Positions 1-64,000 of a DNA stretch of 64,000 nt are shown here, one piece after another (the first letter of the stretch is position 1; the number at the start of each line of letters is the position of its first letter). The stretch lies in contig JABAAL010000012.1 in the NCBI GenBank assembly GCA_014238785.1, positions 1-64,000 on the forward strand. Reading direction: 5' to 3'. Made by a program: the position numbers and the translations under genes. Source of the DNA: Phycisphaerales bacterium. Lineage in GTDB: Bacteria > Planctomycetota > Phycisphaerae > Phycisphaerales > SM1A02. The notes under the pieces were generated by a model. The model was not told the DNA's origin. It saw nothing but the letters and a program-made list of their open reading frames with translations, and searched no databases.

Positions 1-2023
1 CATCAATAGCTCCAAGTTCAGTTGCATCACTCTTGGCAAGTACTTCAAGAGCTTCGATTGGTGTTTTAGAAGCGTGAGCAGCCCAATTTCCATCTGTTCC
101 AAAGGGAAAAACGTTTGTTGTACTTGCTGGAGCATCAAACACGAATGTATCAATTTTCTCAAAAATACGCTCAACTTGATCCGTACCACCCAAGGATATG
201 CAAACAGCGGCTTCATTGAGCAAGCGTAATGTTATGACGTAGACGGGGAGATTGTCACTCCTATGTAACGAGGAAAAGAGTAATTGCCATGTATCAATTT
301 GTTGTCTATCGCTCATAACAGAGAGAAATGAAGCGTTGCTGATCTGTTGCACAGTTTTCTCAATAACCCACCCTGTAGAGAGAGCGCGTGTAATTTCCTG
401 TCTTTGAATTTCTGTTGTATCTAAGCCAATAATATAATCAGTACTAAACCAAGGAGCAATCCCAGAGGCATAGATGATGTTTCCAAGAACAGATAGATCA
501 ACGACAGTGACTCTTGAATCTTTATAGATTGAAACAACACTCTCTCGAAAAGGAAGTGAAGTAATAGTGGAATTCTGGGCGATGATTCGTCCGAGAACAT
601 TACGAGTATTACTATCTCGCAATAGGTCTATGCTAGAGAGTAAAATGAGTTCTACTGTTGCAAGGTAGAGTTTTTGTGAAGATTCTTGATGTTGAATACT
701 TGAAACTGCGAGAATCCATGCTTCCCAAAGTTCAAGTGTTCGTTCATCAAATTCTGTTGTTGAAAATAACTCTACGGCAATGGCTTTGAGCGACTCTTCT
801 CTAGCAGCAGCAGGATCGCATGTACTGACAGAAGCATGTTGAAGGGAGGCTGCATAGGACCGGGCATCTGGAGATAATAATTGGCTGCACTTAAGAGACG
901 CAAGCATTCCGACACTCCACGATTGCTCAAGAACAGAGAGTGGATTGGCTAGTTGGATGGCTGGAGGCTTGATACGTTCTATTAATTGCTGGGAATATTC
1001 ATGCGCCATTTCAGAACGTCGGATGACGTTTACAAACTGGGTGTTAATAAGTTGCAATGTAGTTTCAGATAAAAAAGGCCAGCCTTTAGAAACAGATGAT
1101 ATTGCTTCGTCCCATCGAAGTATCCAATCATCCATTGGCTTGTCGCCTCTAACAAGAGTCTCTTGTATCTCAGTAGCGAGGGCAGACAATTTTTGAGGAA
1201 TTGAAATTGCTACATCACTAAAGTGCAAACTTTTAACATCTACACCAGAAGATTTAAAAGTTGGCACTTCTTTAAATAATGGGACAAACGAGACTTTTGG
1301 AAGATCTATGGTAGTGTCAAGAATAGAACTTATTGTAGTTTTTGAAGGCAATTCAATAACACGTTCTTCTTCACCTGATAATAAAATCGCAGCTCCTAAA
1401 GACAACACGAATAGAGTAAGAATTGCAAAAAAAGCACATAATTTGACGGTCAGCACACTATTGTATTCACTGAAGTCAAGATTAAGTCTCGATGTTGTTG
1501 CCTCCAGAAGAGAATCTATCCTGTTTGGTGGAGGCGCAAGTACAGACCACTCTCTTGTTACTTTGTGCTTGCTCCGTTTTTCAATACAAAGAGGACCATC
1601 TCCACTTCGGGCGGCTTCTGCAAGAGCCTCAAGGATACGGATGAGGCCATTAACGCTAATGTTGTATGACCTTGCAACAGAGACAAGGCGAGATCTACTT
1701 TTTTGATTCCAACCGCCTTCTGCGATGAGCGTTGCAATAATTTTTTTGTCAAGATCAGTTAGTCTAAGGTAACGCTTTTCATTTTTAACTTGAGAAGGCA
1801 CTGATGCGAAAAGTGCGGTTGCTATTTCAGTTAAGTAATTCCGTATTTCTTGTTTAATCGAATCCGTGCAATTTGGATGTAATGTAACTTGGACAATACG
1901 ACGACGAAGTGCCGACTTGATAGCAGCAATTTCAAATCTGTCTCGGGGAACACCAAGTAGGGAGAGCGCGTCATCACTTTCGGATATTCCTAAGATTTCA
2001 CAAGTTCTGCTATTTAAGTCCAT
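1..2023 (-). CDS. Membrane protein with J-domain-like N terminus, truncated by window edge
   Basis: An open frame begins at an ATG whose first base is 2023 and runs without a stop through the left edge, giving at least 674 residues. I do not recognise the family. Residues 15-72 (with LLGVPRDRFE and a following basic helix ending in TLHPN) resemble a degenerate J domain lacking HPD. One hydrophobic segment at about 193-215 predicts a cytoplasmic N domain and a large periplasmic remainder, which looks alpha-helical and has no motif I can name. The start overlaps the end of the preceding gene by 14 bases, so it is the seventh gene of the ExbB/ExbD operon and probably translated by coupling. The C terminus lies outside the window. 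Confidence 0.8.
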   Translation of the reverse strand, partial: MDLNSRTCEILGISESDDALSLLGVPRDRFEIAAIKSALRRRIVQVTLHPNCTDSIKQEIRNYLTEIATALFASVPSQVKNEKRYLRLTDLDKKIIATLIAEGGWNQKSRSRLVSVARSYNISVNGLIRILEALAEAARSGDGPLCIEKRSKHKVTREWSVLAPPPNRIDSLLEATTSRLNLDFSEYNSVLTVKLCAFFAILTLFVLSLGAAILLSGEEERVIELPSKTTISSILDTTIDLPKVSFVPLFKEVPTFKSSGVDVKSLHFSDVAISIPQKLSALATEIQETLVRGDKPMDDWILRWDEAISSVSKGWPFLSETTLQLINTQFVNVIRRSEMAHEYSQQLIERIKPPAIQLANPLSVLEQSWSVGMLASLKCSQLLSPDARSYAASLQHASVSTCDPAAAREESLKAIAVELFSTTEFDERTLELWEAWILAVSSIQHQESSQKLYLATVELILLSSIDLLRDSNTRNVLGRIIAQNSTITSLPFRESVVSIYKDSRVTVVDLSVLGNIIYASGIAPWFSTDYIIGLDTTEIQRQEITRALSTGWVIEKTVQQISNASFLSVMSDRQQIDTWQLLFSSLHRSDNLPVYVITLRLLNEAAVCISLGGTDQVERIFEKIDTFVFDAPASTTNVFPFGTDGNWAAHASKTPIEALEVLAKSDATELGAID

Positions 2024-4496
2024 CAGCCCCCGCCTTTAATTGAACATGTAGGGTTCTCAATTTCGAGCCGTACGGTTCCGTGCCATAATCTGGGTACAGC
2101 AATTCATGTTGGTCTAATAGAGAAAGTGCGCCGATTAGATCAGTCGTTGAAAGTAATTGCATTAAGTTATACCTTGCTTGCAGCCATTGGTCCCCACCTT
2201 TACTGCTTCCAGAAGAAACAGCACGCCAATGAGAAAGCGCTAGGCTCTGGTCTCCAAAAGTTTGCTCAAGCATTGCATTCAATTCAAGGATTCGATTTGT
2301 CTTGGGATAGGCAGCAATAAGCAAGCGCGCGATGCGGAGAGCTTCCATTCCAACTTCTGAAAACTCTTCATTTTCTTCTATCGCCAGTTCATAGCCTGCC
2401 ATACTTGTTTGATACACCAAGGAGAGGTACTGTTCGCTTGCGAGTTCCTCATCTTGCAATTCTGTGAGTACGCGTATTCCAAGTGTATAAAAATCTCTAT
2501 TACTAATTTCATTGTGTTCGAGAATCAAAAGTCGCAAGACAGATTTAGCTGCATGAAGTGTCCATAAATCATTGGGATATTCTAAAATGAATGAAAGTGA
2601 GGCTTGAATAGCGTTATCCGCCTCACCCTTTGAAATCATATACAGGATGTTGCGATATGTAATTTCTTTTTCAAACGCACGAAGATCCATATTTTCTTCT
2701 TTGCGGAGTCTTTCAATGGTTTCTAAAGCCTGGACAGCTGCTGCTTTTCTATTAAGTTGTTGATGAAGTGATATTTCTAAAATGCGTAATGAAATGACAA
2801 GCAATGACTCCTTTTGCTTGGGTGTAAGCTTCTCTGTAATTTGAGACTGTTTAAGAAGCAATTGCAGCGCCACGCTTAAATATTTATTTCCAACATGAGA
2901 TACTTGTGAAGTATGGACATCGGACCACAAACTGTACAGATGGGATGCAGCTTGAATCTGAGAAGCGTGATAGTTTGGATCTGTCGTTGGTACTGAAAGA
3001 AGGTCACTAACAAGTGTTGGATTTGCTGCAATGTTACTCGCGTCACGTACGAGCAACGAAGAGGCCCTTGCACTTAGAGGCCACTGCGATCTATACTTTT
3101 TTATAAGCCCTATTTTAACCTCTTTCAAAGAAGGGCTTAAAGCTTGAATATGGTCTAAACTAACGATAGCCATCCAAAGTGAGTCTTCGTCGTTTTGCCT
3201 TGTAGAAACTGCTTGAAATGCTTCGGAAGCCTGTTCAAAATCTGAAGCATGGTATAAAGAAAGACCGAGCATAAAAAAACAATCGTTTATAAATGCAGTA
3301 AATTCATGAATGTCATCAGAAATCGTAGCTTGTAAAAAAAGTTGAGCAACATCTCTGAATTCATTTCTTTTTGTAAGTTCAAGAACGGGTTCAATGATTT
3401 GCGATTTGTCTGTTAATTTTCTATACGCTAGATCACCAAGTATATAATTAGTAATAAATCCACCACCGGGCAATTCTTCGAACCCATACAAAGAAACTAT
3501 TTCACTTATCATGGCTAACTGATCTAGCTCAATTAAAAGAGCAAGTGCTTCTTGCGCAAGTTCCTTAGCTTTTGGATCGTGCGGACTTTCAAGGGCATGC
3601 ACAGCCGCAAGACGAGCGTACATCAAACGATCGTCATGTTGTGCGCTTGCAAGTGAGTCGCTAATGAGGGGCCAATCGCTATCTTGAATTGCTAAAAAAT
3701 ACTTCCACATTGGAATTTGAGAACGAATAACATCAAACGTATCTTCTTCTTGTAATCGTTGAAAGAAAGGTTCAGAAGCGCCACTGCCGAAAAGGATTTC
3801 CTTGCATAGTGCAATGCCTAGAATCGCCCTTGCACCATATTCTTTTGATTTTAAATCAAAAGATATTTGAGCTAAGGTTGGCTGTTCAGCTTGAATCATA
3901 AATGCAAAATATTGTTCTGCTTCATGCGCCGCTTCAATATTTTGATTATCAAACCAAGCAATATAGTAGTTTGACCATGCAAGTAAAGAAGTTGTCATCC
4001 CAATGAGATCGTAGAGATCAGTTCTTTCTGAAGATCTTTTTAGTTTAGTAAGCAAAGATTTTCTAATAATTACAAGGTCTTTTGCAATTTCCTTGAGTTG
4101 TTTTACTTCGGCTACAGCTTCCGATTTTTTTACATACCTGAGACGATAGTTTTCTAAAAGTTGCTCGGAAGCCATATACCTTGCTCGTAATAACTGGACT
4201 CGCAAAGCAGTGGTGCCGACTTGCTTATTATTTTTGAGTAACGCTGTAGCACGTTGAAGTAACGCAGTATTATCTCGATACTTATCTAATGACAAGAGTC
4301 GTTTGTACACATCAGCGAGTTCATTTGCAGCAATAAACCGTTCTTGTTGACTGCCATGTTGAAGTGAATCTTCAAGGTAGGTAATCAGAAGGTCATCACA
4401 TCCCATTTCAGAAAGCCAGTCTGAGACGTTATCAAATGAAAATGCTGACGAGGCGAGCAGCAGAATTGAGCATGTTTTAAGGAAGAACAGGTACAT
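2010..4496 (-). CDS. Large exported TPR-like repeat protein of Ton/Tol-like operon
   Basis: 828 residues. The N terminus (MYLFFLKTCSILLLASSAFS) is a Sec signal peptide, so the rest should be periplasmic. The body is almost wholly alpha-helical with recurring A/L/Y/F spacing typical of TPR or similar solenoids, suggesting a scaffold; no catalytic motif is visible. The start overlaps the second exbD by 20 bases and the end overlaps the next gene by 14, so it is locked into the seven-gene operon. A second exported helical repeat protein (6022-7050) lies upstream in the same operon. I infer that the two act as periplasmic partners of the ExbB/ExbD motor, but nothing in the sequence identifies a substrate. 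Confidence 0.85.
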   Translation of the reverse strand: MYLFFLKTCSILLLASSAFSFDNVSDWLSEMGCDDLLITYLEDSLQHGSQQERFIAANELADVYKRLLSLDKYRDNTALLQRATALLKNNKQVGTTALRVQLLRARYMASEQLLENYRLRYVKKSEAVAEVKQLKEIAKDLVIIRKSLLTKLKRSSERTDLYDLIGMTTSLLAWSNYYIAWFDNQNIEAAHEAEQYFAFMIQAEQPTLAQISFDLKSKEYGARAILGIALCKEILFGSGASEPFFQRLQEEDTFDVIRSQIPMWKYFLAIQDSDWPLISDSLASAQHDDRLMYARLAAVHALESPHDPKAKELAQEALALLIELDQLAMISEIVSLYGFEELPGGGFITNYILGDLAYRKLTDKSQIIEPVLELTKRNEFRDVAQLFLQATISDDIHEFTAFINDCFFMLGLSLYHASDFEQASEAFQAVSTRQNDEDSLWMAIVSLDHIQALSPSLKEVKIGLIKKYRSQWPLSARASSLLVRDASNIAANPTLVSDLLSVPTTDPNYHASQIQAASHLYSLWSDVHTSQVSHVGNKYLSVALQLLLKQSQITEKLTPKQKESLLVISLRILEISLHQQLNRKAAAVQALETIERLRKEENMDLRAFEKEITYRNILYMISKGEADNAIQASLSFILEYPNDLWTLHAAKSVLRLLILEHNEISNRDFYTLGIRVLTELQDEELASEQYLSLVYQTSMAGYELAIEENEEFSEVGMEALRIARLLIAAYPKTNRILELNAMLEQTFGDQSLALSHWRAVSSGSSKGGDQWLQARYNLMQLLSTTDLIGALSLLDQHELLYPDYGTEPYGSKLRTLHVQLKAGADGLK

Positions 4497-4896
4497 ATGT
4501 CACTTTCTCAAAACCTGAATTTCTTGCTTCTTGAATTGCAGCTACCGCAAATGACACTGGGACAAAGTTGGTAACTCGCACAATAACCCCTGGTTCCTTT
4601 GGAAGAACTTCTAGAAATTGAGCGAGTTGAATCCTGTCTGTGAAACTTCTATCTCCCATTTGGTATACATACTGATTATTTATGCTTGTGACGAGAATAA
4701 TTTGCGGCTCAAAATCATCGACCGTGACGGTGGAACTCTGCTCGACTTTTAATGCAACTTTTAATAGTTCTTCTGGAGTTGCAATAACGGTCGTCACTAT
4801 AAAATAAATTAGTAGCAAAAATGTAACGTCAATCATAGACGACAAATTCAATGCCGAATGCTTTGTTGATGTATGTTTTGCCTTACTAAAATTCAT
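4477..4896 (-). CDS. ExbD/TolR-family proton-channel subunit (second copy)
   Basis: 139 residues with the ExbD/TolR plan: a short basic cytoplasmic tail, one membrane helix at about 22-42 and a periplasmic domain. The membrane Asp essential for proton use in this family is present (D23 in SSMIDVTFLLLIYF). In known Ton, Tol and Mot systems such subunits pair with ExbB/TolQ and convert the proton motive force into movement of a partner protein. The start directly abuts the stop of the first exbD copy. Having two different ExbD genes together is common in planctomycetes and Bacteroidetes and suggests a heteromeric ExbD dimer, which is inference here. Confidence 0.9.
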   Translation of the reverse strand: MNFSKAKHTSTKHSALNLSSMIDVTFLLLIYFIVTTVIATPEELLKVALKVEQSSTVTVDDFEPQIILVTSINNQYVYQMGDRSFTDRIQLAQFLEVLPKEPGVIVRVTNFVPVSFAVAAIQEARNSGFEKVTYVPVLP

Positions 4897-5319
4897 TTAC
4901 GGTTCTTTCGTCGCAATAATTGTTGCCTTCAAGCCATGCTTGCTTAATAACGAAACAATGTCATTTAACGTACCACTCGAGGATGACCCGTCAGACCTTA
5001 TTTTGACATTTTCCCAAGCTAAGTTATTTATCTCTTTCCTATGTTTCAACTCGAGGTCAAGATCGCTTAGAGAAATAGCGCCAATGTTGGAATCAAGAAT
5101 AATATCATTATTGTCTAGTACATTTATAATAATCAAACTCCCGATTTCTATATTTATATCTTCACCAAATTCTTGAGGCAACGCAACATCAACTCTTGCT
5201 TGTTGCGCAAACTGAGCTGCAACCATAAAGAAAATGATCAAGAGGAAGACGATATCAATCATTGGAGTCATTTCAACAACTGGAATAATCACTCGATTTT
5301 GCGAACTCTTAAACGGCAT
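4897..5319 (-). CDS. ExbD/TolR-family proton-channel subunit (first copy)
   Basis: 140 residues. The membrane helix at about 18-40 follows the VEMTPMIDIVFLLIIFF signature, with the proton-carrying Asp at D22. A periplasmic alpha/beta domain fills the rest. It starts 3 bases after exbB and ends immediately before the second exbD, so the three are translated as a unit. It differs from the second copy throughout the periplasmic part, so this is not a recent duplication. It should join ExbB in an inner-membrane motor; the partner it energises is most likely the vWA protein at the head of the operon. Confidence 0.92.
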   Translation of the reverse strand: MPFKSSQNRVIIPVVEMTPMIDIVFLLIIFFMVAAQFAQQARVDVALPQEFGEDINIEIGSLIIINVLDNNDIILDSNIGAISLSDLDLELKHRKEINNLAWENVKIRSDGSSSSGTLNDIVSLLSKHGLKATIIATKEP

Positions 5320-5322
5320 ATA

Positions 5323-6009
5323 TTATCCGTTCGATTCTTCTAAATAGAGCACTAATCGTTCAATTTCAGAAGATGCTTCAGCACTTAAGCCCTCAATTCT
5401 ATTTCTAAAAAAACTAAAAAGAGTGACACAAGGTATTGCAAGAATCAAACCCAACATAGTTGTTACAAGGGCTTCACTAATATTTCCAGCAAGCGCAGAA
5501 TTAGAACTCCCCCCATCGCCTCCAATAGTGTCAAATGCTCCAACCATGCCAAGCACCGTACCCAGAAGACCAAGGAGTGGCGCAACAGTACCAATAAGAC
5601 CCAGTGCATCTGTTGATCTAAATAGGCGAGAAGTTTGATCCTCCCCCGCTTCTTCAAGGGCGCTCTTAATCTCAAACGGGCCAAAAGCAGATCGCTGGTA
5701 TCGCAACAATCCGGGGGCTAAAATACGGGTTAAATACGTGTCATTTAATGGATCAACGCAATAATTCAATGCGTCATCCACTTTCCCCTTTGACAACATT
5801 TCTTCAATGGTAGCGAGTTGCTCTGGGGGAAGAAGCGCTGAGCGCTTCAGTTGAAGGAAGTGCATAACTGCAAGCGCAAGAGCAACCAAACTCAAAGCAA
5901 TAATAATGTACCCAACCGCACCGCCTTTAGAGAGCAATTCTAATTTGGTAGTTTTGTCCTCTACATCATTTGCCTGAGCAACTATAAGTAATACGTACGT
6001 TAGTGACAT
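5323..6009 (-). CDS. MotA/TolQ/ExbB-family proton channel
   Basis: 228 residues with three membrane helices at about 28-52, 132-155 and 172-196, the standard ExbB/TolQ topology with a long cytoplasmic loop between the first and second. The second helix contains GTVAPLLGLLGTVLGM and the third LVTTMLGLILAIP, both family signatures. The N-terminal hydrophobic stretch ending near AQA may be a cleavable signal, as in some ExbB proteins. It sits 12 bases after the TPR gene and 3 before exbD. Role: pentameric stator of a proton-driven inner-membrane motor. Confidence 0.93.
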   Translation of the reverse strand: MSLTYVLLIVAQANDVEDKTTKLELLSKGGAVGYIIIALSLVALALAVMHFLQLKRSALLPPEQLATIEEMLSKGKVDDALNYCVDPLNDTYLTRILAPGLLRYQRSAFGPFEIKSALEEAGEDQTSRLFRSTDALGLIGTVAPLLGLLGTVLGMVGAFDTIGGDGGSSNSALAGNISEALVTTMLGLILAIPCVTLFSFFRNRIEGLSAEASSEIERLVLYLEESNG

Positions 6010-6021
6010 GTTCTAAATTCC

Positions 6022-7050
6022 TTACTTGGAAATCGCTGTGTATAAGAGCGGGTGAGTAGGAAATACACGACGCATTTCCTTTCGAATTCTTTTGGCTTCT
6101 TCTTTAAAACCACTAGTATCTAGTTCATCGGCAAGTAAAAACATCGCTGATCCTGAAAGCCAAGGATTTTCACGTTGGCTATTAGCAGAAATCTTTGCAA
6201 ATAAAAGCATGCCGGCTTTTTTGGAGGATTCATCATCTTTCCTTACTAAACCTAATGCAATAAAATAGTTGATCCAATTTTGTTTCCATAAAGGTGCGCT
6301 GTCAAGTGTTTTCTCAAGAGCAAGAATGCTTAATGGATCTCCATTTGCCGCTGCAATAATGTGCGGCAAAAATTTTCCATCTTCAACACCTGTAACTAGC
6401 GAAACCTTTTCATCTGTGCCTTGCGAAAGTAACACCTTCGCTAAAGAGGATGTAGTTTTCATGGAACTTTGTTTGTATTTTTCAAGAATAACTCTAGCGT
6501 TCTCGTCTACCTGCCAAACGGGCGGAAGATAAGGAGAAAGCAAAGTGGACGAATCTAAAATGGGCAACAATTCAGCAAAAGGTGATTCAACGCCAAATTC
6601 TTCCAACTTCACGGTCTCTAGCCAAGGATGTAGCGCCGCATCAAGTTTTCCTCTGGCCAGATAGCATCGCAGCAAACCTTCGCTAGCAAGTCGAGCATCT
6701 TTTGAATTCGAGCCTTCAAACTCTCTAAATAACAAGGCAAATGATGGCTCAGCGAGTTGTAAATCTCCTCGAAGAAATCTTATTTTAGCTCTCCACAATT
6801 TTTCGCCCTGCGTCAGAAATCTTTGTAGCGCAGGCATCGGGGCTTCTGTTTCAATCGAAGAAATGGTACTCCAAGGAACAAGTGATTGCACTGCGGATTC
6901 TTGTTCTAAAACAACATGTAACCCTTCGATACCCCCGCTTAGTATTCGACATTCGATCGGCGAACGTGCGCCACGCAACGTGAGTGTGTCCGCAGAAGTA
7001 TCTAGGCAACAGAAGGAGAGAGCGACTAGAAAAACACAATGCAACTTCAT
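6022..7050 (-). CDS. Exported TPR-like protein of Ton/Tol-like operon
   Basis: 342 residues. A signal peptide covers about the first 20 residues (MKLHCVFLVALSFCCLDTSA). Residues 22-70 form a small beta-rich module (TLRGARSPIECRILSGG...), like the short SH3-like beta domains found at the start of many planctomycete exported proteins. The rest is helical repeats of TPR type. Its start overlaps the vWA gene end by 4 bases and it ends 12 bases before exbB. It has no catalytic motif. By position I infer a periplasmic adaptor between the vWA protein and the motor or its cargo. Confidence 0.85.
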   Translation of the reverse strand: MKLHCVFLVALSFCCLDTSADTLTLRGARSPIECRILSGGIEGLHVVLEQESAVQSLVPWSTISSIETEAPMPALQRFLTQGEKLWRAKIRFLRGDLQLAEPSFALLFREFEGSNSKDARLASEGLLRCYLARGKLDAALHPWLETVKLEEFGVESPFAELLPILDSSTLLSPYLPPVWQVDENARVILEKYKQSSMKTTSSLAKVLLSQGTDEKVSLVTGVEDGKFLPHIIAAANGDPLSILALEKTLDSAPLWKQNWINYFIALGLVRKDDESSKKAGMLLFAKISANSQRENPWLSGSAMFLLADELDTSGFKEEAKRIRKEMRRVFPTHPLLYTAISK

Positions 7051-8051
7051 GGCGTCGTTCCTGTCTTAACGAACGTATATTTACCACGGGTTGCATTTGC
7101 GATATCACGCAAAAGTTGCTGGGTAGAATTATTACCAAATGCAATGGTGTTTATGACAATAGGCGACTTGCTTGGAATCATCTGAATCAATCGATCTAGT
7201 TTAAATCCAAGACTGTCACCGTCAGTTAAAAAGTAAATAACTTCAGGAAGCGGGTCTAACATAAATGCCATTTCAAAAGCGAGTATCGGATGGGTACCTC
7301 CGGCAGGATTAATTGCTTGAAAATCACGGACCATTTGACGAACGACTGAACGCCTTGCTCTATTCCAACCACGTTGAGACGGTGGTTCAACAACTAATGA
7401 ATGATAGAAGAGGATGTTAAACCGAGCGAAATCTGGCAAGCTTTTTAGGGAAGCTGATAATTCTTCGAGTGCTAAGGCAAGACGATTCGAATTATTCATA
7501 GATCCTGAAATATCTACGATATAACAAAATCGATTACCTGATGATGCGATTCCAAAAAATGAAGCCCCACCACCACCAGAGCCGCCAACTCCAGAACCCA
7601 ATCCAGAAGAACCCCCACCAGAGAGAGATCGTGCTTGAGATTGTGATGTGGATTCTAAAATCGGTCTTGAATCTGGCGATGCTAAAAGAGCTGTAGTTGC
7701 AACTTCTACTTCAAACGCTGCTTCGGTTTGAACCTCTTCAACAGGCTCGGCAACCTTTCCCTCAGGCATATCTTGCAATTGTTCTTCGTCTAAAATAGCA
7801 AATTCAATTTTCGTTGAAACAACGGGAGATGTCCCACCAACAAGTGATCCACCTGAAATTTGTAAGAGAAAACCCATTATGAGGTGAATTAAAATAGATA
7901 CTGCAACCCCCACATAGATTAAATTTAGAATAGTACGTTTCCAGCGAGAGCGCTCCTCAGTGGTATATTTGACAACATCAGAAATAAAATTTTTCTGGCT
8001 GGTACGAATTTGGGACTTTCCCTGATTTGTCGCATTACTAGGTTGTTGCAT
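7047..8051 (-). CDS. TonB-like membrane-anchored von Willebrand A domain protein
   Basis: 334 residues. A basic cytoplasmic tail is followed by one membrane helix at about 41-64 that contains S52-x3-H56, the same S-x3-H spacing that TonB uses in its membrane helix to couple to ExbB. Next come an acidic spacer (about 80-120), a Gly/Ser-rich linker (142-163) and a von Willebrand A domain (about 170-330). The metal-binding MIDAS residues are complete: D180, S182, S184, T253 and D277. There is no TonB C-terminal domain. It heads the operon that encodes ExbB and two ExbD proteins. Reading: a proton-energised transducer whose periplasmic end binds a metal-dependent ligand. The domains are clear; the role is inferred. 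Confidence 0.9.
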   Translation of the reverse strand: MQQPSNATNQGKSQIRTSQKNFISDVVKYTTEERSRWKRTILNLIYVGVAVSILIHLIMGFLLQISGGSLVGGTSPVVSTKIEFAILDEEQLQDMPEGKVAEPVEEVQTEAAFEVEVATTALLASPDSRPILESTSQSQARSLSGGGSSGLGSGVGGSGGGGASFFGIASSGNRFCYIVDISGSMNNSNRLALALEELSASLKSLPDFARFNILFYHSLVVEPPSQRGWNRARRSVVRQMVRDFQAINPAGGTHPILAFEMAFMLDPLPEVIYFLTDGDSLGFKLDRLIQMIPSKSPIVINTIAFGNNSTQQLLRDIANATRGKYTFVKTGTTP

Positions 8052-8080
8052 GTGCTCTCAGCATTTCTGTTTCACTCTGT

Positions 8081-8092
8081 GTATCATGATAC
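8081..8092. promoter_or_regulatory. 12-base perfect palindrome between divergent vWA operon and pyrH
   Basis: GTATCATGATAC is a perfect inverted repeat lying 30 bases upstream of the vWA start and 64 upstream of pyrH. Its size and place fit a dimeric regulator site able to affect either divergent unit. No regulator gene adjoins it and I saw no second copy elsewhere, so it could be chance. Confidence 0.25.
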
Positions 8093-8155
8093 GCTAAGCC
8101 GGTAGACTCATCCCCTATATCTGTAGGGTCAAATACCAAAAATAGGACAATCCCA

Positions 8156-8911
8156 ATGACAGCAGATGCACCACATTACAAACGAGTAATCCTCAAAATA
8201 AGCGGCGAAAGCTTCTCCACACCTGGGGTTTTAGGCATTGACCCAGATGAGCTCAACACCATTGCTCGTCAAATAGCTGAGGCTGCAAATCTTGGCACCG
8301 AACTGGCCGTTGTCGTGGGAGGCGGAAACATGATACGTGGAGCAGAATTAGCTACACGAGTCGGGATTGCCCAAGCAACTGCGGACTATATGGGCATGTT
8401 GGGCACCGTCATTAACGCATTAGCTTTAAAGGAAGCAGTTGAACAACAAGGTCAGCCAGCAAGGGTCATGTCTGCACTCGATATTGAATCAGTAGCAGAA
8501 CCCTTTATTCGCGCACGCGCACTTCGACATTTTGAAAAAGGACGAGTATTAATTCTTGCAGCCGGAACAGGCAATCCGTTTTTTACAACCGATACATGTG
8601 CATCGCTTAGAGCAATAGAACTTGGTGCAGATATTCTACTTAAGGCAACAAAAGTTGATGGCATATATGATTGTGACCCAGTTAAAAATCCTAATGCAAT
8701 CCGTTTTGAGAACCTCACATTTTCGGAAGCAATTACAAAACAACTTGGCGTTATGGATTTGACTGCACTCTCCATGTGCATGGAGCACAACTTACCCGTC
8801 GTTGTGTTTAATTTTAAACAAGATGGAAATATTTGCAAAGTAGTTGCTGGCGATTGCATCGGAACACTTGTAAACAATCCAATTGATAACTCAGTACCAC
8901 ACGTCCACTAA
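8156..8911 (+). CDS. pyrH: UMP kinase
   Basis: 251 residues of the amino-acid-kinase fold. It phosphorylates UMP to UDP with ATP in the cytoplasm, the committed step toward UTP and CTP. The N-terminal lysine/glycine loop (KISGESFS), the GGGNMIRG loop, the DYMGMLGTVINALAL segment and the TKVDGIYDCDP nucleotide-binding stretch are all typical of bacterial PyrH. It is followed 16 bases later by frr, the pyrH-frr pairing conserved in most bacteria. Slightly longer than the usual 235-245 residues, with a short C-terminal extension. Confidence 0.97.
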   Translation: MTADAPHYKRVILKISGESFSTPGVLGIDPDELNTIARQIAEAANLGTELAVVVGGGNMIRGAELATRVGIAQATADYMGMLGTVINALALKEAVEQQGQPARVMSALDIESVAEPFIRARALRHFEKGRVLILAAGTGNPFFTTDTCASLRAIELGADILLKATKVDGIYDCDPVKNPNAIRFENLTFSEAITKQLGVMDLTALSMCMEHNLPVVVFNFKQDGNICKVVAGDCIGTLVNNPIDNSVPHVH

Positions 8912-8927
8912 ATCAGGAAGTCTTAAG

Positions 8928-9494
8928 ATGAGTATTAAAGAAGAAACAAGTAAATGTCGTTCAAAAATGGACAAGACAGTCGAATATCTCACAAAAGAAT
9001 TACATGGGGTTCGAACTGGGCGCGCTTCGACTGCCTTGATTGACTACATCAAGATTGACTATTACGGCAGCCAAACTGATCTTAAAGATATTGCAGCTAT
9101 TTCCGTAAGTGATGCAACGCAATTAGTCGTGAAACCCTATGATCCATCATCAAAGAATGACATCGTCAAAGGGTTGGAATCAGCTGATTTAGGCTTAAAT
9201 CCACAGTCCGAAGGCGACGTTATACGAATTAATATACCTGCACCATCTACTGAAAGAAGGCAGCAACTAATTGCCCAAGTAAAGAAAATGTCTGAAGAAA
9301 GCAGAATTACTATACGTAACGAAAGGCGTGATGCGATGAAACATATCGAATCACTTGTCAAAGATAAAACAAATGCCACCTCTGAAGATGATGGCAAACA
9401 CGCCAAAAATGACATTGAGTCAATGACAAAAAAACATATCTCAAAAATTGATATTATGTGTGAAACAAAATCTACTGAGATTAAAACGATCTAA
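8928..9494 (+). CDS. frr: Ribosome recycling factor
   Basis: 188 residues from the ATG at 8928, chosen because an AGGAAG ribosome site lies 7 bases upstream and the product then begins like other RRFs; an upstream ATG at 8883 would overlap pyrH. RRF splits post-termination ribosomes together with EF-G. The signature LTKELHGVRTGRAST near residue 25 and the C-terminal coiled helices (VKKMSEESRITIRNERRDA) are present. Length matches the family. It sits directly behind pyrH as in most bacteria. Confidence 0.96.
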   Translation: MSIKEETSKCRSKMDKTVEYLTKELHGVRTGRASTALIDYIKIDYYGSQTDLKDIAAISVSDATQLVVKPYDPSSKNDIVKGLESADLGLNPQSEGDVIRINIPAPSTERRQQLIAQVKKMSEESRITIRNERRDAMKHIESLVKDKTNATSEDDGKHAKNDIESMTKKHISKIDIMCETKSTEIKTI

Positions 9495-9511
9495 TTTTTT
9501 TGTATTACTGG

Positions 9512-10933
9512 CTAATATTCACGCCTTAATCGTGCAGCAGCGATGCCTAATTGTTGCCGGTATTTTACAATAGTCCTACGAGCAATTTCGATGCCTTGCT
9601 CTCTTAATTTTTTGGCAAGTTCCTCGTCGCTTAAAGGCTTTTGCTTGTTTTCATCATCAACAATTTGCTGAAGACGTGATTTAACTGCTTCCCAACTCAT
9701 ATCACCATCAGAATTACTAGCAGTACCGCCTGAGAAAAAACGACGAAGAGGAAAAATCCCCCGAGGTGTTTGTACCCATTTATCCGCGACCGCTCTACTC
9801 ACCGTTGCAACGTGTATGCCCAGCATGTCAGACACTTCTACCATTGGCAGGGGTCGCAAAAAGGCATCGCCCTGTTCTAGAAAATCACTCTGACGCTGTG
9901 CAACAATCTGAACAATATTCTTGAGGGTAACCTTACGCTGCCCAACTGCTTCAATAATCCAGCGTGCAGCATTAATATTCCGTTGAATAAACTGTTTTGT
10001 AATCTCATCTGATTCTTTGTCTTTTGCCATTGACTCATAGGTCGTCGATATTCGCAACGGCGGAAGTTTTCCGTTACAAATGCCCACAATATATTCATTT
10101 GCACCCTCATCAAATTCAATAAAAGCATCAGGTATCACTGGAAGCACTCGCTCTGTTGCCAATAACCGACCAGGGCTTAATGTCAATTCATGCATTTGTT
10201 CGATTGCTGCTTTTACTCGTTCAATTCCAATGCCGCTTTTAGAAGAAATTTTGGGCAATTTATTTGCAATTAAATCATCGAGGTGATTTTCAATTAACAC
10301 CCCAACATCGTTCCATGAAGTAGGATTATCCGCCACAAAAGAAGCAACTTGTATTAGGAGTGACTCTTGAAGAGACCTTGCTGCGATTCCTGGAGGATCA
10401 AGCCATTTTTGCAAGTTAGCAATGACTGATTCAAGTAGAGGAATAGACGGCGACTCGCTAGTATCTTCCAGGACCTGTTGAGTCATTTCTTTGACAGTAA
10501 TGGTCAAAAAACCATCGGCGTCTATGCAGCCAATAAGTGATTTTCCAATAGTTAATTCACGCTCTTCTACTTCCGCAAAACTCCATTGGTGAAGCAACTG
10601 TTCAGACAGACTATCTTGCCGAGATCGTATGTTTGCCATAGCATCGAGTTTTGGATCTCTGCCATCGATCGATGAAGCTAGTTTGGGAGAAGAATCTGAA
10701 TAGTCTTCATCTATTTCGTACTCATCCTCTTTTTCATCTTCTACTTCGACTTCTTCAGGTTGTTCTGGCTCTTCTAATTCAAGTGCAATATTAGATTCGA
10801 GCTCCTGTTCAATCTTTTCTTCTAGGGCCGGCAGAGGCAGTTGCATAATCTCCATTGTCTGAATAATGCGTGGCGCAAGTGTAAGTTGTTGCCCAGTATG
10901 AAGGTATTGCCCTGTTTCAAAACGCATTCCCAT
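9512..10933 (-). CDS. rpoN: RNA polymerase sigma-54 factor
   Basis: 473 residues. The glutamine-rich activator-binding region I is at 1-50 (GQQLTLAPRIIQTMEIMQLP), a strongly acidic region II at about 50-85, then the core-binding domain, the helix-turn-helix (VSDMLGIHVATVSRAVADKW) and the C-terminal RpoN box (ARRTIVKYRQQLGI), which reads the -24 element. It directs transcription from -24/-12 promoters with AAA+ activators, none of which is encoded in this window. The gene lies 6 bases behind recR, so it is probably expressed with the dnaX-recR unit, an unusual partnership. Confidence 0.96.
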   Translation of the reverse strand: MGMRFETGQYLHTGQQLTLAPRIIQTMEIMQLPLPALEEKIEQELESNIALELEEPEQPEEVEVEDEKEDEYEIDEDYSDSSPKLASSIDGRDPKLDAMANIRSRQDSLSEQLLHQWSFAEVEERELTIGKSLIGCIDADGFLTITVKEMTQQVLEDTSESPSIPLLESVIANLQKWLDPPGIAARSLQESLLIQVASFVADNPTSWNDVGVLIENHLDDLIANKLPKISSKSGIGIERVKAAIEQMHELTLSPGRLLATERVLPVIPDAFIEFDEGANEYIVGICNGKLPPLRISTTYESMAKDKESDEITKQFIQRNINAARWIIEAVGQRKVTLKNIVQIVAQRQSDFLEQGDAFLRPLPMVEVSDMLGIHVATVSRAVADKWVQTPRGIFPLRRFFSGGTASNSDGDMSWEAVKSRLQQIVDDENKQKPLSDEELAKKLREQGIEIARRTIVKYRQQLGIAAARLRREY

Positions 10934-10939
10934 CTTAGA

Positions 10940-11578
10940 TTATTCCATACCTCGCCTGCCAGCAATTGCATCTGAAAGAACTTGCGTATTTGCGTATTCA
11001 ATTGAAGAGCCACTTGGAAGCCCCCTTGCAAGCCTTGTTACTTTTATACCTTTCAATTGTAATTGCGAAGCCAAATATAAAGAAGTGCTATCCCCCTCCA
11101 AATTCGGATTAAGCCCTAAAATCACTTCAACTACCACCGCGCCTCTAGCGTTCGTCTCTGGACGTTCTACACGTTGAAGAAGTGCATCTACGGTTAAGTC
11201 GGCTGGCTCAACGCCTGCCAGCGGATCAATTCTACCGGTCAATACATGGTAAACACCTTTGTACATTCCAGTAGCTTCTAGTCGAATAAGATCTCGCGGT
11301 TGTTCCACAACAAGAACGACAGAAGCATCACGTGAGGAATCGTCACAAATTGCACAGGGGCTTGCATCTGCAATGTTATTACATATATTGCAGCAAACAA
11401 CTCGCTTTTTTACATCTGAAATGGATTGACTTAAGGCGAGCGCTTCTTCATGAGAATCTTTAATTAAGAAAAATGCAATGCGCTCTGCACTCCGTTTGCC
11501 AATGCCTGGCAATCGAGTTAAACCATCGAGCAATCTTCGTACCGGCTCTGGAGTCCCTTTAGAATCACGCAATGACAT
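10940..11578 (-). CDS. recR: Recombination mediator protein RecR
   Basis: 212 residues: helix-hairpin-helix near the N terminus (LTRLPGIGKRSAERIAF), a four-cysteine zinc module (CCNICNNIADASPCAIC) and a Toprim domain (VVLVVEQPRDLIRLEATGMY). RecR works with RecF and RecO to load RecA on gapped DNA. It overlaps the dnaX stop by one base, the dnaX-recR order seen across bacteria. All expected motifs are intact. Confidence 0.96.
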   Translation of the reverse strand: MSLRDSKGTPEPVRRLLDGLTRLPGIGKRSAERIAFFLIKDSHEEALALSQSISDVKKRVVCCNICNNIADASPCAICDDSSRDASVVLVVEQPRDLIRLEATGMYKGVYHVLTGRIDPLAGVEPADLTVDALLQRVERPETNARGAVVVEVILGLNPNLEGDSTSLYLASQLQLKGIKVTRLARGLPSGSSIEYANTQVLSDAIAGRRGME

Positions 11579-13170
11579 TATTGTTTGCCCTTATCTACAT
11601 TTCTAACTTGTACGACGGTTCCTTCAAAAAGCCCTCGAGCAGCTTGGACAAGTTCATGCCCTTCAACTACATTGAGAGAAGCTTCATTTTTTGATTGGTC
11701 ACTTTGATTATTCGTTTCAAAAGTAAGTAAAATTCTTTTTGAATGCGTGCTGAAAATGACTTCTTCGATTTTTTGTTTTTGCGCGAGAATATAATTAATA
11801 GACTCTCGTCCAGAATCGTGTATTGAAACCTTCAGATCATTGCCTTCTAGTGAGTCAAACCGTAGGTAATTAGCAATTCTCTTTAAACCAGGCGTTGATG
11901 AAAGTGTGGAAAAAATAGCATCCCATTGCAGTGGAGCATTTTTAACTTTTTGTTCGATGATGCCTTCTTCTGATTGTTTTACCGTCTCAACCGTATTGCT
12001 TTGCTGCACAGCAGAAGGCCGACTAATTACACTTTTTTTTTTCGGAGTTCGTTCATCGACTCCTGTTTTAAGTACACCGCCGGCTTCTGCAAGTTGCCCT
12101 GACATGCACAGTCGAGCAATTGTTGCATCAAAAAGTGCTCTTCCACTTCCAGCTCTGCGTACTTGTCTACTAGTGGCATCGCAGAGTGCAATCATATGCG
12201 TCAATGTGGGTTCATCGAGAGTGGAGCCAATTTGTTCTGATTCATTTTTCCCTTCATCAGATAATTCCAATAACGACGAGTTCTTGCCACATACTCTTGC
12301 AATCAAGGCGTGACGAAGAGCGATTGAAACAACTTCTAGCGCTCGATCCAATGATATACCTGAACAAATAAGATTGTCGGCCGAGGTGAAGGCTTCTTCT
12401 ATATCACAATTTGCGATTGCTGAACATAGGTCGCTTACTGCTTGTTGAGATGGCAACCCGAGCAATTCCTCCATCTCGGAAAATTTGATCGTCTTCGATC
12501 CACCAGCAAGCAACCGGTCTAAAATAGATAGCGCATCACGCATTGAACCGTTGCCTAATCGAGCTACTTCAGTAATAACCTCAGGATCTGCCGCAACCCC
12601 TTCTTGATCAAGAATATATGTGAGGTGACTTGCTATTTTTGCAGATGAGATAGCACGAAAATCAAACCGTTGGCATCGACTTTGAATTGTAGCGGGAACT
12701 TTGTGCGGCTCAGTCGTGCAAAGTATAAACTTCACATGAGAAGGTGGCTCTTCCATTGTTTTCAATAGGGCATTAAACGCAGGAGTAGTCAGCATGTGGA
12801 CTTCATCAATGATATAAATTCGAAACGTACATCGTGTTGGCGCGAGCCCAGCGGAAGCGATTAAATCTCTCGCCTCCTGCACACCGCGATTTGATGCGCC
12901 ATCTATTTCAATAACATCTAAATCGTCACCTCGGAGGATTGCATCTTTGATTGCACCTGATTCAATTAGATCTTCGGAACGATTAAGTTCACGAGCAAAA
13001 ATTCTCGCCATTGATGTTTTACCAACACCGCGTGTTCCTGTAAATAGATACGCGTGTGCAGTTCGAGAAGCATCAATTGCATTTCGCAACGTCTTTGCAA
13101 TTGGCTCTTGGCCTACGATATCCTCAAAGGTTGTTGATCTGTATCGTCGTGCTAGTACTGTGTAACTCAA
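11578..13170 (-). CDS. dnaX: DNA polymerase III subunit gamma/tau
   Basis: 530 residues, close to the length of Thermus tau. AAA+ clamp-loader ATPase: Walker A GTRGVGKTS near residue 45, Walker B with IIDEVHML, and sensor residues TTEPHKVPATIQSRCQ. It loads the sliding clamp and, as tau, bridges polymerase and helicase. Two oddities. The four-cysteine zinc module normally between Walker A and the DLIEIDAAS motif is missing: residues 60-80 hold no cysteine. And codons 377-380 contain ten consecutive A residues, a candidate slippage site that would make a truncated gamma form. The SRP RNA gene lies just upstream and recR just downstream, the classic arrangement. Confidence 0.95.
   Translation of the reverse strand: MSYTVLARRYRSTTFEDIVGQEPIAKTLRNAIDASRTAHAYLFTGTRGVGKTSMARIFARELNRSEDLIESGAIKDAILRGDDLDVIEIDGASNRGVQEARDLIASAGLAPTRCTFRIYIIDEVHMLTTPAFNALLKTMEEPPSHVKFILCTTEPHKVPATIQSRCQRFDFRAISSAKIASHLTYILDQEGVAADPEVITEVARLGNGSMRDALSILDRLLAGGSKTIKFSEMEELLGLPSQQAVSDLCSAIANCDIEEAFTSADNLICSGISLDRALEVVSIALRHALIARVCGKNSSLLELSDEGKNESEQIGSTLDEPTLTHMIALCDATSRQVRRAGSGRALFDATIARLCMSGQLAEAGGVLKTGVDERTPKKKSVISRPSAVQQSNTVETVKQSEEGIIEQKVKNAPLQWDAIFSTLSSTPGLKRIANYLRFDSLEGNDLKVSIHDSGRESINYILAQKQKIEEVIFSTHSKRILLTFETNNQSDQSKNEASLNVVEGHELVQAARGLFEGTVVQVRNVDKGKQ
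12033..12042 (-). other. A10 slippery tract in dnaX (candidate transcriptional slippage site)
   Basis: In the coding sense the dnaX message reads CCG, then ten A, then GTGTAATTAG. In frame this is P-K-K-K-S-V-I. With one A added it becomes K-K-K-K-C-N-stop; with one A removed it becomes K-K-K-V-stop. Either slip therefore ends translation at about residue 380-382, just beyond the region expected for clamp-loader domains I-III. Thermus thermophilus dnaX is known to use a run of A residues for transcriptional slippage to make gamma, and Escherichia coli uses ribosomal frameshifting at A AAA AAG for the same purpose. Confidence 0.6.
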
Positions 13171-13200
13171 ACAAGCCCTCCTTTGGCCTCAATTCGTGAA

Positions 13201-13310
13201 AAGAAGGACGGCCGGGAACCCAAAGCTCAAGAGACACCACTTATGGCTGCTGCCGTCAGGCTCTGACCAGGTTCGTAGGCCGCCCGACAATAGGGCCGAC
13301 CGTCCTTCTT
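13201..13310 (-). ncRNA. ffs: Signal recognition particle RNA, small bacterial type
   Basis: Read on the minus strand, the segment holds the conserved SRP core (ACCTGGTCAGAGCCTGACGG, then CAGCAGCC), matching the helix 8 region that binds Ffh. The first 11 bases (AAGAAGGACGG) pair perfectly with the last 11 (CCGTCCTTCTT), closing one long rod of about 110 nt, the size of the Alu-less RNA. A TATCAT hexamer (13328-13333) is suitably placed as a -10 element. The gene sits just upstream of dnaX, as in many bacteria. Ends are set by the terminal helix and may be off by a few bases. Confidence 0.9.
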
Positions 13311-13378
13311 CCCACCAAAGTATGTACATGATACCAAGTGTCCCCTAAATCGCACTCAAAGGAGGGTACACTTTACGT

Positions 13379-14512
13379 ATGAACCCTGAGCAACAGACAA
13401 AAAAGCCTACAGTATTCGAACTAGAGCAAGCACGAGATAGGACCACTCGCCGACTTGTTATTCTCACCATTCGCCTGTTGTTTATAACTTTTATGTTCGC
13501 CGCTGCCATACTACCTTTTATTGCGGGGTTGAATTCTGCCAATCAACCAATTAACGAAGTCCTCGTTGACCATCTTGGACCAATGATTTCGACTATTGCA
13601 TTTGCTGCAATTATTCTTATCATCGATGCCCTCACGCCAAACAAACGACTTTCAGCTGTATTGGGAGTATATCTCGGACTTGTGGTGGGACTATTTGCCG
13701 CTCTTGCAGTAAGTATGCTTATTGATTTGATTGCCGATTCTTGGGGAATTAAACAGGGCGAAGTTGCAACACAATATCTGACTTTGCTTAAACTTGTATC
13801 AGGTATCACTTTATGCTATTTTGGAATCAGCATCGTTTTCACGACAAAGGACAACCTCCGTCTCGTACTACCTTATGTAGAATTCACAAGAAAAATCCGC
13901 GGCATCAGGCCACTTCTTGTTGACACTTCAATTCTTATAGATGGAAGAATTGAACACCTAGCTCAATCTAAATTTATTGATGCACCTTTGATAATTACAC
14001 AGTTTGTAATAGACGAACTTCATACGTTATCTGACTCGCACGAAAAAATGAAACGTGAACGAGGCCGACGCGGCCTCTCCATTCTTGCGAATCTGCGTAA
14101 CTCTGGTCAAGTTGAATTGACTATTGAGTCATCTGAAACATCTGGCGAAAAGGTTGACCGAGCTTTGTTAGAACTTGCTCAAGCGAGTGGGTACCGAATC
14201 CTTACAACTGACTCGAACCTTCAACAAGTTGGTCAAATTGAAGGCGTTACCGTTCTCAATCTGAACGACTTATCCCAAGCAGTAAGAGCACAAGCTGTGC
14301 CGGGCGCTAAATTACAAATCGAAATTGTTCGTAATGGCGAAACTAAAGCACAGGGCGTGGGCTATATGCCAGATGGAACGATGGTTGTTATTGAAAATGG
14401 TGGCGATTCAATTGGTGAATTTGTCACAATTGAAGTAACTAATGCGTTACAAACTTCTGCGGGTCGCATGATTTTTGCAAATATTTGTACTGAGCAGTCC
14501 ACAAACAGTTGA
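13379..14512 (+). CDS. Membrane-anchored PIN-TRAM domain protein (YacL family)
   Basis: 377 residues. Four membrane helices (about 26-50, 67-86, 92-122 and 136-155) are followed by a cytoplasmic PIN nuclease domain (about 178-305) and a C-terminal TRAM RNA-binding domain (about 310-370). The acidic metal-binding PIN residues are visible in LLVDTSILIDGRI, DELHTLSD and LTTDSNL. This is the architecture of Bacillus YacL and of planctomycete and actinobacterial relatives, thought to be membrane-tethered RNases. A GGAGG ribosome site precedes the start at a rather long spacing. It is divergent from the SRP RNA gene. Confidence 0.92.
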   Translation: MNPEQQTKKPTVFELEQARDRTTRRLVILTIRLLFITFMFAAAILPFIAGLNSANQPINEVLVDHLGPMISTIAFAAIILIIDALTPNKRLSAVLGVYLGLVVGLFAALAVSMLIDLIADSWGIKQGEVATQYLTLLKLVSGITLCYFGISIVFTTKDNLRLVLPYVEFTRKIRGIRPLLVDTSILIDGRIEHLAQSKFIDAPLIITQFVIDELHTLSDSHEKMKRERGRRGLSILANLRNSGQVELTIESSETSGEKVDRALLELAQASGYRILTTDSNLQQVGQIEGVTVLNLNDLSQAVRAQAVPGAKLQIEIVRNGETKAQGVGYMPDGTMVVIENGGDSIGEFVTIEVTNALQTSAGRMIFANICTEQSTNS

Positions 14513-14610
14513 ACCTTGAGACAAAAAAAAAGAAACGGTTTCACTAAAAGATTTGCGTTGCGATTTGTCCTAGTAAAGCAATGCCCCTACGTTACTTTTT
14601 ACTAAAACTT

Positions 14611-16200
14611 TTATTCCCATTCAATTGTTGCAGGTGGCTTCGAACTAATATCGTAGACAACTCGATTTACGCCTTTGACTTCGTTGATAATCCTGTTGCT
14701 GATAGAGCCGAGAACTTCAAATGGAATCCTTGCCCAATCGGCAGTCATAAAATCCTGTGTCTCAACTGCTCGAATAGCTACCACCGATTCATACGTTCTT
14801 CCATCTCCCATCACACCCACTGATTGTACTGGTAAAATCACCGCAAATACTTGATCGGTACTTCGATATAAATTAGCAGCAACGATTTCTTCTAATAAAA
14901 TCTCATCACAATCCCGAAGCACGACTAATTTATCTTCAGTGACTTCGCCAATACATCGAACAGCAAGCCCAGGCCCAGGAAATGGATGTCGCCAAACAAG
15001 GCCCTCTGGAAGACCTAATACTTCACCAAGTTTTCTCACTTCATCCTTAAATAAATCTCGCAAAGGTTCGATTAAATCAAAACCAAGTTCTTCAGGAAGC
15101 CCCCCTACATTGTGATGTAATTTAATATTTGCAGCGGCGCCACTGTAGCCGTGGCCTGATTCAATCACGTCTGGATACAGAGTGCCTTGTGCAAGAAACT
15201 TGATCGCTTGTTCTGATTCAACTCTGATTACATCGGCTTCCTTTTTAAAACAATCTATAAATCGGTGACCAATTTTAGTGCGTTTAATTTGTGGATCCGT
15301 TACTCCAACAAGGTCAGTCAAGAAGTCATCTCTTGCATCAACGACTCGAAGATCCATATCGAAGTGATCTCTAAATGTCGTTTCAACAAAATCCCTTTCA
15401 TTTTTCCGCAAAAGACCATTATCTACAAATACACAAACGAATTGATCGCCGATGGCTCTATGAAGCAGCGCTGCTACTACGGATGAGTCAACGCCACCGC
15501 TCAAACCGCACAAGACTCGGTTATCGCCAACCTGAGATCGAATGCTTTTGCATTGTTCTTCCATAAAATCTGACATTTGCCACGTATTTTTTACACCGCA
15601 AATCTCATACAAAAAATTACGGAGCAAATCGACGCCATGGGGCGTATGCGTTACTTCAGGATGAAACTGCACACCGTAAAATGGAATCGTTTCGTGTGCC
15701 ACTGCAGCCATCGGACAGGTTGATGTTGTTGCAAGCACTCTAAAATTATTATCAACGGCATCTACCTGATCACCATGACTCATCCATACGGAGGTGTCAG
15801 TAGGTATGCCACGAAGAAGTCCCGATGCGTCTTTAACTTTAAGAGTTGCCCTGCCGTACTCCCTTGCATGGGCACCTTCAACGCTTCCTCCTAACATCTT
15901 GCAACCTAATTGCATGCCGTAACAGATTCCAAGAACTGGTACGCCCATTTCAAAGAGCCGAGGATCACATTTTGGCGCACCCTCATCAGAAATGCTACTT
16001 GGCCCCCCAGACAATATGATGCCCGCTAGGTTATGCTTTTGGAGCTCTTCAATAGGTGTTTCTGGTGCCATAAGCAAGCTAAATGCACCAGCCTCGCGAA
16101 CTCTGCGAGCAATCAACTGAGCATATTGGCTGCCAAAGTCTAGAATAAGTACCGTTTCGATACCTTTTTGTGAAGAAGTCGATGAAGAATTGTTTTTCAT
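14611..16200 (-). CDS. guaA: GMP synthase, glutamine-hydrolysing
   Basis: 529 residues from the ATG at 16200, chosen because the product then begins about 15 residues before [20 protein letters not shown], as usual; an ATG at 16221 and a GTG at 16248 are in frame but would run into the divergent gene. The enzyme makes GMP from XMP, ATP and glutamine. The class I glutamine amidotransferase domain has its catalytic Cys in GICYGMQLG (C93) and the HPEV motif; the ATP pyrophosphatase P-loop is LSGGVDSSV; the dimerisation domain ends in KPPATIEWE. It is transcribed alone, away from guaB. Confidence 0.96.
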
Positions 16201-16248
16201 AAGAAGCGGAAAGGGTACCATGGATACGTGCACAAGGACACTCAACAC

Positions 16249-16707
16249 ATGAATTCTGAATTCACCATCGAATTTACCACTTCACCAAGTTGGTTTCGAA
16301 CCATTCGTCAACTTATTTTCACTTCTTCAACTCAATGCGGTTTTGATACCCGCACCGCAGGGCAGATTGCAATGGCAGTTGATGAGGCTCTATGTAATAT
16401 CCATAGGCATGGCTATAGAGGCACATTCGGGAGTGCAACGCTCCATGCCAAGGCAACATCAAAAAAAGACCCACGAATCATCATCAAGATATATGATGAA
16501 GCAAAACAAGTAGATGTTTTACAAATCAAATCACGAAATCTCGATGAAGTACGCCCAGGCGGTCTAGGAGTTCATCTCATCCAAACAGTCATGGATGAAG
16601 CTATTTGGACAAAAAGAGATGCAGGAGGCATGTGTTTGTCGATGAGCAAAACTTCGAAAACTAATACTGAACATCCACTTACAACTGAATCGAATATGCA
16701 TGACTGA
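16249..16707 (+). CDS. RsbW-like anti-sigma factor / serine kinase
   Basis: 152 residues from the ATG at 16249; a GTG at 16228 is less likely. It is a GHKL-type ATPase of the anti-sigma family: the N box is [16 protein letters not shown], followed by [10 protein letters not shown] and the [14 protein letters not shown] loop. Such kinases hold a sigma factor or other target and phosphorylate a STAS partner. The next gene is a STAS protein overlapping by 8 bases, so kinase and substrate are translated together. No alternative sigma factor of the sigma-B type lies in the window. Confidence 0.9.
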
Positions 16708-17044
16708 CCAAACATTACAAATTACTATTCAATCCATTCAAAATGCGACAATACTGACTCCAGTAGGCGATATTGATATGGGTAATTCATCGCAGTTACG
16801 CGCAGCCCTGAAAAATAGCATTGACGAAGAGCCTTCAAAAATAATCATAGATTTTCATGCTGTCCCGTATATGGATTCATCTGGTCTTGGAACCCTCATC
16901 GAAGCACTTCAACTATCGAATCAAATAAGCACTCAATTATTCCTGTCAAATGTAACTGAAAGTGTCATGTCTATTATCCACTTATCAAAATTAGATAATA
17001 TATTTACGATATGCGATACCAAGGAAATTGCACTTGCAAAGTAA
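16700..17044 (+). CDS. STAS-domain protein (anti-sigma antagonist or MlaB-like)
   Basis: 114 residues, a single STAS domain. The predicted phosphorylation site is the serine pair in VPYMDSSGLGTLIEAL near residue 55. Its start lies inside the end of the RsbW-like gene, which suggests an anti-anti-sigma role. Yet the next gene is the MlaE permease, and in proteobacterial Mla systems MlaB is itself a STAS protein bound to the ABC complex. Sequence alone does not decide between the two; the overlap with the kinase favours the first. A second STAS protein is at 40544-40951. Confidence 0.88.
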   Translation: MTDQTLQITIQSIQNATILTPVGDIDMGNSSQLRAALKNSIDEEPSKIIIDFHAVPYMDSSGLGTLIEALQLSNQISTQLFLSNVTESVMSIIHLSKLDNIFTICDTKEIALAK

Positions 17045-17066
17045 CGACCAAAACTCAGGAAACAAT

Positions 17067-17873
17067 ATGCTGATTCGAGCCTTAGAAAATTGGGGATCTA
17101 TTTGGATTAACATTTTTGAATTTCTTGGTGGAGTAATCGGACTATTAATTGATGTATTTATTTGGCTCTATCGATCATTATGCACAAAGAATGTTCGTTT
17201 CGGTCGCGCTGCAGTTATCAGCCAAATTGTCCGAATAGGCTACCGATCGGTTGGAATTGTCTGCCTTGTTTGTGGCTGCATTGGTCTTATCCTTGCATTT
17301 CAAATGGAGCCTCCCCTTTCAACGTTTGGCCAAACTGATAAGATTGCAAATATTGTTGGCGTCGCAGTTCTTCGAGAACTTGGACCCCTGATCTCTGCAA
17401 TTGTGCTTACCGGCTTTGCAGGCGCAGCCATTGCCGCTGAACTTGGAACCATGGTTGTCGGAGAAGAAATTGAAGCACTTGAAGCACAAGCACTTAATCC
17501 TATACGCTTCCTTGCAGTCCCAAGAGTCATTGCTACCGTCATTAGCCTAGTCTTACTTACAATCATTGGCGATGTTATTGCAATTGCCACGTCTTGCCTT
17601 GTTTCGGTTGAATTACTTGGCGTTCCCTATGAACTGTATAAAACAAATACACTCGCACAAATAAATCTGTCAGACTTTACAACAGGTCTTCTTAAGGCAG
17701 CGGTGTTTGGATTGATTCTTGCATCAATTGCTTGCTACAACGGCTTACGCGTTAATGGCGGCGCTGCTGGCGTAGGCAAAGCAACTACAGATACCGTTGT
17801 CCAAACAATTGTGACGATTGTCATTGCTGACTTAATGTTCACAGCATTCTTCTACCAACTAGGTTGGAACTAA
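17067..17873 (+). CDS. mlaE: MlaE-family ABC transporter permease
   Basis: 268 residues from the ATG at 17067, which has an AGGA ribosome site 6 bases upstream; a TTG at 17028 would overlap the STAS gene. The MlaE/YrbE signatures LRELGPLISAIVLTGFAGAAIAAE, with the conserved GTMVVGEEIEAL that follows, are clear, with five to six membrane helices. MlaE is the inner-membrane permease of phospholipid transporters that keep the outer membrane asymmetric. The ATPase (MlaF) and the MCE-domain protein (MlaD) that normally adjoin it are absent, so they must be encoded elsewhere. It follows the STAS gene by 22 bases. Confidence 0.92.
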   Translation: MLIRALENWGSIWINIFEFLGGVIGLLIDVFIWLYRSLCTKNVRFGRAAVISQIVRIGYRSVGIVCLVCGCIGLILAFQMEPPLSTFGQTDKIANIVGVAVLRELGPLISAIVLTGFAGAAIAAELGTMVVGEEIEALEAQALNPIRFLAVPRVIATVISLVLLTIIGDVIAIATSCLVSVELLGVPYELYKTNTLAQINLSDFTTGLLKAAVFGLILASIACYNGLRVNGGAAGVGKATTDTVVQTIVTIVIADLMFTAFFYQLGWN

Positions 17874-17971
17874 GAGAGTGGCACAAGCCCTGCATTGCAG
17901 CACGAGGATGCCTGTCGCCTATATTTTAGAAGCTATAACTGCACCCTTTATTCGATGGGGATCGTTTCGTA

Positions 17972-19711
17972 TTATGGCTTCAACATAATTGTCTCTGCGG
18001 TAAATCCTTTGTCGTCAGTCGACATGTTCCAAGACATAGGGCCTAAGAAAAGAGACAAATTTTTTAGAATTGAATCCTGTAAACTATTCCCACCAGCAGC
18101 ATCCGCTCTCATTTCTGCGGCCATTTCAGGATCATATTCTTCCATTTCAGCGAAAAAAGCTTCCATTGATTCTTCAGATTCAGCGGTTTGTATTTCTAAA
18201 CTTGTGAGAGGATCGCCATAACCCCAGCTAGAATAATTGCCCGAGGCAAGAAGATTAGCAGCATCGTTCATTCCGTGATTGCTTTTGCTCTCCTTCGGAT
18301 TCGAAATTGCTCGCAACGCATTTTCAACAGAGTTAGAATTACCCACAAGAAGGTACCCACCACCAACAGCAATTGAGAATGACATTTCCATAGGAATTGG
18401 CATCATCCCGCTTGAGCCAAGATCAATCGTAAAAATTTGATTTCCAAGAAAATCAACTGGCGTTGCTCCTAAAGAAGGAAGCATCATCCCAAGAGCACTG
18501 CCAAATTGCTCTTCATTCAAGCATTCAATTGCCATCAACGTTCCATACGAGTCTGCTGAATAGGGAATACTGCCTGTAGTAACATAATGAGTTTGTTTTC
18601 CAAGATTGCTCGTAAACATCGAAATACTCATTCCAAGTTGTTCAAGCATTTGTGGAGTTATCTGCATCGATAGTAAAGGTGTACTCGAAATGACTTCATT
18701 CAGAAGTGGAACAACTTTATCGTAATTAATATAGGCTTGGACGTATGAAATTGTGTTCTCGCCAACGAAAGAAGGAATAGTTGACTGGGGAGAATCGACT
18801 GCAAGCAACGACATCAAACCGTTACGACCATCACGCATTAGAATCGTGTACTTCGCTTCAAGAATCGTTTCTTTAGATGAAGAAAATGAAACTGTTTGTG
18901 CTAGACCATCAATATCACCGATTACGGTTTTCGCCATTGGCAATAGCGTCATTCCCATCCCAGAAGTGTCCATCTGTAAAAAAGTATCAGCAAGATTCGT
19001 CAACAATATGGATGCCTGCATATCACCTTCTTCGCCGCACCGCTCCATTAACTCTAGATACGTATCGTTTGTCGCAAGGGATTCTTCTATAGGTTCTCCA
19101 TCAAGTACAGAAAAAACAGAAGCAAATCCTTCTGGTTCAGTACCGAATAATAAATAGCCATCGGTAAACGCAAAATACAAATATGTCATACTGCTCAGGT
19201 CAATTGGAAGTGGAAGTGGAATTTGGCTCGCAATTTCAGTAAAATCGTTTTCTACAATCCACACATCTCGTCCACTGATATCGATCAGTTCAAAATCCGA
19301 CTCCATCATTTCAGAGTATTGATCAATGGCGCTTTGTAGTATTTTGCCAAATTTTTCATTTTCAACTTCAACCATAAACAGAGCACCAAGCCCAACTAAT
19401 CCAACCTCAAAATCCACAACAGGATATAAACCCATACCCACATGCCCGTTTGGCAAACTTAGATCCTCTTGATCAAATGAGTTTTTCATCTCTGAACAAA
19501 CTTGTGTAACTGGGCACTCTTCATCTGTAGACATGGCTGATTGCGCTATGTCACATACTGCGTCACATGCACCGATTGCCTTGAGGTGTTCAACCAATTC
19601 CGAAATATTGTTAGCAGACATAACAGCGATTGTATTTTCCGGTAAAACTTGTTCTATTCGGACATCAACGGCAAGAAGTGACGTTGTAATAAGGGCTGTG
19701 ACTAGTATCAT
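17972..19711 (-). CDS. Exported protein of unknown function (DUF3352-like)
   Basis: 579 residues with a signal peptide at about 1-14 (MILVTALITTSLLA). The opening of the mature part, VLPENTIAVMSANNISELVEHL, and the overall plan of repeated hydrophobic strands separated by acidic helices resemble planctomycete exported proteins annotated DUF3352. No catalytic motif is visible. It is acidic and rich in Met, Ser and Glu. It lies 45 bases downstream of the DegP-like protease on the same strand, so the two may be co-transcribed; a substrate or partner relationship is possible but unproven. Confidence 0.8.
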   Translation of the reverse strand: MILVTALITTSLLAVDVRIEQVLPENTIAVMSANNISELVEHLKAIGACDAVCDIAQSAMSTDEECPVTQVCSEMKNSFDQEDLSLPNGHVGMGLYPVVDFEVGLVGLGALFMVEVENEKFGKILQSAIDQYSEMMESDFELIDISGRDVWIVENDFTEIASQIPLPLPIDLSSMTYLYFAFTDGYLLFGTEPEGFASVFSVLDGEPIEESLATNDTYLELMERCGEEGDMQASILLTNLADTFLQMDTSGMGMTLLPMAKTVIGDIDGLAQTVSFSSSKETILEAKYTILMRDGRNGLMSLLAVDSPQSTIPSFVGENTISYVQAYINYDKVVPLLNEVISSTPLLSMQITPQMLEQLGMSISMFTSNLGKQTHYVTTGSIPYSADSYGTLMAIECLNEEQFGSALGMMLPSLGATPVDFLGNQIFTIDLGSSGMMPIPMEMSFSIAVGGGYLLVGNSNSVENALRAISNPKESKSNHGMNDAANLLASGNYSSWGYGDPLTSLEIQTAESEESMEAFFAEMEEYDPEMAAEMRADAAGGNSLQDSILKNLSLFLGPMSWNMSTDDKGFTAETIMLKP

Positions 19712-19756
19712 TTGTTTTCCTTTGTACTCTAGGGGTGACAGAGCTATAACTCAACT

Positions 19757-20737
19757 CTACCTACTCTGTTTGGAATCTCCAACGCTGTCATTTAATTGAG
19801 GCGGAGCGCCATTTTTCGAGCGTTGAGGTGGTTTGTGATATAAATGACCGGCATTGGGATTTTTTTCATCGTACGCAAAGGCTTCCCTATTACGAATAAA
19901 GTCTTTGACATATCGTGTCGGAATGGCGAAATTAAGTGATTCTGCAGCCGTGATACCCATGTTGGTAATCCCAATAACCTCTCCTCTAGTATTAAAGAGT
20001 GGCCCACCTGAGTTGCCTGGATTAATTGCAGCGTCAGTTTGTATATACGTCAGCCCATCAAAGCTACGCTGTTTCGTTGAGACGACGCCTTGACTCATAG
20101 ACCGCTCAAGCCCCAAAGGATTTCCGATTGCAAAAACTGATTCACCTACTTGGATTGTTTCTGCTTGTTCAAGTACTGAAAAGTCAAAGGGCTTATTGTC
20201 AGGATGTGCAAGTTGAAGCAAAGCCAAATCAAGATGGTTATTCACAGCAATAATAATAACATCCTCTATAGTCGTTCTTTTAAGAGTCCCGTCTTCTTGT
20301 GGAATCCAAACCGTTGCTCTTAAATCAGTTTCACCCTGAATAACATGTGCATTTGTAATTGCAAATCCGTTTTCATTAAGCAGTACGCCAGATCCAAGAC
20401 CGCCAGGTGTTGAAACTTTGATGACTGAAGCGCCAACACGCTTCGCTTGAACATGAGGACTCAACTCAGGGAGCCCTTGCGCGGTTCTATACACATTGAG
20501 CGTACTGACTTTCGCCTCTTCATCAGGCAACTCAACTAGGGCAACATTGTCTATTTCAGACATATCGATTTGAATAATTTTTGGGCCAATATCAATCCAA
20601 AGCGTATTATCGGTGCGTTTAATTACATTTCCATGGACTTCGCCACCACTAGATAACAGGACAACATCGGAAAAGGCAATATGACCAGTACATAAAACAC
20701 CAGATAGAACAATAAGTAAAAAATTGAGTTTTTTCAT
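19757..20737 (-). CDS. Exported trypsin-like serine protease (DegP/HtrA type, no PDZ)
   Basis: 326 residues from the ATG at 20737, which has GGAG 7 bases upstream and opens directly into a signal peptide (MKKLNFLLIVLSGVLCTGHIAFS). Residues 24-70 form a small beta module, then comes a chymotrypsin-fold protease with an intact triad: H131 (TNAHVI), D170 (NHLDLALLQL) and S243 (INPGNSGGPL). The usual C-terminal PDZ domains of DegP are absent; the protein stops about 75 residues after the serine in a Pro/Lys-rich tail. Expected role: periplasmic quality control. Confidence 0.92.
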   Translation of the reverse strand: MKKLNFLLIVLSGVLCTGHIAFSDVVLLSSGGEVHGNVIKRTDNTLWIDIGPKIIQIDMSEIDNVALVELPDEEAKVSTLNVYRTAQGLPELSPHVQAKRVGASVIKVSTPGGLGSGVLLNENGFAITNAHVIQGETDLRATVWIPQEDGTLKRTTIEDVIIIAVNNHLDLALLQLAHPDNKPFDFSVLEQAETIQVGESVFAIGNPLGLERSMSQGVVSTKQRSFDGLTYIQTDAAINPGNSGGPLFNTRGEVIGITNMGITAAESLNFAIPTRYVKDFIRNREAFAYDEKNPNAGHLYHKPPQRSKNGAPPQLNDSVGDSKQSR

Positions 20738-20813
20738 TTGAATCTCCAAGCACACTATATCAAAGCAAGTTGCCTGTTAGCATGTATTAGAACTTAATTT
20801 CAAGGACTTTCCT

Positions 20814-23069
20814 ATGCTATTTATATGTACCGTACTTCTTACCACTTTCTACCAGACCCCAGACATTCCAGACCTTGGCGATTATTTTGGTTTCAGTGAT
20901 CTCGAAATAATCAAAATTGGAGAAGATGCTGGTCCGATGTATACGGGCGATGTTAACGGCGATGGGCTGATGGACATACTCGTCATCAACAATAGAAAAA
21001 GTCGAATCGATTTGCTTGTGCAAAAAACTGGAGTAAGCCCAGAGGACACCGCTACTGTTACAAGAGCGAATGAAATTCCAGAGCACTGGCGGTTTGACCA
21101 AAAAAGGGTAATGGTCGCTCACAATGTTTCCGCACTGGCACTTCACGATTTTAACGACGATGGATTGACCGATATAATTTATGCAGGCAATCCCTCAACT
21201 GTTGTTTTTATGGAGCAACTACCAGAAGGTAATTTTAAAAAGACAAGAACCCATCGAGTAACCAATCTTGGAGCAAATAGTAGTGCCTTTTCAATTAAAA
21301 ATATAATTGACGATCCCGATCCAGAACTAATCACAATTGTTAAAGGGAATATTCAATCGTTTCCTATTATCAACGATGCTCTTAAAAAACCTACTGTATT
21401 TGCTACAGATGATAAAGTAGTTGCTTTTCAACTTGAAGACTATGATGGCAATGGGCTCCGAGATATTGCAGGAATAGTGCCAAACAGCAGCGAACCTGTG
21501 CGCCTTTGGCTTGCAAAAGAGATTGAAAGCAAAAGAACGATGGGTCCTCAATTACGTTTTGAAATGCCACCGCTTCGAGAATTTGTTTCAGTAAATCTTT
21601 CAGATACCACACCAACTAAGATAGCTATAATTGAAAAAGCGTCCAGACGAATTGTGCTCTATGAAGTAGACAAGGAAAGTATTGATGCTACCGGCGACAG
21701 AGAAGCTTCCATTGAAATTTACCCATTTCTTGGTGAAGGAAAACGTACGCAAGTACTTGCGGATGTGAACAAGGACGGGCTTATCGATTTGATTGCTACT
21801 AATCCTTCCGACAACACCGTTGTCGTATACGCGCAAGTGAAAAATGAAGGGCTCTCCTCAGGCATTTCTTCCGCAACATTATCTGGAGTTGATTCTATTT
21901 CTGTTGATGACCTTGATGCAAACGGAAATCTAGAATTATTTGTCTTAAGCGAAGAGGAAGGCGTTGTCGGAAGATCGCCCCTTAATGCTTTTACTGTTCC
22001 ATTCCCTCAGCCAATTCCTTTTTCCAAAGGCAATACACCTATTTCTCTCTCGACAGTTCTACTTGGTGGCGAAACGCACATCGCCATTATTTCTAAACAA
22101 AAACGCTCCTATGCTATTGATATTGTTTCAAGTGATGGCGAAACAGACACGATTGATCTGGGTTCTTTGAGTAGAGGCCCTGATGAAATAATTGGATTTG
22201 ACGCAGACCAAGATGGAAAAACTGACTTGCTCTTATTGACACGAGATAAACCGATGAAGATGTTGCATGCAACGGAAGACGGATTTGAAGTTCTTAATGA
22301 TGACGAAATGGGACAGTACGGACTAGTTCGAGAGGCTGGCGCCGACAACGTTGCCTTATTTGATATTGACAATGATGCTCTACCGGAATTGTTAATAGCA
22401 GACGGTAATTACGTACGAGCGGTTCGGTACGAAACATCACCCGCTAAAGGTATCAGCCCAGGATGGCAAGTTGTTGCTCAAATAAATATGAAGGATGGGA
22501 GTTCTAATCTCGTTTCTCTTGCAATAAGCAACGACGACATTGTTGTCGCTGATAGTGAAAATGAGCGCTTGATTATGATTCAACGGGACCAGAATGGCAG
22601 TTGGAATGAAATGGACAGTATTTTTGTTCGTGGCTACGAATTAGGTGCAATTTATGCGGGCGATTTTACAGGCGACAACGTAAATGATATTTTAGCAATA
22701 GGCGATTCAGGTTTTGCAATTATTCAACTCTCAGGCTCAAGAGTTTCTCTCAATGAAATTCAATCCTGGCGAACCAATAATGATCGGCGTGTTCAACATG
22801 AACTTGCTGTGGGAGACGTAAATGGTGATGGCCACAGTGACATGGTCTCGCTTGATGCTGGCGAACAAATGCTTGAAATTTTCACCTTTTCAGAAAGCGG
22901 GAAGATGCTCTATGCTACGGGGTTTAAAATTTACGAAACGAGAATTTTCTCTGGCGGCGAACCCAGAGAATGGCAACCCAGTCAAGTAATAATTACTGAC
23001 TTAACCAATGATGGCGATAACGACATCCTTCTCCTATCGCACGATCGACTACTTCTATACCCCCAGTAA
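20814..23069 (+). CDS. Exported FG-GAP/VCBS repeat beta-propeller protein
   Basis: 751 residues. The start holds a short hydrophobic stretch (MLFICTVLLTTFY) that may be a signal peptide. The rest is a series of FG-GAP/VCBS blades, each with a calcium-type loop of the form D-x-N/D-x-D-G/N: DVNGDGLMD, DFNDDGLTD, DVNKDGLID, DADQDGKTD, DIDNDALPE and DVNGDGHSD. These fold into one or two integrin-like beta-propellers and usually mediate binding at or outside the cell surface. No enzyme domain is attached. It stands alone, divergent from the protease and converging on citrate synthase. Confidence 0.88.
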   Translation: MLFICTVLLTTFYQTPDIPDLGDYFGFSDLEIIKIGEDAGPMYTGDVNGDGLMDILVINNRKSRIDLLVQKTGVSPEDTATVTRANEIPEHWRFDQKRVMVAHNVSALALHDFNDDGLTDIIYAGNPSTVVFMEQLPEGNFKKTRTHRVTNLGANSSAFSIKNIIDDPDPELITIVKGNIQSFPIINDALKKPTVFATDDKVVAFQLEDYDGNGLRDIAGIVPNSSEPVRLWLAKEIESKRTMGPQLRFEMPPLREFVSVNLSDTTPTKIAIIEKASRRIVLYEVDKESIDATGDREASIEIYPFLGEGKRTQVLADVNKDGLIDLIATNPSDNTVVVYAQVKNEGLSSGISSATLSGVDSISVDDLDANGNLELFVLSEEEGVVGRSPLNAFTVPFPQPIPFSKGNTPISLSTVLLGGETHIAIISKQKRSYAIDIVSSDGETDTIDLGSLSRGPDEIIGFDADQDGKTDLLLLTRDKPMKMLHATEDGFEVLNDDEMGQYGLVREAGADNVALFDIDNDALPELLIADGNYVRAVRYETSPAKGISPGWQVVAQINMKDGSSNLVSLAISNDDIVVADSENERLIMIQRDQNGSWNEMDSIFVRGYELGAIYAGDFTGDNVNDILAIGDSGFAIIQLSGSRVSLNEIQSWRTNNDRRVQHELAVGDVNGDGHSDMVSLDAGEQMLEIFTFSESGKMLYATGFKIYETRIFSGGEPREWQPSQVIITDLTNDGDNDILLLSHDRLLLYPQ

Positions 23070-23070
23070 G

Positions 23071-24219
23071 TTACCGTTGCGAAATTGAAACGTATTCCTG
23101 TTCGTGAGGACCAACATAGTCGCAGCGAGGTCTAATTAGACGGTTCTCAGCAAGATATTCCATGCAGTGCGCTGTCCATCCAGAAACGCGGCTCATCGCA
23201 AATAATGGCGTAAACAGATCCAAATCAATGCCAAGCGAAAAGTATGTCGTTGCCGAATAAAAATCAACATTTGGATAAATGCCTTTTGAACCTACTTCTC
23301 TATCCATAACTTCTTCGATTCGCTGACTTTTATTGAACAAATCAATGTTTCCAGTATCTTGAGCAATACCTTCAGCAAAGGTTTTTAAATATGTCGCACG
23401 AGGGTCGTTTGATTTATAGACACGGTGCCCAAAACCCATGATTCGTTCCTTATTCGCAAATTTATTCAAAACGTATTCTTCGACTGCATCAATAGATTCA
23501 ATTTCTTGAAGCATATACATGACACCCTGATTTGCTCCACCATGAAGTGGCCCTTTTAACGTGCCGATTGCAGTTGTCACTGCTGAATATATATCACTTA
23601 AAGTAGAAATTGTTACAAGCGAAGCGAATGTAGAGGCATTGAAGCCATGATCTGCGTGAAGGATTAAGCAAATGTCCATTGCTCGTGACATGCGCTCTGT
23701 TGGTTTTTTCCCTGTAAGCATGTACAAGAAGTTTTCTGCAATTGTTGCCTCTACATTTGGACGAATTAAATCCAAACCTTTTCGGTGTCGATCAAATCCA
23801 GCAATCAATGCAGGCATTTTTGCAAGCATGACAATTGATTTTCGAGTGTTCGCTTCTATTGACGGATCGTCTGCCGCGGGATCTTCAAGCGCTAACGCGG
23901 ATGTCAACGTGCGAAGTGCGTGCATCGGGCTAGCATCTCTTGGCAACGAAACAATCATGTCCCAAAGCGTTTCCGATAAGTCGTAATTACTACGAATTAG
24001 AGTATTGAATTCAGCGAGTTCCACTCGACTTGGCAGCCTACGATTCCAGAGAAGATACGTAGTTTCTTCAAAGGTGCTTTGACGAGCAAGATCATCGATA
24101 CCGTATCCAACATATTCAAGAATACCCTTTTCGCCATTTATAAAAGAGAGTGATGAACGTGCGACAATTGTGTTAACCAAACCGATATCAGTATGCATTT
24201 CTTGCATTACAGTGCTCAT
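23071..24219 (-). CDS. gltA: Citrate synthase
   Basis: 382 residues, the length of the short CitZ/PrpC-type enzymes. It condenses oxaloacetate with acetyl-CoA to citrate. Catalytic segments are intact: LHADHGFNASTF, the HGGANQGVM loop and GFGHRVYKSNDPRA, with the Asp-bearing NVDFYSATTY near the C terminus. The start is fixed by AGGAGG five bases upstream. A 2-methylcitrate synthase cannot be excluded by eye, but no prp genes are nearby. Its stop nearly touches the convergent FG-GAP gene. Confidence 0.94.
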   Translation of the reverse strand: MSTVMQEMHTDIGLVNTIVARSSLSFINGEKGILEYVGYGIDDLARQSTFEETTYLLWNRRLPSRVELAEFNTLIRSNYDLSETLWDMIVSLPRDASPMHALRTLTSALALEDPAADDPSIEANTRKSIVMLAKMPALIAGFDRHRKGLDLIRPNVEATIAENFLYMLTGKKPTERMSRAMDICLILHADHGFNASTFASLVTISTLSDIYSAVTTAIGTLKGPLHGGANQGVMYMLQEIESIDAVEEYVLNKFANKERIMGFGHRVYKSNDPRATYLKTFAEGIAQDTGNIDLFNKSQRIEEVMDREVGSKGIYPNVDFYSATTYFSLGIDLDLFTPLFAMSRVSGWTAHCMEYLAENRLIRPRCDYVGPHEQEYVSISQR

Positions 24220-24283
24220 ATGAGCCTCCTAAAAAGGTTACAAACAAATATGTGATACCCTGAATTACCACAAACGAAACCTT

Positions 24284-24311
24284 ATTTTAGCAGATTCTTA
24301 GTCTATCCCAA
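24284..24311 (-). promoter_or_regulatory. Putative sigma-70 promoter of citrate synthase
   Basis: Read on the minus strand: TTGGGA, 16 bases, TAAAAT, matching the vegetative consensus at 4 of 6 and 5 of 6 positions, about 65 bases upstream of the citrate synthase start. A plausible but unconfirmed promoter. Confidence 0.35.
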
Positions 24312-24326
24312 GCGTACAATGTCAAA

Positions 24327-25478
24327 ATGCTCATTCCAATTGGCACTGACGTTCAACACAAACGGTATCCAACAGTTACATATGTCCTGATTGGACTCAA
24401 TTTACTTGTTTTTGCCGTAGAATGGGCAGTTCAGCGCTCTGGTGGGCTTGAAGCAAATACCCCGTCCATACGTACAATCGCCCAAGTATTCCTCAACGGA
24501 AGCCTTTGGAGTGATGACTTCCACCTCTATTCACTTGTTACATACCAGTTTCTTCACGCTGGATGGATGCATATTCTAGGAAATATGATTTTCTTGCTGC
24601 CATTTGGCAAGGCTGTTGAAGACAGAATGGGACATATAGGTTTTGCCCTCTTCTACCTTGGCTGCGGTGCCTTTGCAGGCGGCATGCATGCGCTCACATC
24701 TTCTTCTCCAGTAATCGGTGCAAGTGGTTCCGTCTGTGCTGTTACGGCAGCTTTTATAGTGCTTGCGCCTAAGACCAACATCAAAGTTTTACTCATATTT
24801 TTCATCATAGGTGTCTACCAGATTCCTAGCATGCTCTTAGTAGCGTTCTTTGTTCTCTTTGATGTGTTCAGTTTGCTTGCAAGTGCCGCAGGTGCCAATG
24901 CAGATCCAACAGCATGGGTTGCGCACCTTGGTGGTTACGCCAGCGGCTTAGCAATTACATTCCTTCTTCTCAAATGGAAATTAATATCCTCTTCTCAGTA
25001 CGATTTAACCGAAGTCATTAAACAAGCAAAACGAAGAAGAGCGTATAAACATATAGTAAAACAATCTACACCAAACCCCTCTTTTTCTTCTACACAACTC
25101 GACCCCATCCAACTGCTTCGCGCAAACATTTCGGAAACTGCCGCAACGGGAAATCTACTTGAGGCGGCAGATGAATATTTACGTTCAATAGAATCAACTC
25201 CAACTTTAAAACTTAGCCAACAAACACACGCCGCCATCGCAAACGCATTACTTCAACATGGCAGAACAAACGACGGCGTCCTCGTCTACGAGCGCTATCT
25301 TCTGGAACACAAAAAATCCGATGATTGCCCTGAGGTCGCCCTCCTCCTTGCCGCAAAATACACTCGAAATTTGCAAAACAAAGATCGCGCGCTAGAATTA
25401 CTAGAAATATATTCTTCATCCTTTTCTTCAAAACATGCTACGCTTATTGCTGCTCTCACCGCTGAACTACTCACATGA
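24327..25478 (+). CDS. Rhomboid-family intramembrane serine protease with TPR-like tail
   Basis: 383 residues. Residues 1-220 form a rhomboid domain of about six membrane helices. The catalytic Ser is S133 in VIGASGSVCAV and the His is H200 in WVAHLGGYASG; the HxxxN oxyanion helper is in HAGWMHILGNMIF. Residues 230-383 are cytoplasmic and helical, with TPR-like repeats, which is not universal in the family and could bring a partner to the protease. A TACAAT hexamer ends only 7 bases before the ATG, hinting at a very short leader. The stop overlaps trpF by 4 bases. Confidence 0.92.
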   Translation: MLIPIGTDVQHKRYPTVTYVLIGLNLLVFAVEWAVQRSGGLEANTPSIRTIAQVFLNGSLWSDDFHLYSLVTYQFLHAGWMHILGNMIFLLPFGKAVEDRMGHIGFALFYLGCGAFAGGMHALTSSSPVIGASGSVCAVTAAFIVLAPKTNIKVLLIFFIIGVYQIPSMLLVAFFVLFDVFSLLASAAGANADPTAWVAHLGGYASGLAITFLLLKWKLISSSQYDLTEVIKQAKRRRAYKHIVKQSTPNPSFSSTQLDPIQLLRANISETAATGNLLEAADEYLRSIESTPTLKLSQQTHAAIANALLQHGRTNDGVLVYERYLLEHKKSDDCPEVALLLAAKYTRNLQNKDRALELLEIYSSSFSSKHATLIAALTAELLT

Positions 25479-26098
25479 TTCCACTCCTTCAATCAAAAGA
25501 TGACATTGGTATCAAGGTTTGCGGCCTTCGAACAGAGGAAGATGTTGATATCGCCGTGGGAGCTGGCGCAAACGCCATTGGATTTATGTTTGTTCGCGAG
25601 TCGCCTCGCTTTATCGAAAGACACGTGGCTGATCAACTCGCACTTCAATTGCCCGAAGATGTCACCCCAATTGCTGTAGTGCAAAACTATGAATCTCTTT
25701 CAGACTTTGCAGATTGGAACGGATGGCTACAGTTATGTGGCGAGGAAGACGAAGCATCCGTAGCGACTGCGCCAGTACCCGTTATCCGCGCGTTTACATG
25801 GAATGAAACTGAACTGATTCGATGGGATGCTTGCCCGAATGTTGACGCCCTACTTGTTGATGGATCAACCGGTGGGCTTGGCAAAACGTTTGACGTGACT
25901 ACCCTAGCTAAAATGATTCCAACCCTTTCAAAACCACTCATCATCGCAGGCGGCTTAACGGCTGAGAACGTACGAGGAATCATCGCCCAATCGAATCCAA
26001 CTGCAGTAGATGTCTCGAGCGGAATCGAATCCTCAAAAGGAATAAAAGACCATCAAATGATGTGCGACTTTATCAATGCCGCAAGAGGATTGAGTTAA
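25475..26098 (+). CDS. trpF: Phosphoribosylanthranilate isomerase
   Basis: 207 residues, a TIM barrel. It converts phosphoribosylanthranilate to the enol carboxyphenylamino-deoxyribulose phosphate in tryptophan synthesis. The catalytic Cys is in KVCGLRTEEDVD near the N terminus, the Asp is in ALLVDGSTGGLGKTF, and the phosphate loop is IIAGGLTAENV. It is translationally coupled to the rhomboid gene through a 4-base overlap, not to other trp genes. Its 3' end overlaps the convergent moaC by 4 bases. Confidence 0.95.
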   Translation: MIPLLQSKDDIGIKVCGLRTEEDVDIAVGAGANAIGFMFVRESPRFIERHVADQLALQLPEDVTPIAVVQNYESLSDFADWNGWLQLCGEEDEASVATAPVPVIRAFTWNETELIRWDACPNVDALLVDGSTGGLGKTFDVTTLAKMIPTLSKPLIIAGGLTAENVRGIIAQSNPTAVDVSSGIESSKGIKDHQMMCDFINAARGLS

Positions 26099-26559
26099 TC
26101 AGCAATCTTTTCCTTTCGTTTTTCAACGAGGCGGATGCCTTCAATGCAAAGGTCCCTGTCGATAGCTTTGGCCATATCCCACAACGTAAGTGCAGCGACA
26201 CTCACTGCGGCAAGTGCTTCCATTTCAATTCCAGTACGACCATGCACAATCGTCGTTGATGTTATTTTGACTCTATCGCTTCTCGCTCGTTCAAATGACA
26301 ATTCAACAAATTCTAACGGAAGCGGATGGCAAAGAGGAATCAAGGTATCACACATTTTTGCAGCTTGTATTCCAGCAATTCTTGCAACAGCAAGACCTTC
26401 TCCTTTTGGCAATTTTCCGTCCATCAGCGCATCAAGCGTTGATGCATTCGCTGTAAAAAATCCCTCAGCAATCGCGGTTCGACGCATAATTGGTTTCTTA
26501 GAAATGTCAACCATTGAAGCTTGGCCATGTTCGTCAAGATGAGTAAGGCGATCATTCAT
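26095..26559 (-). CDS. moaC: Cyclic pyranopterin monophosphate synthase
   Basis: 154 residues, the usual MoaC length. Works after MoaA in molybdenum cofactor synthesis, forming cyclic pyranopterin monophosphate. Family motifs are intact: MVDISKKPIMRRTA at the N terminus, the active-site region KMCDTLIPLCHPLPLEFV, the TGIEMEALAAVSVAALTLWD helix, and DMAKAIDRDL. No other moa genes are in the window. Its start is 2 bases after the amidohydrolase gene on the same strand, so the two share a transcript. Confidence 0.95.
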   Translation of the reverse strand: MNDRLTHLDEHGQASMVDISKKPIMRRTAIAEGFFTANASTLDALMDGKLPKGEGLAVARIAGIQAAKMCDTLIPLCHPLPLEFVELSFERARSDRVKITSTTIVHGRTGIEMEALAAVSVAALTLWDMAKAIDRDLCIEGIRLVEKRKEKIAD

Positions 26560-26561
26560 TG

Positions 26562-28028
26562 CTAATCCTTTGTATAGACTATGTTTCCTGCAAGAATGGT
26601 CATTGTCACAGATGGTCGTGTATTTTGCCAGTCACATTCGAAGGGATTGGTATCCAATATTGCAACATCTCCAAATGACCCCTTTGTTAAAAACCCGCTC
26701 TTTGTAGAACCTAAAGAACGAGCGCCTTCAACAGTGCTCGCATACATTGATTCCTGAACAGTCAGACCATGCAAAACAGCAGCTTGCATTGCTGCAAGCG
26801 GATCAGCTTTTGCAATAGGCCAGTCCGAACCAAATGATAAACGAGCTCCTTGTTGTAACATTCTTCGCCAGTCATGAAGTTGCTTGGCTCGAATCGGACC
26901 AACTGCAGAATCCGCTATGGCAGCATCTCCTGGCTGATGGAGTGGCTGCACACCAAACATCTGCCCATGAATGAATGGAAGGTCTTTGTCTGCTATAAAT
27001 TGGGCATGTTCAATTCGAGACGGAGTTCCATCAAGTCCTTCAAGTGCTTTGAGTGCTTTACCAACAGCCGCATCGCCAATTGCATGCATGACCGGTGCGA
27101 AGCCTGCATCGACAACATCTCGAATCCAAGTATCCAACATGCCCTTCTGTGCGATTCCCGCCCAAAGGCCTGTACCCTTAGCATCTTCCCAAGGCAAATA
27201 CATTCTTGCCGTTCGAGAGCCAAGTGTTCCATCTAAGAACGCTTTAAAACCAAAGATATGTAACAAGTCGGTATCAAATGCACGGCTTTGACCAAAGATT
27301 TTTTCTTCTGGTGCATCGAGAAGGATCGCAGCGATCCGCATTTGCGCAGTTAGTGAGATTGGCGAAAGTACATTTTCAATATCAACAATGTCCTCCATCG
27401 TCCCAATAAGTGTAATACCATTTGATTGCATAGCAGTGATCGCTTGCAAAACACGCTTTCGTTTAGTTTCGTTCGATGCTATGGGTAAGTGTGGGCAAAC
27501 ACCTTCATATAACGCATCTTCTCGAACAATACCGTTTCGTATGTTTTTCCCACCATTCATTATTTCAATTTCATCAAGGGGCAACATTGCAAGTGCTGTC
27601 TCATTAACAACTGCGCAATGATAATCAATTCGATATGCAAGCATGGGCACAGTATCATTCGAAGGTAACCATGAACTGTCTGGGGTGTTGCCAAGTTGCT
27701 CTTCATCCCAACCAAAACCGACGAGCCAATCGTTATGCTTCGCCTGCATACTTGCATTTATATAGAGATCAAAAAATTGTTGACGAGATTGAGCCACGCT
27801 GCAATCAATTTCTCCCATGCCAGAGGCTCCCTGAACGAGATGGAGATGAGAATCAACCAACCCCGGCAGAGCAAAGCGACCATCTAAATCAATCAAAAGC
27901 GCATCTTTTGGAGCCTCGCAGTCAACTGAAACAATGACACCATCTGCAATTGTCAGCGTTCGCGAACAACTTGTTTCAGTCGGGTCAATCAGTATATTGC
28001 CATTTTCAAGATGGATTGGACGGTTCAT
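26562..28028 (-). CDS. Amidohydrolase family protein (YtcJ-like)
   Basis: 488 residues of the metal-dependent amidohydrolase superfamily, subgroup YtcJ/Amidohydro_3. The first metal-binding motif is VDSHLHLVQGA (HxH), further ligands lie in MHAIGDAAVGKAL and in IEHAQFI, and the final Asp is in SFGSDWPIAKADPLAAM. These enzymes hydrolyse C-N bonds in varied small molecules and the substrate cannot be read from sequence. No signal peptide, so cytoplasmic. It leads a two-gene unit with moaC. Confidence 0.88.
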   Translation of the reverse strand: MNRPIHLENGNILIDPTETSCSRTLTIADGVIVSVDCEAPKDALLIDLDGRFALPGLVDSHLHLVQGASGMGEIDCSVAQSRQQFFDLYINASMQAKHNDWLVGFGWDEEQLGNTPDSSWLPSNDTVPMLAYRIDYHCAVVNETALAMLPLDEIEIMNGGKNIRNGIVREDALYEGVCPHLPIASNETKRKRVLQAITAMQSNGITLIGTMEDIVDIENVLSPISLTAQMRIAAILLDAPEEKIFGQSRAFDTDLLHIFGFKAFLDGTLGSRTARMYLPWEDAKGTGLWAGIAQKGMLDTWIRDVVDAGFAPVMHAIGDAAVGKALKALEGLDGTPSRIEHAQFIADKDLPFIHGQMFGVQPLHQPGDAAIADSAVGPIRAKQLHDWRRMLQQGARLSFGSDWPIAKADPLAAMQAAVLHGLTVQESMYASTVEGARSLGSTKSGFLTKGSFGDVAILDTNPFECDWQNTRPSVTMTILAGNIVYTKD

Positions 28029-28090
28029 GCAAGATCTACCTTATTACCGATTCAGTGTATTAGATATTGTTTACAATGTGACTGTTCTCT

Positions 28091-28780
28091 ATGAAAATTT
28101 CACTCGCCATCCTTCAAATTTGCTTCCTTCTTAGTTGCAATCAATCCCCTGAGAGTACACCTCAAGCCCCGCGAGTAGAACCAAATGATCCGGCTACAGA
28201 GAACAAGCAAAACAATCCACCAAACAAATCGTCTCTTCTGGATATTCCTGACGAGAACGAAATAGTTGACAGGTCAAATAAGTTTACCCACACCCCTCCA
28301 GAAGACGATTCAACAATTATCTTTGGAACTTTTATTTCAAAGAAACCTATTTCGTGGATTTGGACACCTCCTCAGACACTTATAGCAACAAACAATTACA
28401 CGCTTCCTCAAAAAGATGCGAGCAAGAACGCTTACTTTACTATTCGACAATTTTCAAATCGCGAAGAAGGAAATATAGAAGATAATATAAAACGTTGGGC
28501 AACCTTGTTTCGAACTAATGATGGCGGACCAATCACCGCTAAAATTGAAACAATCGAGATTCCCAATACAAACACAACAAAAATTTCGTTTAAAGGTGAG
28601 TACATGGGCTCTGCGGGAACATGGCACTCAAAGAATTACTCGCTTGTTATTGTTGTTTTAAAAGAAGGCACAGAAACGTTTTTCTTTAAACTCCTTGGTC
28701 CCACCGACACAATCTCTGAACATGATGAAAATCTTACGTTCTTCCTAACAAGTATCGAGGCGCTGCCAGAAGTTGAATAG
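28091..28780 (+). CDS. Lipoprotein of unknown function
   Basis: 229 residues. The N terminus (MKISLAILQICFLLSCNQSP) is a lipoprotein signal with LLSC as lipobox, so Cys16 should be lipidated. A Pro/Asn-rich disordered linker (about 18-65) is followed by a globular beta-rich domain of roughly 150 residues (FTIRQFSNREEGNI... to VEV-type strands). I do not recognise the domain. It is a single gene between the divergent amidohydrolase and the convergent trpG. Confidence 0.8.
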   Translation: MKISLAILQICFLLSCNQSPESTPQAPRVEPNDPATENKQNNPPNKSSLLDIPDENEIVDRSNKFTHTPPEDDSTIIFGTFISKKPISWIWTPPQTLIATNNYTLPQKDASKNAYFTIRQFSNREEGNIEDNIKRWATLFRTNDGGPITAKIETIEIPNTNTTKISFKGEYMGSAGTWHSKNYSLVIVVLKEGTETFFFKLLGPTDTISEHDENLTFFLTSIEALPEVE

Positions 28781-28991
28781 TAGGATTTAAAAACATGAGC
28801 GGTCTAGATAAAGCATTCCGAAGCAATGCGATATTGCCAGAAACTCTACTTCTAGATTAATGCCCCCCGCGAGATTGCTTTTTAATGTTTATCCATTTTC
28901 ACGTAGGGTATCTCTTCGGAACATAAAGGAAGTCTCTCCGGGGCGCAATATTAACCGAGCAATCGGTAAAAAGTTTGCCTTCAACTATACG
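28781..28991. other. Largest intergenic gap; holds two tiny overlapping ORFs
   Basis: Between the convergent lipoprotein and trpG genes. On the plus strand an ATG at 28795 opens a 21-codon frame (to 28860), and its TAA shares a base with the ATG of a 47-codon frame (28860-29003) that runs into the end of trpG. The second product is basic. A small hairpin, ACCGA-GCAA-TCGGT, with a GNRA loop lies near 28952-28966. I see no tRNA, known RNA motif or clear terminator. Confidence 0.3.
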
Positions 28992-29588
28992 TTAAGCCGG
29001 TGACGCGTTAAGAAAGTTTTGCAGCAAAGCAGGGCCTTCTATTGTTAAAAAACTTTCTGGATGAAACTGAACACCTTCAAGCATCGGACCATGGCCATTC
29101 CAGCGTAATCCCATGCAAATGCCCTCATCAGTCCAAGCAGTCATCGAAAAATCATCCGAGATTGAATCCGGCTCAACAACGAGCGAGTGATAGCGTGTTG
29201 CTTCAAACGGGTTTGCAACTCCAGTAAAGACTCCCTTGCCATCGTGGTGCACTGTAGACGTCTTACCGTGAACAGGAAAAGTGTATCGCTCTACCTTCAT
29301 TCCATAGACGTCAGCGATTGCTTGATGTCCAAGGCAAACACCAAGGATTGGAATCTTGCCACGAAACTCCTCAATAAGGTCTCTGCTCATTCCACTTTGA
29401 TCAGGCGTGCAGGGACCAGGCGAAATCAAGAGGTGTGTGGGTTGCATTGATATTGCATCCGAAAGAGAAATCTGATCATTTCGGATAACGTTCATTTCTC
29501 TAGAGGTTCTAGAGGATACATCTAACTCGCCAATTCGCTGAACGAGATTAAAGGTGAATGAGTCATAATTATCAATGATTAATAACAC
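28992..29588 (-). CDS. trpG: Anthranilate / aminodeoxychorismate synthase glutamine amidotransferase
   Basis: 198 residues, class I glutamine amidotransferase. The triad is visible: C85 in ILGVCLGHQAIA, then H176 and E178 in VQFHPES. It supplies ammonia to TrpE for tryptophan or PabB for folate; many bacteria use one subunit for both. The HGKTSTVHHDGKGVF loop is typical of TrpG/PabA. Neither TrpE nor PabB is in the window, and the gene is not next to trpF, so which pathway it serves cannot be decided. Confidence 0.92.
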   Translation of the reverse strand: MLLIIDNYDSFTFNLVQRIGELDVSSRTSREMNVIRNDQISLSDAISMQPTHLLISPGPCTPDQSGMSRDLIEEFRGKIPILGVCLGHQAIADVYGMKVERYTFPVHGKTSTVHHDGKGVFTGVANPFEATRYHSLVVEPDSISDDFSMTAWTDEGICMGLRWNGHGPMLEGVQFHPESFLTIEGPALLQNFLNASPA

Positions 29589-29627
29589 GATTCTGAGTAT
29601 ACCGCCGCCAAGAATAATCTGTTTAAA

Positions 29628-30458
29628 TTACGCAGCCCGAGTTCCTGCGACACCATCTTGTGTCACAAGAAATAAATCACTAGAAATTGGATAAGGCAAT
29701 CTCTTGTAATCTGTTGCGACTCGGTGCTGTAATTTTTCTACAAAAGTGCCAGGGCCGCATGAGATTGCCATAAACATATCCCTCGCAGGAGCAGCTACAT
29801 AAAAGTTACCCTTAAACTCAGGAGCTAAACGGGTATATAACGTGCTTAATAGTAAGCGAGCGGCATCATACCCATCCTGCATATTAAATATTGCAGCACG
29901 CCCACCATCTCGTGCTTCAATAATTTGTAGTTTCAATTCTGGCTGATACTTTGCCAAATTTTCACGTGCTACCGTGTCAACATCATCGATGGTGATTCCC
30001 CAACTAAGCATCTGTTCAATAGTAATACTGACCGTCATTCTTGGCATATCTATAACGTAGAGAATAGAAGTGTCATTTACAAACGGCAAATATGCTACTT
30101 GCTCACGTTCAAGTTGTTCAAAAATTGAATTTGGTTGAATACGAGGCATAATTCGGCTCTTAGCGAGTGAATATGAAATAGATATATTTGCCAAATCATC
30201 ACCTTCAAGAAGTTGATCTAGAAAATCCTCAACGATTTCAACACCTCGTTCTGGAGACGATAATACCATTCGATATAAGTTATTGAGACCTAAGTGCCTA
30301 CCATCCAAATACAGATCCATTGGCCCTGCAAGCGTAACTTCTTTATCAGGAAAATGACGGCGCAAGATATACACGACTTGTTCGCTAAATGCTTCAGGTT
30401 CTCGTGGCATGTGTGTCATTCTTTGAATTCCTATACATTCCCCCACAATGTCATACAT
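29628..30458 (-). CDS. DUF1444-family protein (YtpQ-like)
   Basis: 276 residues. It resembles Bacillus YtpQ (UPF0354/DUF1444) in the order of features: an N-terminal helical region, the IMPRIQPNSIFEQ segment, a LPFVNDTSILYVID strand pair, NLAKYQPELK and the signature MQDGYDAARLLLSTLY with VAAPARDMFMA after it. Function is unknown. The first ATG is used here; ATGs at 30419 and 30410 are alternatives. It stands alone, divergent from kdsA and upstream of trpG on the same strand by 39 bases. Confidence 0.82.
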   Translation of the reverse strand: MYDIVGECIGIQRMTHMPREPEAFSEQVVYILRRHFPDKEVTLAGPMDLYLDGRHLGLNNLYRMVLSSPERGVEIVEDFLDQLLEGDDLANISISYSLAKSRIMPRIQPNSIFEQLEREQVAYLPFVNDTSILYVIDMPRMTVSITIEQMLSWGITIDDVDTVARENLAKYQPELKLQIIEARDGGRAAIFNMQDGYDAARLLLSTLYTRLAPEFKGNFYVAAPARDMFMAISCGPGTFVEKLQHRVATDYKRLPYPISSDLFLVTQDGVAGTRAA

Positions 30459-30563
30459 CGACTACACAACACATGACGTGAAGTAATAACCTAATATTAA
30501 AGAAGAACACTTTTTTTTGCATTACTATCGGACGGTACCTCAACACGTGGTACCATTTACAGC

Positions 30564-31400
30564 ATGAAAAGGCACTTAGACATCCACGGTATTGCCATCG
30601 GCTCGAGCGAACCGCTCCTCATAATTGCTGGTCCCTGTGTACTTGAAAGCAAATCTCAAGCATTACAGATTGCAGAAACAATACAGAATTACTGCAATAA
30701 GGCTGGCGTAAGTTATATATTTAAGGGCAGTTTCGACAAAGCAAATCGAACCAGCGTGCACTCAAAACGTGGGCCAGGCATGCAAGAAGGTCTTGATATT
30801 CTTGCCGCTGTTAAAGAACAATTTGGCATTCAAGTAACAACGGACATTCACAACCCAGCACAAGCTGCACCCGTAAGCAAAGTCGCAGATATTCTTCAAA
30901 TTCCTGCTTTTCTTTGCAGGCAAACCGATCTGCTCATCGCTGCAGCAGAATCCGGCGCAGTAGTAAATGTAAAAAAGGGACAATTTCTATCTCCAGATGA
31001 GATGCGCGATGTCGTCTCAAAACTTAAAGAAGCAGAATGCGACGAGATCATTCTCACTGAACGGGGAACGTTCTTTGGCTACAACAGACTTGTTAATGAT
31101 TTCATTGGTCTTGGTGACTTGATGGAAATTGGTCCACCAGTTTGTTTTGATGTCACCCATTCCACACAACTCCCAGGCGCCGGCAAAGGCTGCACAGCTG
31201 GACGGCCAGATCGCGCTTTTTTACTCGCAAAAGCTGCAACTTCAGCAGGCGCGGATGCATTATTTTTAGAATGCCACCCAGACCCCATAAACGCACCCTG
31301 CGATGCTAGTACGATGCAGCCGCTTGAAAGAATGGAAGAAATCATTTCAACATGCGCTGCAATTGCACATGCCATAAAACCTATTGAAAGCGACAAATGA
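30564..31400 (+). CDS. kdsA: 3-deoxy-8-phosphooctulonate (Kdo-8-P) synthase
   Basis: 278 residues, a TIM barrel. It condenses phosphoenolpyruvate with arabinose-5-phosphate to Kdo-8-phosphate for the lipopolysaccharide inner core. Motifs: LLIIAGPCVLES at the PEP site, FKGSFDKANRTS, GPGMQEGL, TDIHNPAQA, VKKGQFLSP and the C-terminal ECHPDPINAPCD. The Cys in AGPCVLES and the C-x-D near FDVTHSTQLPG are shared with many KdsA. The other Kdo genes kdsD and kdsC are 12 kb downstream. Its stop overlaps mcsA by 4 bases. Confidence 0.96.
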   Translation: MKRHLDIHGIAIGSSEPLLIIAGPCVLESKSQALQIAETIQNYCNKAGVSYIFKGSFDKANRTSVHSKRGPGMQEGLDILAAVKEQFGIQVTTDIHNPAQAAPVSKVADILQIPAFLCRQTDLLIAAAESGAVVNVKKGQFLSPDEMRDVVSKLKEAECDEIILTERGTFFGYNRLVNDFIGLGDLMEIGPPVCFDVTHSTQLPGAGKGCTAGRPDRAFLLAKAATSAGADALFLECHPDPINAPCDASTMQPLERMEEIISTCAAIAHAIKPIESDK

Positions 31401-31888
31401 CCTCTTGCGACTACTGCGATAAGCCAGCGATGTATCATGATGTCCGCATCGAAAATGGTGCTCACACTACTTTAAATCTTTGCCAAGAACACGCCCTTGA
31501 AGCAGGCATAAGCCTAGGTCCAATCGATCTTTCTATCGTCCTTAACGTTGATGCACCTTTTTCTCAATCACAGCAAGTAATCTCTTGCCAAGATTGCGGC
31601 ATGACTATTGCACAATACAAAGAAACAAGTTTATTAGGGTGCCCGACTTGTTATGAAACTTTTTCTGAACAACTAAAGCATGTTATTGCGAATGTCCAAG
31701 ACAACCGTACCCAACATGTTGGGCGCGCACCAGCAGCTGCAAGCAGAGACGTAAATTGTCATCTAACTATACGGCGTCTTCTTAGAGAATTAGAACATGC
31801 CGTTACCCAAGAGCAATACGAGGAAGCGGCCTTTTTGCGAGATGAACTCAGAAAAATTCATGAAGGCGGAACTATTCATGAAAATTGA
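31397..31888 (+). CDS. mcsA: McsA-like zinc-finger protein, arginine kinase activator
   Basis: 163 residues. Two Cys-x2-Cys half-sites form paired zinc modules (CDYC with LCQEH at 4-33; CQDCG with CPTC at about 60-85) and a UVR motif ends the protein (EHAVTQEQYEEAAFLRDEL). This is the McsA plan. In Firmicutes McsA binds and activates the protein-arginine kinase McsB, which marks damaged proteins for ClpCP. It overlaps kdsA by 4 bases and mcsB by 11, giving tight coupling. No clpC or ctsR is nearby. Confidence 0.92.
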   Translation: MTSCDYCDKPAMYHDVRIENGAHTTLNLCQEHALEAGISLGPIDLSIVLNVDAPFSQSQQVISCQDCGMTIAQYKETSLLGCPTCYETFSEQLKHVIANVQDNRTQHVGRAPAAASRDVNCHLTIRRLLRELEHAVTQEQYEEAAFLRDELRKIHEGGTIHEN

Positions 31889-32924
31889 CCCTGTTGCTAA
31901 TTGTCCCTTTAACAACGAAAACCCCCCTTGTGGTGATGTTGTCCTGAGCAGCAGAGCACGCCTTGCTAGAAACCTAGAGGGTTTCCCATTTGTGCATCGC
32001 TCGACAGCACCCGATTGCAAGGAGGTATCTTCCCTGGTTCACCAAATTTGCGAAGTCGACGATACAAATGTAACGCTAGAATGGGTCGACTTGGATGAAC
32101 TCGATACATTAACTACAGAAGTTTTCGTTGAGCGTCATTTACTTTCTCCAGCACTTGCTACTGCTACGCACCCACGAGCAATCGCAATTGGTCCAGAGCT
32201 TTCAAGAAGCGTAATGGTAAATGAAGAAGACCATATTAGAATACAATCGATAAGACCTGGCGTTCAACTTGAAGAAGTATTGCAAGATGTCCAAACATTA
32301 GATGTAAGAATAGAAGAAGTCATTGCGTACGCTTTTGACGAGCAATTAGGTTTCCTCACCGCCTGCCCAACAAATGTAGGTACTGGCGCTCGTTTTAGCG
32401 TCATGCTTCATCTGCCTGGATTACGAATCATTAAGGATCTTCAACGAGTTAAGAATGCTTGCGAAGGAATGTCACTTGCAATTAGAGGATATCAAGGCGA
32501 GGGCTCCAAAGTTACCGCGGATCTTTTTCAGGTGAGTAATCAAGTTACACTTGGGTATACCCAAGAACAACTCTGTTCAATGTTGGCTAACGACTTTCTT
32601 CCACCTGTTATTGAATGGGAGCGTAAAGCACGGCTCACTATCCTTCAAAATCAAAAGTCAAAACTTGAAGACCAAACATTCAGATCGCTTGGCCTTCTTC
32701 AAAATGCAAGACTGCTCTCCTTGAAGGAAGCAATGCAATCCCTTGGAAACATACGGCTTGGAATCTGCACAGGAATCATTGAAGATATTGGAATTGAAAC
32801 GATAAATCAACTCTTTATTGAGATTCATCCATCGCATATCAAATGGAAATATGGGAAAGACATTGAGGACGAACAAATTCCAACGCTTCGAAGTGAGTTA
32901 ATACGCGAAAAATTACGCAAGTGA
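31878..32924 (+). CDS. mcsB: Protein-arginine kinase McsB
   Basis: 348 residues from the ATG at 31878, which has AAGGCGGA 7 bases upstream; the ATG at 31860 and one at 31797 are in frame but lack this. It belongs to the ATP:guanido phosphotransferase family: SSRARLARNLEGFPF near the N terminus, CPTNVGTGARFSVMLHLPGL with the catalytic Cys, and RGYQGEGSKVTADLFQVSNQ. It phosphorylates arginine side chains in client proteins. Its first codons overlap mcsA and its stop overlaps the GTG of gluQ in GTGA. Confidence 0.94.
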   Translation: MKIDPVANCPFNNENPPCGDVVLSSRARLARNLEGFPFVHRSTAPDCKEVSSLVHQICEVDDTNVTLEWVDLDELDTLTTEVFVERHLLSPALATATHPRAIAIGPELSRSVMVNEEDHIRIQSIRPGVQLEEVLQDVQTLDVRIEEVIAYAFDEQLGFLTACPTNVGTGARFSVMLHLPGLRIIKDLQRVKNACEGMSLAIRGYQGEGSKVTADLFQVSNQVTLGYTQEQLCSMLANDFLPPVIEWERKARLTILQNQKSKLEDQTFRSLGLLQNARLLSLKEAMQSLGNIRLGICTGIIEDIGIETINQLFIEIHPSHIKWKYGKDIEDEQIPTLRSELIREKLRK

Positions 32925-33850
32925 CCTCTCGACGAACACGTCTTGCACCCTCTCCTACAGGTGCTCTTCATATTGGCAACGCTAGTTCATTCCTGATTAA
33001 TTGGGCTATAGCAAGAAAATATGATTGGGAAATACTCTTGCGTATGGAGGACCTCGACGGGCCACGTAAAAAAGGAGAGACGATCCAGACCTCCATAGAT
33101 ATCCTTACATGGCTTGGCATTGATTGGGATGGAGAAATGATTCTCCAAAGCGAGGGCATTCAGCATAGCCGCGATGCTCTTAAGTCTTTGATTAACCAAA
33201 ACCTAGCTTACCATTGTGAGTTAACAAGAAAAGAAATCGACGCAGTAGCAAGCGCCCCGCATGGCACGGCAAAACAGCGCAACAACAGTATCCGACAAAA
33301 TAATATACATAAACACAATAAGCAAGAAGTTCCGCTATGCACAAACTGGCGATTTACAGCGAGCCATTGTTCGATGCAGTTAGAAGATATGTGTTGCACA
33401 ACATCTCCGCAAATCGTTGAAAGTGATTTTGTCATTTGGACAAAGTCAAACTCGCCATCGTATCAACTAGCCGTTGTGGTAGATGACCATCGTCAAGGCA
33501 TTACTGATGTAATTCGCGGCAACGACCTTTTTCATTCCGCAGCACTTCAATCACAACTCTATGAAGCATTGGGCTGGAACATACCCACGTGGTGGCACCT
33601 TCCACTGGTGCTAGGCGCCGACAAGAAGCGGCTTGCAAAACGACACGGAGATTCACGCCTAGAAACATTTCGAAACGAAGGGATTCCACCAGAACGAATC
33701 ATCGGTCTCATTGCGACATGGTGCAACATCCAAGACAATCTAACACCAATGAATGCTATCACTTTTTGCAAGGAATTAGATGTTCCCTCGATCCCAAAAA
33801 AGAATAAGATATTCACCCAGAAGGAAAAACAATGGTTATTCGATTTTTAG
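32921..33850 (+). CDS. gluQ: Glutamyl-queuosine tRNA(Asp) synthetase
   Basis: 309 residues, GTG start overlapping the mcsB stop. It is a glutamyl-tRNA synthetase catalytic core without the anticodon-binding domain, as in GluQ. HIGH-type motif: APSPTGALHIGN; KMSKS-type motif: KKRLAKRHGD. It attaches glutamate to queuosine in tRNA(Asp). This fits queD and queE in the same window. The zinc-binding cysteine pattern of E. coli GluQ is only partly recognisable (YHCELT, then MCCTTS). A discriminating GluRS is excluded by the length. Confidence 0.92.
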   Translation: MTSRRTRLAPSPTGALHIGNASSFLINWAIARKYDWEILLRMEDLDGPRKKGETIQTSIDILTWLGIDWDGEMILQSEGIQHSRDALKSLINQNLAYHCELTRKEIDAVASAPHGTAKQRNNSIRQNNIHKHNKQEVPLCTNWRFTASHCSMQLEDMCCTTSPQIVESDFVIWTKSNSPSYQLAVVVDDHRQGITDVIRGNDLFHSAALQSQLYEALGWNIPTWWHLPLVLGADKKRLAKRHGDSRLETFRNEGIPPERIIGLIATWCNIQDNLTPMNAITFCKELDVPSIPKKNKIFTQKEKQWLFDF

Positions 33851-34323
33851 CACTATTATTTCTTTTTTGCATACCCTTTGGCTGCGGGGCTCAATCCAAA
33901 TCGTTGACTGCAACCATCCCGATTGGCAACGAAATTTTTTACGTAGAAATCGTTAATACTAATCAAACCAGAGCGCAAGGGCTCATGCATCGCACAGAGA
34001 TTCCAAAAGATGGGGGAATGCTATTTGTATTTCCTGATTCGATACTCCGTTCATTTTGGATGAAAAACTGCCTTATCCCAATGGACCTCATTTTTCTCGA
34101 TTCAAGAGGCACAATCACTGCCACGCATGAAATGCCTGTTGAAGATCCCCAGAAAGAAGCCGAGTCAGAGTGGGAGTACGACAACCGACTTTCTCACTAC
34201 TGGTCAAACTCTCCTGCGAGATTTGCAATCGAGTTACAGTCCGGCTCTATCAAACGGTTAGGCCTGAAGGTCAATGAGCGAATTGCCCTTGATATCGCAC
34301 ATTTACGTTCTTTAGCCCGATAA
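33832..34323 (+). CDS. DUF192-family exported or lipid-anchored protein
   Basis: 163 residues. The N terminus is hydrophobic and ends in PFGCGAQ, a likely but imperfect lipobox. Then comes a DUF192 domain with the signatures TRAQGLMHRTEIPKDGGMLFVF and SFWMKNCLIPMDLIFLD. The family is small, exported and of unknown function. It starts 19 bases inside the end of gluQ. The last gene of the kdsA-mcsA-mcsB-gluQ run. Confidence 0.9.
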   Translation: MVIRFLALLFLFCIPFGCGAQSKSLTATIPIGNEIFYVEIVNTNQTRAQGLMHRTEIPKDGGMLFVFPDSILRSFWMKNCLIPMDLIFLDSRGTITATHEMPVEDPQKEAESEWEYDNRLSHYWSNSPARFAIELQSGSIKRLGLKVNERIALDIAHLRSLAR

Positions 34324-34471
34324 GTACTAACACAAATCGAATAACCCTCATAACCGGCAAGAAGCAACCACACTGCGCTGATGCTGTCTTTAGCAAATAA
34401 TCGATGTTCCCGATGAAAGAATTGCAAGATCAAATGCTTTATCAATACTCCAAGACCTTGCTAACGACTTT

Positions 34472-35674
34472 ATGACATACAGACCAACGATTTCAATCCA
34501 GCACAATAGTGCCTCAACACGAGAAACAACCGCAATTGCGGATGCTCTTATGTGCAAATGGCCTTGCGGTATGCCGCCTCTATTCTCAACAAAAAAATCT
34601 CTTGATTGCGACGTTGCAATATTGTTTGCAGAAAATGAAGCTGCTGTCATTGATATTCTTCCCACACTTCTTGAACTTCATACTTCGAATGTTCCGATGC
34701 TTATCTGTTGCGATGACTTCGATTCATATAAAGAGTTGATAGTGGATTTAGATGTAACACACATTGCGTATGATGCTGAACCTGCAAGTATTGCGGGAGT
34801 TTTATTTGGACTCCTTCAAAGAAACCAAGAATTATCCCAACTCCGCAGCCAAGTCGGCTTCGTTCGAACTCTGCACAACTCACTTCAAAGTGATTTAGAT
34901 ATTATCCAAGACGAACTGGAAGTTGCAGCCACCGTTCAACGTGAATTTATGTCAACTGAAGTAGAATCTATCCACGGGATCTCATGCACTTCCCTTTGGC
35001 GCCCTGCCAGCGTCGTCAGTGGGGACATGTACGACATAACCCAAATAGATGACGATCATCTTGCCTTTTTTATAGCCGACGCAATTGGGCATGGAATTTC
35101 CGCAGCAATGCTCGCAATGATGTTAACCAGAACCATTGGCGCACATAGATACGACTCTACAACTGGCGAACTGACAGAGCCAAAGGATATGCTCTCATTT
35201 TTGAACAAAGCGTTGCTTGACAGAACTGGAGATCATGCTCGGTTTGCCACTGGAGCGTACGGAATATTGAATTGCAAAACAAACGTGCTTACCTATGCTG
35301 GCGCTGGACATCCACCTGCACTTCTAAGTCGCTTTGGATCAAACCCCACAATTCTTGATTCACAAGGTCCACTGCTTGGAGTATTTGAAACTGATTCTTT
35401 CTCGCAGCAAACTGTTGACTTTTCCGCTGGGGACACTTTGCTACTTTACTCTGATGGCTTTGAACAAGCTCTTGGTAATGAAGAGCACCGTGAAGGCGAA
35501 CTCCCCACCTATCTCAAATCAATGCACGAATTCTGCACTACTTCGGGGAATGATGTCATTAAGAACATCAATACCTTTTTGAATAACTCAATTGCCAACA
35601 ACGCAGATGATGACCTCACTATGATTTGTTTACGTGCTTTGCCAACAGCTATGACTCTTGGCCTTGCTGCGTAA
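34472..35674 (+). CDS. PP2C-type (SpoIIE/RsbU) serine phosphatase with N-terminal receiver-like domain
   Basis: 400 residues. Residues 1-120 look like a receiver-type alpha/beta domain, without a clear acceptor Asp. A coiled linker (120-165) leads to a PP2C phosphatase of the SpoIIE/RsbU class (about 190-395): metal Asp residues in VVSGDMYDI, FIADAIGHGISAAMLAMML, the AGAGHPP loop and LLLYSDGFEQA. It should dephosphorylate STAS proteins such as those at 16700 and 40544, opposing the RsbW-like kinase. The frame stays open for 26 codons upstream of the ATG with protein-like sequence but no ATG, GTG or TTG, so the true N terminus may be longer. Confidence 0.92.
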   Translation: MTYRPTISIQHNSASTRETTAIADALMCKWPCGMPPLFSTKKSLDCDVAILFAENEAAVIDILPTLLELHTSNVPMLICCDDFDSYKELIVDLDVTHIAYDAEPASIAGVLFGLLQRNQELSQLRSQVGFVRTLHNSLQSDLDIIQDELEVAATVQREFMSTEVESIHGISCTSLWRPASVVSGDMYDITQIDDDHLAFFIADAIGHGISAAMLAMMLTRTIGAHRYDSTTGELTEPKDMLSFLNKALLDRTGDHARFATGAYGILNCKTNVLTYAGAGHPPALLSRFGSNPTILDSQGPLLGVFETDSFSQQTVDFSAGDTLLLYSDGFEQALGNEEHREGELPTYLKSMHEFCTTSGNDVIKNINTFLNNSIANNADDDLTMICLRALPTAMTLGLAA

Positions 35675-35705
35675 AGACGAATCATCCCCTCGCCAGAAAC
35701 TTAAA

Positions 35706-36317
35706 TTATTGTTGCATTTTTCGTACAACTTGTACTATTGTTCTTGTCAATATATCTGTTTCGATATTGACGAAATCGCCTACTTGGATTTTACCCAGCG
35801 TAGTCTCTCGCAACGTCGCAGGAACAAGAGCCACTTCAAACCAGTCATCGCAAACGGTAGCAACTGTTAAAGAAACGCCGTCGATAGAAACTGACCCCTT
35901 TGGAACAATTGTGTCAGTATCAATAGTTGCCGTCGTTATTCGTAACCTACAATCACCACTATCTTGAGGTGTTACAAGTAAAACCGTTTCAAATCCATCA
36001 ATGTGGCCCTGGACAAAATGCCCCCCAAGAAATGAATCGGGCCGAAGCGACCGCTCTACATTGACGCTTGAACCTTGCTGGAGGGAATCCAAGGTGGTAC
36101 ATTTGAGCGATTCTTGGACAATATCGAATGAAATGAGATTTTTTCCATTTTCCAAAACATTTCCTACAACAGTCAAGCAGCAACCAGAAGTGCTGATTGA
36201 CTCACCTAATTCGATAGAATCAGCCCATTCCGTGCAGGAAATTACTAGTCGAACTCCCCCATTGTCACGCTTTACTGAAGTCACTTCCGCTATTTTTTGA
36301 ACAAGACCTGTAAACAT
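35706..36317 (-). CDS. ribE: Riboflavin synthase, alpha chain
   Basis: 203 residues made of two similar lumazine-binding halves. The first begins MFTGLVQKIAEVTSV, the second at about residue 97 (GHFVQGHIDGFETVL). Signature residues include SGCCLTVVG and VSIDGVSLTVATV. It dismutates two 6,7-dimethyl-8-ribityllumazine to riboflavin. A single gene, with no other rib genes and no room for an FMN riboswitch upstream (40 bases to the next start). Confidence 0.95.
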   Translation of the reverse strand: MFTGLVQKIAEVTSVKRDNGGVRLVISCTEWADSIELGESISTSGCCLTVVGNVLENGKNLISFDIVQESLKCTTLDSLQQGSSVNVERSLRPDSFLGGHFVQGHIDGFETVLLVTPQDSGDCRLRITTATIDTDTIVPKGSVSIDGVSLTVATVCDDWFEVALVPATLRETTLGKIQVGDFVNIETDILTRTIVQVVRKMQQ

Positions 36318-36413
36318 AGTTCTATACCTTATTGTACTTGGGCTTGACTTGTTGTATTGACTCTTCGATACTGTGCATTTCCAGTAGAATCCACTGCTGG
36401 AAACGGAGATTTT

Positions 36414-37634
36414 ATGCTATTCCCAACATTACGTAAGACAATAATTACCCTCGCTGCTTCTGTGATGCTCGCTGTTGGAGTAACCACAATGGCACAAAAC
36501 GCAGATGAAGTATCTGGGATTAACCTTGATCAACTTCAAAAATCTGGCTACCGAATCGATTGGATAAACCAGCCTACTTCGAAAGGCCTTCGCCTTCCAA
36601 CTATTACGAAGGATTCCTTTTACACCGTAGATAATTCTGATTTTGTCTCAAAGTACGATATCGATTCCGGCAAGTGGCTTTGGTCAACACCCGTTGGAAA
36701 CCAAACCTACAAAATTAAAGGTATCACTGAGATTAAAAACCTCAAACGAACATATGTTTTATCTGAAGGCGGCATCTATGTTATCGAAACAGTTACTGGT
36801 GATTACCCTTCCAATGCTGATAGCAAGAGCCAAGACAATTCACAATTTTTCCCTTTGCAAGAAGTTGCGAACACTTCAGCAATATCTTTAAATGGCCAAA
36901 TTATCTACGGGTCCACTACAGGAAACGCAGTTTGGTTTAACCCCTCCACTGGATTTACCGCAAGTACGTACAACATCGGCTCCTTAGTAGATGTCTCCCC
37001 CACATACGTAACTGGAATCCAAACTGAGCGCGGCATGATGAGAAATGCAATTGTCGCCGCATCTACCGATGGAACGGTCATAGCAATTGATGCGAAAGAT
37101 ATCCAACAGCTTTGGACAATTTCCCTACTCGATGCAGTAGCTGCACCTGTAAGTTATGGAACAAATAATCGAGTTATAGATAATGAAGATATTCCAAGAT
37201 CCTCAGTCTTCATTGCTGGAACAGATCGCTACCTTCGATCAGTTGACCTACACACAGGCCGGCCAAGGTGGCGGGTGCTTACCGAATCACCGCTTGAAGA
37301 TTCTCCGTTCGTTTCAAAAACCGCCGTCTACCAAAGGATCCCAAATGTTGGGCTAGCTTCATTTCAAGCATTCCCTGTTGATTTCTCCGGAATTCAAAAT
37401 TGGATCGCAGAAGATATCTCGGGAACGGTAATCACCACCACAAAAGATGGCAAATTAGTTTGCTGGGACAAACAAGAAAAAATCCTACAGATTGCTGACC
37501 CAAGAAAAGGCGGAATCGTAGCAACACTTTCATTACCTTCAGTACGTTCACTCACAACAGACCAACAAATCAACGGATCTCTCTTTCTCATCACAGAGAG
37601 TGACACGATTCTTCGACTTGATCCAAGGCGTTAA
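36414..37634 (+). CDS. Exported PQQ-like beta-propeller protein
   Basis: 406 residues from the ATG at 36414, which has GGAG about 7 bases upstream and opens into a signal peptide (hydrophobic stretch IITLAASVMLAVGVTTMAQ). The mature protein is a PQQ-like propeller; blades show the W-x-x-x-T/D pattern (GKWLWSTPVG, IQQLWTISL, RPRWRVLTES, GKLVCWDK). Similar exported PQQ proteins are numerous in planctomycetes and mostly have no known activity. No quinoprotein dehydrogenase active site is visible. It ends 2 bases before purH and may share its transcript. Confidence 0.85.
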   Translation: MLFPTLRKTIITLAASVMLAVGVTTMAQNADEVSGINLDQLQKSGYRIDWINQPTSKGLRLPTITKDSFYTVDNSDFVSKYDIDSGKWLWSTPVGNQTYKIKGITEIKNLKRTYVLSEGGIYVIETVTGDYPSNADSKSQDNSQFFPLQEVANTSAISLNGQIIYGSTTGNAVWFNPSTGFTASTYNIGSLVDVSPTYVTGIQTERGMMRNAIVAASTDGTVIAIDAKDIQQLWTISLLDAVAAPVSYGTNNRVIDNEDIPRSSVFIAGTDRYLRSVDLHTGRPRWRVLTESPLEDSPFVSKTAVYQRIPNVGLASFQAFPVDFSGIQNWIAEDISGTVITTTKDGKLVCWDKQEKILQIADPRKGGIVATLSLPSVRSLTTDQQINGSLFLITESDTILRLDPRR

Positions 37635-37636
37635 CA

Positions 37637-39217
37637 ATGACAACAGATATTCCGATTCGACGCGCACTACTTTCCGTGAGCAACAAAGAGGGAATAGTGC
37701 GTTTTGCTGAACAACTTTCATTGCTTGGAATTCAAATAATCTCGACGGGCGGGACTGCAAGAACTCTTGCTGAAGCAGGCATCGCCGTCTCAACGGTTGA
37801 GTCTCTTACAGGATTTCCAGAAATGCTCGACGGTCGCGTCAAAACACTTCACCCAGCAATTCACGGTGGCCTACTTGGTATTAGAGATGAACCTACGCAT
37901 GTAACAGCAATGGAAGAACACGGCATCGAACCAATTGATTTGATTTGTATTGACTTATATCCATTCGAGGAAACAATTGCTACAAAGGGCGTAACAACTA
38001 ATGAGGCAATCGAACAAATTGATATTGGCGGACCTGCGATGATTCGCTCTGCAGCAAAGAACCACGCTTTTGTTACGGTTGTAACAAACCCACGTCAATA
38101 TACATTCGTTCTAGAAGACCTTGTAGCAAACAACGGAGCGACAACCTTCGATCTCCGTCGCGACCTTGCAAAAGATGCATTCACTCGTACTGCGGAGTAT
38201 GACACGACCATTAGCCAATGGATGACAAACGAAACAAATGGCTTTTCAACATCCGTTAAAATCAGCGGAGTACTTGAGCAAACGCTCCGCTATGGCGAAA
38301 ATCCTGACCAAGCCGCTGCTGTTTATCGGGACGTGCAACATTCCGGCCCAAGTGTCATAACTGCAAAAGCTATTGCAGGCAAGCCGTTAAGTTATAACAA
38401 TCTAATGGACGCTGCTGCAGCCCTAGAACTTGTCCAAGATTTAGCCGATGCGACCCAATCTCCAAGCGCTGCAATAATCAAACACGCTAACCCCTGCGGC
38501 GCTGCTGTTTCTAAAACCATTACAGAGGCCATTGACAAAGCTTGGAAATGCGATCCTCTTGCGGCATTTGGAGGCATTGTAGCTCTGAGCACATCAGTCG
38601 ACCTTGAACTTGCCAATATCATTTCTCGCGGGGAAAAGTTTCTTGAAGTTATTGTTGCCAAATCTTTTTCAAAAGAAGCAACGGCAGCACTCTGTGCCCG
38701 CTGGAAAAACATACGCCTTTTAGCTGTAGGTTCCGAACCTCGCACACCAACCTGGCGTCAACACAAATCGATAGTTGGCGGCATGCTGATGCAAGAACTA
38801 ACTCCAGTGACTGCTGATGCAACACAGTGGGAACATGCTGCTGGGCCTACTCCAACACTAGCACAATGCTCCGATGCTCAAATTGCTTGGATTTGCTGTG
38901 CTCATCTTAAATCTAACTCGATTTCCATAGTAGACAACGGGGCATTAATAGGCGGAGGCATGGGGCAAGTTGATCGTGTATCTGCCGCTCGTCTTGCGAT
39001 CCACCGAGCTGGAAGTTCAATAAAAGAAGCAACGTCACCAGTGGCAGGTTCAGATGCATTCTTCCCATTTTCTGATGGGCCAGAACTACTCATTGATGCA
39101 GGAATACAATGCATTGTGCACCCTGGCGGAAGTGTGCGTGATCAGGAAACGATAGATATTTGTAACAAGAACAGTGTTACGCTTCTGCACACGGGGATTA
39201 GGCGCTTTAGGCATTAA
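37637..39217 (+). CDS. purH: Bifunctional AICAR transformylase / IMP cyclohydrolase
   Basis: 526 residues with both halves of PurH. The IMP cyclohydrolase (1-200) begins RRALLSVSNKEGI and includes STGGTARTLAEAGI and GGLLGIRDEPTH. The transformylase (200-526) has the catalytic AIIKHANPCGAAVS (Lys-His) and AFGGIVALSTSVDLELA. It carries out the last two steps of IMP synthesis. Its 3' end overlaps the convergent HNH nuclease gene by 4 bases. Confidence 0.97.
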   Translation: MTTDIPIRRALLSVSNKEGIVRFAEQLSLLGIQIISTGGTARTLAEAGIAVSTVESLTGFPEMLDGRVKTLHPAIHGGLLGIRDEPTHVTAMEEHGIEPIDLICIDLYPFEETIATKGVTTNEAIEQIDIGGPAMIRSAAKNHAFVTVVTNPRQYTFVLEDLVANNGATTFDLRRDLAKDAFTRTAEYDTTISQWMTNETNGFSTSVKISGVLEQTLRYGENPDQAAAVYRDVQHSGPSVITAKAIAGKPLSYNNLMDAAAALELVQDLADATQSPSAAIIKHANPCGAAVSKTITEAIDKAWKCDPLAAFGGIVALSTSVDLELANIISRGEKFLEVIVAKSFSKEATAALCARWKNIRLLAVGSEPRTPTWRQHKSIVGGMLMQELTPVTADATQWEHAAGPTPTLAQCSDAQIAWICCAHLKSNSISIVDNGALIGGGMGQVDRVSAARLAIHRAGSSIKEATSPVAGSDAFFPFSDGPELLIDAGIQCIVHPGGSVRDQETIDICNKNSVTLLHTGIRRFRH

Positions 39218-39846
39218 TCTTCGACGAGCTCGATTGACCAATATGCATTTTGCAAGAAAGATTTCCATGATTTGTACTGTATTGGACCTATTCTTAGCTT
39301 CCTTGCTTCACAATGCAAAGGTTTAAATGGCTTTTGAATAAGTTGCATGCTTGCTTGCCTGGGCGTTCGCCCGCCTTTTTTTGTATTACATTTCATACAT
39401 GCACAAACCAAATTTGACCATGAGTTACCGCCACCTTGAACACGAGGGACAACGTGATCAAGAGTCAAATCTGTTGCTGAAAACCGCTTGCCACAATATT
39501 GACATTTATTTTTATCTCTGGAAAAAAGGTTACGCCGAGTAAGTCGAACTTCTGGCTTAACAAATTTATCGTATGTAAGAAGGCGAATAATTTTAGGTAT
39601 TGCAATTTCTAGAGACGGAAGTCGTAACCACGTATGCTTTTCTGGTTCGAATTCTTTTTGAAGTTTTGCGACATCCATCCAATCATGCAGACCGTACGTA
39701 AGATAGTTGCCATTTTCAATTGATAATATCTCTGCTGCTTCGCGACAAAGCAAAGTAAAGGCGTGACGAGCTGGCACAATCCGTACTGCCGAGTAACCTC
39801 GATTTAGTACGAGAACTTTTTCATCAATAGTTGATATTGCACTCAT
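39214..39846 (-). CDS. HNH endonuclease
   Basis: 210 residues. An N-terminal strand-rich region (VLNRGYSAVRIVPARHAFTL) typical of the stand-alone HNH family found across planctomycetes and cyanobacteria precedes the HNH core. The zinc cysteines are in KCQYCGKRFSATDLTLDHVVPR and CMKCNTKKGGRTP, with the catalytic His in LDHVVP. It is not an intron or mobile element by any sign here. The start lies 46 bases after nuoB on the same strand. Confidence 0.9.
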   Translation of the reverse strand: MSAISTIDEKVLVLNRGYSAVRIVPARHAFTLLCREAAEILSIENGNYLTYGLHDWMDVAKLQKEFEPEKHTWLRLPSLEIAIPKIIRLLTYDKFVKPEVRLTRRNLFSRDKNKCQYCGKRFSATDLTLDHVVPRVQGGGNSWSNLVCACMKCNTKKGGRTPRQASMQLIQKPFKPLHCEARKLRIGPIQYKSWKSFLQNAYWSIELVED

Positions 39847-39892
39847 CTTAATACACCGAATGTATTTGTATCAGAAACATATGGGGTATGCT

Positions 39893-40456
39893 TTATCGAG
39901 AAGCGTTGATTGTCATATCGACCGTCGTTGGACTTGGAGCAACAAGGTCGAGACGAAGCGGCATGCGCTTCCCGTCGCCATCGTAGGGAATATTGTCTTC
40001 GTCGATAATCTGCTGAATTGCCATCACACCTTCGATAAGCATTTCTGGCCTCGGTGGGCATCCTGGAACATACACATCGACGGGCATGAATTGATCGACA
40101 CCCTGCACTACCGCATAGGTATCGAATAATCCTCCTGTAGAAGCACAAGCTCCCATGGAAATAACCCATTTGGGTTCGGCCATTTGCAAATAGATTCGCT
40201 GAAGCACTGGCATCATCTTGGTTGAAATTCTTCCCGCGACAATCATTAAGTCGGCCTGGCGAGGGCTGAAACGAAAAACTTCTGCACCAAAGCGCGCCAA
40301 ATCGTATCGACTCGAAGCAGTTGCCATCAGTTCGATTCCACAGCATGCGGTTGCAAATGGCATAGGCCAGACACTCGATCGCCTTGCCCAGTTGATTACA
40401 CGGCTGAGCTGTGTTGTCATATATCCATCGGATGGTATTGCTTGTTCGAGACCCAT
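39893..40456 (-). CDS. nuoB: NADH-quinone oxidoreductase subunit B
   Basis: 187 residues from the ATG at 40456, chosen because [16 protein letters not shown] matches the family N terminus; a TTG at 40486 is also in frame. It carries the N2 iron-sulphur cluster of complex I: ligands in [16 protein letters not shown], in [12 protein letters not shown] and in [11 protein letters not shown]. Unlike most genomes it is not inside a nuo operon. nuoC is about 8 kb away on the other strand. Confidence 0.95.
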
Positions 40457-40543
40457 AGTTTGTACATAATACAAAATGTCGCACAAACGGGGGAAATTTA
40501 TGCAACATACTTGCAGGATGAGTATTTAACATGGTGAATTATA

Positions 40544-40951
40544 TCAAGCTGCTGAACCAAAACTAGATTGAGATACTTCTATTTGAAAGAGCCTATCAAG
40601 TCGCATCATTTCAAATAGTTCTTTTAAATTGCTGGTGAGTCCAATAATTGATGTAGACGCATTACACTTTTCAGCAGTATTTCGTACATCAATGCACATT
40701 CCCAATCCAAGGCTTGAGATAAACTGAATATCATTAAAATCAAGCACCAAAGTGTCCACTTTGCTGCCGAATTCTTTAAGTTTATTATTTATCGCCATCG
40801 CAACGACTGATGCTTCTCGTTCGCCTATCCGTGGTCCAACAATCGATGCCTTCATTGTGCCGTTTGAATAAGAAACATCAACGAAGAGAGATTTTCGAGG
40901 GCTAGTACTGTTATTTGTGTTTATTTCATTCATATTTGTGTATTCGGTCAT
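40544..40951 (-). CDS. STAS-domain anti-sigma factor antagonist
   Basis: 135 residues from the ATG at 40951, which has GGAG 7 bases upstream; the first in-frame ATG at 40972 lies only 1 base from an AGGAG, too close to use. Single STAS domain; the phosphoacceptor region is VLDFNDIQFISSLGLGMCID near residue 75. It is likely another substrate of the RsbW-like kinase and the PP2C phosphatase elsewhere in the window. No kinase adjoins it. A short Asn/Thr-rich tail precedes the domain. Confidence 0.86.
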   Translation of the reverse strand: MTEYTNMNEINTNNSTSPRKSLFVDVSYSNGTMKASIVGPRIGEREASVVAMAINNKLKEFGSKVDTLVLDFNDIQFISSLGLGMCIDVRNTAEKCNASTSIIGLTSNLKELFEMMRLDRLFQIEVSQSSFGSAA

Positions 40952-41026
40952 ATTTGTGCTCCACTTTTGCATACTCCTAGAAAAGCAACTAAATACTGTT
41001 TTCTTTCAATAATTAGTAAAAAGCGC

Positions 41027-41052
41027 CTAAAACGACAAAAAAAGTGTTTTAG
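41027..41052. other. AT-rich hairpin upstream of the STAS gene
   Basis: CTAAAAC and GTTTTAG form a perfect 7-base stem around a 12-base A-rich loop, between the start of the STAS gene and the end of the YihY gene. On the minus strand it could act as a weak terminator for YihY, since it is followed by a short T run, or as a leader structure. The C+T-rich stretch at 41064-41084 lies next to it. Confidence 0.25.
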
Positions 41053-41106
41053 CGATCAATACAATCCTCCTCCCCTCCCACCCTAACTGAATACTGAGCA
41101 AAATGA

Positions 41107-42042
41107 TTATTGTGGTTTTGTCGTGCTAACTTGGTGCACAATTGAGGAAATCTGTAACCCAAGCAGAATAATAAGCCACATCAAATAGAGCCAAAACATA
41201 AATACAGGAACGAGTCCTAATGAACCATATAAATGGCGCAATGAAAGAGCGTGATTAAAATACAAGCCGAGCGATTCTTTGCCAACAAGAAGCATCAGAG
41301 CAGAGACAAACGAACCAAACATGAGTGCTCTCATTTGAAGTTTTACGGTGGGAACGTATCGGTAAAGGAAAAGCAAGCAAAGCCAAGCAAGAAATAAATC
41401 CCATAACAGTGACATTATCCATAATAGCCAACTCCCTGAAACTATATTTTCAACCAAACCAACTGCTAAGGCGTCTACCCAAAAAGCAAGTGCAAGAAGC
41501 ACTGGGCCAAATGTAAGAACGAACCAATATAGGGGTATTCGATACAACCAAGAACGCCCTTTTGCTCCATCGCAAATATTATTAAAACTTTGCTCAATAT
41601 CAACAAGAAGCGTAATTGCAGAATAAACCAAAACAAGCAACCCTATCCACGTTAACGCTGCAATATTAATATTCATACCACTAGAAACAATGTTTGTCAG
41701 CCAACTCCCAAGAGTAAGTGGTATATCGCCTTCGGAGAGTTGTATCTCTACATCATTCATACCCATCGCTTCAATTGAATTATGTAAAAATAGTGCAAAG
41801 CGATCCTTCCCCATGATCGCTTTTGCCACTCCAGCGCCAACGACAGTAACTGGCAACATCCCAAAGAGCGTTCGATATGTGAGTGAGGCAGCCATCATGC
41901 TTGCCCTGTCTCGCGAAAGTTGCTTAGCACCTTGGCGAATTAATTGAAAAAGATAGACAACCATACGCTCCCACCGAGTGAGCTCTTGAATTGGGTCCTT
42001 GATTACTTGCTGCAATCGCTCAATTATTGTTTTAAACTTCAT
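41107..42042 (-). CDS. YihY/BrkB-family inner-membrane protein
   Basis: 311 residues from the ATG at 42042; an earlier start at 42081 would overlap the divergent rluB. Six membrane helices are evident, with family signatures LSRDRASMMAASLTYRTLFGMLPV near the N terminus and LYGSLGLVPVFMFWLYLMW near the C terminus. The family was once mistaken for RNase BN; its role is unknown, possibly envelope transport. Single gene. Confidence 0.9.
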   Translation of the reverse strand: MKFKTIIERLQQVIKDPIQELTRWERMVVYLFQLIRQGAKQLSRDRASMMAASLTYRTLFGMLPVTVVGAGVAKAIMGKDRFALFLHNSIEAMGMNDVEIQLSEGDIPLTLGSWLTNIVSSGMNINIAALTWIGLLVLVYSAITLLVDIEQSFNNICDGAKGRSWLYRIPLYWFVLTFGPVLLALAFWVDALAVGLVENIVSGSWLLWIMSLLWDLFLAWLCLLFLYRYVPTVKLQMRALMFGSFVSALMLLVGKESLGLYFNHALSLRHLYGSLGLVPVFMFWLYLMWLIILLGLQISSIVHQVSTTKPQ

Positions 42043-42064
42043 GTAACTTGGTAGACTAGCCAAA

Positions 42065-42892
42065 ATGGGCTGGAATACCAACCAAGAAAAGTCAAATCAT
42101 GACCCTACCTTACCCTTTAAGGAGGCCGCTCGTGGCGAGCGGCTCCAGCGTGTCATGGCATCTGGTGGTATCGCTTCTCGGCGTAAATGCGAGGAAATGA
42201 TTGAATCAGGCGAGGTCAAAGTCAATGGCATCGTCATCAACTTCCTTCCAGCATGGATCGATCCAAAAACCGACAGAATCACGATTGCAGACAGAAAACT
42301 CAATTTACACGCTGATAACGTCTATGTTATGTATTACAAACCAAGGGGAATCGTATGTACCATGGTCGATCCAGAGGGGCGACCTTGTATCGGGGACATT
42401 GTAAAACACCCGACAGGTACACGAATTTTCCCAATTGGACGGCTCGATATGGATAGCCAAGGGCTGCTACTTCTTACCAACGACAATATGTTAGCCAATG
42501 AACTTACTCACCCAAAACATAAAGTCAGTAAAACATACGAAGTCACTGTTAGAGGAAAAATCACGAACGAGACTCTTGTTAAATTGCAAAAAGGCATTTA
42601 CCTTGCAGATGCGCACACAAAACATGACACTACGATGAAAGGTCAACGGGCTACCATCAAGGATATTGAAATTGTCCGCCATGATCGAGATCGTACACTT
42701 CTAAAGATCACGCTCACAGGAGGTCGAAACCGTCAAATACGTCGAATGCTTGCGATTGTCGGTCATCCTGTAAAACGCCTACGAAGAACACATGTGGGGC
42801 CCGTTGCACTAAAGGGACTGAGACCAGGTCAATGGCGAGATTTGACGGCGAAAGAATTTAATGCGCTTGAGCACTCTGTTCGCCGGACATAG
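42065..42892 (+). CDS. rluB: 23S rRNA pseudouridine synthase, RluB/RsuA family
   Basis: 275 residues. An S4 RNA-binding domain (about 28-85, MASGGIASRRKCEEMIESGEV) precedes the pseudouridine synthase domain with the catalytic Asp in IGRLDMDSQGLLLLTND and the C-terminal GRNRQIRRML. It should modify helix 90s of 23S rRNA as RluB does, though RluE/F or RsuA cannot be excluded from sequence. It ends 35 bases inside the convergent scpA gene. Confidence 0.92.
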   Translation: MGWNTNQEKSNHDPTLPFKEAARGERLQRVMASGGIASRRKCEEMIESGEVKVNGIVINFLPAWIDPKTDRITIADRKLNLHADNVYVMYYKPRGIVCTMVDPEGRPCIGDIVKHPTGTRIFPIGRLDMDSQGLLLLTNDNMLANELTHPKHKVSKTYEVTVRGKITNETLVKLQKGIYLADAHTKHDTTMKGQRATIKDIEIVRHDRDRTLLKITLTGGRNRQIRRMLAIVGHPVKRLRRTHVGPVALKGLRPGQWRDLTAKEFNALEHSVRRT

Positions 42893-43661
42893 GCTTTTCA
42901 AATAAAACAATAAGAATGTCGCCCTCAACTGTATCGTCTTGATTCACTGTTACTTTTTGCATTCGAACAAGTTCTAATGTTGCTAAAAACATACCGATCC
43001 GCTCCGCCAGTGGCAACCCGGAAAATGCCGACAGCAAGGTAAGACGCCGCTCTGGCGATCTATTCAGACGTTCAATCAATTCTTCTTGACACAGTTCAAT
43101 TGGCACATCATCAAACGCAATATGGTGTCCATCGAGCTGTGTAAAATCAATCGCGGTTGCAATATGTTCGTAGGCATCTGATAAATCTATAAAATGAACG
43201 TCATCTAACTCAAGCGACGGCTCGTTATCTGGAGACGGCTGTTTTGGGATTCCAATTTGCACTTTATAACGAAGCGCAAAATCATTTCTTCTTTTCTCAA
43301 GAAGTTCAGAAGCAGTTCTAAACCGTTGATACGAGAGCAGCTGCCGAATCAAATCGCCACGTGGGTCCTCATTTTTATTTTCCTTCCCATGTTCTTGGTC
43401 ATCCTCCAACGCCTGTTCGGGTGGAACAAGGGACCTAGATTTAATCTCTATGAGTGTCGCTGCCATAACGAGAAATTCCCCTGCCATCTCAACGTCTACC
43501 GAAGCGCTTTGTCGAAGTACTCCAAGATACTCATCTGTGATCTCAGAAATTGGAATTTCATGAATATCGACCTCAGCTCTCCGAACGAGATACAAAAGGA
43601 GGTCTAGAGGCCCATCAAAGGCATCTATTGAAATTCTGAATTGTTCTTGAGGAAATAACAT
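42858..43661 (-). CDS. scpA: Segregation and condensation protein ScpA
   Basis: 267 residues from the ATG at 43661; a TTG at 43694 is in frame. The kleisin N terminus is clear (ISIDAFDGPLDLLLYLVRRAEVDI), followed by EFLVMAATLIEIKSRSLVP. It bridges the SMC heads in chromosome condensation. The partner scpB, normally next door, is absent. Its 3' end overlaps the convergent rluB by 35 bases. Confidence 0.93.
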   Translation of the reverse strand: MLFPQEQFRISIDAFDGPLDLLLYLVRRAEVDIHEIPISEITDEYLGVLRQSASVDVEMAGEFLVMAATLIEIKSRSLVPPEQALEDDQEHGKENKNEDPRGDLIRQLLSYQRFRTASELLEKRRNDFALRYKVQIGIPKQPSPDNEPSLELDDVHFIDLSDAYEHIATAIDFTQLDGHHIAFDDVPIELCQEELIERLNRSPERRLTLLSAFSGLPLAERIGMFLATLELVRMQKVTVNQDDTVEGDILIVLFEKPMSGEQSAQAH

Positions 43662-43710
43662 GTAGAAGTGCAACCTAGTACCTTCAAGGTACAATATACA
43701 TCATAGTTTC

Positions 43711-44748
43711 ATGAACGCGCCACGCCCACAAACTGAGTTAAGTTTATCTGCGGAACATGCATTTATTTGCGATGTCCTCACCGCCGAATCTGGAGCGATT
43801 GATTCTGTCATATCGCAAGTAAGATCAGATGCATCCACCTGCACTTCATGGACAGATGCAATCGATATATTGGAAAAATGCAAGGGGCACGCTGTTTTTA
43901 GCGGTATGGGTAAGTCCGGATTAATTGGAGCAAAATTATCCTCCACCTTTTCGAGCATCGGACAGCCGTCGCACGTCGTACACCCAGCAGAAGCGGTCCA
44001 TGGTGACCTCGGCTCCATTCGACGAGACGACGTTGTAATTCTCATGAGCTACTCCGGCACAACGTCGGAAGTACTTAACCTTGCCGCAATTCTAAGAACT
44101 GATGGAATCCCCTGCATCGGCATTTCAAAATCAGACGACTCCCCTCTTGCAAAACTCTGCACTGTGCACCTTGCAATTGGATCTCTCAGTGAAGCCTGCC
44201 CCCTTAATCTCGCCCCGACTGCATCGACTACTGCAACGCTAGCTATTGGCGACGCACTAGGACTTGCACTTTCAAGACGACGAAACTTTACCGCCGATGA
44301 GTTTCACAAACATCACCCTGGGGGCATGCTCGGCATCGGGCTACGAACTATTACAGAAATCATCCGTTGCAAAGTCGGTGAAAATCTTCCAGTAATATTG
44401 GAAGACACACTCGTTGGCGAAGCATTACAGACGGCAAGGCCACAAGAAGGTGCTCGTCGAGCCGGCGCCATCCTTCTCGTTGACGAGAATGGAAAACTAA
44501 CGGGTATATTTACCGATGGTGACTTGCGACGTCTTGTGATCGATGACACAGACCCTATGCAACGTCTAATCGGTGATGTCGCTACAAAGAATCCTAGGCG
44601 ATTACTTGCTTCGTCACTGGTACGTGATGCACAACAATTAGTTACAGAATACAGAGTCGATGAAATTCCAATTGTTGATGATTCTAATTATCCGATTGGG
44701 CTCATTGACGTCCAGGATTTAATAGCAATGAAAGTAGTCACGGAGTAA
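43711..44748 (+). CDS. kdsD: Arabinose-5-phosphate isomerase, KpsF/GutQ type
   Basis: 345 residues: a SIS domain (about 40-190; FSGMGKSGLIGAKLSSTFSS, VILMSYSGTTSEVLN, and the histidine-bearing EFHKHHPGGMLGIGL) followed by two CBS domains (about 215-345). It converts ribulose-5-phosphate to arabinose-5-phosphate, the substrate of KdsA. It leads the cluster kdsD, HslV-like, kdsC, LptC/LptA-like, with gaps of 2 bases or overlaps of 4. Divergent from scpA. Confidence 0.95.
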   Translation: MNAPRPQTELSLSAEHAFICDVLTAESGAIDSVISQVRSDASTCTSWTDAIDILEKCKGHAVFSGMGKSGLIGAKLSSTFSSIGQPSHVVHPAEAVHGDLGSIRRDDVVILMSYSGTTSEVLNLAAILRTDGIPCIGISKSDDSPLAKLCTVHLAIGSLSEACPLNLAPTASTTATLAIGDALGLALSRRRNFTADEFHKHHPGGMLGIGLRTITEIIRCKVGENLPVILEDTLVGEALQTARPQEGARRAGAILLVDENGKLTGIFTDGDLRRLVIDDTDPMQRLIGDVATKNPRRLLASSLVRDAQQLVTEYRVDEIPIVDDSNYPIGLIDVQDLIAMKVVTE

Positions 44749-44750
44749 GC

Positions 44751-45320
44751 ATGTCAGTCATAGTAGCAGTCCGCAAAGATAATCGAATAGTGATGGCCGC
44801 CGACACACTGACCACGTTCGGAGATTCCGAGGTCATGCCACAAGAAAATGCACGAACTCCAAAAGTGGGACGTATCGGCGATTCCTTAATTGGCGGAGCC
44901 GGATGGGCCGTCTACGACGATATTCTCAATGACTTCCTTGCAACAAGACCAACCCCTGACCTCTCGAGCTCTAGAAAAATTTTCACGTTCTTTCTTGATT
45001 TTTGGAAAGCACTTCACGAACACTACACCTTTGTCAACGATCAAGCCGCACAAGCGGGATCGCCATTTGGAGATCTCGACTCTACGTTCCTCATCGCTAA
45101 TTCTGGTGGAATTTTCACCGTCGCCTCTGATTTGGGAGTCACGCCACTTAATCGCTATTACGCCATTGGCTCAGGTGGAGAATACGCCATTGGCGTTCTT
45201 TACACACTCTACGAACGCACCGATGATATTGCCGAACTAGCTTCCGATGCGGTCAAGGCCGCTATTGCCATGAACCTCCAATGCGGCGGCGCAGTTGACG
45301 TCTTGCAACTCACTACATGA
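44751..45320 (+). CDS. HslV-like Ntn hydrolase with serine in place of threonine nucleophile
   Basis: 189 residues, a proteasome-beta/HslV fold by its opening (MSVIVAVRKDNRIVMAAD), the GGAGW turn and the YYAIGSGGEYAIGVLY strand-helix signature. After removal of Met the mature N terminus would be Ser, where HslV has Thr; the Asp (D18) and Lys (K38) of the catalytic set are present. Bacillus CodW is a known relative using Ser. No HslU is in the window. It lies between kdsD (2-base gap) and kdsC (4-base overlap), so it is co-translated with Kdo synthesis genes. Function is not established; it may not be a degradative protease. Confidence 0.85.
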   Translation: MSVIVAVRKDNRIVMAADTLTTFGDSEVMPQENARTPKVGRIGDSLIGGAGWAVYDDILNDFLATRPTPDLSSSRKIFTFFLDFWKALHEHYTFVNDQAAQAGSPFGDLDSTFLIANSGGIFTVASDLGVTPLNRYYAIGSGGEYAIGVLYTLYERTDDIAELASDAVKAAIAMNLQCGGAVDVLQLTT

Positions 45321-45847
45321 ATGTTCCAAAAGACATATCCGTTCTTGTTCTTGATGTTGATGGCGTGTTAACAGACGGCACTATCGCCTTCCCGCAGATT
45401 CTGCAAACGGAATCTAAATCATTTCATGTGCACGATGGCTTGGGTATTTCCCTTTGGCAAAAAGCTGGAAACAATACTGTACTCATCAGCGGGCGAAACT
45501 CTGACTGCGTGAATCATCGTGCTAAAGAACTAGGCATCAAATACATCTTTCAAGGAAGCAAGGATAAAATTAAAGATTTGGACAACGCGCTCGCCGAATT
45601 GAACGCCACTCCAGAGCAAGCCTGCTTCGTTGGCGATGACCTTGGGGACATGGCTGCCATGGAATATGTCGGCTACTCCATCGCAGTCCAGAATGCGGTA
45701 CAGGAAGTAAAGGCGATAGCAGATTGGACAACCGTTAGAAGCGGAGGCAACGGCGCAGTTCGAGACGCCATCGAGCACCTCATGCAAGCATCTGGAACAT
45801 GGAAAACCGCTGTCGAATTGTGCAAAACAGAATCTAGTAAACAATGA
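45317..45847 (+). CDS. kdsC: Kdo-8-phosphate phosphatase
   Basis: 176 residues of the HAD superfamily, C0 type without a cap. The nucleophile and acid are D13 and D15 in VLVLDVDGVLTDG; the Ser/Lys motifs are LISGRNSDCVN and GSKDKIKDLDNAL; the last is CFVGDDLGDMAAM. It releases Kdo from Kdo-8-phosphate after KdsA. It overlaps the HslV-like gene and the next gene by 4 bases each. Confidence 0.95.
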   Translation: MNVPKDISVLVLDVDGVLTDGTIAFPQILQTESKSFHVHDGLGISLWQKAGNNTVLISGRNSDCVNHRAKELGIKYIFQGSKDKIKDLDNALAELNATPEQACFVGDDLGDMAAMEYVGYSIAVQNAVQEVKAIADWTTVRSGGNGAVRDAIEHLMQASGTWKTAVELCKTESSKQ

Positions 45848-48732
45848 AGAACGCGCCAAAAACAAAAGACAACAAACGCATCGGGCTGCTTGTTGTTGCC
45901 GCAGGTTCCGCATTTTCGATTCTTCTCATATCGCTTCTCTTTTTCCTTGGAGAGAAAGTGCCACCGCCAGAGGAGCGAGTACAAAGCGAAGAAATTACCG
46001 ATTTGCTTAACAGCACAAGTCCCGATCACTCCAATTCTAGCAATATAGATTCGCTCGACATAGGCATCGCGCTCCCAAAGGGTGGGTGGGTCTATCAAAC
46101 AGACTCAATGGGTAATCTCGCCCATCAATACCGCTTCGAATCACTCGATCCAAATCCAGGCCACTTACCAAGTGGCTGGGTTGAGATGAAAAAACCTGAG
46201 ATTGAAGTATTCCTTTCTGGAAACCGAGTCGTGGTCATTACTGGCGACAAGGGCGTAGCAAATGCACCAAAAAGGATGCTCGAATCAGGTGAAATAGCAG
46301 GCAACGTACATATTTCTATGTACGATCTGGGTACGAAAAAAAATAGAGATAACCTCCATCCCTCCATGGTGCTTACAACTCCCCAAGTCAACTTCAATAA
46401 CTTTACGGGAGAAATCTCCTGCGATAATGAAGTTAAAATTGTCTCTTCTTCTCAAACACTTGAGGGTAGTCAACTCTCAATTCATTTCAATGACAAAGAA
46501 AACCGAATTGAATACCTACGACTCGAAGTACTTGAATATCTAGATTTTTATCCAAACAAGGATAGCACTATTCGAATTGCAGACAAAACAAACAAAAGAG
46601 AAACCCGTCCTGTCGTCACCACAACAAAAAGCTCTACACAAAAACATAAAATCAGCGCTGCTGCAATTGGTCCAAACCCCGACTATTACTTAGCCACTTT
46701 TTTAGACACCGTTAAAATAGTGCAAGGCGATTCCCTTACTGGAAAATTTGCATCGGGCGACAGTTTAAGCGTGGCATTCTCCGCTGACTCAGAATCTGCA
46801 ACTACAACAAGCGTTACTTCAGCAAACAAAACCATGTCCGTGCCCCTTGGAATCAATACTGCGCTTGTGTCATCTTTATTTGCAACGTCGCCTATCAATC
46901 AAGACCCCCCTATTCGGCTCACATGCGCTGGCGGGCTAACGATGGTCCCACTCGAAGACAATAGCAAAATGCCCTCCGCTCCAGAAGACACAAGAATAGA
47001 ATTGATTGCTAGAGAAAACGCAACCATACAAGTAAACGATTACGAGGAAGGAATGTCCGCAACAGGCAATCTACTTCGCTATGAATTGCTCCATGACCGA
47101 AGCGATCTTTTTGGCTCCCCCGCAACACTACTTCTTAATGACATGAAAACTCTTGCAACCCATCTCTGGATTGAACGGGATGGAGGCACAGGCGGTGCTA
47201 TCGGCAAAGGATTTGCAACAAGAACAACCCCAAAAGATAATTCCACGCTGAGATGGGCAAATGGAGTCGATTTTTTCTTTGACTCGAACAAGAAAGATAG
47301 CGCTTTAGAAAAAGTTATTTGCAACAAGGCGACATTAGAGGACAATGATTCAACTATTTCCTGCAATTCCTTAACAATTAATTTTGACCCATCTCTTACG
47401 GGTTCCCCTAATCCAACTACTGCCTTTGCAAGCGGTGATGTAAAAGCAATCAGTGAAACGCAAACACTCTGGTCTGATACAGCCGAAGTTCTTTTTAAAC
47501 AGCTTCCCGGGACGGAGTCGCCAGACGTCGCTACTTCGAGTCGTTCAAAAGCAGAAACTCTGCTCGCAAATGGCAATGTACAAATCCTCCTTGGAGACGG
47601 GGGAAGAGTTTTTTGCCACAATGTACATGCCAACATACCCAAGGACACTGCAACACTCAGCGGCAATGTCCTCATCGCACAAAATCAATTGCTCATTAAT
47701 AAAGGCGAAACAACCAAGGTAACTCTTGACAGAAAAAGTGGCAAAGGCAAATGGCATGGCCCCGGCCAAGCGCTTTTCTTACATCTTCCCTTTGACATGA
47801 AGCCTGACAATAGAATTCCTCGACCAAGTAGCACAACGACCATTCCAAACCACATCACGATGCGCGCAGTCTGGAGCGAAGCAATGCTTCTTGACCAATC
47901 AAGTTCTACTGAAGCCAATGCAATAGACTTGATTGGAAATGTAATCGTACGCTCACGGCGAACCAAACACGAGCTTAGCAAAATGACTGGCGAGTTTCTC
48001 CGACTTGAGTTCAATGCTGGAAACGAGCCAAATTCTGACAAAGACAGCAAACTCGATACAGTCATTATTCGCGAGTACGGAACTGTTGAGCGACGTCTTT
48101 GGGACAAAAACAATCCGAGTGCTCGCCCAATAGTTTATTTCCTAGGTGGAGATGATATTACGTTTGAATCCGGCACCCTCAATACAACGGTTGTTGGAAA
48201 TGGTGAAATGATTATTCGAGACGAAAGAAGTTCGATTAACGAACTCAACCAGACTCCCTTAGCTGGCAGAGGTATTACGCGCTTTACCTGGGATGAACGT
48301 TTACGGACTACGAACATCAGTAATAATTCATATCGGATGGTCATGGATGGAAACGTACAAATGCTTCATAAAAGCCTCGATGGAACGGTGGGCAAGCTCA
48401 CATCAAATCAACTCGAGGCAATCACTGCAAACGCTAGTACAGCATATTCAGAAAATTCGACCGACCAAGCGCTTCAAGAAATGGACCTTAATCAAATAGA
48501 AGCTCAAGGCAATGTCTATATTGAAACTGATGCCCGATCGGTCGAATGTGATATATTTGATTACAACGTACAAACTGGATTCGCTGCTCTTGAAGCGATA
48601 CCCCACCGTACTGTGGCAATTCGCACGACAGAAAATCCATACCCCGTGCGTGCAACAAAATTTATCTGGAACATGGATCCTTCAATCGATACTATTACAA
48701 TTCTTGGGCTCAAAGGCTCAAGCCCAAATTGA
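45844..48732 (+). CDS. Large LptC/LptA (OstA)-like lipopolysaccharide transport protein
   Basis: 962 residues, far longer than LptC (about 190) or LptA (about 185). A single membrane helix at about 13-36 anchors it in the inner membrane. The periplasmic part is a chain of beta-strand repeats of the OstA type, seen as recurring patterns such as GEIAGNVHI, EISCDNEVKIVSSSQTLEGSQL, FASGDVKAIS, LANGNVQILL, ATLSGNVLIAQNQ and EAQGNVYIET. It follows kdsC by overlap, the position lptC takes in E. coli. It is best read as LptC fused to tandem LptA-like units that could span the periplasm. lptB is not in the window. Confidence 0.8.
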   Translation: MKNAPKTKDNKRIGLLVVAAGSAFSILLISLLFFLGEKVPPPEERVQSEEITDLLNSTSPDHSNSSNIDSLDIGIALPKGGWVYQTDSMGNLAHQYRFESLDPNPGHLPSGWVEMKKPEIEVFLSGNRVVVITGDKGVANAPKRMLESGEIAGNVHISMYDLGTKKNRDNLHPSMVLTTPQVNFNNFTGEISCDNEVKIVSSSQTLEGSQLSIHFNDKENRIEYLRLEVLEYLDFYPNKDSTIRIADKTNKRETRPVVTTTKSSTQKHKISAAAIGPNPDYYLATFLDTVKIVQGDSLTGKFASGDSLSVAFSADSESATTTSVTSANKTMSVPLGINTALVSSLFATSPINQDPPIRLTCAGGLTMVPLEDNSKMPSAPEDTRIELIARENATIQVNDYEEGMSATGNLLRYELLHDRSDLFGSPATLLLNDMKTLATHLWIERDGGTGGAIGKGFATRTTPKDNSTLRWANGVDFFFDSNKKDSALEKVICNKATLEDNDSTISCNSLTINFDPSLTGSPNPTTAFASGDVKAISETQTLWSDTAEVLFKQLPGTESPDVATSSRSKAETLLANGNVQILLGDGGRVFCHNVHANIPKDTATLSGNVLIAQNQLLINKGETTKVTLDRKSGKGKWHGPGQALFLHLPFDMKPDNRIPRPSSTTTIPNHITMRAVWSEAMLLDQSSSTEANAIDLIGNVIVRSRRTKHELSKMTGEFLRLEFNAGNEPNSDKDSKLDTVIIREYGTVERRLWDKNNPSARPIVYFLGGDDITFESGTLNTTVVGNGEMIIRDERSSINELNQTPLAGRGITRFTWDERLRTTNISNNSYRMVMDGNVQMLHKSLDGTVGKLTSNQLEAITANASTAYSENSTDQALQEMDLNQIEAQGNVYIETDARSVECDIFDYNVQTGFAALEAIPHRTVAIRTTENPYPVRATKFIWNMDPSIDTITILGLKGSSPN

Positions 48733-48751
48733 TTCGATACAATACCACTCT

Positions 48752-49303
48752 ATGAAAGCACGACTTGACCACCCTACAATTTCACGTGTCAAAGATGGAC
48801 TTGACGATATCCAGTTGCGAGCAACTGAATATCGTGGTGACACCACGCTTATCGCTGATCCAAAAGATATACACAGACTTCTTCGATTCTTACGCGATGA
48901 CCCCGAATGTAACTACGATTTACTTTGCGATGTAACCGCCGTTGATTACCTTGACTACCCTGCGACAACAATTGGCCGTTTTGCAGTCGTGTGGATTCTT
49001 GTAAACACGGAAACTGCCGTGAGAATTAGAGCCAAAACTTTTCTCAACCCTAGCCTTGACACGTCAGGCATCGAAGATGATCCTGCCCTCTATGTTGACT
49101 CTTCGACCGACATTTGGGAAGGTGCTGAATGGCGTGAACGAGAAGTATTTGACATGTTTGGAATCCATTTCAAAAACCATCCGGATTTAAGACGAATCCT
49201 CATGTGGAAAGATTTTCCTGCATTCCCTCTTCGTAAAGATTACCCGTTGCAAGGTCGTGGCGAACGCACGAACTTCATTGAGGTAAAACGAGATGAAGCG
49301 TAA
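48752..49303 (+). CDS. nuoC: NADH-quinone oxidoreductase subunit C
   Basis: 183 residues from the ATG at 48752, chosen because the upstream part of the frame only overlaps the previous gene. Family 30 kDa subunit signature: WREREVFDMFGIHFKNHPDLRRILM, followed by FPLRKDYPLQGRGE. It is a soluble subunit of the complex I peripheral arm. It stands apart from the rest of the nuo genes, 19 bases behind the LptC/LptA-like gene, and its stop adjoins the convergent queD. Confidence 0.94.
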   Translation: MKARLDHPTISRVKDGLDDIQLRATEYRGDTTLIADPKDIHRLLRFLRDDPECNYDLLCDVTAVDYLDYPATTIGRFAVVWILVNTETAVRIRAKTFLNPSLDTSGIEDDPALYVDSSTDIWEGAEWREREVFDMFGIHFKNHPDLRRILMWKDFPAFPLRKDYPLQGRGERTNFIEVKRDEA

Positions 49304-49304
49304 C

Positions 49305-49658
49305 TTACCCGCGGTATACGCATCGGCAAGTACACGTTTCTTCAACAGCTACCTCAAATAACTGTGTAAGCGTTGGTTTCAATTTATCCCAAATCCATTG
49401 GGCAAGAACCTCACTTGTTGGATTTTCGAGTCCGTCTATTTCATTTAAGCAATAGTGGTCTAATTGCTGTTCAAGTGGAGCAAAGGCTTTCTTGATAATT
49501 CCATAATCAATGACCCAGCCAGAACCCTGATCAACTTCCCCTTCAACCACAACTGTCACACGAAAGGAGTGGCCATGCATACGGCCACACTTGTGTCCTT
49601 CTGGAACGTGAGGCAACCAGTGCGCTGCTTCAAATCGAAATGTTTTTTCTAATCGCAT
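49305..49658 (-). CDS. queD: 6-carboxy-5,6,7,8-tetrahydropterin synthase
   Basis: 117 residues, the PTPS/QueD family. Zinc-binding histidines and the catalytic Cys are in [20 protein letters not shown] and GHSFRV; the acidic partner is in [14 protein letters not shown]. It makes 6-carboxytetrahydropterin from dihydroneopterin triphosphate, the first step to 7-deazaguanine and queuosine. It follows queE by 9 bases. Confidence 0.95.
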
Positions 49659-49667
49659 GAATATATT

Positions 49668-50354
49668 TTACACGCCCCGTGCATCTGGAGCCCAAACATA
49701 TCGATGAAGTTGTAGATGAAGTCGAATATTCTCACCCGCTTCTTGTATCCAGTCAGCTAGAACTTCCGGAGGAAGAGCATCACAGCCCTGTACACAACCG
49801 TTTGCCTCTTGGCGCATAACTGGCGAAAAGTGAACCGCATGAACTTTTGAAAGTAAATTTCTTGAACGAACAATAGATAGTGCCCAGTCAAAATCTTCCT
49901 TATTCATTACTACAAATTTAATCTCATCAGTTAAGCAGAGATGATCATAATTTGCCTCCAAAAATGAATCGCCTGCACCACTATTAGGCGTCTTGATATC
50001 AACAATCCGAGAGACTCGTGAATCACACTGCGCTATCGGGAGCTGGCCACTTGTTTCGAGCATCACCTCAAAATCTAAATCACAAAGCTCTTTCATCAAT
50101 TCGTGCACTTGGCGTTGCATCAGAGGCTCGCCACCTGTAATCTCTACAAGCGGGCAATTGTACGTTTGCACTTGCGCAATGATGTCGTCAAAGGAATACA
50201 GCGCGCCATCGTCAAATGCATAAGAAGTATCGCAATAATGACACCGTAACGGACAGCCTTGGAGACGAACAAATACGCAGCGCAATCCAGCTCTTGTGGA
50301 TTCTCCTTGAATCGATAGAAAAATTTCATGAATATGTAGTTGCCGCTTGCTCAT
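49668..50354 (-). CDS. queE: 7-carboxy-7-deazaguanine synthase
   Basis: 228 residues, radical SAM enzyme. The cluster motif is CPLRCHYC in VRLQGCPLRCHYCDTSYAF, followed by VEITGGEPLMQRQV. It uses S-adenosylmethionine to contract the pterin ring into carboxydeazaguanine. It leads the queE-queD pair; queC and queF are not in the window. The gluQ gene at 32921 would act on the finished queuosine base in tRNA(Asp). Confidence 0.95.
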   Translation of the reverse strand: MSKRQLHIHEIFLSIQGESTRAGLRCVFVRLQGCPLRCHYCDTSYAFDDGALYSFDDIIAQVQTYNCPLVEITGGEPLMQRQVHELMKELCDLDFEVMLETSGQLPIAQCDSRVSRIVDIKTPNSGAGDSFLEANYDHLCLTDEIKFVVMNKEDFDWALSIVRSRNLLSKVHAVHFSPVMRQEANGCVQGCDALPPEVLADWIQEAGENIRLHLQLHRYVWAPDARGV

Positions 50355-50413
50355 CTTTATAGATTCTACGGTAGCAAGGCAAAGCTTGTCGTGGTAGAAT
50401 CCCTTACTCCATC

Positions 50414-50499
50414 GCGCTGGTGGCGGAATTGGCAGACGCGCCAGCTTGAGGTGCTGGTGGGAGTAAAATCCCGTGGAGGTTCGAGTCCTCTTCAGCGCA
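50414..50499 (+). tRNA. tRNA-Leu (anticodon GAG)
   Basis: 86 bases. The acceptor stem GCGCTGG pairs with TCAGCGC with one G-T, then discriminator A at 50499. The anticodon stem CCAGC/GCTGG encloses the loop TTGAGGT with anticodon GAG. A long variable arm (GGGAGTAAAATCCC) and the T loop TTCGAGT identify class II tRNA-Leu. The 3' CCA is not encoded. Confidence 0.97.
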
Positions 50500-50501
50500 T
50501 T

Positions 50502-50531
50502 AAAAAACCACGGCTTCTGCCGTGGTTTTTT
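50502..50531. terminator. Bidirectional intrinsic terminator after tRNA-Leu
   Basis: AAAAAACCACGG, loop CTTCTG, CCGTGGTTTTTT: a perfect 12-base stem bounded by A and T runs, so it can end transcription from both sides, the tRNA on the plus strand and the dockerin-like lipoprotein on the minus strand. Confidence 0.9.
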
Positions 50532-50550
50532 AATTACTACCTTTTAAATG

Positions 50551-51246
50551 TTATACGGGGCATGGACCCCAAGCGCCAACGACTCTGAGCAAATCAGTCA
50601 CATCAACTACCCCATCCGAATTAAAGTCGCCTAGAATTGCGCCGTTGCAATCCGGACAAGCGCCCCAATTGCCAATTACTGCTAGTAAATCAACAACGTC
50701 GACAACACCATTTTCATCAATATCTTCGTAGCATGGATTTTGGATAATATCTATTTTCAGGTTCGCTGCAACAGTGCCCGATTCAAGTTGCACCGTTACT
50801 ATGCCCCAAGGCCATCCTACGTTGTACTCGGCTTCGCCTAAAAACAAATTACTCATATAAAAAGTAGGAAAACCTTTAGCATTCAAATCAACCATCCAGT
50901 CATATCGCATTGAGGGTGGATCTTGCCCTTCTGGAGTTATTACTTCAGTCCATCCAAAATCAAGTGGGCATGGTCCATCTTCTGGGCGCCAAGTTTGAAT
51001 GGCATAATCCGGAATCATATCCATGACATCGATTGGGCCAAAATCTATCCCAATGTAGCTCACCATAACTGTTGCACCTGTAATGGTGTATAGAATCTCA
51101 TAATGTTCACCATCAGCTCGAACCGAATCTGGTGCAGTCCAAGTTTGGTCTACCCCACTGGAGGTAATAGAAAAATTCCACTCGCCGTGGTCAGGCGGTC
51201 CAATCAACGCGCAACCGCTCAATAAAAGTATTGAAAATAGTTCCAT
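50551..51246 (-). CDS. Lipoprotein with C-terminal dockerin-like EF-hand repeats
   Basis: 231 residues from the ATG at 51246, which has AGGAGA 8 bases upstream and opens into a lipoprotein signal ending LLSGC. An N-terminal domain of about 165 residues (beta-rich, Trp and Pro-rich, unassigned) is followed by two calcium-binding repeats, DENGVVDVVDLLAVIGNWG and DFNSDGVVDVTDLLRVVGAWG, ending GPCPV. This repeat pair is typical of Phycisphaerae exported proteins and resembles type I dockerins. A cohesin partner is not in the window. Confidence 0.85.
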   Translation of the reverse strand: MELFSILLLSGCALIGPPDHGEWNFSITSSGVDQTWTAPDSVRADGEHYEILYTITGATVMVSYIGIDFGPIDVMDMIPDYAIQTWRPEDGPCPLDFGWTEVITPEGQDPPSMRYDWMVDLNAKGFPTFYMSNLFLGEAEYNVGWPWGIVTVQLESGTVAANLKIDIIQNPCYEDIDENGVVDVVDLLAVIGNWGACPDCNGAILGDFNSDGVVDVTDLLRVVGAWGPCPV

Positions 51247-51357
51247 TAGTCTTTCTCCTAAACATACTGTACCTGTTTTTACGTAAATTACAAACGAAAT
51301 ACCCAAAACAAAGTGGCTGCTACCTCTGATGATGCTCTAGAATCCACTCTTTACAGC

Positions 51358-51834
51358 ATGGGAAAGAAGAAAACAAATACAACTCCAGTCATAGAAAACC
51401 GTCGCGCACGGCATGATTATCACATTGAGGACACGCTAGAAGTCGGTATTGTCCTTAGGGGTTCCGAAGTAAAGTCTCTACGAACAGGACAAGCGAGCCT
51501 TGCAGAGGGCTGGATACGAGCCTCAGTGCGCCCTGTTGGACTTTCCATGCATGGCGTCCACATCGCTGAATATGCATATGCTGGCCCTACACAACAACAT
51601 GATCCCATACGAACACGAGTATTACTCGCCCATAAAAAAGAGATTACTAAGCTCGAAACATTTACAAATTCACAAGGGCACACGCTTGTCCCACTTAAAA
51701 TCTATTTTTCAAACAATAAAGCAAAAGTACTTGTCGGGCTTGCTTCTGGTAAACGAAAAGCAGACAAACGACAAGATCTAGCTAAAAAAATGGCTAAGCG
51801 AGACATGGATCGCGCTATGAAAAGAAGAATGTAA
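51358..51834 (+). CDS. smpB: SsrA-binding protein
   Basis: 158 residues from the ATG at 51358; a GTG at 51313 is in frame but gives an odd extension. Family signatures: ENRRARHDYHIEDTLEVGIV, LRGSEVKSLRTGQASLAEGW and the C-terminal basic helix KADKRQDLAKKMAKRDMDRA. It delivers tmRNA to stalled ribosomes. No tmRNA gene was seen in the window. Convergent with the GGDEF gene, whose stop is the next base. Confidence 0.96.
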   Translation: MGKKKTNTTPVIENRRARHDYHIEDTLEVGIVLRGSEVKSLRTGQASLAEGWIRASVRPVGLSMHGVHIAEYAYAGPTQQHDPIRTRVLLAHKKEITKLETFTNSQGHTLVPLKIYFSNNKAKVLVGLASGKRKADKRQDLAKKMAKRDMDRAMKRRM

Positions 51835-52896
51835 TCACGCCGCTTTTTTTCGAGATTCTTCCGACATCACCACTCGCTTCTCTGGCACACTCTTAGCTTT
51901 ATACATCGCTTCATCTGCAAAGAGCACAAGTTCGTCTGCACTGATAGGTTCATTAATTTGCAGATGCGAAACACCAACTGACATTGAAACAACGACTCCT
52001 TTTTTAACTACTGCAGCAATCGCTTCATCAAATGCAGCGGCAATGCGATACGCAATTCTGATTGCTGCATCTGGTTCCGCATGCGGCATAAGCACACAAA
52101 ATTCATCGCCTCCAAATCGAGCGGATACATCAATAGAACGACAATTTGCTTCAAGAACTCGCGCAGCAAGCCGCAATATTTCATCACCTTTTTGGTGCCC
52201 AAATCTATCGTTGAATCGTTTAAAACCATCAAGGTCAATCATCAAAAACGCCAGTGGAATTCCATTCCTCGACGCTTCTTCCCACTTGCTTTCAAGCATT
52301 AAATTCAGCCATCTTCGATTGCTCAGTTTCGTAAGATCATCTGTGCGGGCTGCAACTTCTAACCGCTGAATCATTTGCTGCAGTTCACGATTTGCAACAG
52401 CAAGTTCTGAGAGGGACTGGCTTAGATCCGCATGCAAGTCATCATTTTCTGTTCGGATAACCTGCAATGCAAGACATTTCTGCACCGCAACCGGCAATGT
52501 TATCATTTCATGTCCAGTAAGCATGAGGTAATCTGCTGCGCCTGCGCGAATAGCCTCAACGGCGGTATCACCTTCCTCTGGCGTTCCGGTCAAGATGACT
52601 GGCACATCAGGTCGAAGCCCCTGCACGAAAGATAAAATCCCAAACCCAGAACTATCCCCAAGATTAGACGCCGTGACCACTAAGTCCCATGTTGCCGGGT
52701 CAGTGTCAAAAAATTCCTTCGAAGAGGAAGAAACATGGCATTCAATTCGCTCTTTATGCAAACCAAACTGCTTACTATTTTTCGAATCTCTACTTGTTAA
52801 TAATGCTGCAACAAGTCTCTGAGCTAGAGCGCCATCGCTCTCTACAATCATGACTCTACGGCGTGTTGTTTTGTTCATTGTTTGGTCTAAGTTCAT
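51835..52896 (-). CDS. Diguanylate cyclase with degenerate receiver domain
   Basis: 353 residues from the ATG at 52896, preceded by AAGGA. A receiver-like domain (about 10-150) opens with RRRVMIVESDGALAQRL; the acceptor Asp position is not Asp (VVTASNLGDSSG) and the conserved Lys near the end is missing, so phosphorylation is unlikely. A coiled linker leads to a GGDEF domain with an intact FGGDEFCVLMP and the preceding DLDGFKRFNDRFGHQKGD, so it should make cyclic di-GMP. Confidence 0.92.
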   Translation of the reverse strand: MNLDQTMNKTTRRRVMIVESDGALAQRLVAALLTSRDSKNSKQFGLHKERIECHVSSSSKEFFDTDPATWDLVVTASNLGDSSGFGILSFVQGLRPDVPVILTGTPEEGDTAVEAIRAGAADYLMLTGHEMITLPVAVQKCLALQVIRTENDDLHADLSQSLSELAVANRELQQMIQRLEVAARTDDLTKLSNRRWLNLMLESKWEEASRNGIPLAFLMIDLDGFKRFNDRFGHQKGDEILRLAARVLEANCRSIDVSARFGGDEFCVLMPHAEPDAAIRIAYRIAAAFDEAIAAVVKKGVVVSMSVGVSHLQINEPISADELVLFADEAMYKAKSVPEKRVVMSEESRKKAA

Positions 52897-53075
52897 GTGC
52901 ATCCTTGCCTTAATTATCCCCCGCTCAGTGGAGTTTTCGACATCTATACACGTACTCATAACTTAATTACAATGTTTTGCGCTCTTCTTTGCCCTCATAA
53001 CCGGAACCCTCGCCCCAATCCGCCAATGGGATGTTCATGCTGTCAAATAGACGCATACATACCCTCGAATTCGAT

Positions 53076-55127
53076 TCAGCCGACTAATCGAGCAATATCG
53101 TTGTAAAACGTCACAAGAAATAACGTCGCAATGAGTCCAAGCCCAAGTACCGCAGCAGCATTCTGGAAGGCAATGGATGGAGGCTTTTTAAAAAGTTTCT
53201 CATAAATGAGATAAAGGAATAATCCACCATCAACAATGGGAAGTGGCAAAAAGTTAAGTACGGCCAAGTTCACGCTAATGATTGCGAGAAAAAAGAAAAG
53301 ATAACTAAAACCACGATCAGCAATTTTAGAACCAATATGGATAATGCCAATTGGGCCACGGAGTTGTTCAACTCCAACACTTCGACGAAAAAGACGATCG
53401 AGTGTGAGATATGTCATGACGAGCATATCCACAGTTTCATCAAATCCCATCTGCAACGCTTTGATAGGATTCCCGCCACTACTTCGCACAACAAAGATCG
53501 GATCAAAAAATTGCATTGAAAGAGTCGAAGACCAACCAAGTTCTGACAACGACGCTTGATTTTGCGAAGAAACAGACAAAACAATTTGGATTGCTGGATT
53601 TCCTTTTGTTGGATTTTGTACTTTCAATGCAACAGATTCTCCGCCATCAATTAATTCTTGGCGGATTTGCTTCCAATTTGATACGGCCTTATCGTTTATC
53701 GAAAGAATTGTGGAACCGCCAAGCAACTGGGCGTGTGCGATCCCTGTTGGAACTTTTTCACCATCAATAAGTTGCTGCTGCAGAGGCTGGGAAACCATTG
53801 GCACATCGATTGCATCTACTAAAAGAACGCCAAGTTTTCCAGCGTTTATCTCACCTACAAGATTCGTTTCGAAACCGTGGCGGAGGACTACCATGTTGAC
53901 GGGGCCATCAGGCAATGCTGCAAGGTAATTGCGAAGTTGCCCCATCCTTGGCGCTTCAAGAGAAGCAACTTTTACAATAACATCTCCACTTTTAAAAACG
54001 GAACTATTAGGGCTGCTTGGAAGAACGACCGATATTTTTGAAAGCGGACACATTCCCAATAGACCGCGTTCGTAATTTTGGGGGGAGTCTGCAGGCACGT
54101 CAGCAAGTCGAATGATTGAAAAATTTGGTTGCACGGGCACAGAAACATTAACCTGAACATCGTCGCTAACCCAGTTTGTTTCAACTGCAACGCCATCACT
54201 GTACTGCACAATATCATTAAACTGAGACCATACATCGACAGTGGTTCCATTTGCTGACTCCATTTGCATCCCAGAGTGTAAAACTTTAAGCGCTGCGTCT
54301 GCTTGCAAGACCACCAACGCCTGTTCACCAGCCTCGCCGCTTGCAAGCACTAAGGAAGATGCAGGATAGACGCCAAGCTCAAGGAGACCTTCTTGCATCA
54401 CGCTTGCTGGCATGATGGAATACGTCAGCAAGGCTTCTATTCCTTCCCGTTTCACCTCAAGCACTACGGGCACACCAGGCTTTGCCATAGCGCCTGCAAT
54501 GCCAATATCTGTAAACGTATTTACTGGCTTTCCATCAATACGTATCACCCTGTCACCTGATTGTAGAGGCAGAGCATCAAGCCCTTGCGCGTTTGCTAAA
54601 GCAGCAGGAGAGTCAGGAATAATTACCCCAATGACTGGCGCTTCAAACTGTACACCTACCTGAAAACAAAGAAGAAAAAGGAAACAGGCTAACAATACAT
54701 TCATGACAACACCTGCCGAAACAACAACCATGCGCTTCCCAATGGAGCACATGTTGTAGCTCCGCGGATCTTGAGAAACCGAATTAGGGTTTGCATCTTC
54801 TTGACCGAGCATACTCACGAAGCCGCCAATTGGAAGTAGTCGCAAAGAGTATTCCGTCTCTGATATATTATTCTGTTGTAGTTCCTCATCAGTCATTGCA
54901 GGCGCATCTTTGCCGAACTTAGCAATAACTTTTGGCGTCGTAGATTTGTAGCAAAAACCGACACCTTTTCGGTACGAGAAAACTTGTGGCCCCATGCCAA
55001 TCGCAAATGCATTTGTCCGAATTCCAGCCCATTTTGCAGCAATAAAATGCCCCAACTCGTGAACTCCGATGAGAAAGCCAAACCCAATAACAATTAAAAG
55101 CATATTAAACATTGAATCAAAACTCAT
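53076..55127 (-). CDS. rseP: Site-2 intramembrane metalloprotease RseP
   Basis: 683 residues, about 230 longer than E. coli RseP. The zinc site is HELGH in GVHELGHFIAAKWAG at about residue 22, with the partner Asp in LNFLPLPIVDGG near residue 625. Between membrane helices lie three PDZ-like segments, around 175-245 (GVIIPDSPAALANA), 370-430 (ISVVLPSSPNSSVFKSGD) and 465-515 (TGIAHAQLLGGSTILSINDK). It cleaves membrane-bound anti-sigma factors after a first cut. Third gene of the rng-dxr-rseP run (31 bases after dxr). Confidence 0.93.
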   Translation of the reverse strand: MSFDSMFNMLLIVIGFGFLIGVHELGHFIAAKWAGIRTNAFAIGMGPQVFSYRKGVGFCYKSTTPKVIAKFGKDAPAMTDEELQQNNISETEYSLRLLPIGGFVSMLGQEDANPNSVSQDPRSYNMCSIGKRMVVVSAGVVMNVLLACFLFLLCFQVGVQFEAPVIGVIIPDSPAALANAQGLDALPLQSGDRVIRIDGKPVNTFTDIGIAGAMAKPGVPVVLEVKREGIEALLTYSIMPASVMQEGLLELGVYPASSLVLASGEAGEQALVVLQADAALKVLHSGMQMESANGTTVDVWSQFNDIVQYSDGVAVETNWVSDDVQVNVSVPVQPNFSIIRLADVPADSPQNYERGLLGMCPLSKISVVLPSSPNSSVFKSGDVIVKVASLEAPRMGQLRNYLAALPDGPVNMVVLRHGFETNLVGEINAGKLGVLLVDAIDVPMVSQPLQQQLIDGEKVPTGIAHAQLLGGSTILSINDKAVSNWKQIRQELIDGGESVALKVQNPTKGNPAIQIVLSVSSQNQASLSELGWSSTLSMQFFDPIFVVRSSGGNPIKALQMGFDETVDMLVMTYLTLDRLFRRSVGVEQLRGPIGIIHIGSKIADRGFSYLFFFLAIISVNLAVLNFLPLPIVDGGLFLYLIYEKLFKKPPSIAFQNAAAVLGLGLIATLFLVTFYNDIARLVG

Positions 55128-55158
55128 GAGAATCCTTTATAAACTACTCTTACTCTTT

Positions 55159-56298
55159 TTACGATGCAATCAATTTTTTTGTCATCAAACGCGCCTCTTT
55201 ATCAGCAAAGAGCACCGATTCCAAATCAGCATTGTCTACAATTTGCAAAGTCCCTATCACTTCTTTCACGATAGCAACCATAGCCCCAAATGGAAGACCA
55301 TCTTGAAGAAAAGCATCAACAACTACTTCATTTGAGGCATTTAGAATCGCTCCAGATGTGCCTCCCCTCTCAATCACTTCATATGCGAGAGAAATAGCGG
55401 GGAATACCTTCCTGTCAATCTGCTCAAACTCTAATGATTTTACCGTTGCCCAATCGATTGCGGCAGTAAATCCGGCCACTCGCTGTGGCCAAGTCAATGC
55501 ATATTGAATCGGTAGCCGCATATCTGGCGGCGACAATTGTGCAATCGATGAACCGTCGCAAAATTCCACCATGCCATGCACAATAGATTGCGGGTGAATG
55601 ATTGCATCGAGTTGGCTTGCTCCTACATCAAAAAGCCAATGCGCTTCAATCAGCTCAAGACCTTTGTTCATTAATGAAGCGGAATCAACGGTTACCTTCG
55701 CGCCCATATTCCAAGTGGGGTGGTCAAGCACCTGCTCAACGGTTGCAGATGCGACCTCAGCCTGAGACATACCACGAAGAGAGCCGCCGCTTGCGGTGAG
55801 TATAATTTTTTCAACTTCTTTTGAAGGACTCCCAAGAAGTGATTGAAAAATTGCTGAGTGCTCGCTGTCAACAGGTAAGAGGTTAACTCCAGCTTCCTTT
55901 ACAGCTCGCATGACAATATGTCCGGCAGCGACAAGAGTCTCCTTATTTGCAAGCGCTATATCACATCCGCATTCAATTGCTGCAAGTACAGGAGCAATAC
56001 CGGCAAATCCAACGATTGCAGCAATGACCAAGTCACCGCTTTTTGCGTGCTTGCGTATAAGTTCTTCGGCTGCACTATATTGGAACGGTGTTCCAATCGA
56101 CACGTCTGCATGTATTGAAACTGCCTCGACACACAATGCAGCAGCTTGCTTTTTTAATAATTTTGAATTCATTCCAGCAGCAAGACCTGCAACGGGCCAG
56201 CTGTCTACGCCATCACGTACACGAAGATGCTCGATGACTTCTACGGCACTACAACCAATGGAGCCCGTCGACCCTAAGATAAAAACCCTTTTACTCAT
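55159..56298 (-). CDS. dxr: 1-deoxy-D-xylulose 5-phosphate reductoisomerase
   Basis: 379 residues. NADPH motif FILGSTGSIGCSAVEVI; metal/substrate site DSEHSAIFQSLLG; LTASGGSLRGM; MGAKVTVDSASLMNKGLELIEAH. It makes 2-C-methylerythritol 4-phosphate, the first committed step of the MEP isoprenoid route. Its start overlaps the end of the ribonuclease gene by 4 bases and it is followed by rseP, an order found in many bacteria. Confidence 0.96.
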   Translation of the reverse strand: MSKRVFILGSTGSIGCSAVEVIEHLRVRDGVDSWPVAGLAAGMNSKLLKKQAAALCVEAVSIHADVSIGTPFQYSAAEELIRKHAKSGDLVIAAIVGFAGIAPVLAAIECGCDIALANKETLVAAGHIVMRAVKEAGVNLLPVDSEHSAIFQSLLGSPSKEVEKIILTASGGSLRGMSQAEVASATVEQVLDHPTWNMGAKVTVDSASLMNKGLELIEAHWLFDVGASQLDAIIHPQSIVHGMVEFCDGSSIAQLSPPDMRLPIQYALTWPQRVAGFTAAIDWATVKSLEFEQIDRKVFPAISLAYEVIERGGTSGAILNASNEVVVDAFLQDGLPFGAMVAIVKEVIGTLQIVDNADLESVLFADKEARLMTKKLIAS

Positions 56299-58598
56299 CC
56301 TCGGCGGTCTTGGCTTGCTTGCACTTCGTCCGAAGTGACAGAACGGCGGCTTCCGCCGTAAATTGTTTTACGCGGTTTCTTTGGAGCAACTGGTTCAGCT
56401 TTTGGTTCAACTACTTCCTTTTTAGTTTCTACTGCAGCAGCTTTCTTACGAACTCGGCTTGACGCTTGACGATGTTTCTTTTTTATTGCTGCTTTCTTTT
56501 TAGTCGGCTTTGTTTTTTCCGAAACTTCAGCAACTGCTTCTACTTTTAGAGCATCAGAGGAAGCTTTCGGCTTGCGTCCGCCTCTACGCCTGCGCCGGCG
56601 CCTTGGTTTTTTATTTTCTTCATGTTCTGCAAAGCCTTCCGTCAACTTTGTCACTACTTCGTCCGTCATAGTTGACATGTGATTTCGCACTTCTATACCC
56701 TGCTCTTTGCAATACGCAACAATTTCCTTGCTTGTTTTGCCGATCCTCTTCGCAAACTGATAGACTCTAGTCGCTGAGTCAGCTGGCGTGCTTTTCTTTT
56801 TCTGCGGTGTGCTTGAAACAACTTTCTTCTTTACATTACGAGCTGCCTCTTTTGGTTTATCGAGCAAGTCAAGTTCTTTCTGCAAATCATCTGCAACAGA
56901 AATTGAACTCGCATCCGCAAGTGGAATCTTCTTTCGACCTGTACGCCTTGATCTTTTTCTTCCGACCGAATGCTCTGAGGAATGCTCCTGGGCAAGGTGT
57001 TGTTTCTCTGCCGTTAACAAGGCTTCAATAGTTGGGGGTTTCGTCGTTCTAAGGGCTTCAATTTCAATATCAGAACCACGGTCATCATAGGCGTAATAGA
57101 CCAAGCGATCTTTTGCTAATTCTTCGCTAATACGAACAACTATTCGCTTCTTAGATCGCTTTTCATACTCATCAAGCTCTCCTCTTTTGTTTGATAGCAA
57201 GAAAGTACCAACAGTTGGCGAACATGTGAGTTCAACACGTTTCACCTTGTCATGATCCAAAAGCCAACCACAATGCCTTGTTGCATCTGCTGCAACTTCC
57301 TCAGTTGACTTAACGTTTCCACGGCCATCACAGTGTGCACAATCAACATAGTGGCTATCTAAAATACTTGGACGAATACGTTGCCGTGTCATTTCAAGCA
57401 AACCAAAACGACTAATCGGCAGGACCGTCGACCGAGCACGGTCCCGTTCTAAATGCTCACTAAATCGTTGTTCCACTTTATTACGATTTGAAACATGCCC
57501 CATATCAATCAAGTCGTTAATTACAATTCCACCAAGGTCACGTAAACGAAGTTGCCTGCAAATTTCATCTGCCGCTTCTAAGTTTGTGTTGACAGCATTG
57601 GCTTCGCTGTTCTTTGCATTTCTACTTTTTCCAGAGTTAACGTCAATAGCAACGAGAGCCTCTGTCTGGTCAATAACTAAACGCCCACCGCTTGGCAGTT
57701 CAACTTCCCGATTGTGGACTTCTTCGATTTGCCGCTCGATATCAAACGCATGAAAAATCGGCGATGCCCCGCTGTATTGAATAATCTTACGAGAGGATCT
57801 TGGCGCAGCTATTTTCAGAAAAGTAGAAATTCTCTCATGCGAAGATGCTGAATCTACAACTATAACGTCAATAGATGGTCGCAGAATATCTCTGATTGTC
57901 CTCACTAATAAATCCGATTCATTATAAAGTTGGCAAGGAGCGCCTACGCTTTCAATACGTTTTTCGATTAACTTCCACAACCGAATTAAATACGCAAGAT
58001 CACGCTTAACATCGACTTTTGTTTTACCTAGTGCAGCAGTTCTCAGAATAAACCCAAAACCTTTAGGCAAATTCAATGCATCTAGTATCTTTCGCATTTT
58101 CTTACGTTCGTTATCATCTTCAATCTTTCGAGATACGCCAACCTTATCCATATAGGGCATCATTACCGAGAGTCGACCCGGGATTGATAGATAATTTGTT
58201 AACGTAGGACCTTTTGTACCGACGCCCTCCTTGAGCACCTGCACTAAAATTTCATCGCCTTTTTTCAAACACTTTTGAATTGGTGGGCGCTTATGCTTTG
58301 CAATTTTTTTGCCGACTCGTTCACTTGTTTCTTTGCCGGGGAAATATTTCGGGTGCAAATCAGTTACGTGCAAAAATCCACGCTGCACTCCACCGTACTC
58401 GATGAATGCTGCTTGTATCGCAGACTCTACGTTCGTTACGCGGCCTTTGTAAATATTGCCAACACCAGTCGCTGTTTTAGTGCGCTCTGTGTACAACTCT
58501 TCGAGTCGCCCGTTTTCAAGAATTGCTATTCTTGTTTCTATACCTGGATCATCATGAACAATCATGATTTCCGTGGAATCTTGTTTTTTACCTGTCAC
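56295..58598 (-). CDS. Ribonuclease E/G with C-terminal IF2-N domain
   Basis: 767 residues from a GTG at 58598 with AAGGA 7 bases upstream. An S1 domain (about 40-100) is followed by the catalytic core with D318 in AIDVNSGKSRNAKNS and the zinc link CAHCDGRG near 416-424. The C-terminal third holds an IF2-N fold (about 608-653; VYQFAKRIGKTSKEIVAYCK and HMSTMTDEVV), basic tracts (KKPRRRRRRRGGRK) and Lys/Ala-rich tails. RNase E/G processes rRNA and mRNA 5' ends. The IF2-N addition is shared with translation factors and could bind ribosome or RNA. Operon with dxr and rseP. Confidence 0.93.
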   Translation of the reverse strand: MTGKKQDSTEIMIVHDDPGIETRIAILENGRLEELYTERTKTATGVGNIYKGRVTNVESAIQAAFIEYGGVQRGFLHVTDLHPKYFPGKETSERVGKKIAKHKRPPIQKCLKKGDEILVQVLKEGVGTKGPTLTNYLSIPGRLSVMMPYMDKVGVSRKIEDDNERKKMRKILDALNLPKGFGFILRTAALGKTKVDVKRDLAYLIRLWKLIEKRIESVGAPCQLYNESDLLVRTIRDILRPSIDVIVVDSASSHERISTFLKIAAPRSSRKIIQYSGASPIFHAFDIERQIEEVHNREVELPSGGRLVIDQTEALVAIDVNSGKSRNAKNSEANAVNTNLEAADEICRQLRLRDLGGIVINDLIDMGHVSNRNKVEQRFSEHLERDRARSTVLPISRFGLLEMTRQRIRPSILDSHYVDCAHCDGRGNVKSTEEVAADATRHCGWLLDHDKVKRVELTCSPTVGTFLLSNKRGELDEYEKRSKKRIVVRISEELAKDRLVYYAYDDRGSDIEIEALRTTKPPTIEALLTAEKQHLAQEHSSEHSVGRKRSRRTGRKKIPLADASSISVADDLQKELDLLDKPKEAARNVKKKVVSSTPQKKKSTPADSATRVYQFAKRIGKTSKEIVAYCKEQGIEVRNHMSTMTDEVVTKLTEGFAEHEENKKPRRRRRRRGGRKPKASSDALKVEAVAEVSEKTKPTKKKAAIKKKHRQASSRVRKKAAAVETKKEVVEPKAEPVAPKKPRKTIYGGSRRSVTSDEVQASQDRRG

Positions 58599-58757
58599 AG
58601 TAGTTCCTTACTTGCCATGTACTGGCGTGTAAAAGAACACTTACCAAATTAAAAATGCAAAAGTACATTCTTTGCGGCGTATCCGCTTATTCACTTGGCT
58701 CGAACCTATTCGTCATTGAATATCGTTCGCTCGTGTTCGTCTGACTTCGCAGGCCGC

Positions 58758-58785
58758 TACATAGAGTGCGATCCCTGCTTGTCAA
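58758..58785 (-). promoter_or_regulatory. Putative sigma-70 promoter upstream of RNase E/G gene
   Basis: On the minus strand: perfect TTGACA, 16 bases, TATGTA. It lies just after the end of ptsI and about 160 bases before the GTG, leaving a leader of roughly 150 nt. Only the -35 is strong. Confidence 0.4.
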
Positions 58786-58806
58786 TAGTTTGCTATATGC
58801 CTGCGT

Positions 58807-60570
58807 TTATATTTGCGAGGTGGACCATCCACCAATTGCCTCAGGCACAGTTTTCTGTAATTCACTTCGAAGCGCTGAAAGAATTCGCCGATCCGAATCG
58901 AGAGACCCGATTTTTCGAGCGAGCCGCTCACATTCCTCAATCTTGACCCTCCGTATAACCTGCTTAATCGCAGGGATCTGGGATGGAACCAAAGACAGGT
59001 TCCTAAGGCCAAGCCCGATGAGTAACATAGTATATACCGGATCACCGGCTATCTCACCACATAAAGAAGTTTCTATTTTTCCACGCCTTGCAGCCCTAAT
59101 AACGGACTTCATGAGCTTTATTACCGCTGGATTGGATGCTGTGTACAAACTTGCAACCCGCTCATTCCCTCTGTCTACAGCAACTGTGTACTGAATAAGG
59201 TCATTCGTACCAATCGAAAAAAATTCTACTTCCCTCGTAAATGTAGACGCCATCAGGGCTGCACTTGGCACTTCGACCATCATTCCAATTGGAATATGCT
59301 CCGCAATAGCGATCCCCTCTTCTTGACATTCTTCAAGGACATCTGAGACGATTAACTTAGCTTGTCGCAACTCATTCATGCACGTAATGAGTGGGAACAT
59401 AACTCGAATTGGACCAAAAGCAGAAGCGCGTGCTACTGCACGCAGTTGCGTTCGAAACAATTTCTGATTCTGTAAACAATATCGTATTGAACGCAATCCC
59501 AAAAATGGATTACGTTCTGGCTCCATTGCCTGCGCTTGTGTGTATTTATCAGCGCCCAAGTCCAGCGTCCGAAGCGTAAGAACTCTTCCATCAAGACGTT
59601 CTATGGCCGACACGTACTCCGTGAACAATTCCTCTTCAGTTGGCAAGCTAGAACTTGTCAAGTATTGAAATTCTGTTCTGTACAAGCCAACACCTTCTCC
59701 GCCCTTTTCGATGACTTGGTCTATCTCATGCGCAAACTCAATGTTGCCGTACAAATGAATCTCAACACCATCTGCAGTAACTGATTGTTGCTGCGAAATC
59801 TCTTGCGTCTTTTGCTTGAACGTTTCGAGCAATTCTATGCTCCGACGTACTTGCTCAATAGTAGCATCGTCAGGCGCAATAACAACCGTTCCAGACTTGC
59901 CATCTAAAATCAGCAAATCGCCATCACTCACTTCTTCAGAAACGGATTTGCATCCGACAACAACAGGCACTCCAATAGCTGCTGCAACGATGGAACTATG
60001 ATCCGTACGTCCACCTATGTCCGTTGCAATACCAAGAACCTTGTCATGATTGAACTCCGCAACATCCGCAGGTGTCACTTGGTGGCAAATCACTATTACC
60101 GGGTCGCTTACTGAAGCGAGTCGGTCTTTGGAACCGCCTGATAGTTCTGTAAGTAATCTGCGTTCTAAGTCAAAGACATCATTAGCTTTTTCCTTAAAAA
60201 CTCTATTGTCCATCGACCGAAATTTATCTGCTAATTCCCCAAAAGCTTCAACAATCGCAAATGCTGAGTTCACGCCTTCGAGTTCAATTCGCTCCCTAAT
60301 AGGATCGACAAGGGTTGGGTCGCTGAGCAATCCGAGATGAAACTCGAAGATTTTTGCGGGTCCTTCACCAAGTGTCGCAGCTACTTGGTTACGGTCTTCC
60401 GTAACTTGTGAAATTGCGCCCTCGATTGCTTTATTAAACTTTGCCAATTCAATTGGTATCTCATTTTCACCGAGAATCAAAAAAGGCACGCGGTGCAATG
60501 ACTTTTCTAGCACGAGTGCTCTGCCAATAACGACGCCGGGGCTGACTGGGATGCCTTGTAATCGTTTCAT
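58807..60570 (-). CDS. ptsI: PTS enzyme I (phosphoenolpyruvate-protein phosphotransferase)
   Basis: 587 residues, full-length. N-terminal MKRLQGIPVSPGVVIGRA; phosphorylated His in DIGGRTDHSSIVAAAIGVPVVVG near residue 188; PEP-binding barrel with GVGLYRTEFQY and FFSIGTNDLIQYTVAVDRGN; C-terminal SLCGEIAGDP. It transfers phosphate from PEP to HPr. No HPr or sugar-specific EII genes are here, so it may have a regulatory role in this organism. The gap to the RNase gene downstream holds a candidate promoter. Confidence 0.95.
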   Translation of the reverse strand: MKRLQGIPVSPGVVIGRALVLEKSLHRVPFLILGENEIPIELAKFNKAIEGAISQVTEDRNQVAATLGEGPAKIFEFHLGLLSDPTLVDPIRERIELEGVNSAFAIVEAFGELADKFRSMDNRVFKEKANDVFDLERRLLTELSGGSKDRLASVSDPVIVICHQVTPADVAEFNHDKVLGIATDIGGRTDHSSIVAAAIGVPVVVGCKSVSEEVSDGDLLILDGKSGTVVIAPDDATIEQVRRSIELLETFKQKTQEISQQQSVTADGVEIHLYGNIEFAHEIDQVIEKGGEGVGLYRTEFQYLTSSSLPTEEELFTEYVSAIERLDGRVLTLRTLDLGADKYTQAQAMEPERNPFLGLRSIRYCLQNQKLFRTQLRAVARASAFGPIRVMFPLITCMNELRQAKLIVSDVLEECQEEGIAIAEHIPIGMMVEVPSAALMASTFTREVEFFSIGTNDLIQYTVAVDRGNERVASLYTASNPAVIKLMKSVIRAARRGKIETSLCGEIAGDPVYTMLLIGLGLRNLSLVPSQIPAIKQVIRRVKIEECERLARKIGSLDSDRRILSALRSELQKTVPEAIGGWSTSQI

Positions 60571-60692
60571 ATAACATGGCGCTCACAGGCAAGTTCTCTA
60601 TGGTCTCCTGAGGGCTAAAGCGTATTATACCACCACCAATTTCGCAGTCCGACCGAAACAATGTGGCTCTGAGCCATATTGATTCTTGCTTG

Positions 60693-63600
60693 CTATGCAT
60701 CTTCCCCATCTGAGCCAAACCACAAGAACCTCGCAAGAGACTTAAAGTCTTCCCCAATAACGAGTAATGCAGGGAGCAATAATAGAATTAAGAAAGTTGC
60801 GCTCATTAATCCAAATGAAATTGCAAGCGCCATCGGAATCAAAAATTTAGCCTGCATCGATTGCTCAAGCATCAGTGGCGTCAACCCAAGTACCGTTGTA
60901 ATTGTCGTTAAGAAAATTGGGCGAAGTCGGGCGGCCCCCGCACTCAAAATAGCCTCCCGCATTGCGTCGCCCTGCTTGCGTCTTAGATTATAAAACTCAA
61001 CAAATATGAGCGAATCATTGACAACGACACCACTCAGTGCCACAAAACCAATCATACTCAAAAACGAGATCGAAACTCCTGCGAAGTAATGCCCCCAGAT
61101 AACACCGATTATGGCAAAAGGTATTCCAAGCATCACAACTAGGGGCTGAAAATAACTTCCAAAGAGCCACGCGAGAATTACGTAAATCATCAAACAAGCC
61201 GCAAGAAAACCAATTGGCAAGGAAGCAAACGCTTCGGCTTGTTGCTCTTGCCTTCCACCCTTTTTGATAGTGACGTCTGGAAACTCTTTACGCCATTCCT
61301 CGTAGGGCAATTGAGCAGCCACTGTTTCAGGGCTCACACCATCGATTGTTTCAGCAGTAACTGTCACCGTCCTCTGCCTATCGATTCGACGTATTGCCGT
61401 GTACCCACGCCGCTCAGTAATTCGAGCAACTTCAACAAGCGGAACCGAATTTCCACTTGGCGTAATAATCCAAAGTTGTTCCAGTGCGCCGATATTTTTT
61501 CGCAAATCGTCGCCCATCTTTACTCGAATGTCTACTTCTTCATCTCCTAGCGCAAAAACATGAGCATCAAGACCGTACACCGCACCGCGAACTTGTCTTG
61601 CGACACCTGAAAGGGTGAGCCCAGTACTCGAAGCGCCTTCTCGCAATTCAATAAGAAGCTCTCGCTGCCCTGCCGAAGCGCTGTCAACAATATCATGCAC
61701 TGCAGAAAATTTTCTTAAGTCATTTTGAACTCGTTCAGATGCGGCGAACAACGTAGTATTATTTTTCCCAATTAAGTTAATAGTTATCCCTGAACTATTT
61801 GGAGCTCCGGACATCATCTCATATCCAATACTGTCGGCTAGTTTCGCCTTATCACCAAGTTCATCTCTAATCAATCCAATGACTTCGTTTGCATTGAGTT
61901 TTCTTGTTTCTGCAGGAGTCAACTCAATAAATAGTTGCCCAAGGTTCGAAGAGAATCCTCCAGATGTTTCACCCGTCGACATCTGCGCGCCTGCAATCGT
62001 ACTAATGTGATGGACTTGCGTCTGTTTTCTCGATGATTTTTCTACTTTTTCAAGCATATCCATTGTTTGAGAAAATGGAGTGCCTTCTGGCATTCTAATG
62101 TTAATCGCAATTGTTTCCGCGTCAGGTATTGTCATAAACTCATACCCTACTCGGCCTCCCATAACAAACCCTACGGAGACAATGAGCGTTGAGAATGCAA
62201 AAGCAAGCGAAACATATCTAAATTTTATAACAAGCGAAAGAAGCCAAAGATACGCTGGAACTATACGATGAAAAACAACTCTATCTCTACGAACTTCGTA
62301 CCGTTTAACAAACGCTGCAATTTTAGACTTCGATGGCCTGTCAGATTTTTCAAGCGAATGCCCAAGGTGGCCTGGGAGAATAAGCAACGCTTCAAACAAA
62401 CTCATCGCAAGTGCACACGCGATGACTATTGGAAGCGCACCAAGCAAATCTCCCATGTTTCCTTTGATAAAGGTTAAAGGAAGAAATGCAACTATAGAGG
62501 TCATCACTGTTGCAAACACAGGCCAGAGAACCTGCTTGGCTCCCTCAACCGCTGCTTGCATTGCAGGAACACCCTGTTCATGTTTCGCTTTTATATTTTC
62601 AGCAACAACAATTGCATCATCAACAAGCAACCCAAGGACGAGAATAAGTGCAAACATCGTAAGCATATTTAATGTAATGCCAAGCAAGAACATCACAAAT
62701 AATGTTCCACCAAGTGCGGTTGTTAAACCAATTCCAACCCAGAGTGCCACACGCCAGTTGAGTGCGAGTAAAAGTAGCACAAAAACTAAGGCCCCACCAA
62801 GCAAAGCATTGTCGGTCAATAAATTCATTCGACCTTCGACAAACCGTGCTAAATCTGTAAATGTAGAAAGAGAAGTATTGGTCGGCAAAGGGTCTCCTTC
62901 AATGCCAAGCAACCATGCCTCTTTGCGTTTTGTTTTACCGCCAGACAGGGTATCTTTCCAAGTAGGCACAAATTCTTCACCCATTCGCCCAGCAACATAC
63001 GCTCGAACAATTTCAGCCATCAGGACGATATCCTGATCTCCTGATTTTGAAATGAACATATTCATCGCAGGTTCTTCGTTGAACCGAACATTGACAGGAA
63101 TATCAACTAATGTGGTTTTAACCGTTGCAATATCGCCAAGGCGCAATGTTTCTCCACCGTGAGAGGATCGAATGACAATTTCTTCCAATTCTGCGGATGA
63201 CTCATCGGGAGTGTTGCTTCTAATCACAATATCGCCAGCCGAACTTCGCAATGTTCCACCAGGTATCTGTCGCATCCATGTCGAAATACGATCGGAAACT
63301 GTTGAAATACTTATTCCGTGTTCTATCAAACTATCTTGTTCGAGTTCAACCGTTAACTCATTGTTAATATCGCCGCCGACTGAAATTGCTCCCATCTCTG
63401 AGAAGGTTCGCAAATCATCTCGTACATCCCGAATCGATTGTTTCATCACTTGCTTATCAATGTCACCCCATAATTGCACCATAATCACTGGCATTGTTGG
63501 TTCAATACGATAAACGAGTGGACGTTCTACATCCGATGGCAAATCCTGAAGTGACTCAACTTTTCTGCGCACCTCATCAATCGCTTCATCAATGTTAGTC

Positions 63601-63896
63601 GTACCTTCTTTAAATGAAACGACAATTGAAACAGAGCCCTCAACGCAAGTCGTGCTTAGCTCATCAACTTCGTCAATAGCAACAAGTGCATTTTCAATTC
63701 GCTGCGCTATGAAGTCTTGGACATCTTCTGGCGATGCTCCAGGGTACGCCATCGATACCATTACCATATCGAACTGCATATCTGGAAAAAATTGGCGTCG
63801 CAAATTAAACGCTGAAAAGATACCCGCAAGAATAAGACCCGCCATGAGCAAATTGATCGGGACTGGGTTTTTTACGCCAAACTTCGGAAGGTTCAT
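60693..63896 (-). CDS. RND-family efflux transporter, inner-membrane pump
   Basis: 1067 residues, twelve membrane helices in two repeats. The Asp pair in the fourth helix is present (LGLLVDDAIVVAENIK). In the tenth helix the usual Lys of AcrB is replaced by GVVVNDSLIFVEFYN, a common variant outside proteobacteria. The substrate is not determinable. Its start overlaps the end of an adaptor gene by 4 bases, so pump and adaptor are translated together. No outer-membrane channel gene is in view. Confidence 0.94.
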   Translation of the reverse strand: MNLPKFGVKNPVPINLLMAGLILAGIFSAFNLRRQFFPDMQFDMVMVSMAYPGASPEDVQDFIAQRIENALVAIDEVDELSTTCVEGSVSIVVSFKEGTTNIDEAIDEVRRKVESLQDLPSDVERPLVYRIEPTMPVIMVQLWGDIDKQVMKQSIRDVRDDLRTFSEMGAISVGGDINNELTVELEQDSLIEHGISISTVSDRISTWMRQIPGGTLRSSAGDIVIRSNTPDESSAELEEIVIRSSHGGETLRLGDIATVKTTLVDIPVNVRFNEEPAMNMFISKSGDQDIVLMAEIVRAYVAGRMGEEFVPTWKDTLSGGKTKRKEAWLLGIEGDPLPTNTSLSTFTDLARFVEGRMNLLTDNALLGGALVFVLLLLALNWRVALWVGIGLTTALGGTLFVMFLLGITLNMLTMFALILVLGLLVDDAIVVAENIKAKHEQGVPAMQAAVEGAKQVLWPVFATVMTSIVAFLPLTFIKGNMGDLLGALPIVIACALAMSLFEALLILPGHLGHSLEKSDRPSKSKIAAFVKRYEVRRDRVVFHRIVPAYLWLLSLVIKFRYVSLAFAFSTLIVSVGFVMGGRVGYEFMTIPDAETIAINIRMPEGTPFSQTMDMLEKVEKSSRKQTQVHHISTIAGAQMSTGETSGGFSSNLGQLFIELTPAETRKLNANEVIGLIRDELGDKAKLADSIGYEMMSGAPNSSGITINLIGKNNTTLFAASERVQNDLRKFSAVHDIVDSASAGQRELLIELREGASSTGLTLSGVARQVRGAVYGLDAHVFALGDEEVDIRVKMGDDLRKNIGALEQLWIITPSGNSVPLVEVARITERRGYTAIRRIDRQRTVTVTAETIDGVSPETVAAQLPYEEWRKEFPDVTIKKGGRQEQQAEAFASLPIGFLAACLMIYVILAWLFGSYFQPLVVMLGIPFAIIGVIWGHYFAGVSISFLSMIGFVALSGVVVNDSLIFVEFYNLRRKQGDAMREAILSAGAARLRPIFLTTITTVLGLTPLMLEQSMQAKFLIPMALAISFGLMSATFLILLLLPALLVIGEDFKSLARFLWFGSDGEDA

Positions 63897-64000
63897 TCCG
63901 AGGCAACCTGATTCGCTAGAATTTTGCGGACACGCATACCATCTCGAAGTGACCCCCCCGGATCAACAACAACAAAATCACCCACTGAAAGTGGTGTTTC
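63893..64000 (-). CDS. C-terminal end of RND membrane-fusion (adaptor) protein, partial
   Basis: The last 35 residues of a protein entering from the right edge, ending ATGA over the pump start. The visible part, PLSVGDFVVVDPGGSLRDGM then RVRKIL, is the C-terminal beta segment of HlyD/AcrA-type adaptors, which commonly ends after a G-x-R-V strand. Position directly upstream of the RND gene agrees. The N terminus lies beyond the window. Confidence 0.75.
   Translation of the reverse strand, partial: ETPLSVGDFVVVDPGGSLRDGMRVRKILANQVASE

Follow-up and report, generated by a model that had tools for sequence, protein, structure and literature searches.

The Ton and Tol systems are the textbook routes by which inner-membrane energy is sent to the outer membrane. 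A class of force transducers carrying a von Willebrand A (vWA) domain, the SHLS type, has been predicted by Williams-Jones et al. (2025, Mol Biol Evol, PMC12204202). There these transducers, whose vWA fold follows a disordered linker of about 100 residues, are reported in Planctomycetes with TPR, TolQ and two TolR genes as neighbours, and AlphaFold 3 (AF3) predictions place the transducer on the motor by histidine-mediated docking. The same text has the S-x3-H motif of TonB and TolA binding the motor, and it also proposes a gliding link for vWA transducers.

An operon of an uncultured marine Phycisphaerales bacterium (phylum Planctomycetota) shares with this class a transmembrane (TM) helix with the Ser/His pair, a linker of about 100 residues and a C-terminal vWA domain, as well as neighbouring genes for a TPR protein, a TolQ-like protein and two different TolR-like proteins (PMC12204202). 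Judged by every feature of the available description that can be tested on sequence, it belongs to the class. It differs in its layout, as the available text places the vWA gene downstream of TPR-Q-R-R and mentions one TPR gene, whereas here the vWA gene comes first and three extra genes are present, encoding a large exported TPR protein, a bitopic protein in what is termed the J position and a small exported helical protein. A second family in that paper, in which vWA proteins carry a pore helix, likewise couples vWA to a TolQ-like pentamer but, as far as described there, replaces ExbD and lacks S-x3-H; both ExbDs and S-x3-H are kept here. On vWA transducers our literature search turned up this paper alone, and on the eight-gene operon nothing. 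The added genes (large TPR, bitopic J-position and eighth), the gene order, its anchoring at pyrH-frr, the clade-wide synteny and spread, and the occurrence of a six-gene core, in diverged form, in two further genomes of the phylum appear to be undescribed in the papers found and new here.

Organization of the operon

The window analysed is the 64 kb at the start of contig C47, part of a 1.8-Mb genome that, among named relatives, is closest to Phycisphaerales/Phycisphaerae metagenome genomes. On its minus strand, from base 8051 to base 2, seven tightly packed ORFs were found. These encode the vWA transducer (7047..8051, 334 aa), a small exported TPR-like protein (6022..7050, 342 aa), an ExbB/TolQ-like proton channel subunit (5323..6009, 228 aa; PF01618, 4.6e-29), two ExbD/TolR-like subunits, ExbD1 (4897..5319, 140 aa; PF02472, 1.3e-18) and ExbD2 (4477..4896, 139 aa; PF02472, 1.2e-15), a large exported helical-repeat (TPR) protein (2010..4496, 828 aa) and the bitopic J-position membrane protein (2..2023, running past base 2), of which the first 674 aa are present. 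The order given by a sequence-only reading of this DNA was therefore confirmed, as was its statement that all genes overlap or lie within 12 bases of each other: from vWA to J the junctions are a 4-base overlap, gaps of 12 and 3 bases, a direct abutment (0), and overlaps of 20 and 14 bases (−20 to +12 overall). Across relatives, most median junctions lie between −4 and −1 bases. An intergenic region (8052..8155, no strand assigned) separates the operon from the divergent pyrH-frr genes and serves as the synteny anchor; a promoter and terminator scan was empty, with no σ70-like match in 8052..8155.

Among the seven proteins, matches above the curated Pfam cut-offs were VWA_3/VWA, MotA_ExbB and, twice, ExbD; both TPR calls fell below cut-off and the J-position protein of the window had no match. 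No TonB, TolA, TolB, Pal or receptor family was present in the operon proteins, as had been noted beforehand, and Pfam detected no outer-membrane barrel family among them.

The same reading had taken the seven genes for a complete machine, which did not hold. Base 1 of the window is base 1 of the contig, which truncates the seventh gene. Another contig of this genome, C36, shares 354 bases with the window end (window 1-354 against L226:1-354) at 92% identity, completes the J gene and adds an eighth gene (L226:1016-1732), which also follows J in relatives. The 92% identity suggests that the assembly forked where strains differ within the J gene. The seven ORFs are read as a single operon, and the full machine would comprise eight genes. 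Chance assembly is argued against because every close relative with sufficient sequence shows the same order and because pN lies far below pS in the six operon genes tested; a dN/dS ratio cannot be given for most of the genes, synonymous sites being saturated.

The vWA protein as a probable transducer

The vWA protein has a cytoplasmic N-terminal tail (N-in), one TM helix (approximately residues 43-65), a linker of about 100 residues (~66-163) that is Gly-rich at its end, and a C-terminal vWA domain (~177-328; VWA_3, E 1.4e-8). The Ser-x3-His motor-docking signature lies within the TM helix (S52 to H56; 7884..7898, minus strand) and was invariant in the 26 rows of an alignment (A1). Conservation was further assessed in 80 named vWA loci, which are the closest matches and hence a sample biased to close relatives. 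Among the vWA proteins of these loci S52 was kept in 73 of 74 and H56 in 72 of 74, with no other TM column above 54/74; the motif is short, and shuffled TM helices yield it by chance in about 5.6 of 71 cases. The vWA domain (7068..7523, minus strand) retains D180-x-S182-x-S184, T253 and D277, the residues that form the metal site of vWA domains, and all five residues were kept in 77/77 proteins.

The placing of the vWA protein in the transducer's position, proposed from the sequence alone, is supported because S-x3-H is near-invariant in its TM helix and because its gene adjoins ExbB in 64 of the 65 loci, among the 80 closest, with 2.2 kb of downstream sequence. Like ExbBD-TonB, the operon combines a homologous motor, an S-x3-H helix and a tethered periplasmic transducer. 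Unlike it, the vWA domain replaces the TonB C-terminal domain (TonB_C gave no match in the vWA protein), two ExbDs are present and the genus lacks receptors.

The motor subunits

In an alignment to E. coli ExbB (5sv0), T151 and T184 of the operon ExbB align with T148 and T181 (numbers counted from the alignment), and each was kept in 67/67 named loci; the position of E. coli E176 was kept in only 8/67. The TM aspartates Asp22 of ExbD1 and Asp23 of ExbD2 were each present in 64/64. The ExbB threonines and the ExbD aspartates are the residues needed for proton flow. With these, the S-x3-H motif and the vWA metal site all kept, motor and transducer look functional at the sequence level. This bears on a scaffold-only alternative, an envelope assembly of motor and TPR proteins whose vWA member would serve in assembly or sensing and exert no force. 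Domains of the vWA and TPR kinds are common in assembly factors and orphan S-x3-H vWA copies exist (see below), but a static scaffold would not need channel residues and an S-x3-H kept almost without exception, and this explanation is considered quite unlikely.

The NCBIfam TolQ and TolR models scored best for ExbB and ExbD1, yet far below cut-off. The operon resembles Tol-Pal in this and in having a TPR partner, as with YbgF/CpoB; it differs in having no TolA C-terminal domain, TolB or Pal. By membership the operon is neither a Ton nor a Tol system, although it very probably works like one.

Candidate exported partners, the J-position protein and the eighth protein

The small TPR protein was modelled with a signal peptide, a five-strand beta domain and a TPR-like alpha solenoid (pLDDT 91.3, pTM 0.87), and it is on this structure model that its TPR assignment rests; against the PDB it gave generic TPR matches, as is typical for repeats. 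The large TPR protein also carries a signal peptide, with TPR families matched in a minority of its orthologues; it was aligned in 40 rows (A3), and the size of the 20-base overlap of its gene with ExbD2 is conserved across relatives. Both TPR proteins are plausible periplasmic partners.

The J-position protein was modelled from an orthologue (L069; pLDDT 83.8) with a membrane helix at 193-222 and an alpha solenoid at 265-915. The model gives a cytoplasmic J-like helical domain, a second helical domain, one TM helix and a long periplasmic alpha solenoid. At full length the protein matched no Pfam family, and a PDB fold search with the model returned generic alpha solenoids only, none with E below 0.001. 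Of the earlier description as a J-like membrane protein, the membrane helix is predicted by the model and the J domain is weakly supported: the domain has four helices with a frequent His-Pro where the HPD motif of DnaJ would sit, and DnaJ matches were all sub-threshold, with 4/28 members matching in Pfam (best 0.0024) and E values of 0.19 to 1.3 for several J domains of the PDB.

The eighth gene, 3′ of J in contig C36 and in relatives, encodes a small exported helical-repeat protein. In G021 the J and eighth proteins are fused in a single frame of 1449 aa (L046:9080-13426), from which we infer that the J solenoid and the eighth protein share one side of the membrane.

This set of partners invites comparison with the AglRQS-Glt/Nfs machine of Myxococcus, in which TolQ, two TolRs, periplasmic TPRs and a bitopic linker move surface or envelope cargo. 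One ExbB with two different ExbDs is comparable to AglR with AglQ/AglS, TPR and large bitopic partners are common to both, vWA adhesins take part in the Myxococcus system (PMC4488436), and the gliding link proposed in the available text of the 2025 paper points the same way (PMC12204202). Against this, the operon holds no outer-membrane beta-barrel, and its vWA protein is tethered to the inner membrane rather than being an outer-membrane lipoprotein. A propulsion or cargo machine of this type is unlikely, although AglRQS-like cargo movement ranks as the second choice of function, after envelope organisation.

Conservation and distribution

The conservation of the gene order, suggested as a check by the sequence-only reading, was counted in the closest loci: among those with 9.8 kb of downstream sequence, the TPR, ExbB, large TPR, J and eighth genes were all present in 47/50. 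Families f1 to f4 all have relatives with this gene order, running divergently from pyrH-frr. As the locus counts rest on the closest matches, an evenly drawn sample of 150 genomes from the class served to gauge the spread: 14 had the J gene, one of them by a marginal match and the others belonging to f1, f2 or f4. An ExbB search and gene order add f3. Families f5 and f6, which belong to the same taxonomic order, gave no J gene in this sample.

Outside that taxonomic order the arrangement persists in diverged form. In G156 the vWA, TPR, ExbB, ExbD, ExbD and large TPR genes are followed by a 1201-aa frame that was not recognised and by the eighth gene. L180 and L192, from two further genomes of the Planctomycetota, show a diverged six-gene core whose vWA protein has S-x3-H; after vWA come a beta plus helical exported protein, ExbB and two ExbDs, and the last member, of ~810-840 aa, matches the large TPR weakly. 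Their exported protein would, by sequence comparison, open with a similar beta segment.

It had been asked at the outset whether homologues of the vWA gene occur mostly without ExbB. This is not so among close homologues, though more distant planctomycete vWA proteins with S-x3-H and no ExbB within ~5 kb do occur (L227-L231, L233 and L236). In G202 an ExbB-ExbD-ExbD-large-TPR set (L182) lies apart from the S-x3-H vWA gene (L229).

Receptors and other transducers in the genome

No TonB-dependent receptor and no TonB_C above cut-off was detected in the 13 genus genomes searched. Receptors were found in 9/31 relatives overall, most of which also have TonB_C, and TolB_N was found in 0/31; OmpA-type lipoproteins are present elsewhere in the genome. 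A Ton-type uptake role, in which the vWA protein would stand in for TonB and open outer-membrane receptors for nutrients, would fit the ExbB/ExbD homology and the S-x3-H helix. The absence of receptors, and of TonB_C above cut-off, from the genus genomes searched makes it unlikely, and the operon also lacks a receptor or plug gene; with the pairing of receptors and TonB_C in relatives, this role is regarded as highly improbable.

A second vWA system is present in the same genome (L266:5505-8833, on C6), led by a DoxX-like protein in the order DoxX-vWA-ExbB-ExbD-ExbD, with SIGAH as its S-x3-H and an Omp85/POTRA gene nearby. On contig C9 (L267:5848-7115) a fifth ExbD is followed by a divergent TonB/TolA-like protein of 278 aa with S-x3-H, flanked by surE-like and gyrA-like genes (names from sequence reading). 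This protein is below the TonB_C cut-off, its G002 relative scoring 18.7 bits against a cut-off of 24.6. A third ExbB-like gene (L062:5742-7678, on C11) lies among isoprenoid genes with no ExbD adjoining and is overlapped by a predicted exported protein of 425 aa; it may supply the motor subunit that the L267 locus lacks. The idea that this genome has no transducers besides its vWA systems was dropped because of the ExbD and S-x3-H protein of L267, and the idea that the operon replaces TonB because of family f4, which has operon and TonB together.

Proposed mechanism and function

The gene order, the S-x3-H helix, the channel residues, the metal site, the export or membrane location of the partners and the clade-wide conservation can be read at the level of sequence. 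It is considered probable that the operon encodes a proton-driven inner-membrane motor coupled to a TonB/TolA-like transducer with a metal-binding vWA working end. The complex would presumably have 5:2-type stoichiometry, an ExbB pentamer surrounding an ExbD1/ExbD2 pair, and would move as protons pass at the ExbD aspartates and ExbB threonines. With the vWA helix docked on ExbB through Ser52 and His56, this motion would make the vWA domain pull or reach across the periplasm on its linker of about 100 residues. The metal site would grip a ligand, most likely one of the exported TPR proteins or something that they hold at the peptidoglycan or outer membrane, and the bitopic J-position protein would tie the assembly to the cytoplasm.

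The operon encodes no outer-membrane component. Its job, of which envelope organisation of a Tol-like kind rather than receptor-driven uptake is the likeliest, is put forward tentatively as a first choice. It is also conceivable, though short of an even chance, that beside Ton and Tol there is a third kind of trans-envelope motor, one of old standing in Planctomycetota. Its core would be six genes (vWA, beta plus TPR protein, ExbB, ExbD, ExbD and large TPR protein), the bitopic cytoplasm-linked protein and the eighth exported protein being additions of the Phycisphaerales clade, and a metal-dependent vWA grip would take the place of the beta-strand addition of TonB/TolA.

The operon offers partner candidates, namely the two TPR proteins, the J-position protein and the eighth protein, for a transducer class without a function, and residues S52, H56, the vWA metal site and D22/D23 make the transducer idea testable. 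Conserved in a genus without TonB-dependent receptors and equipped with a working end unlike those of Ton and Tol, such an operon would identify the motor as a general platform whose heads can be exchanged.
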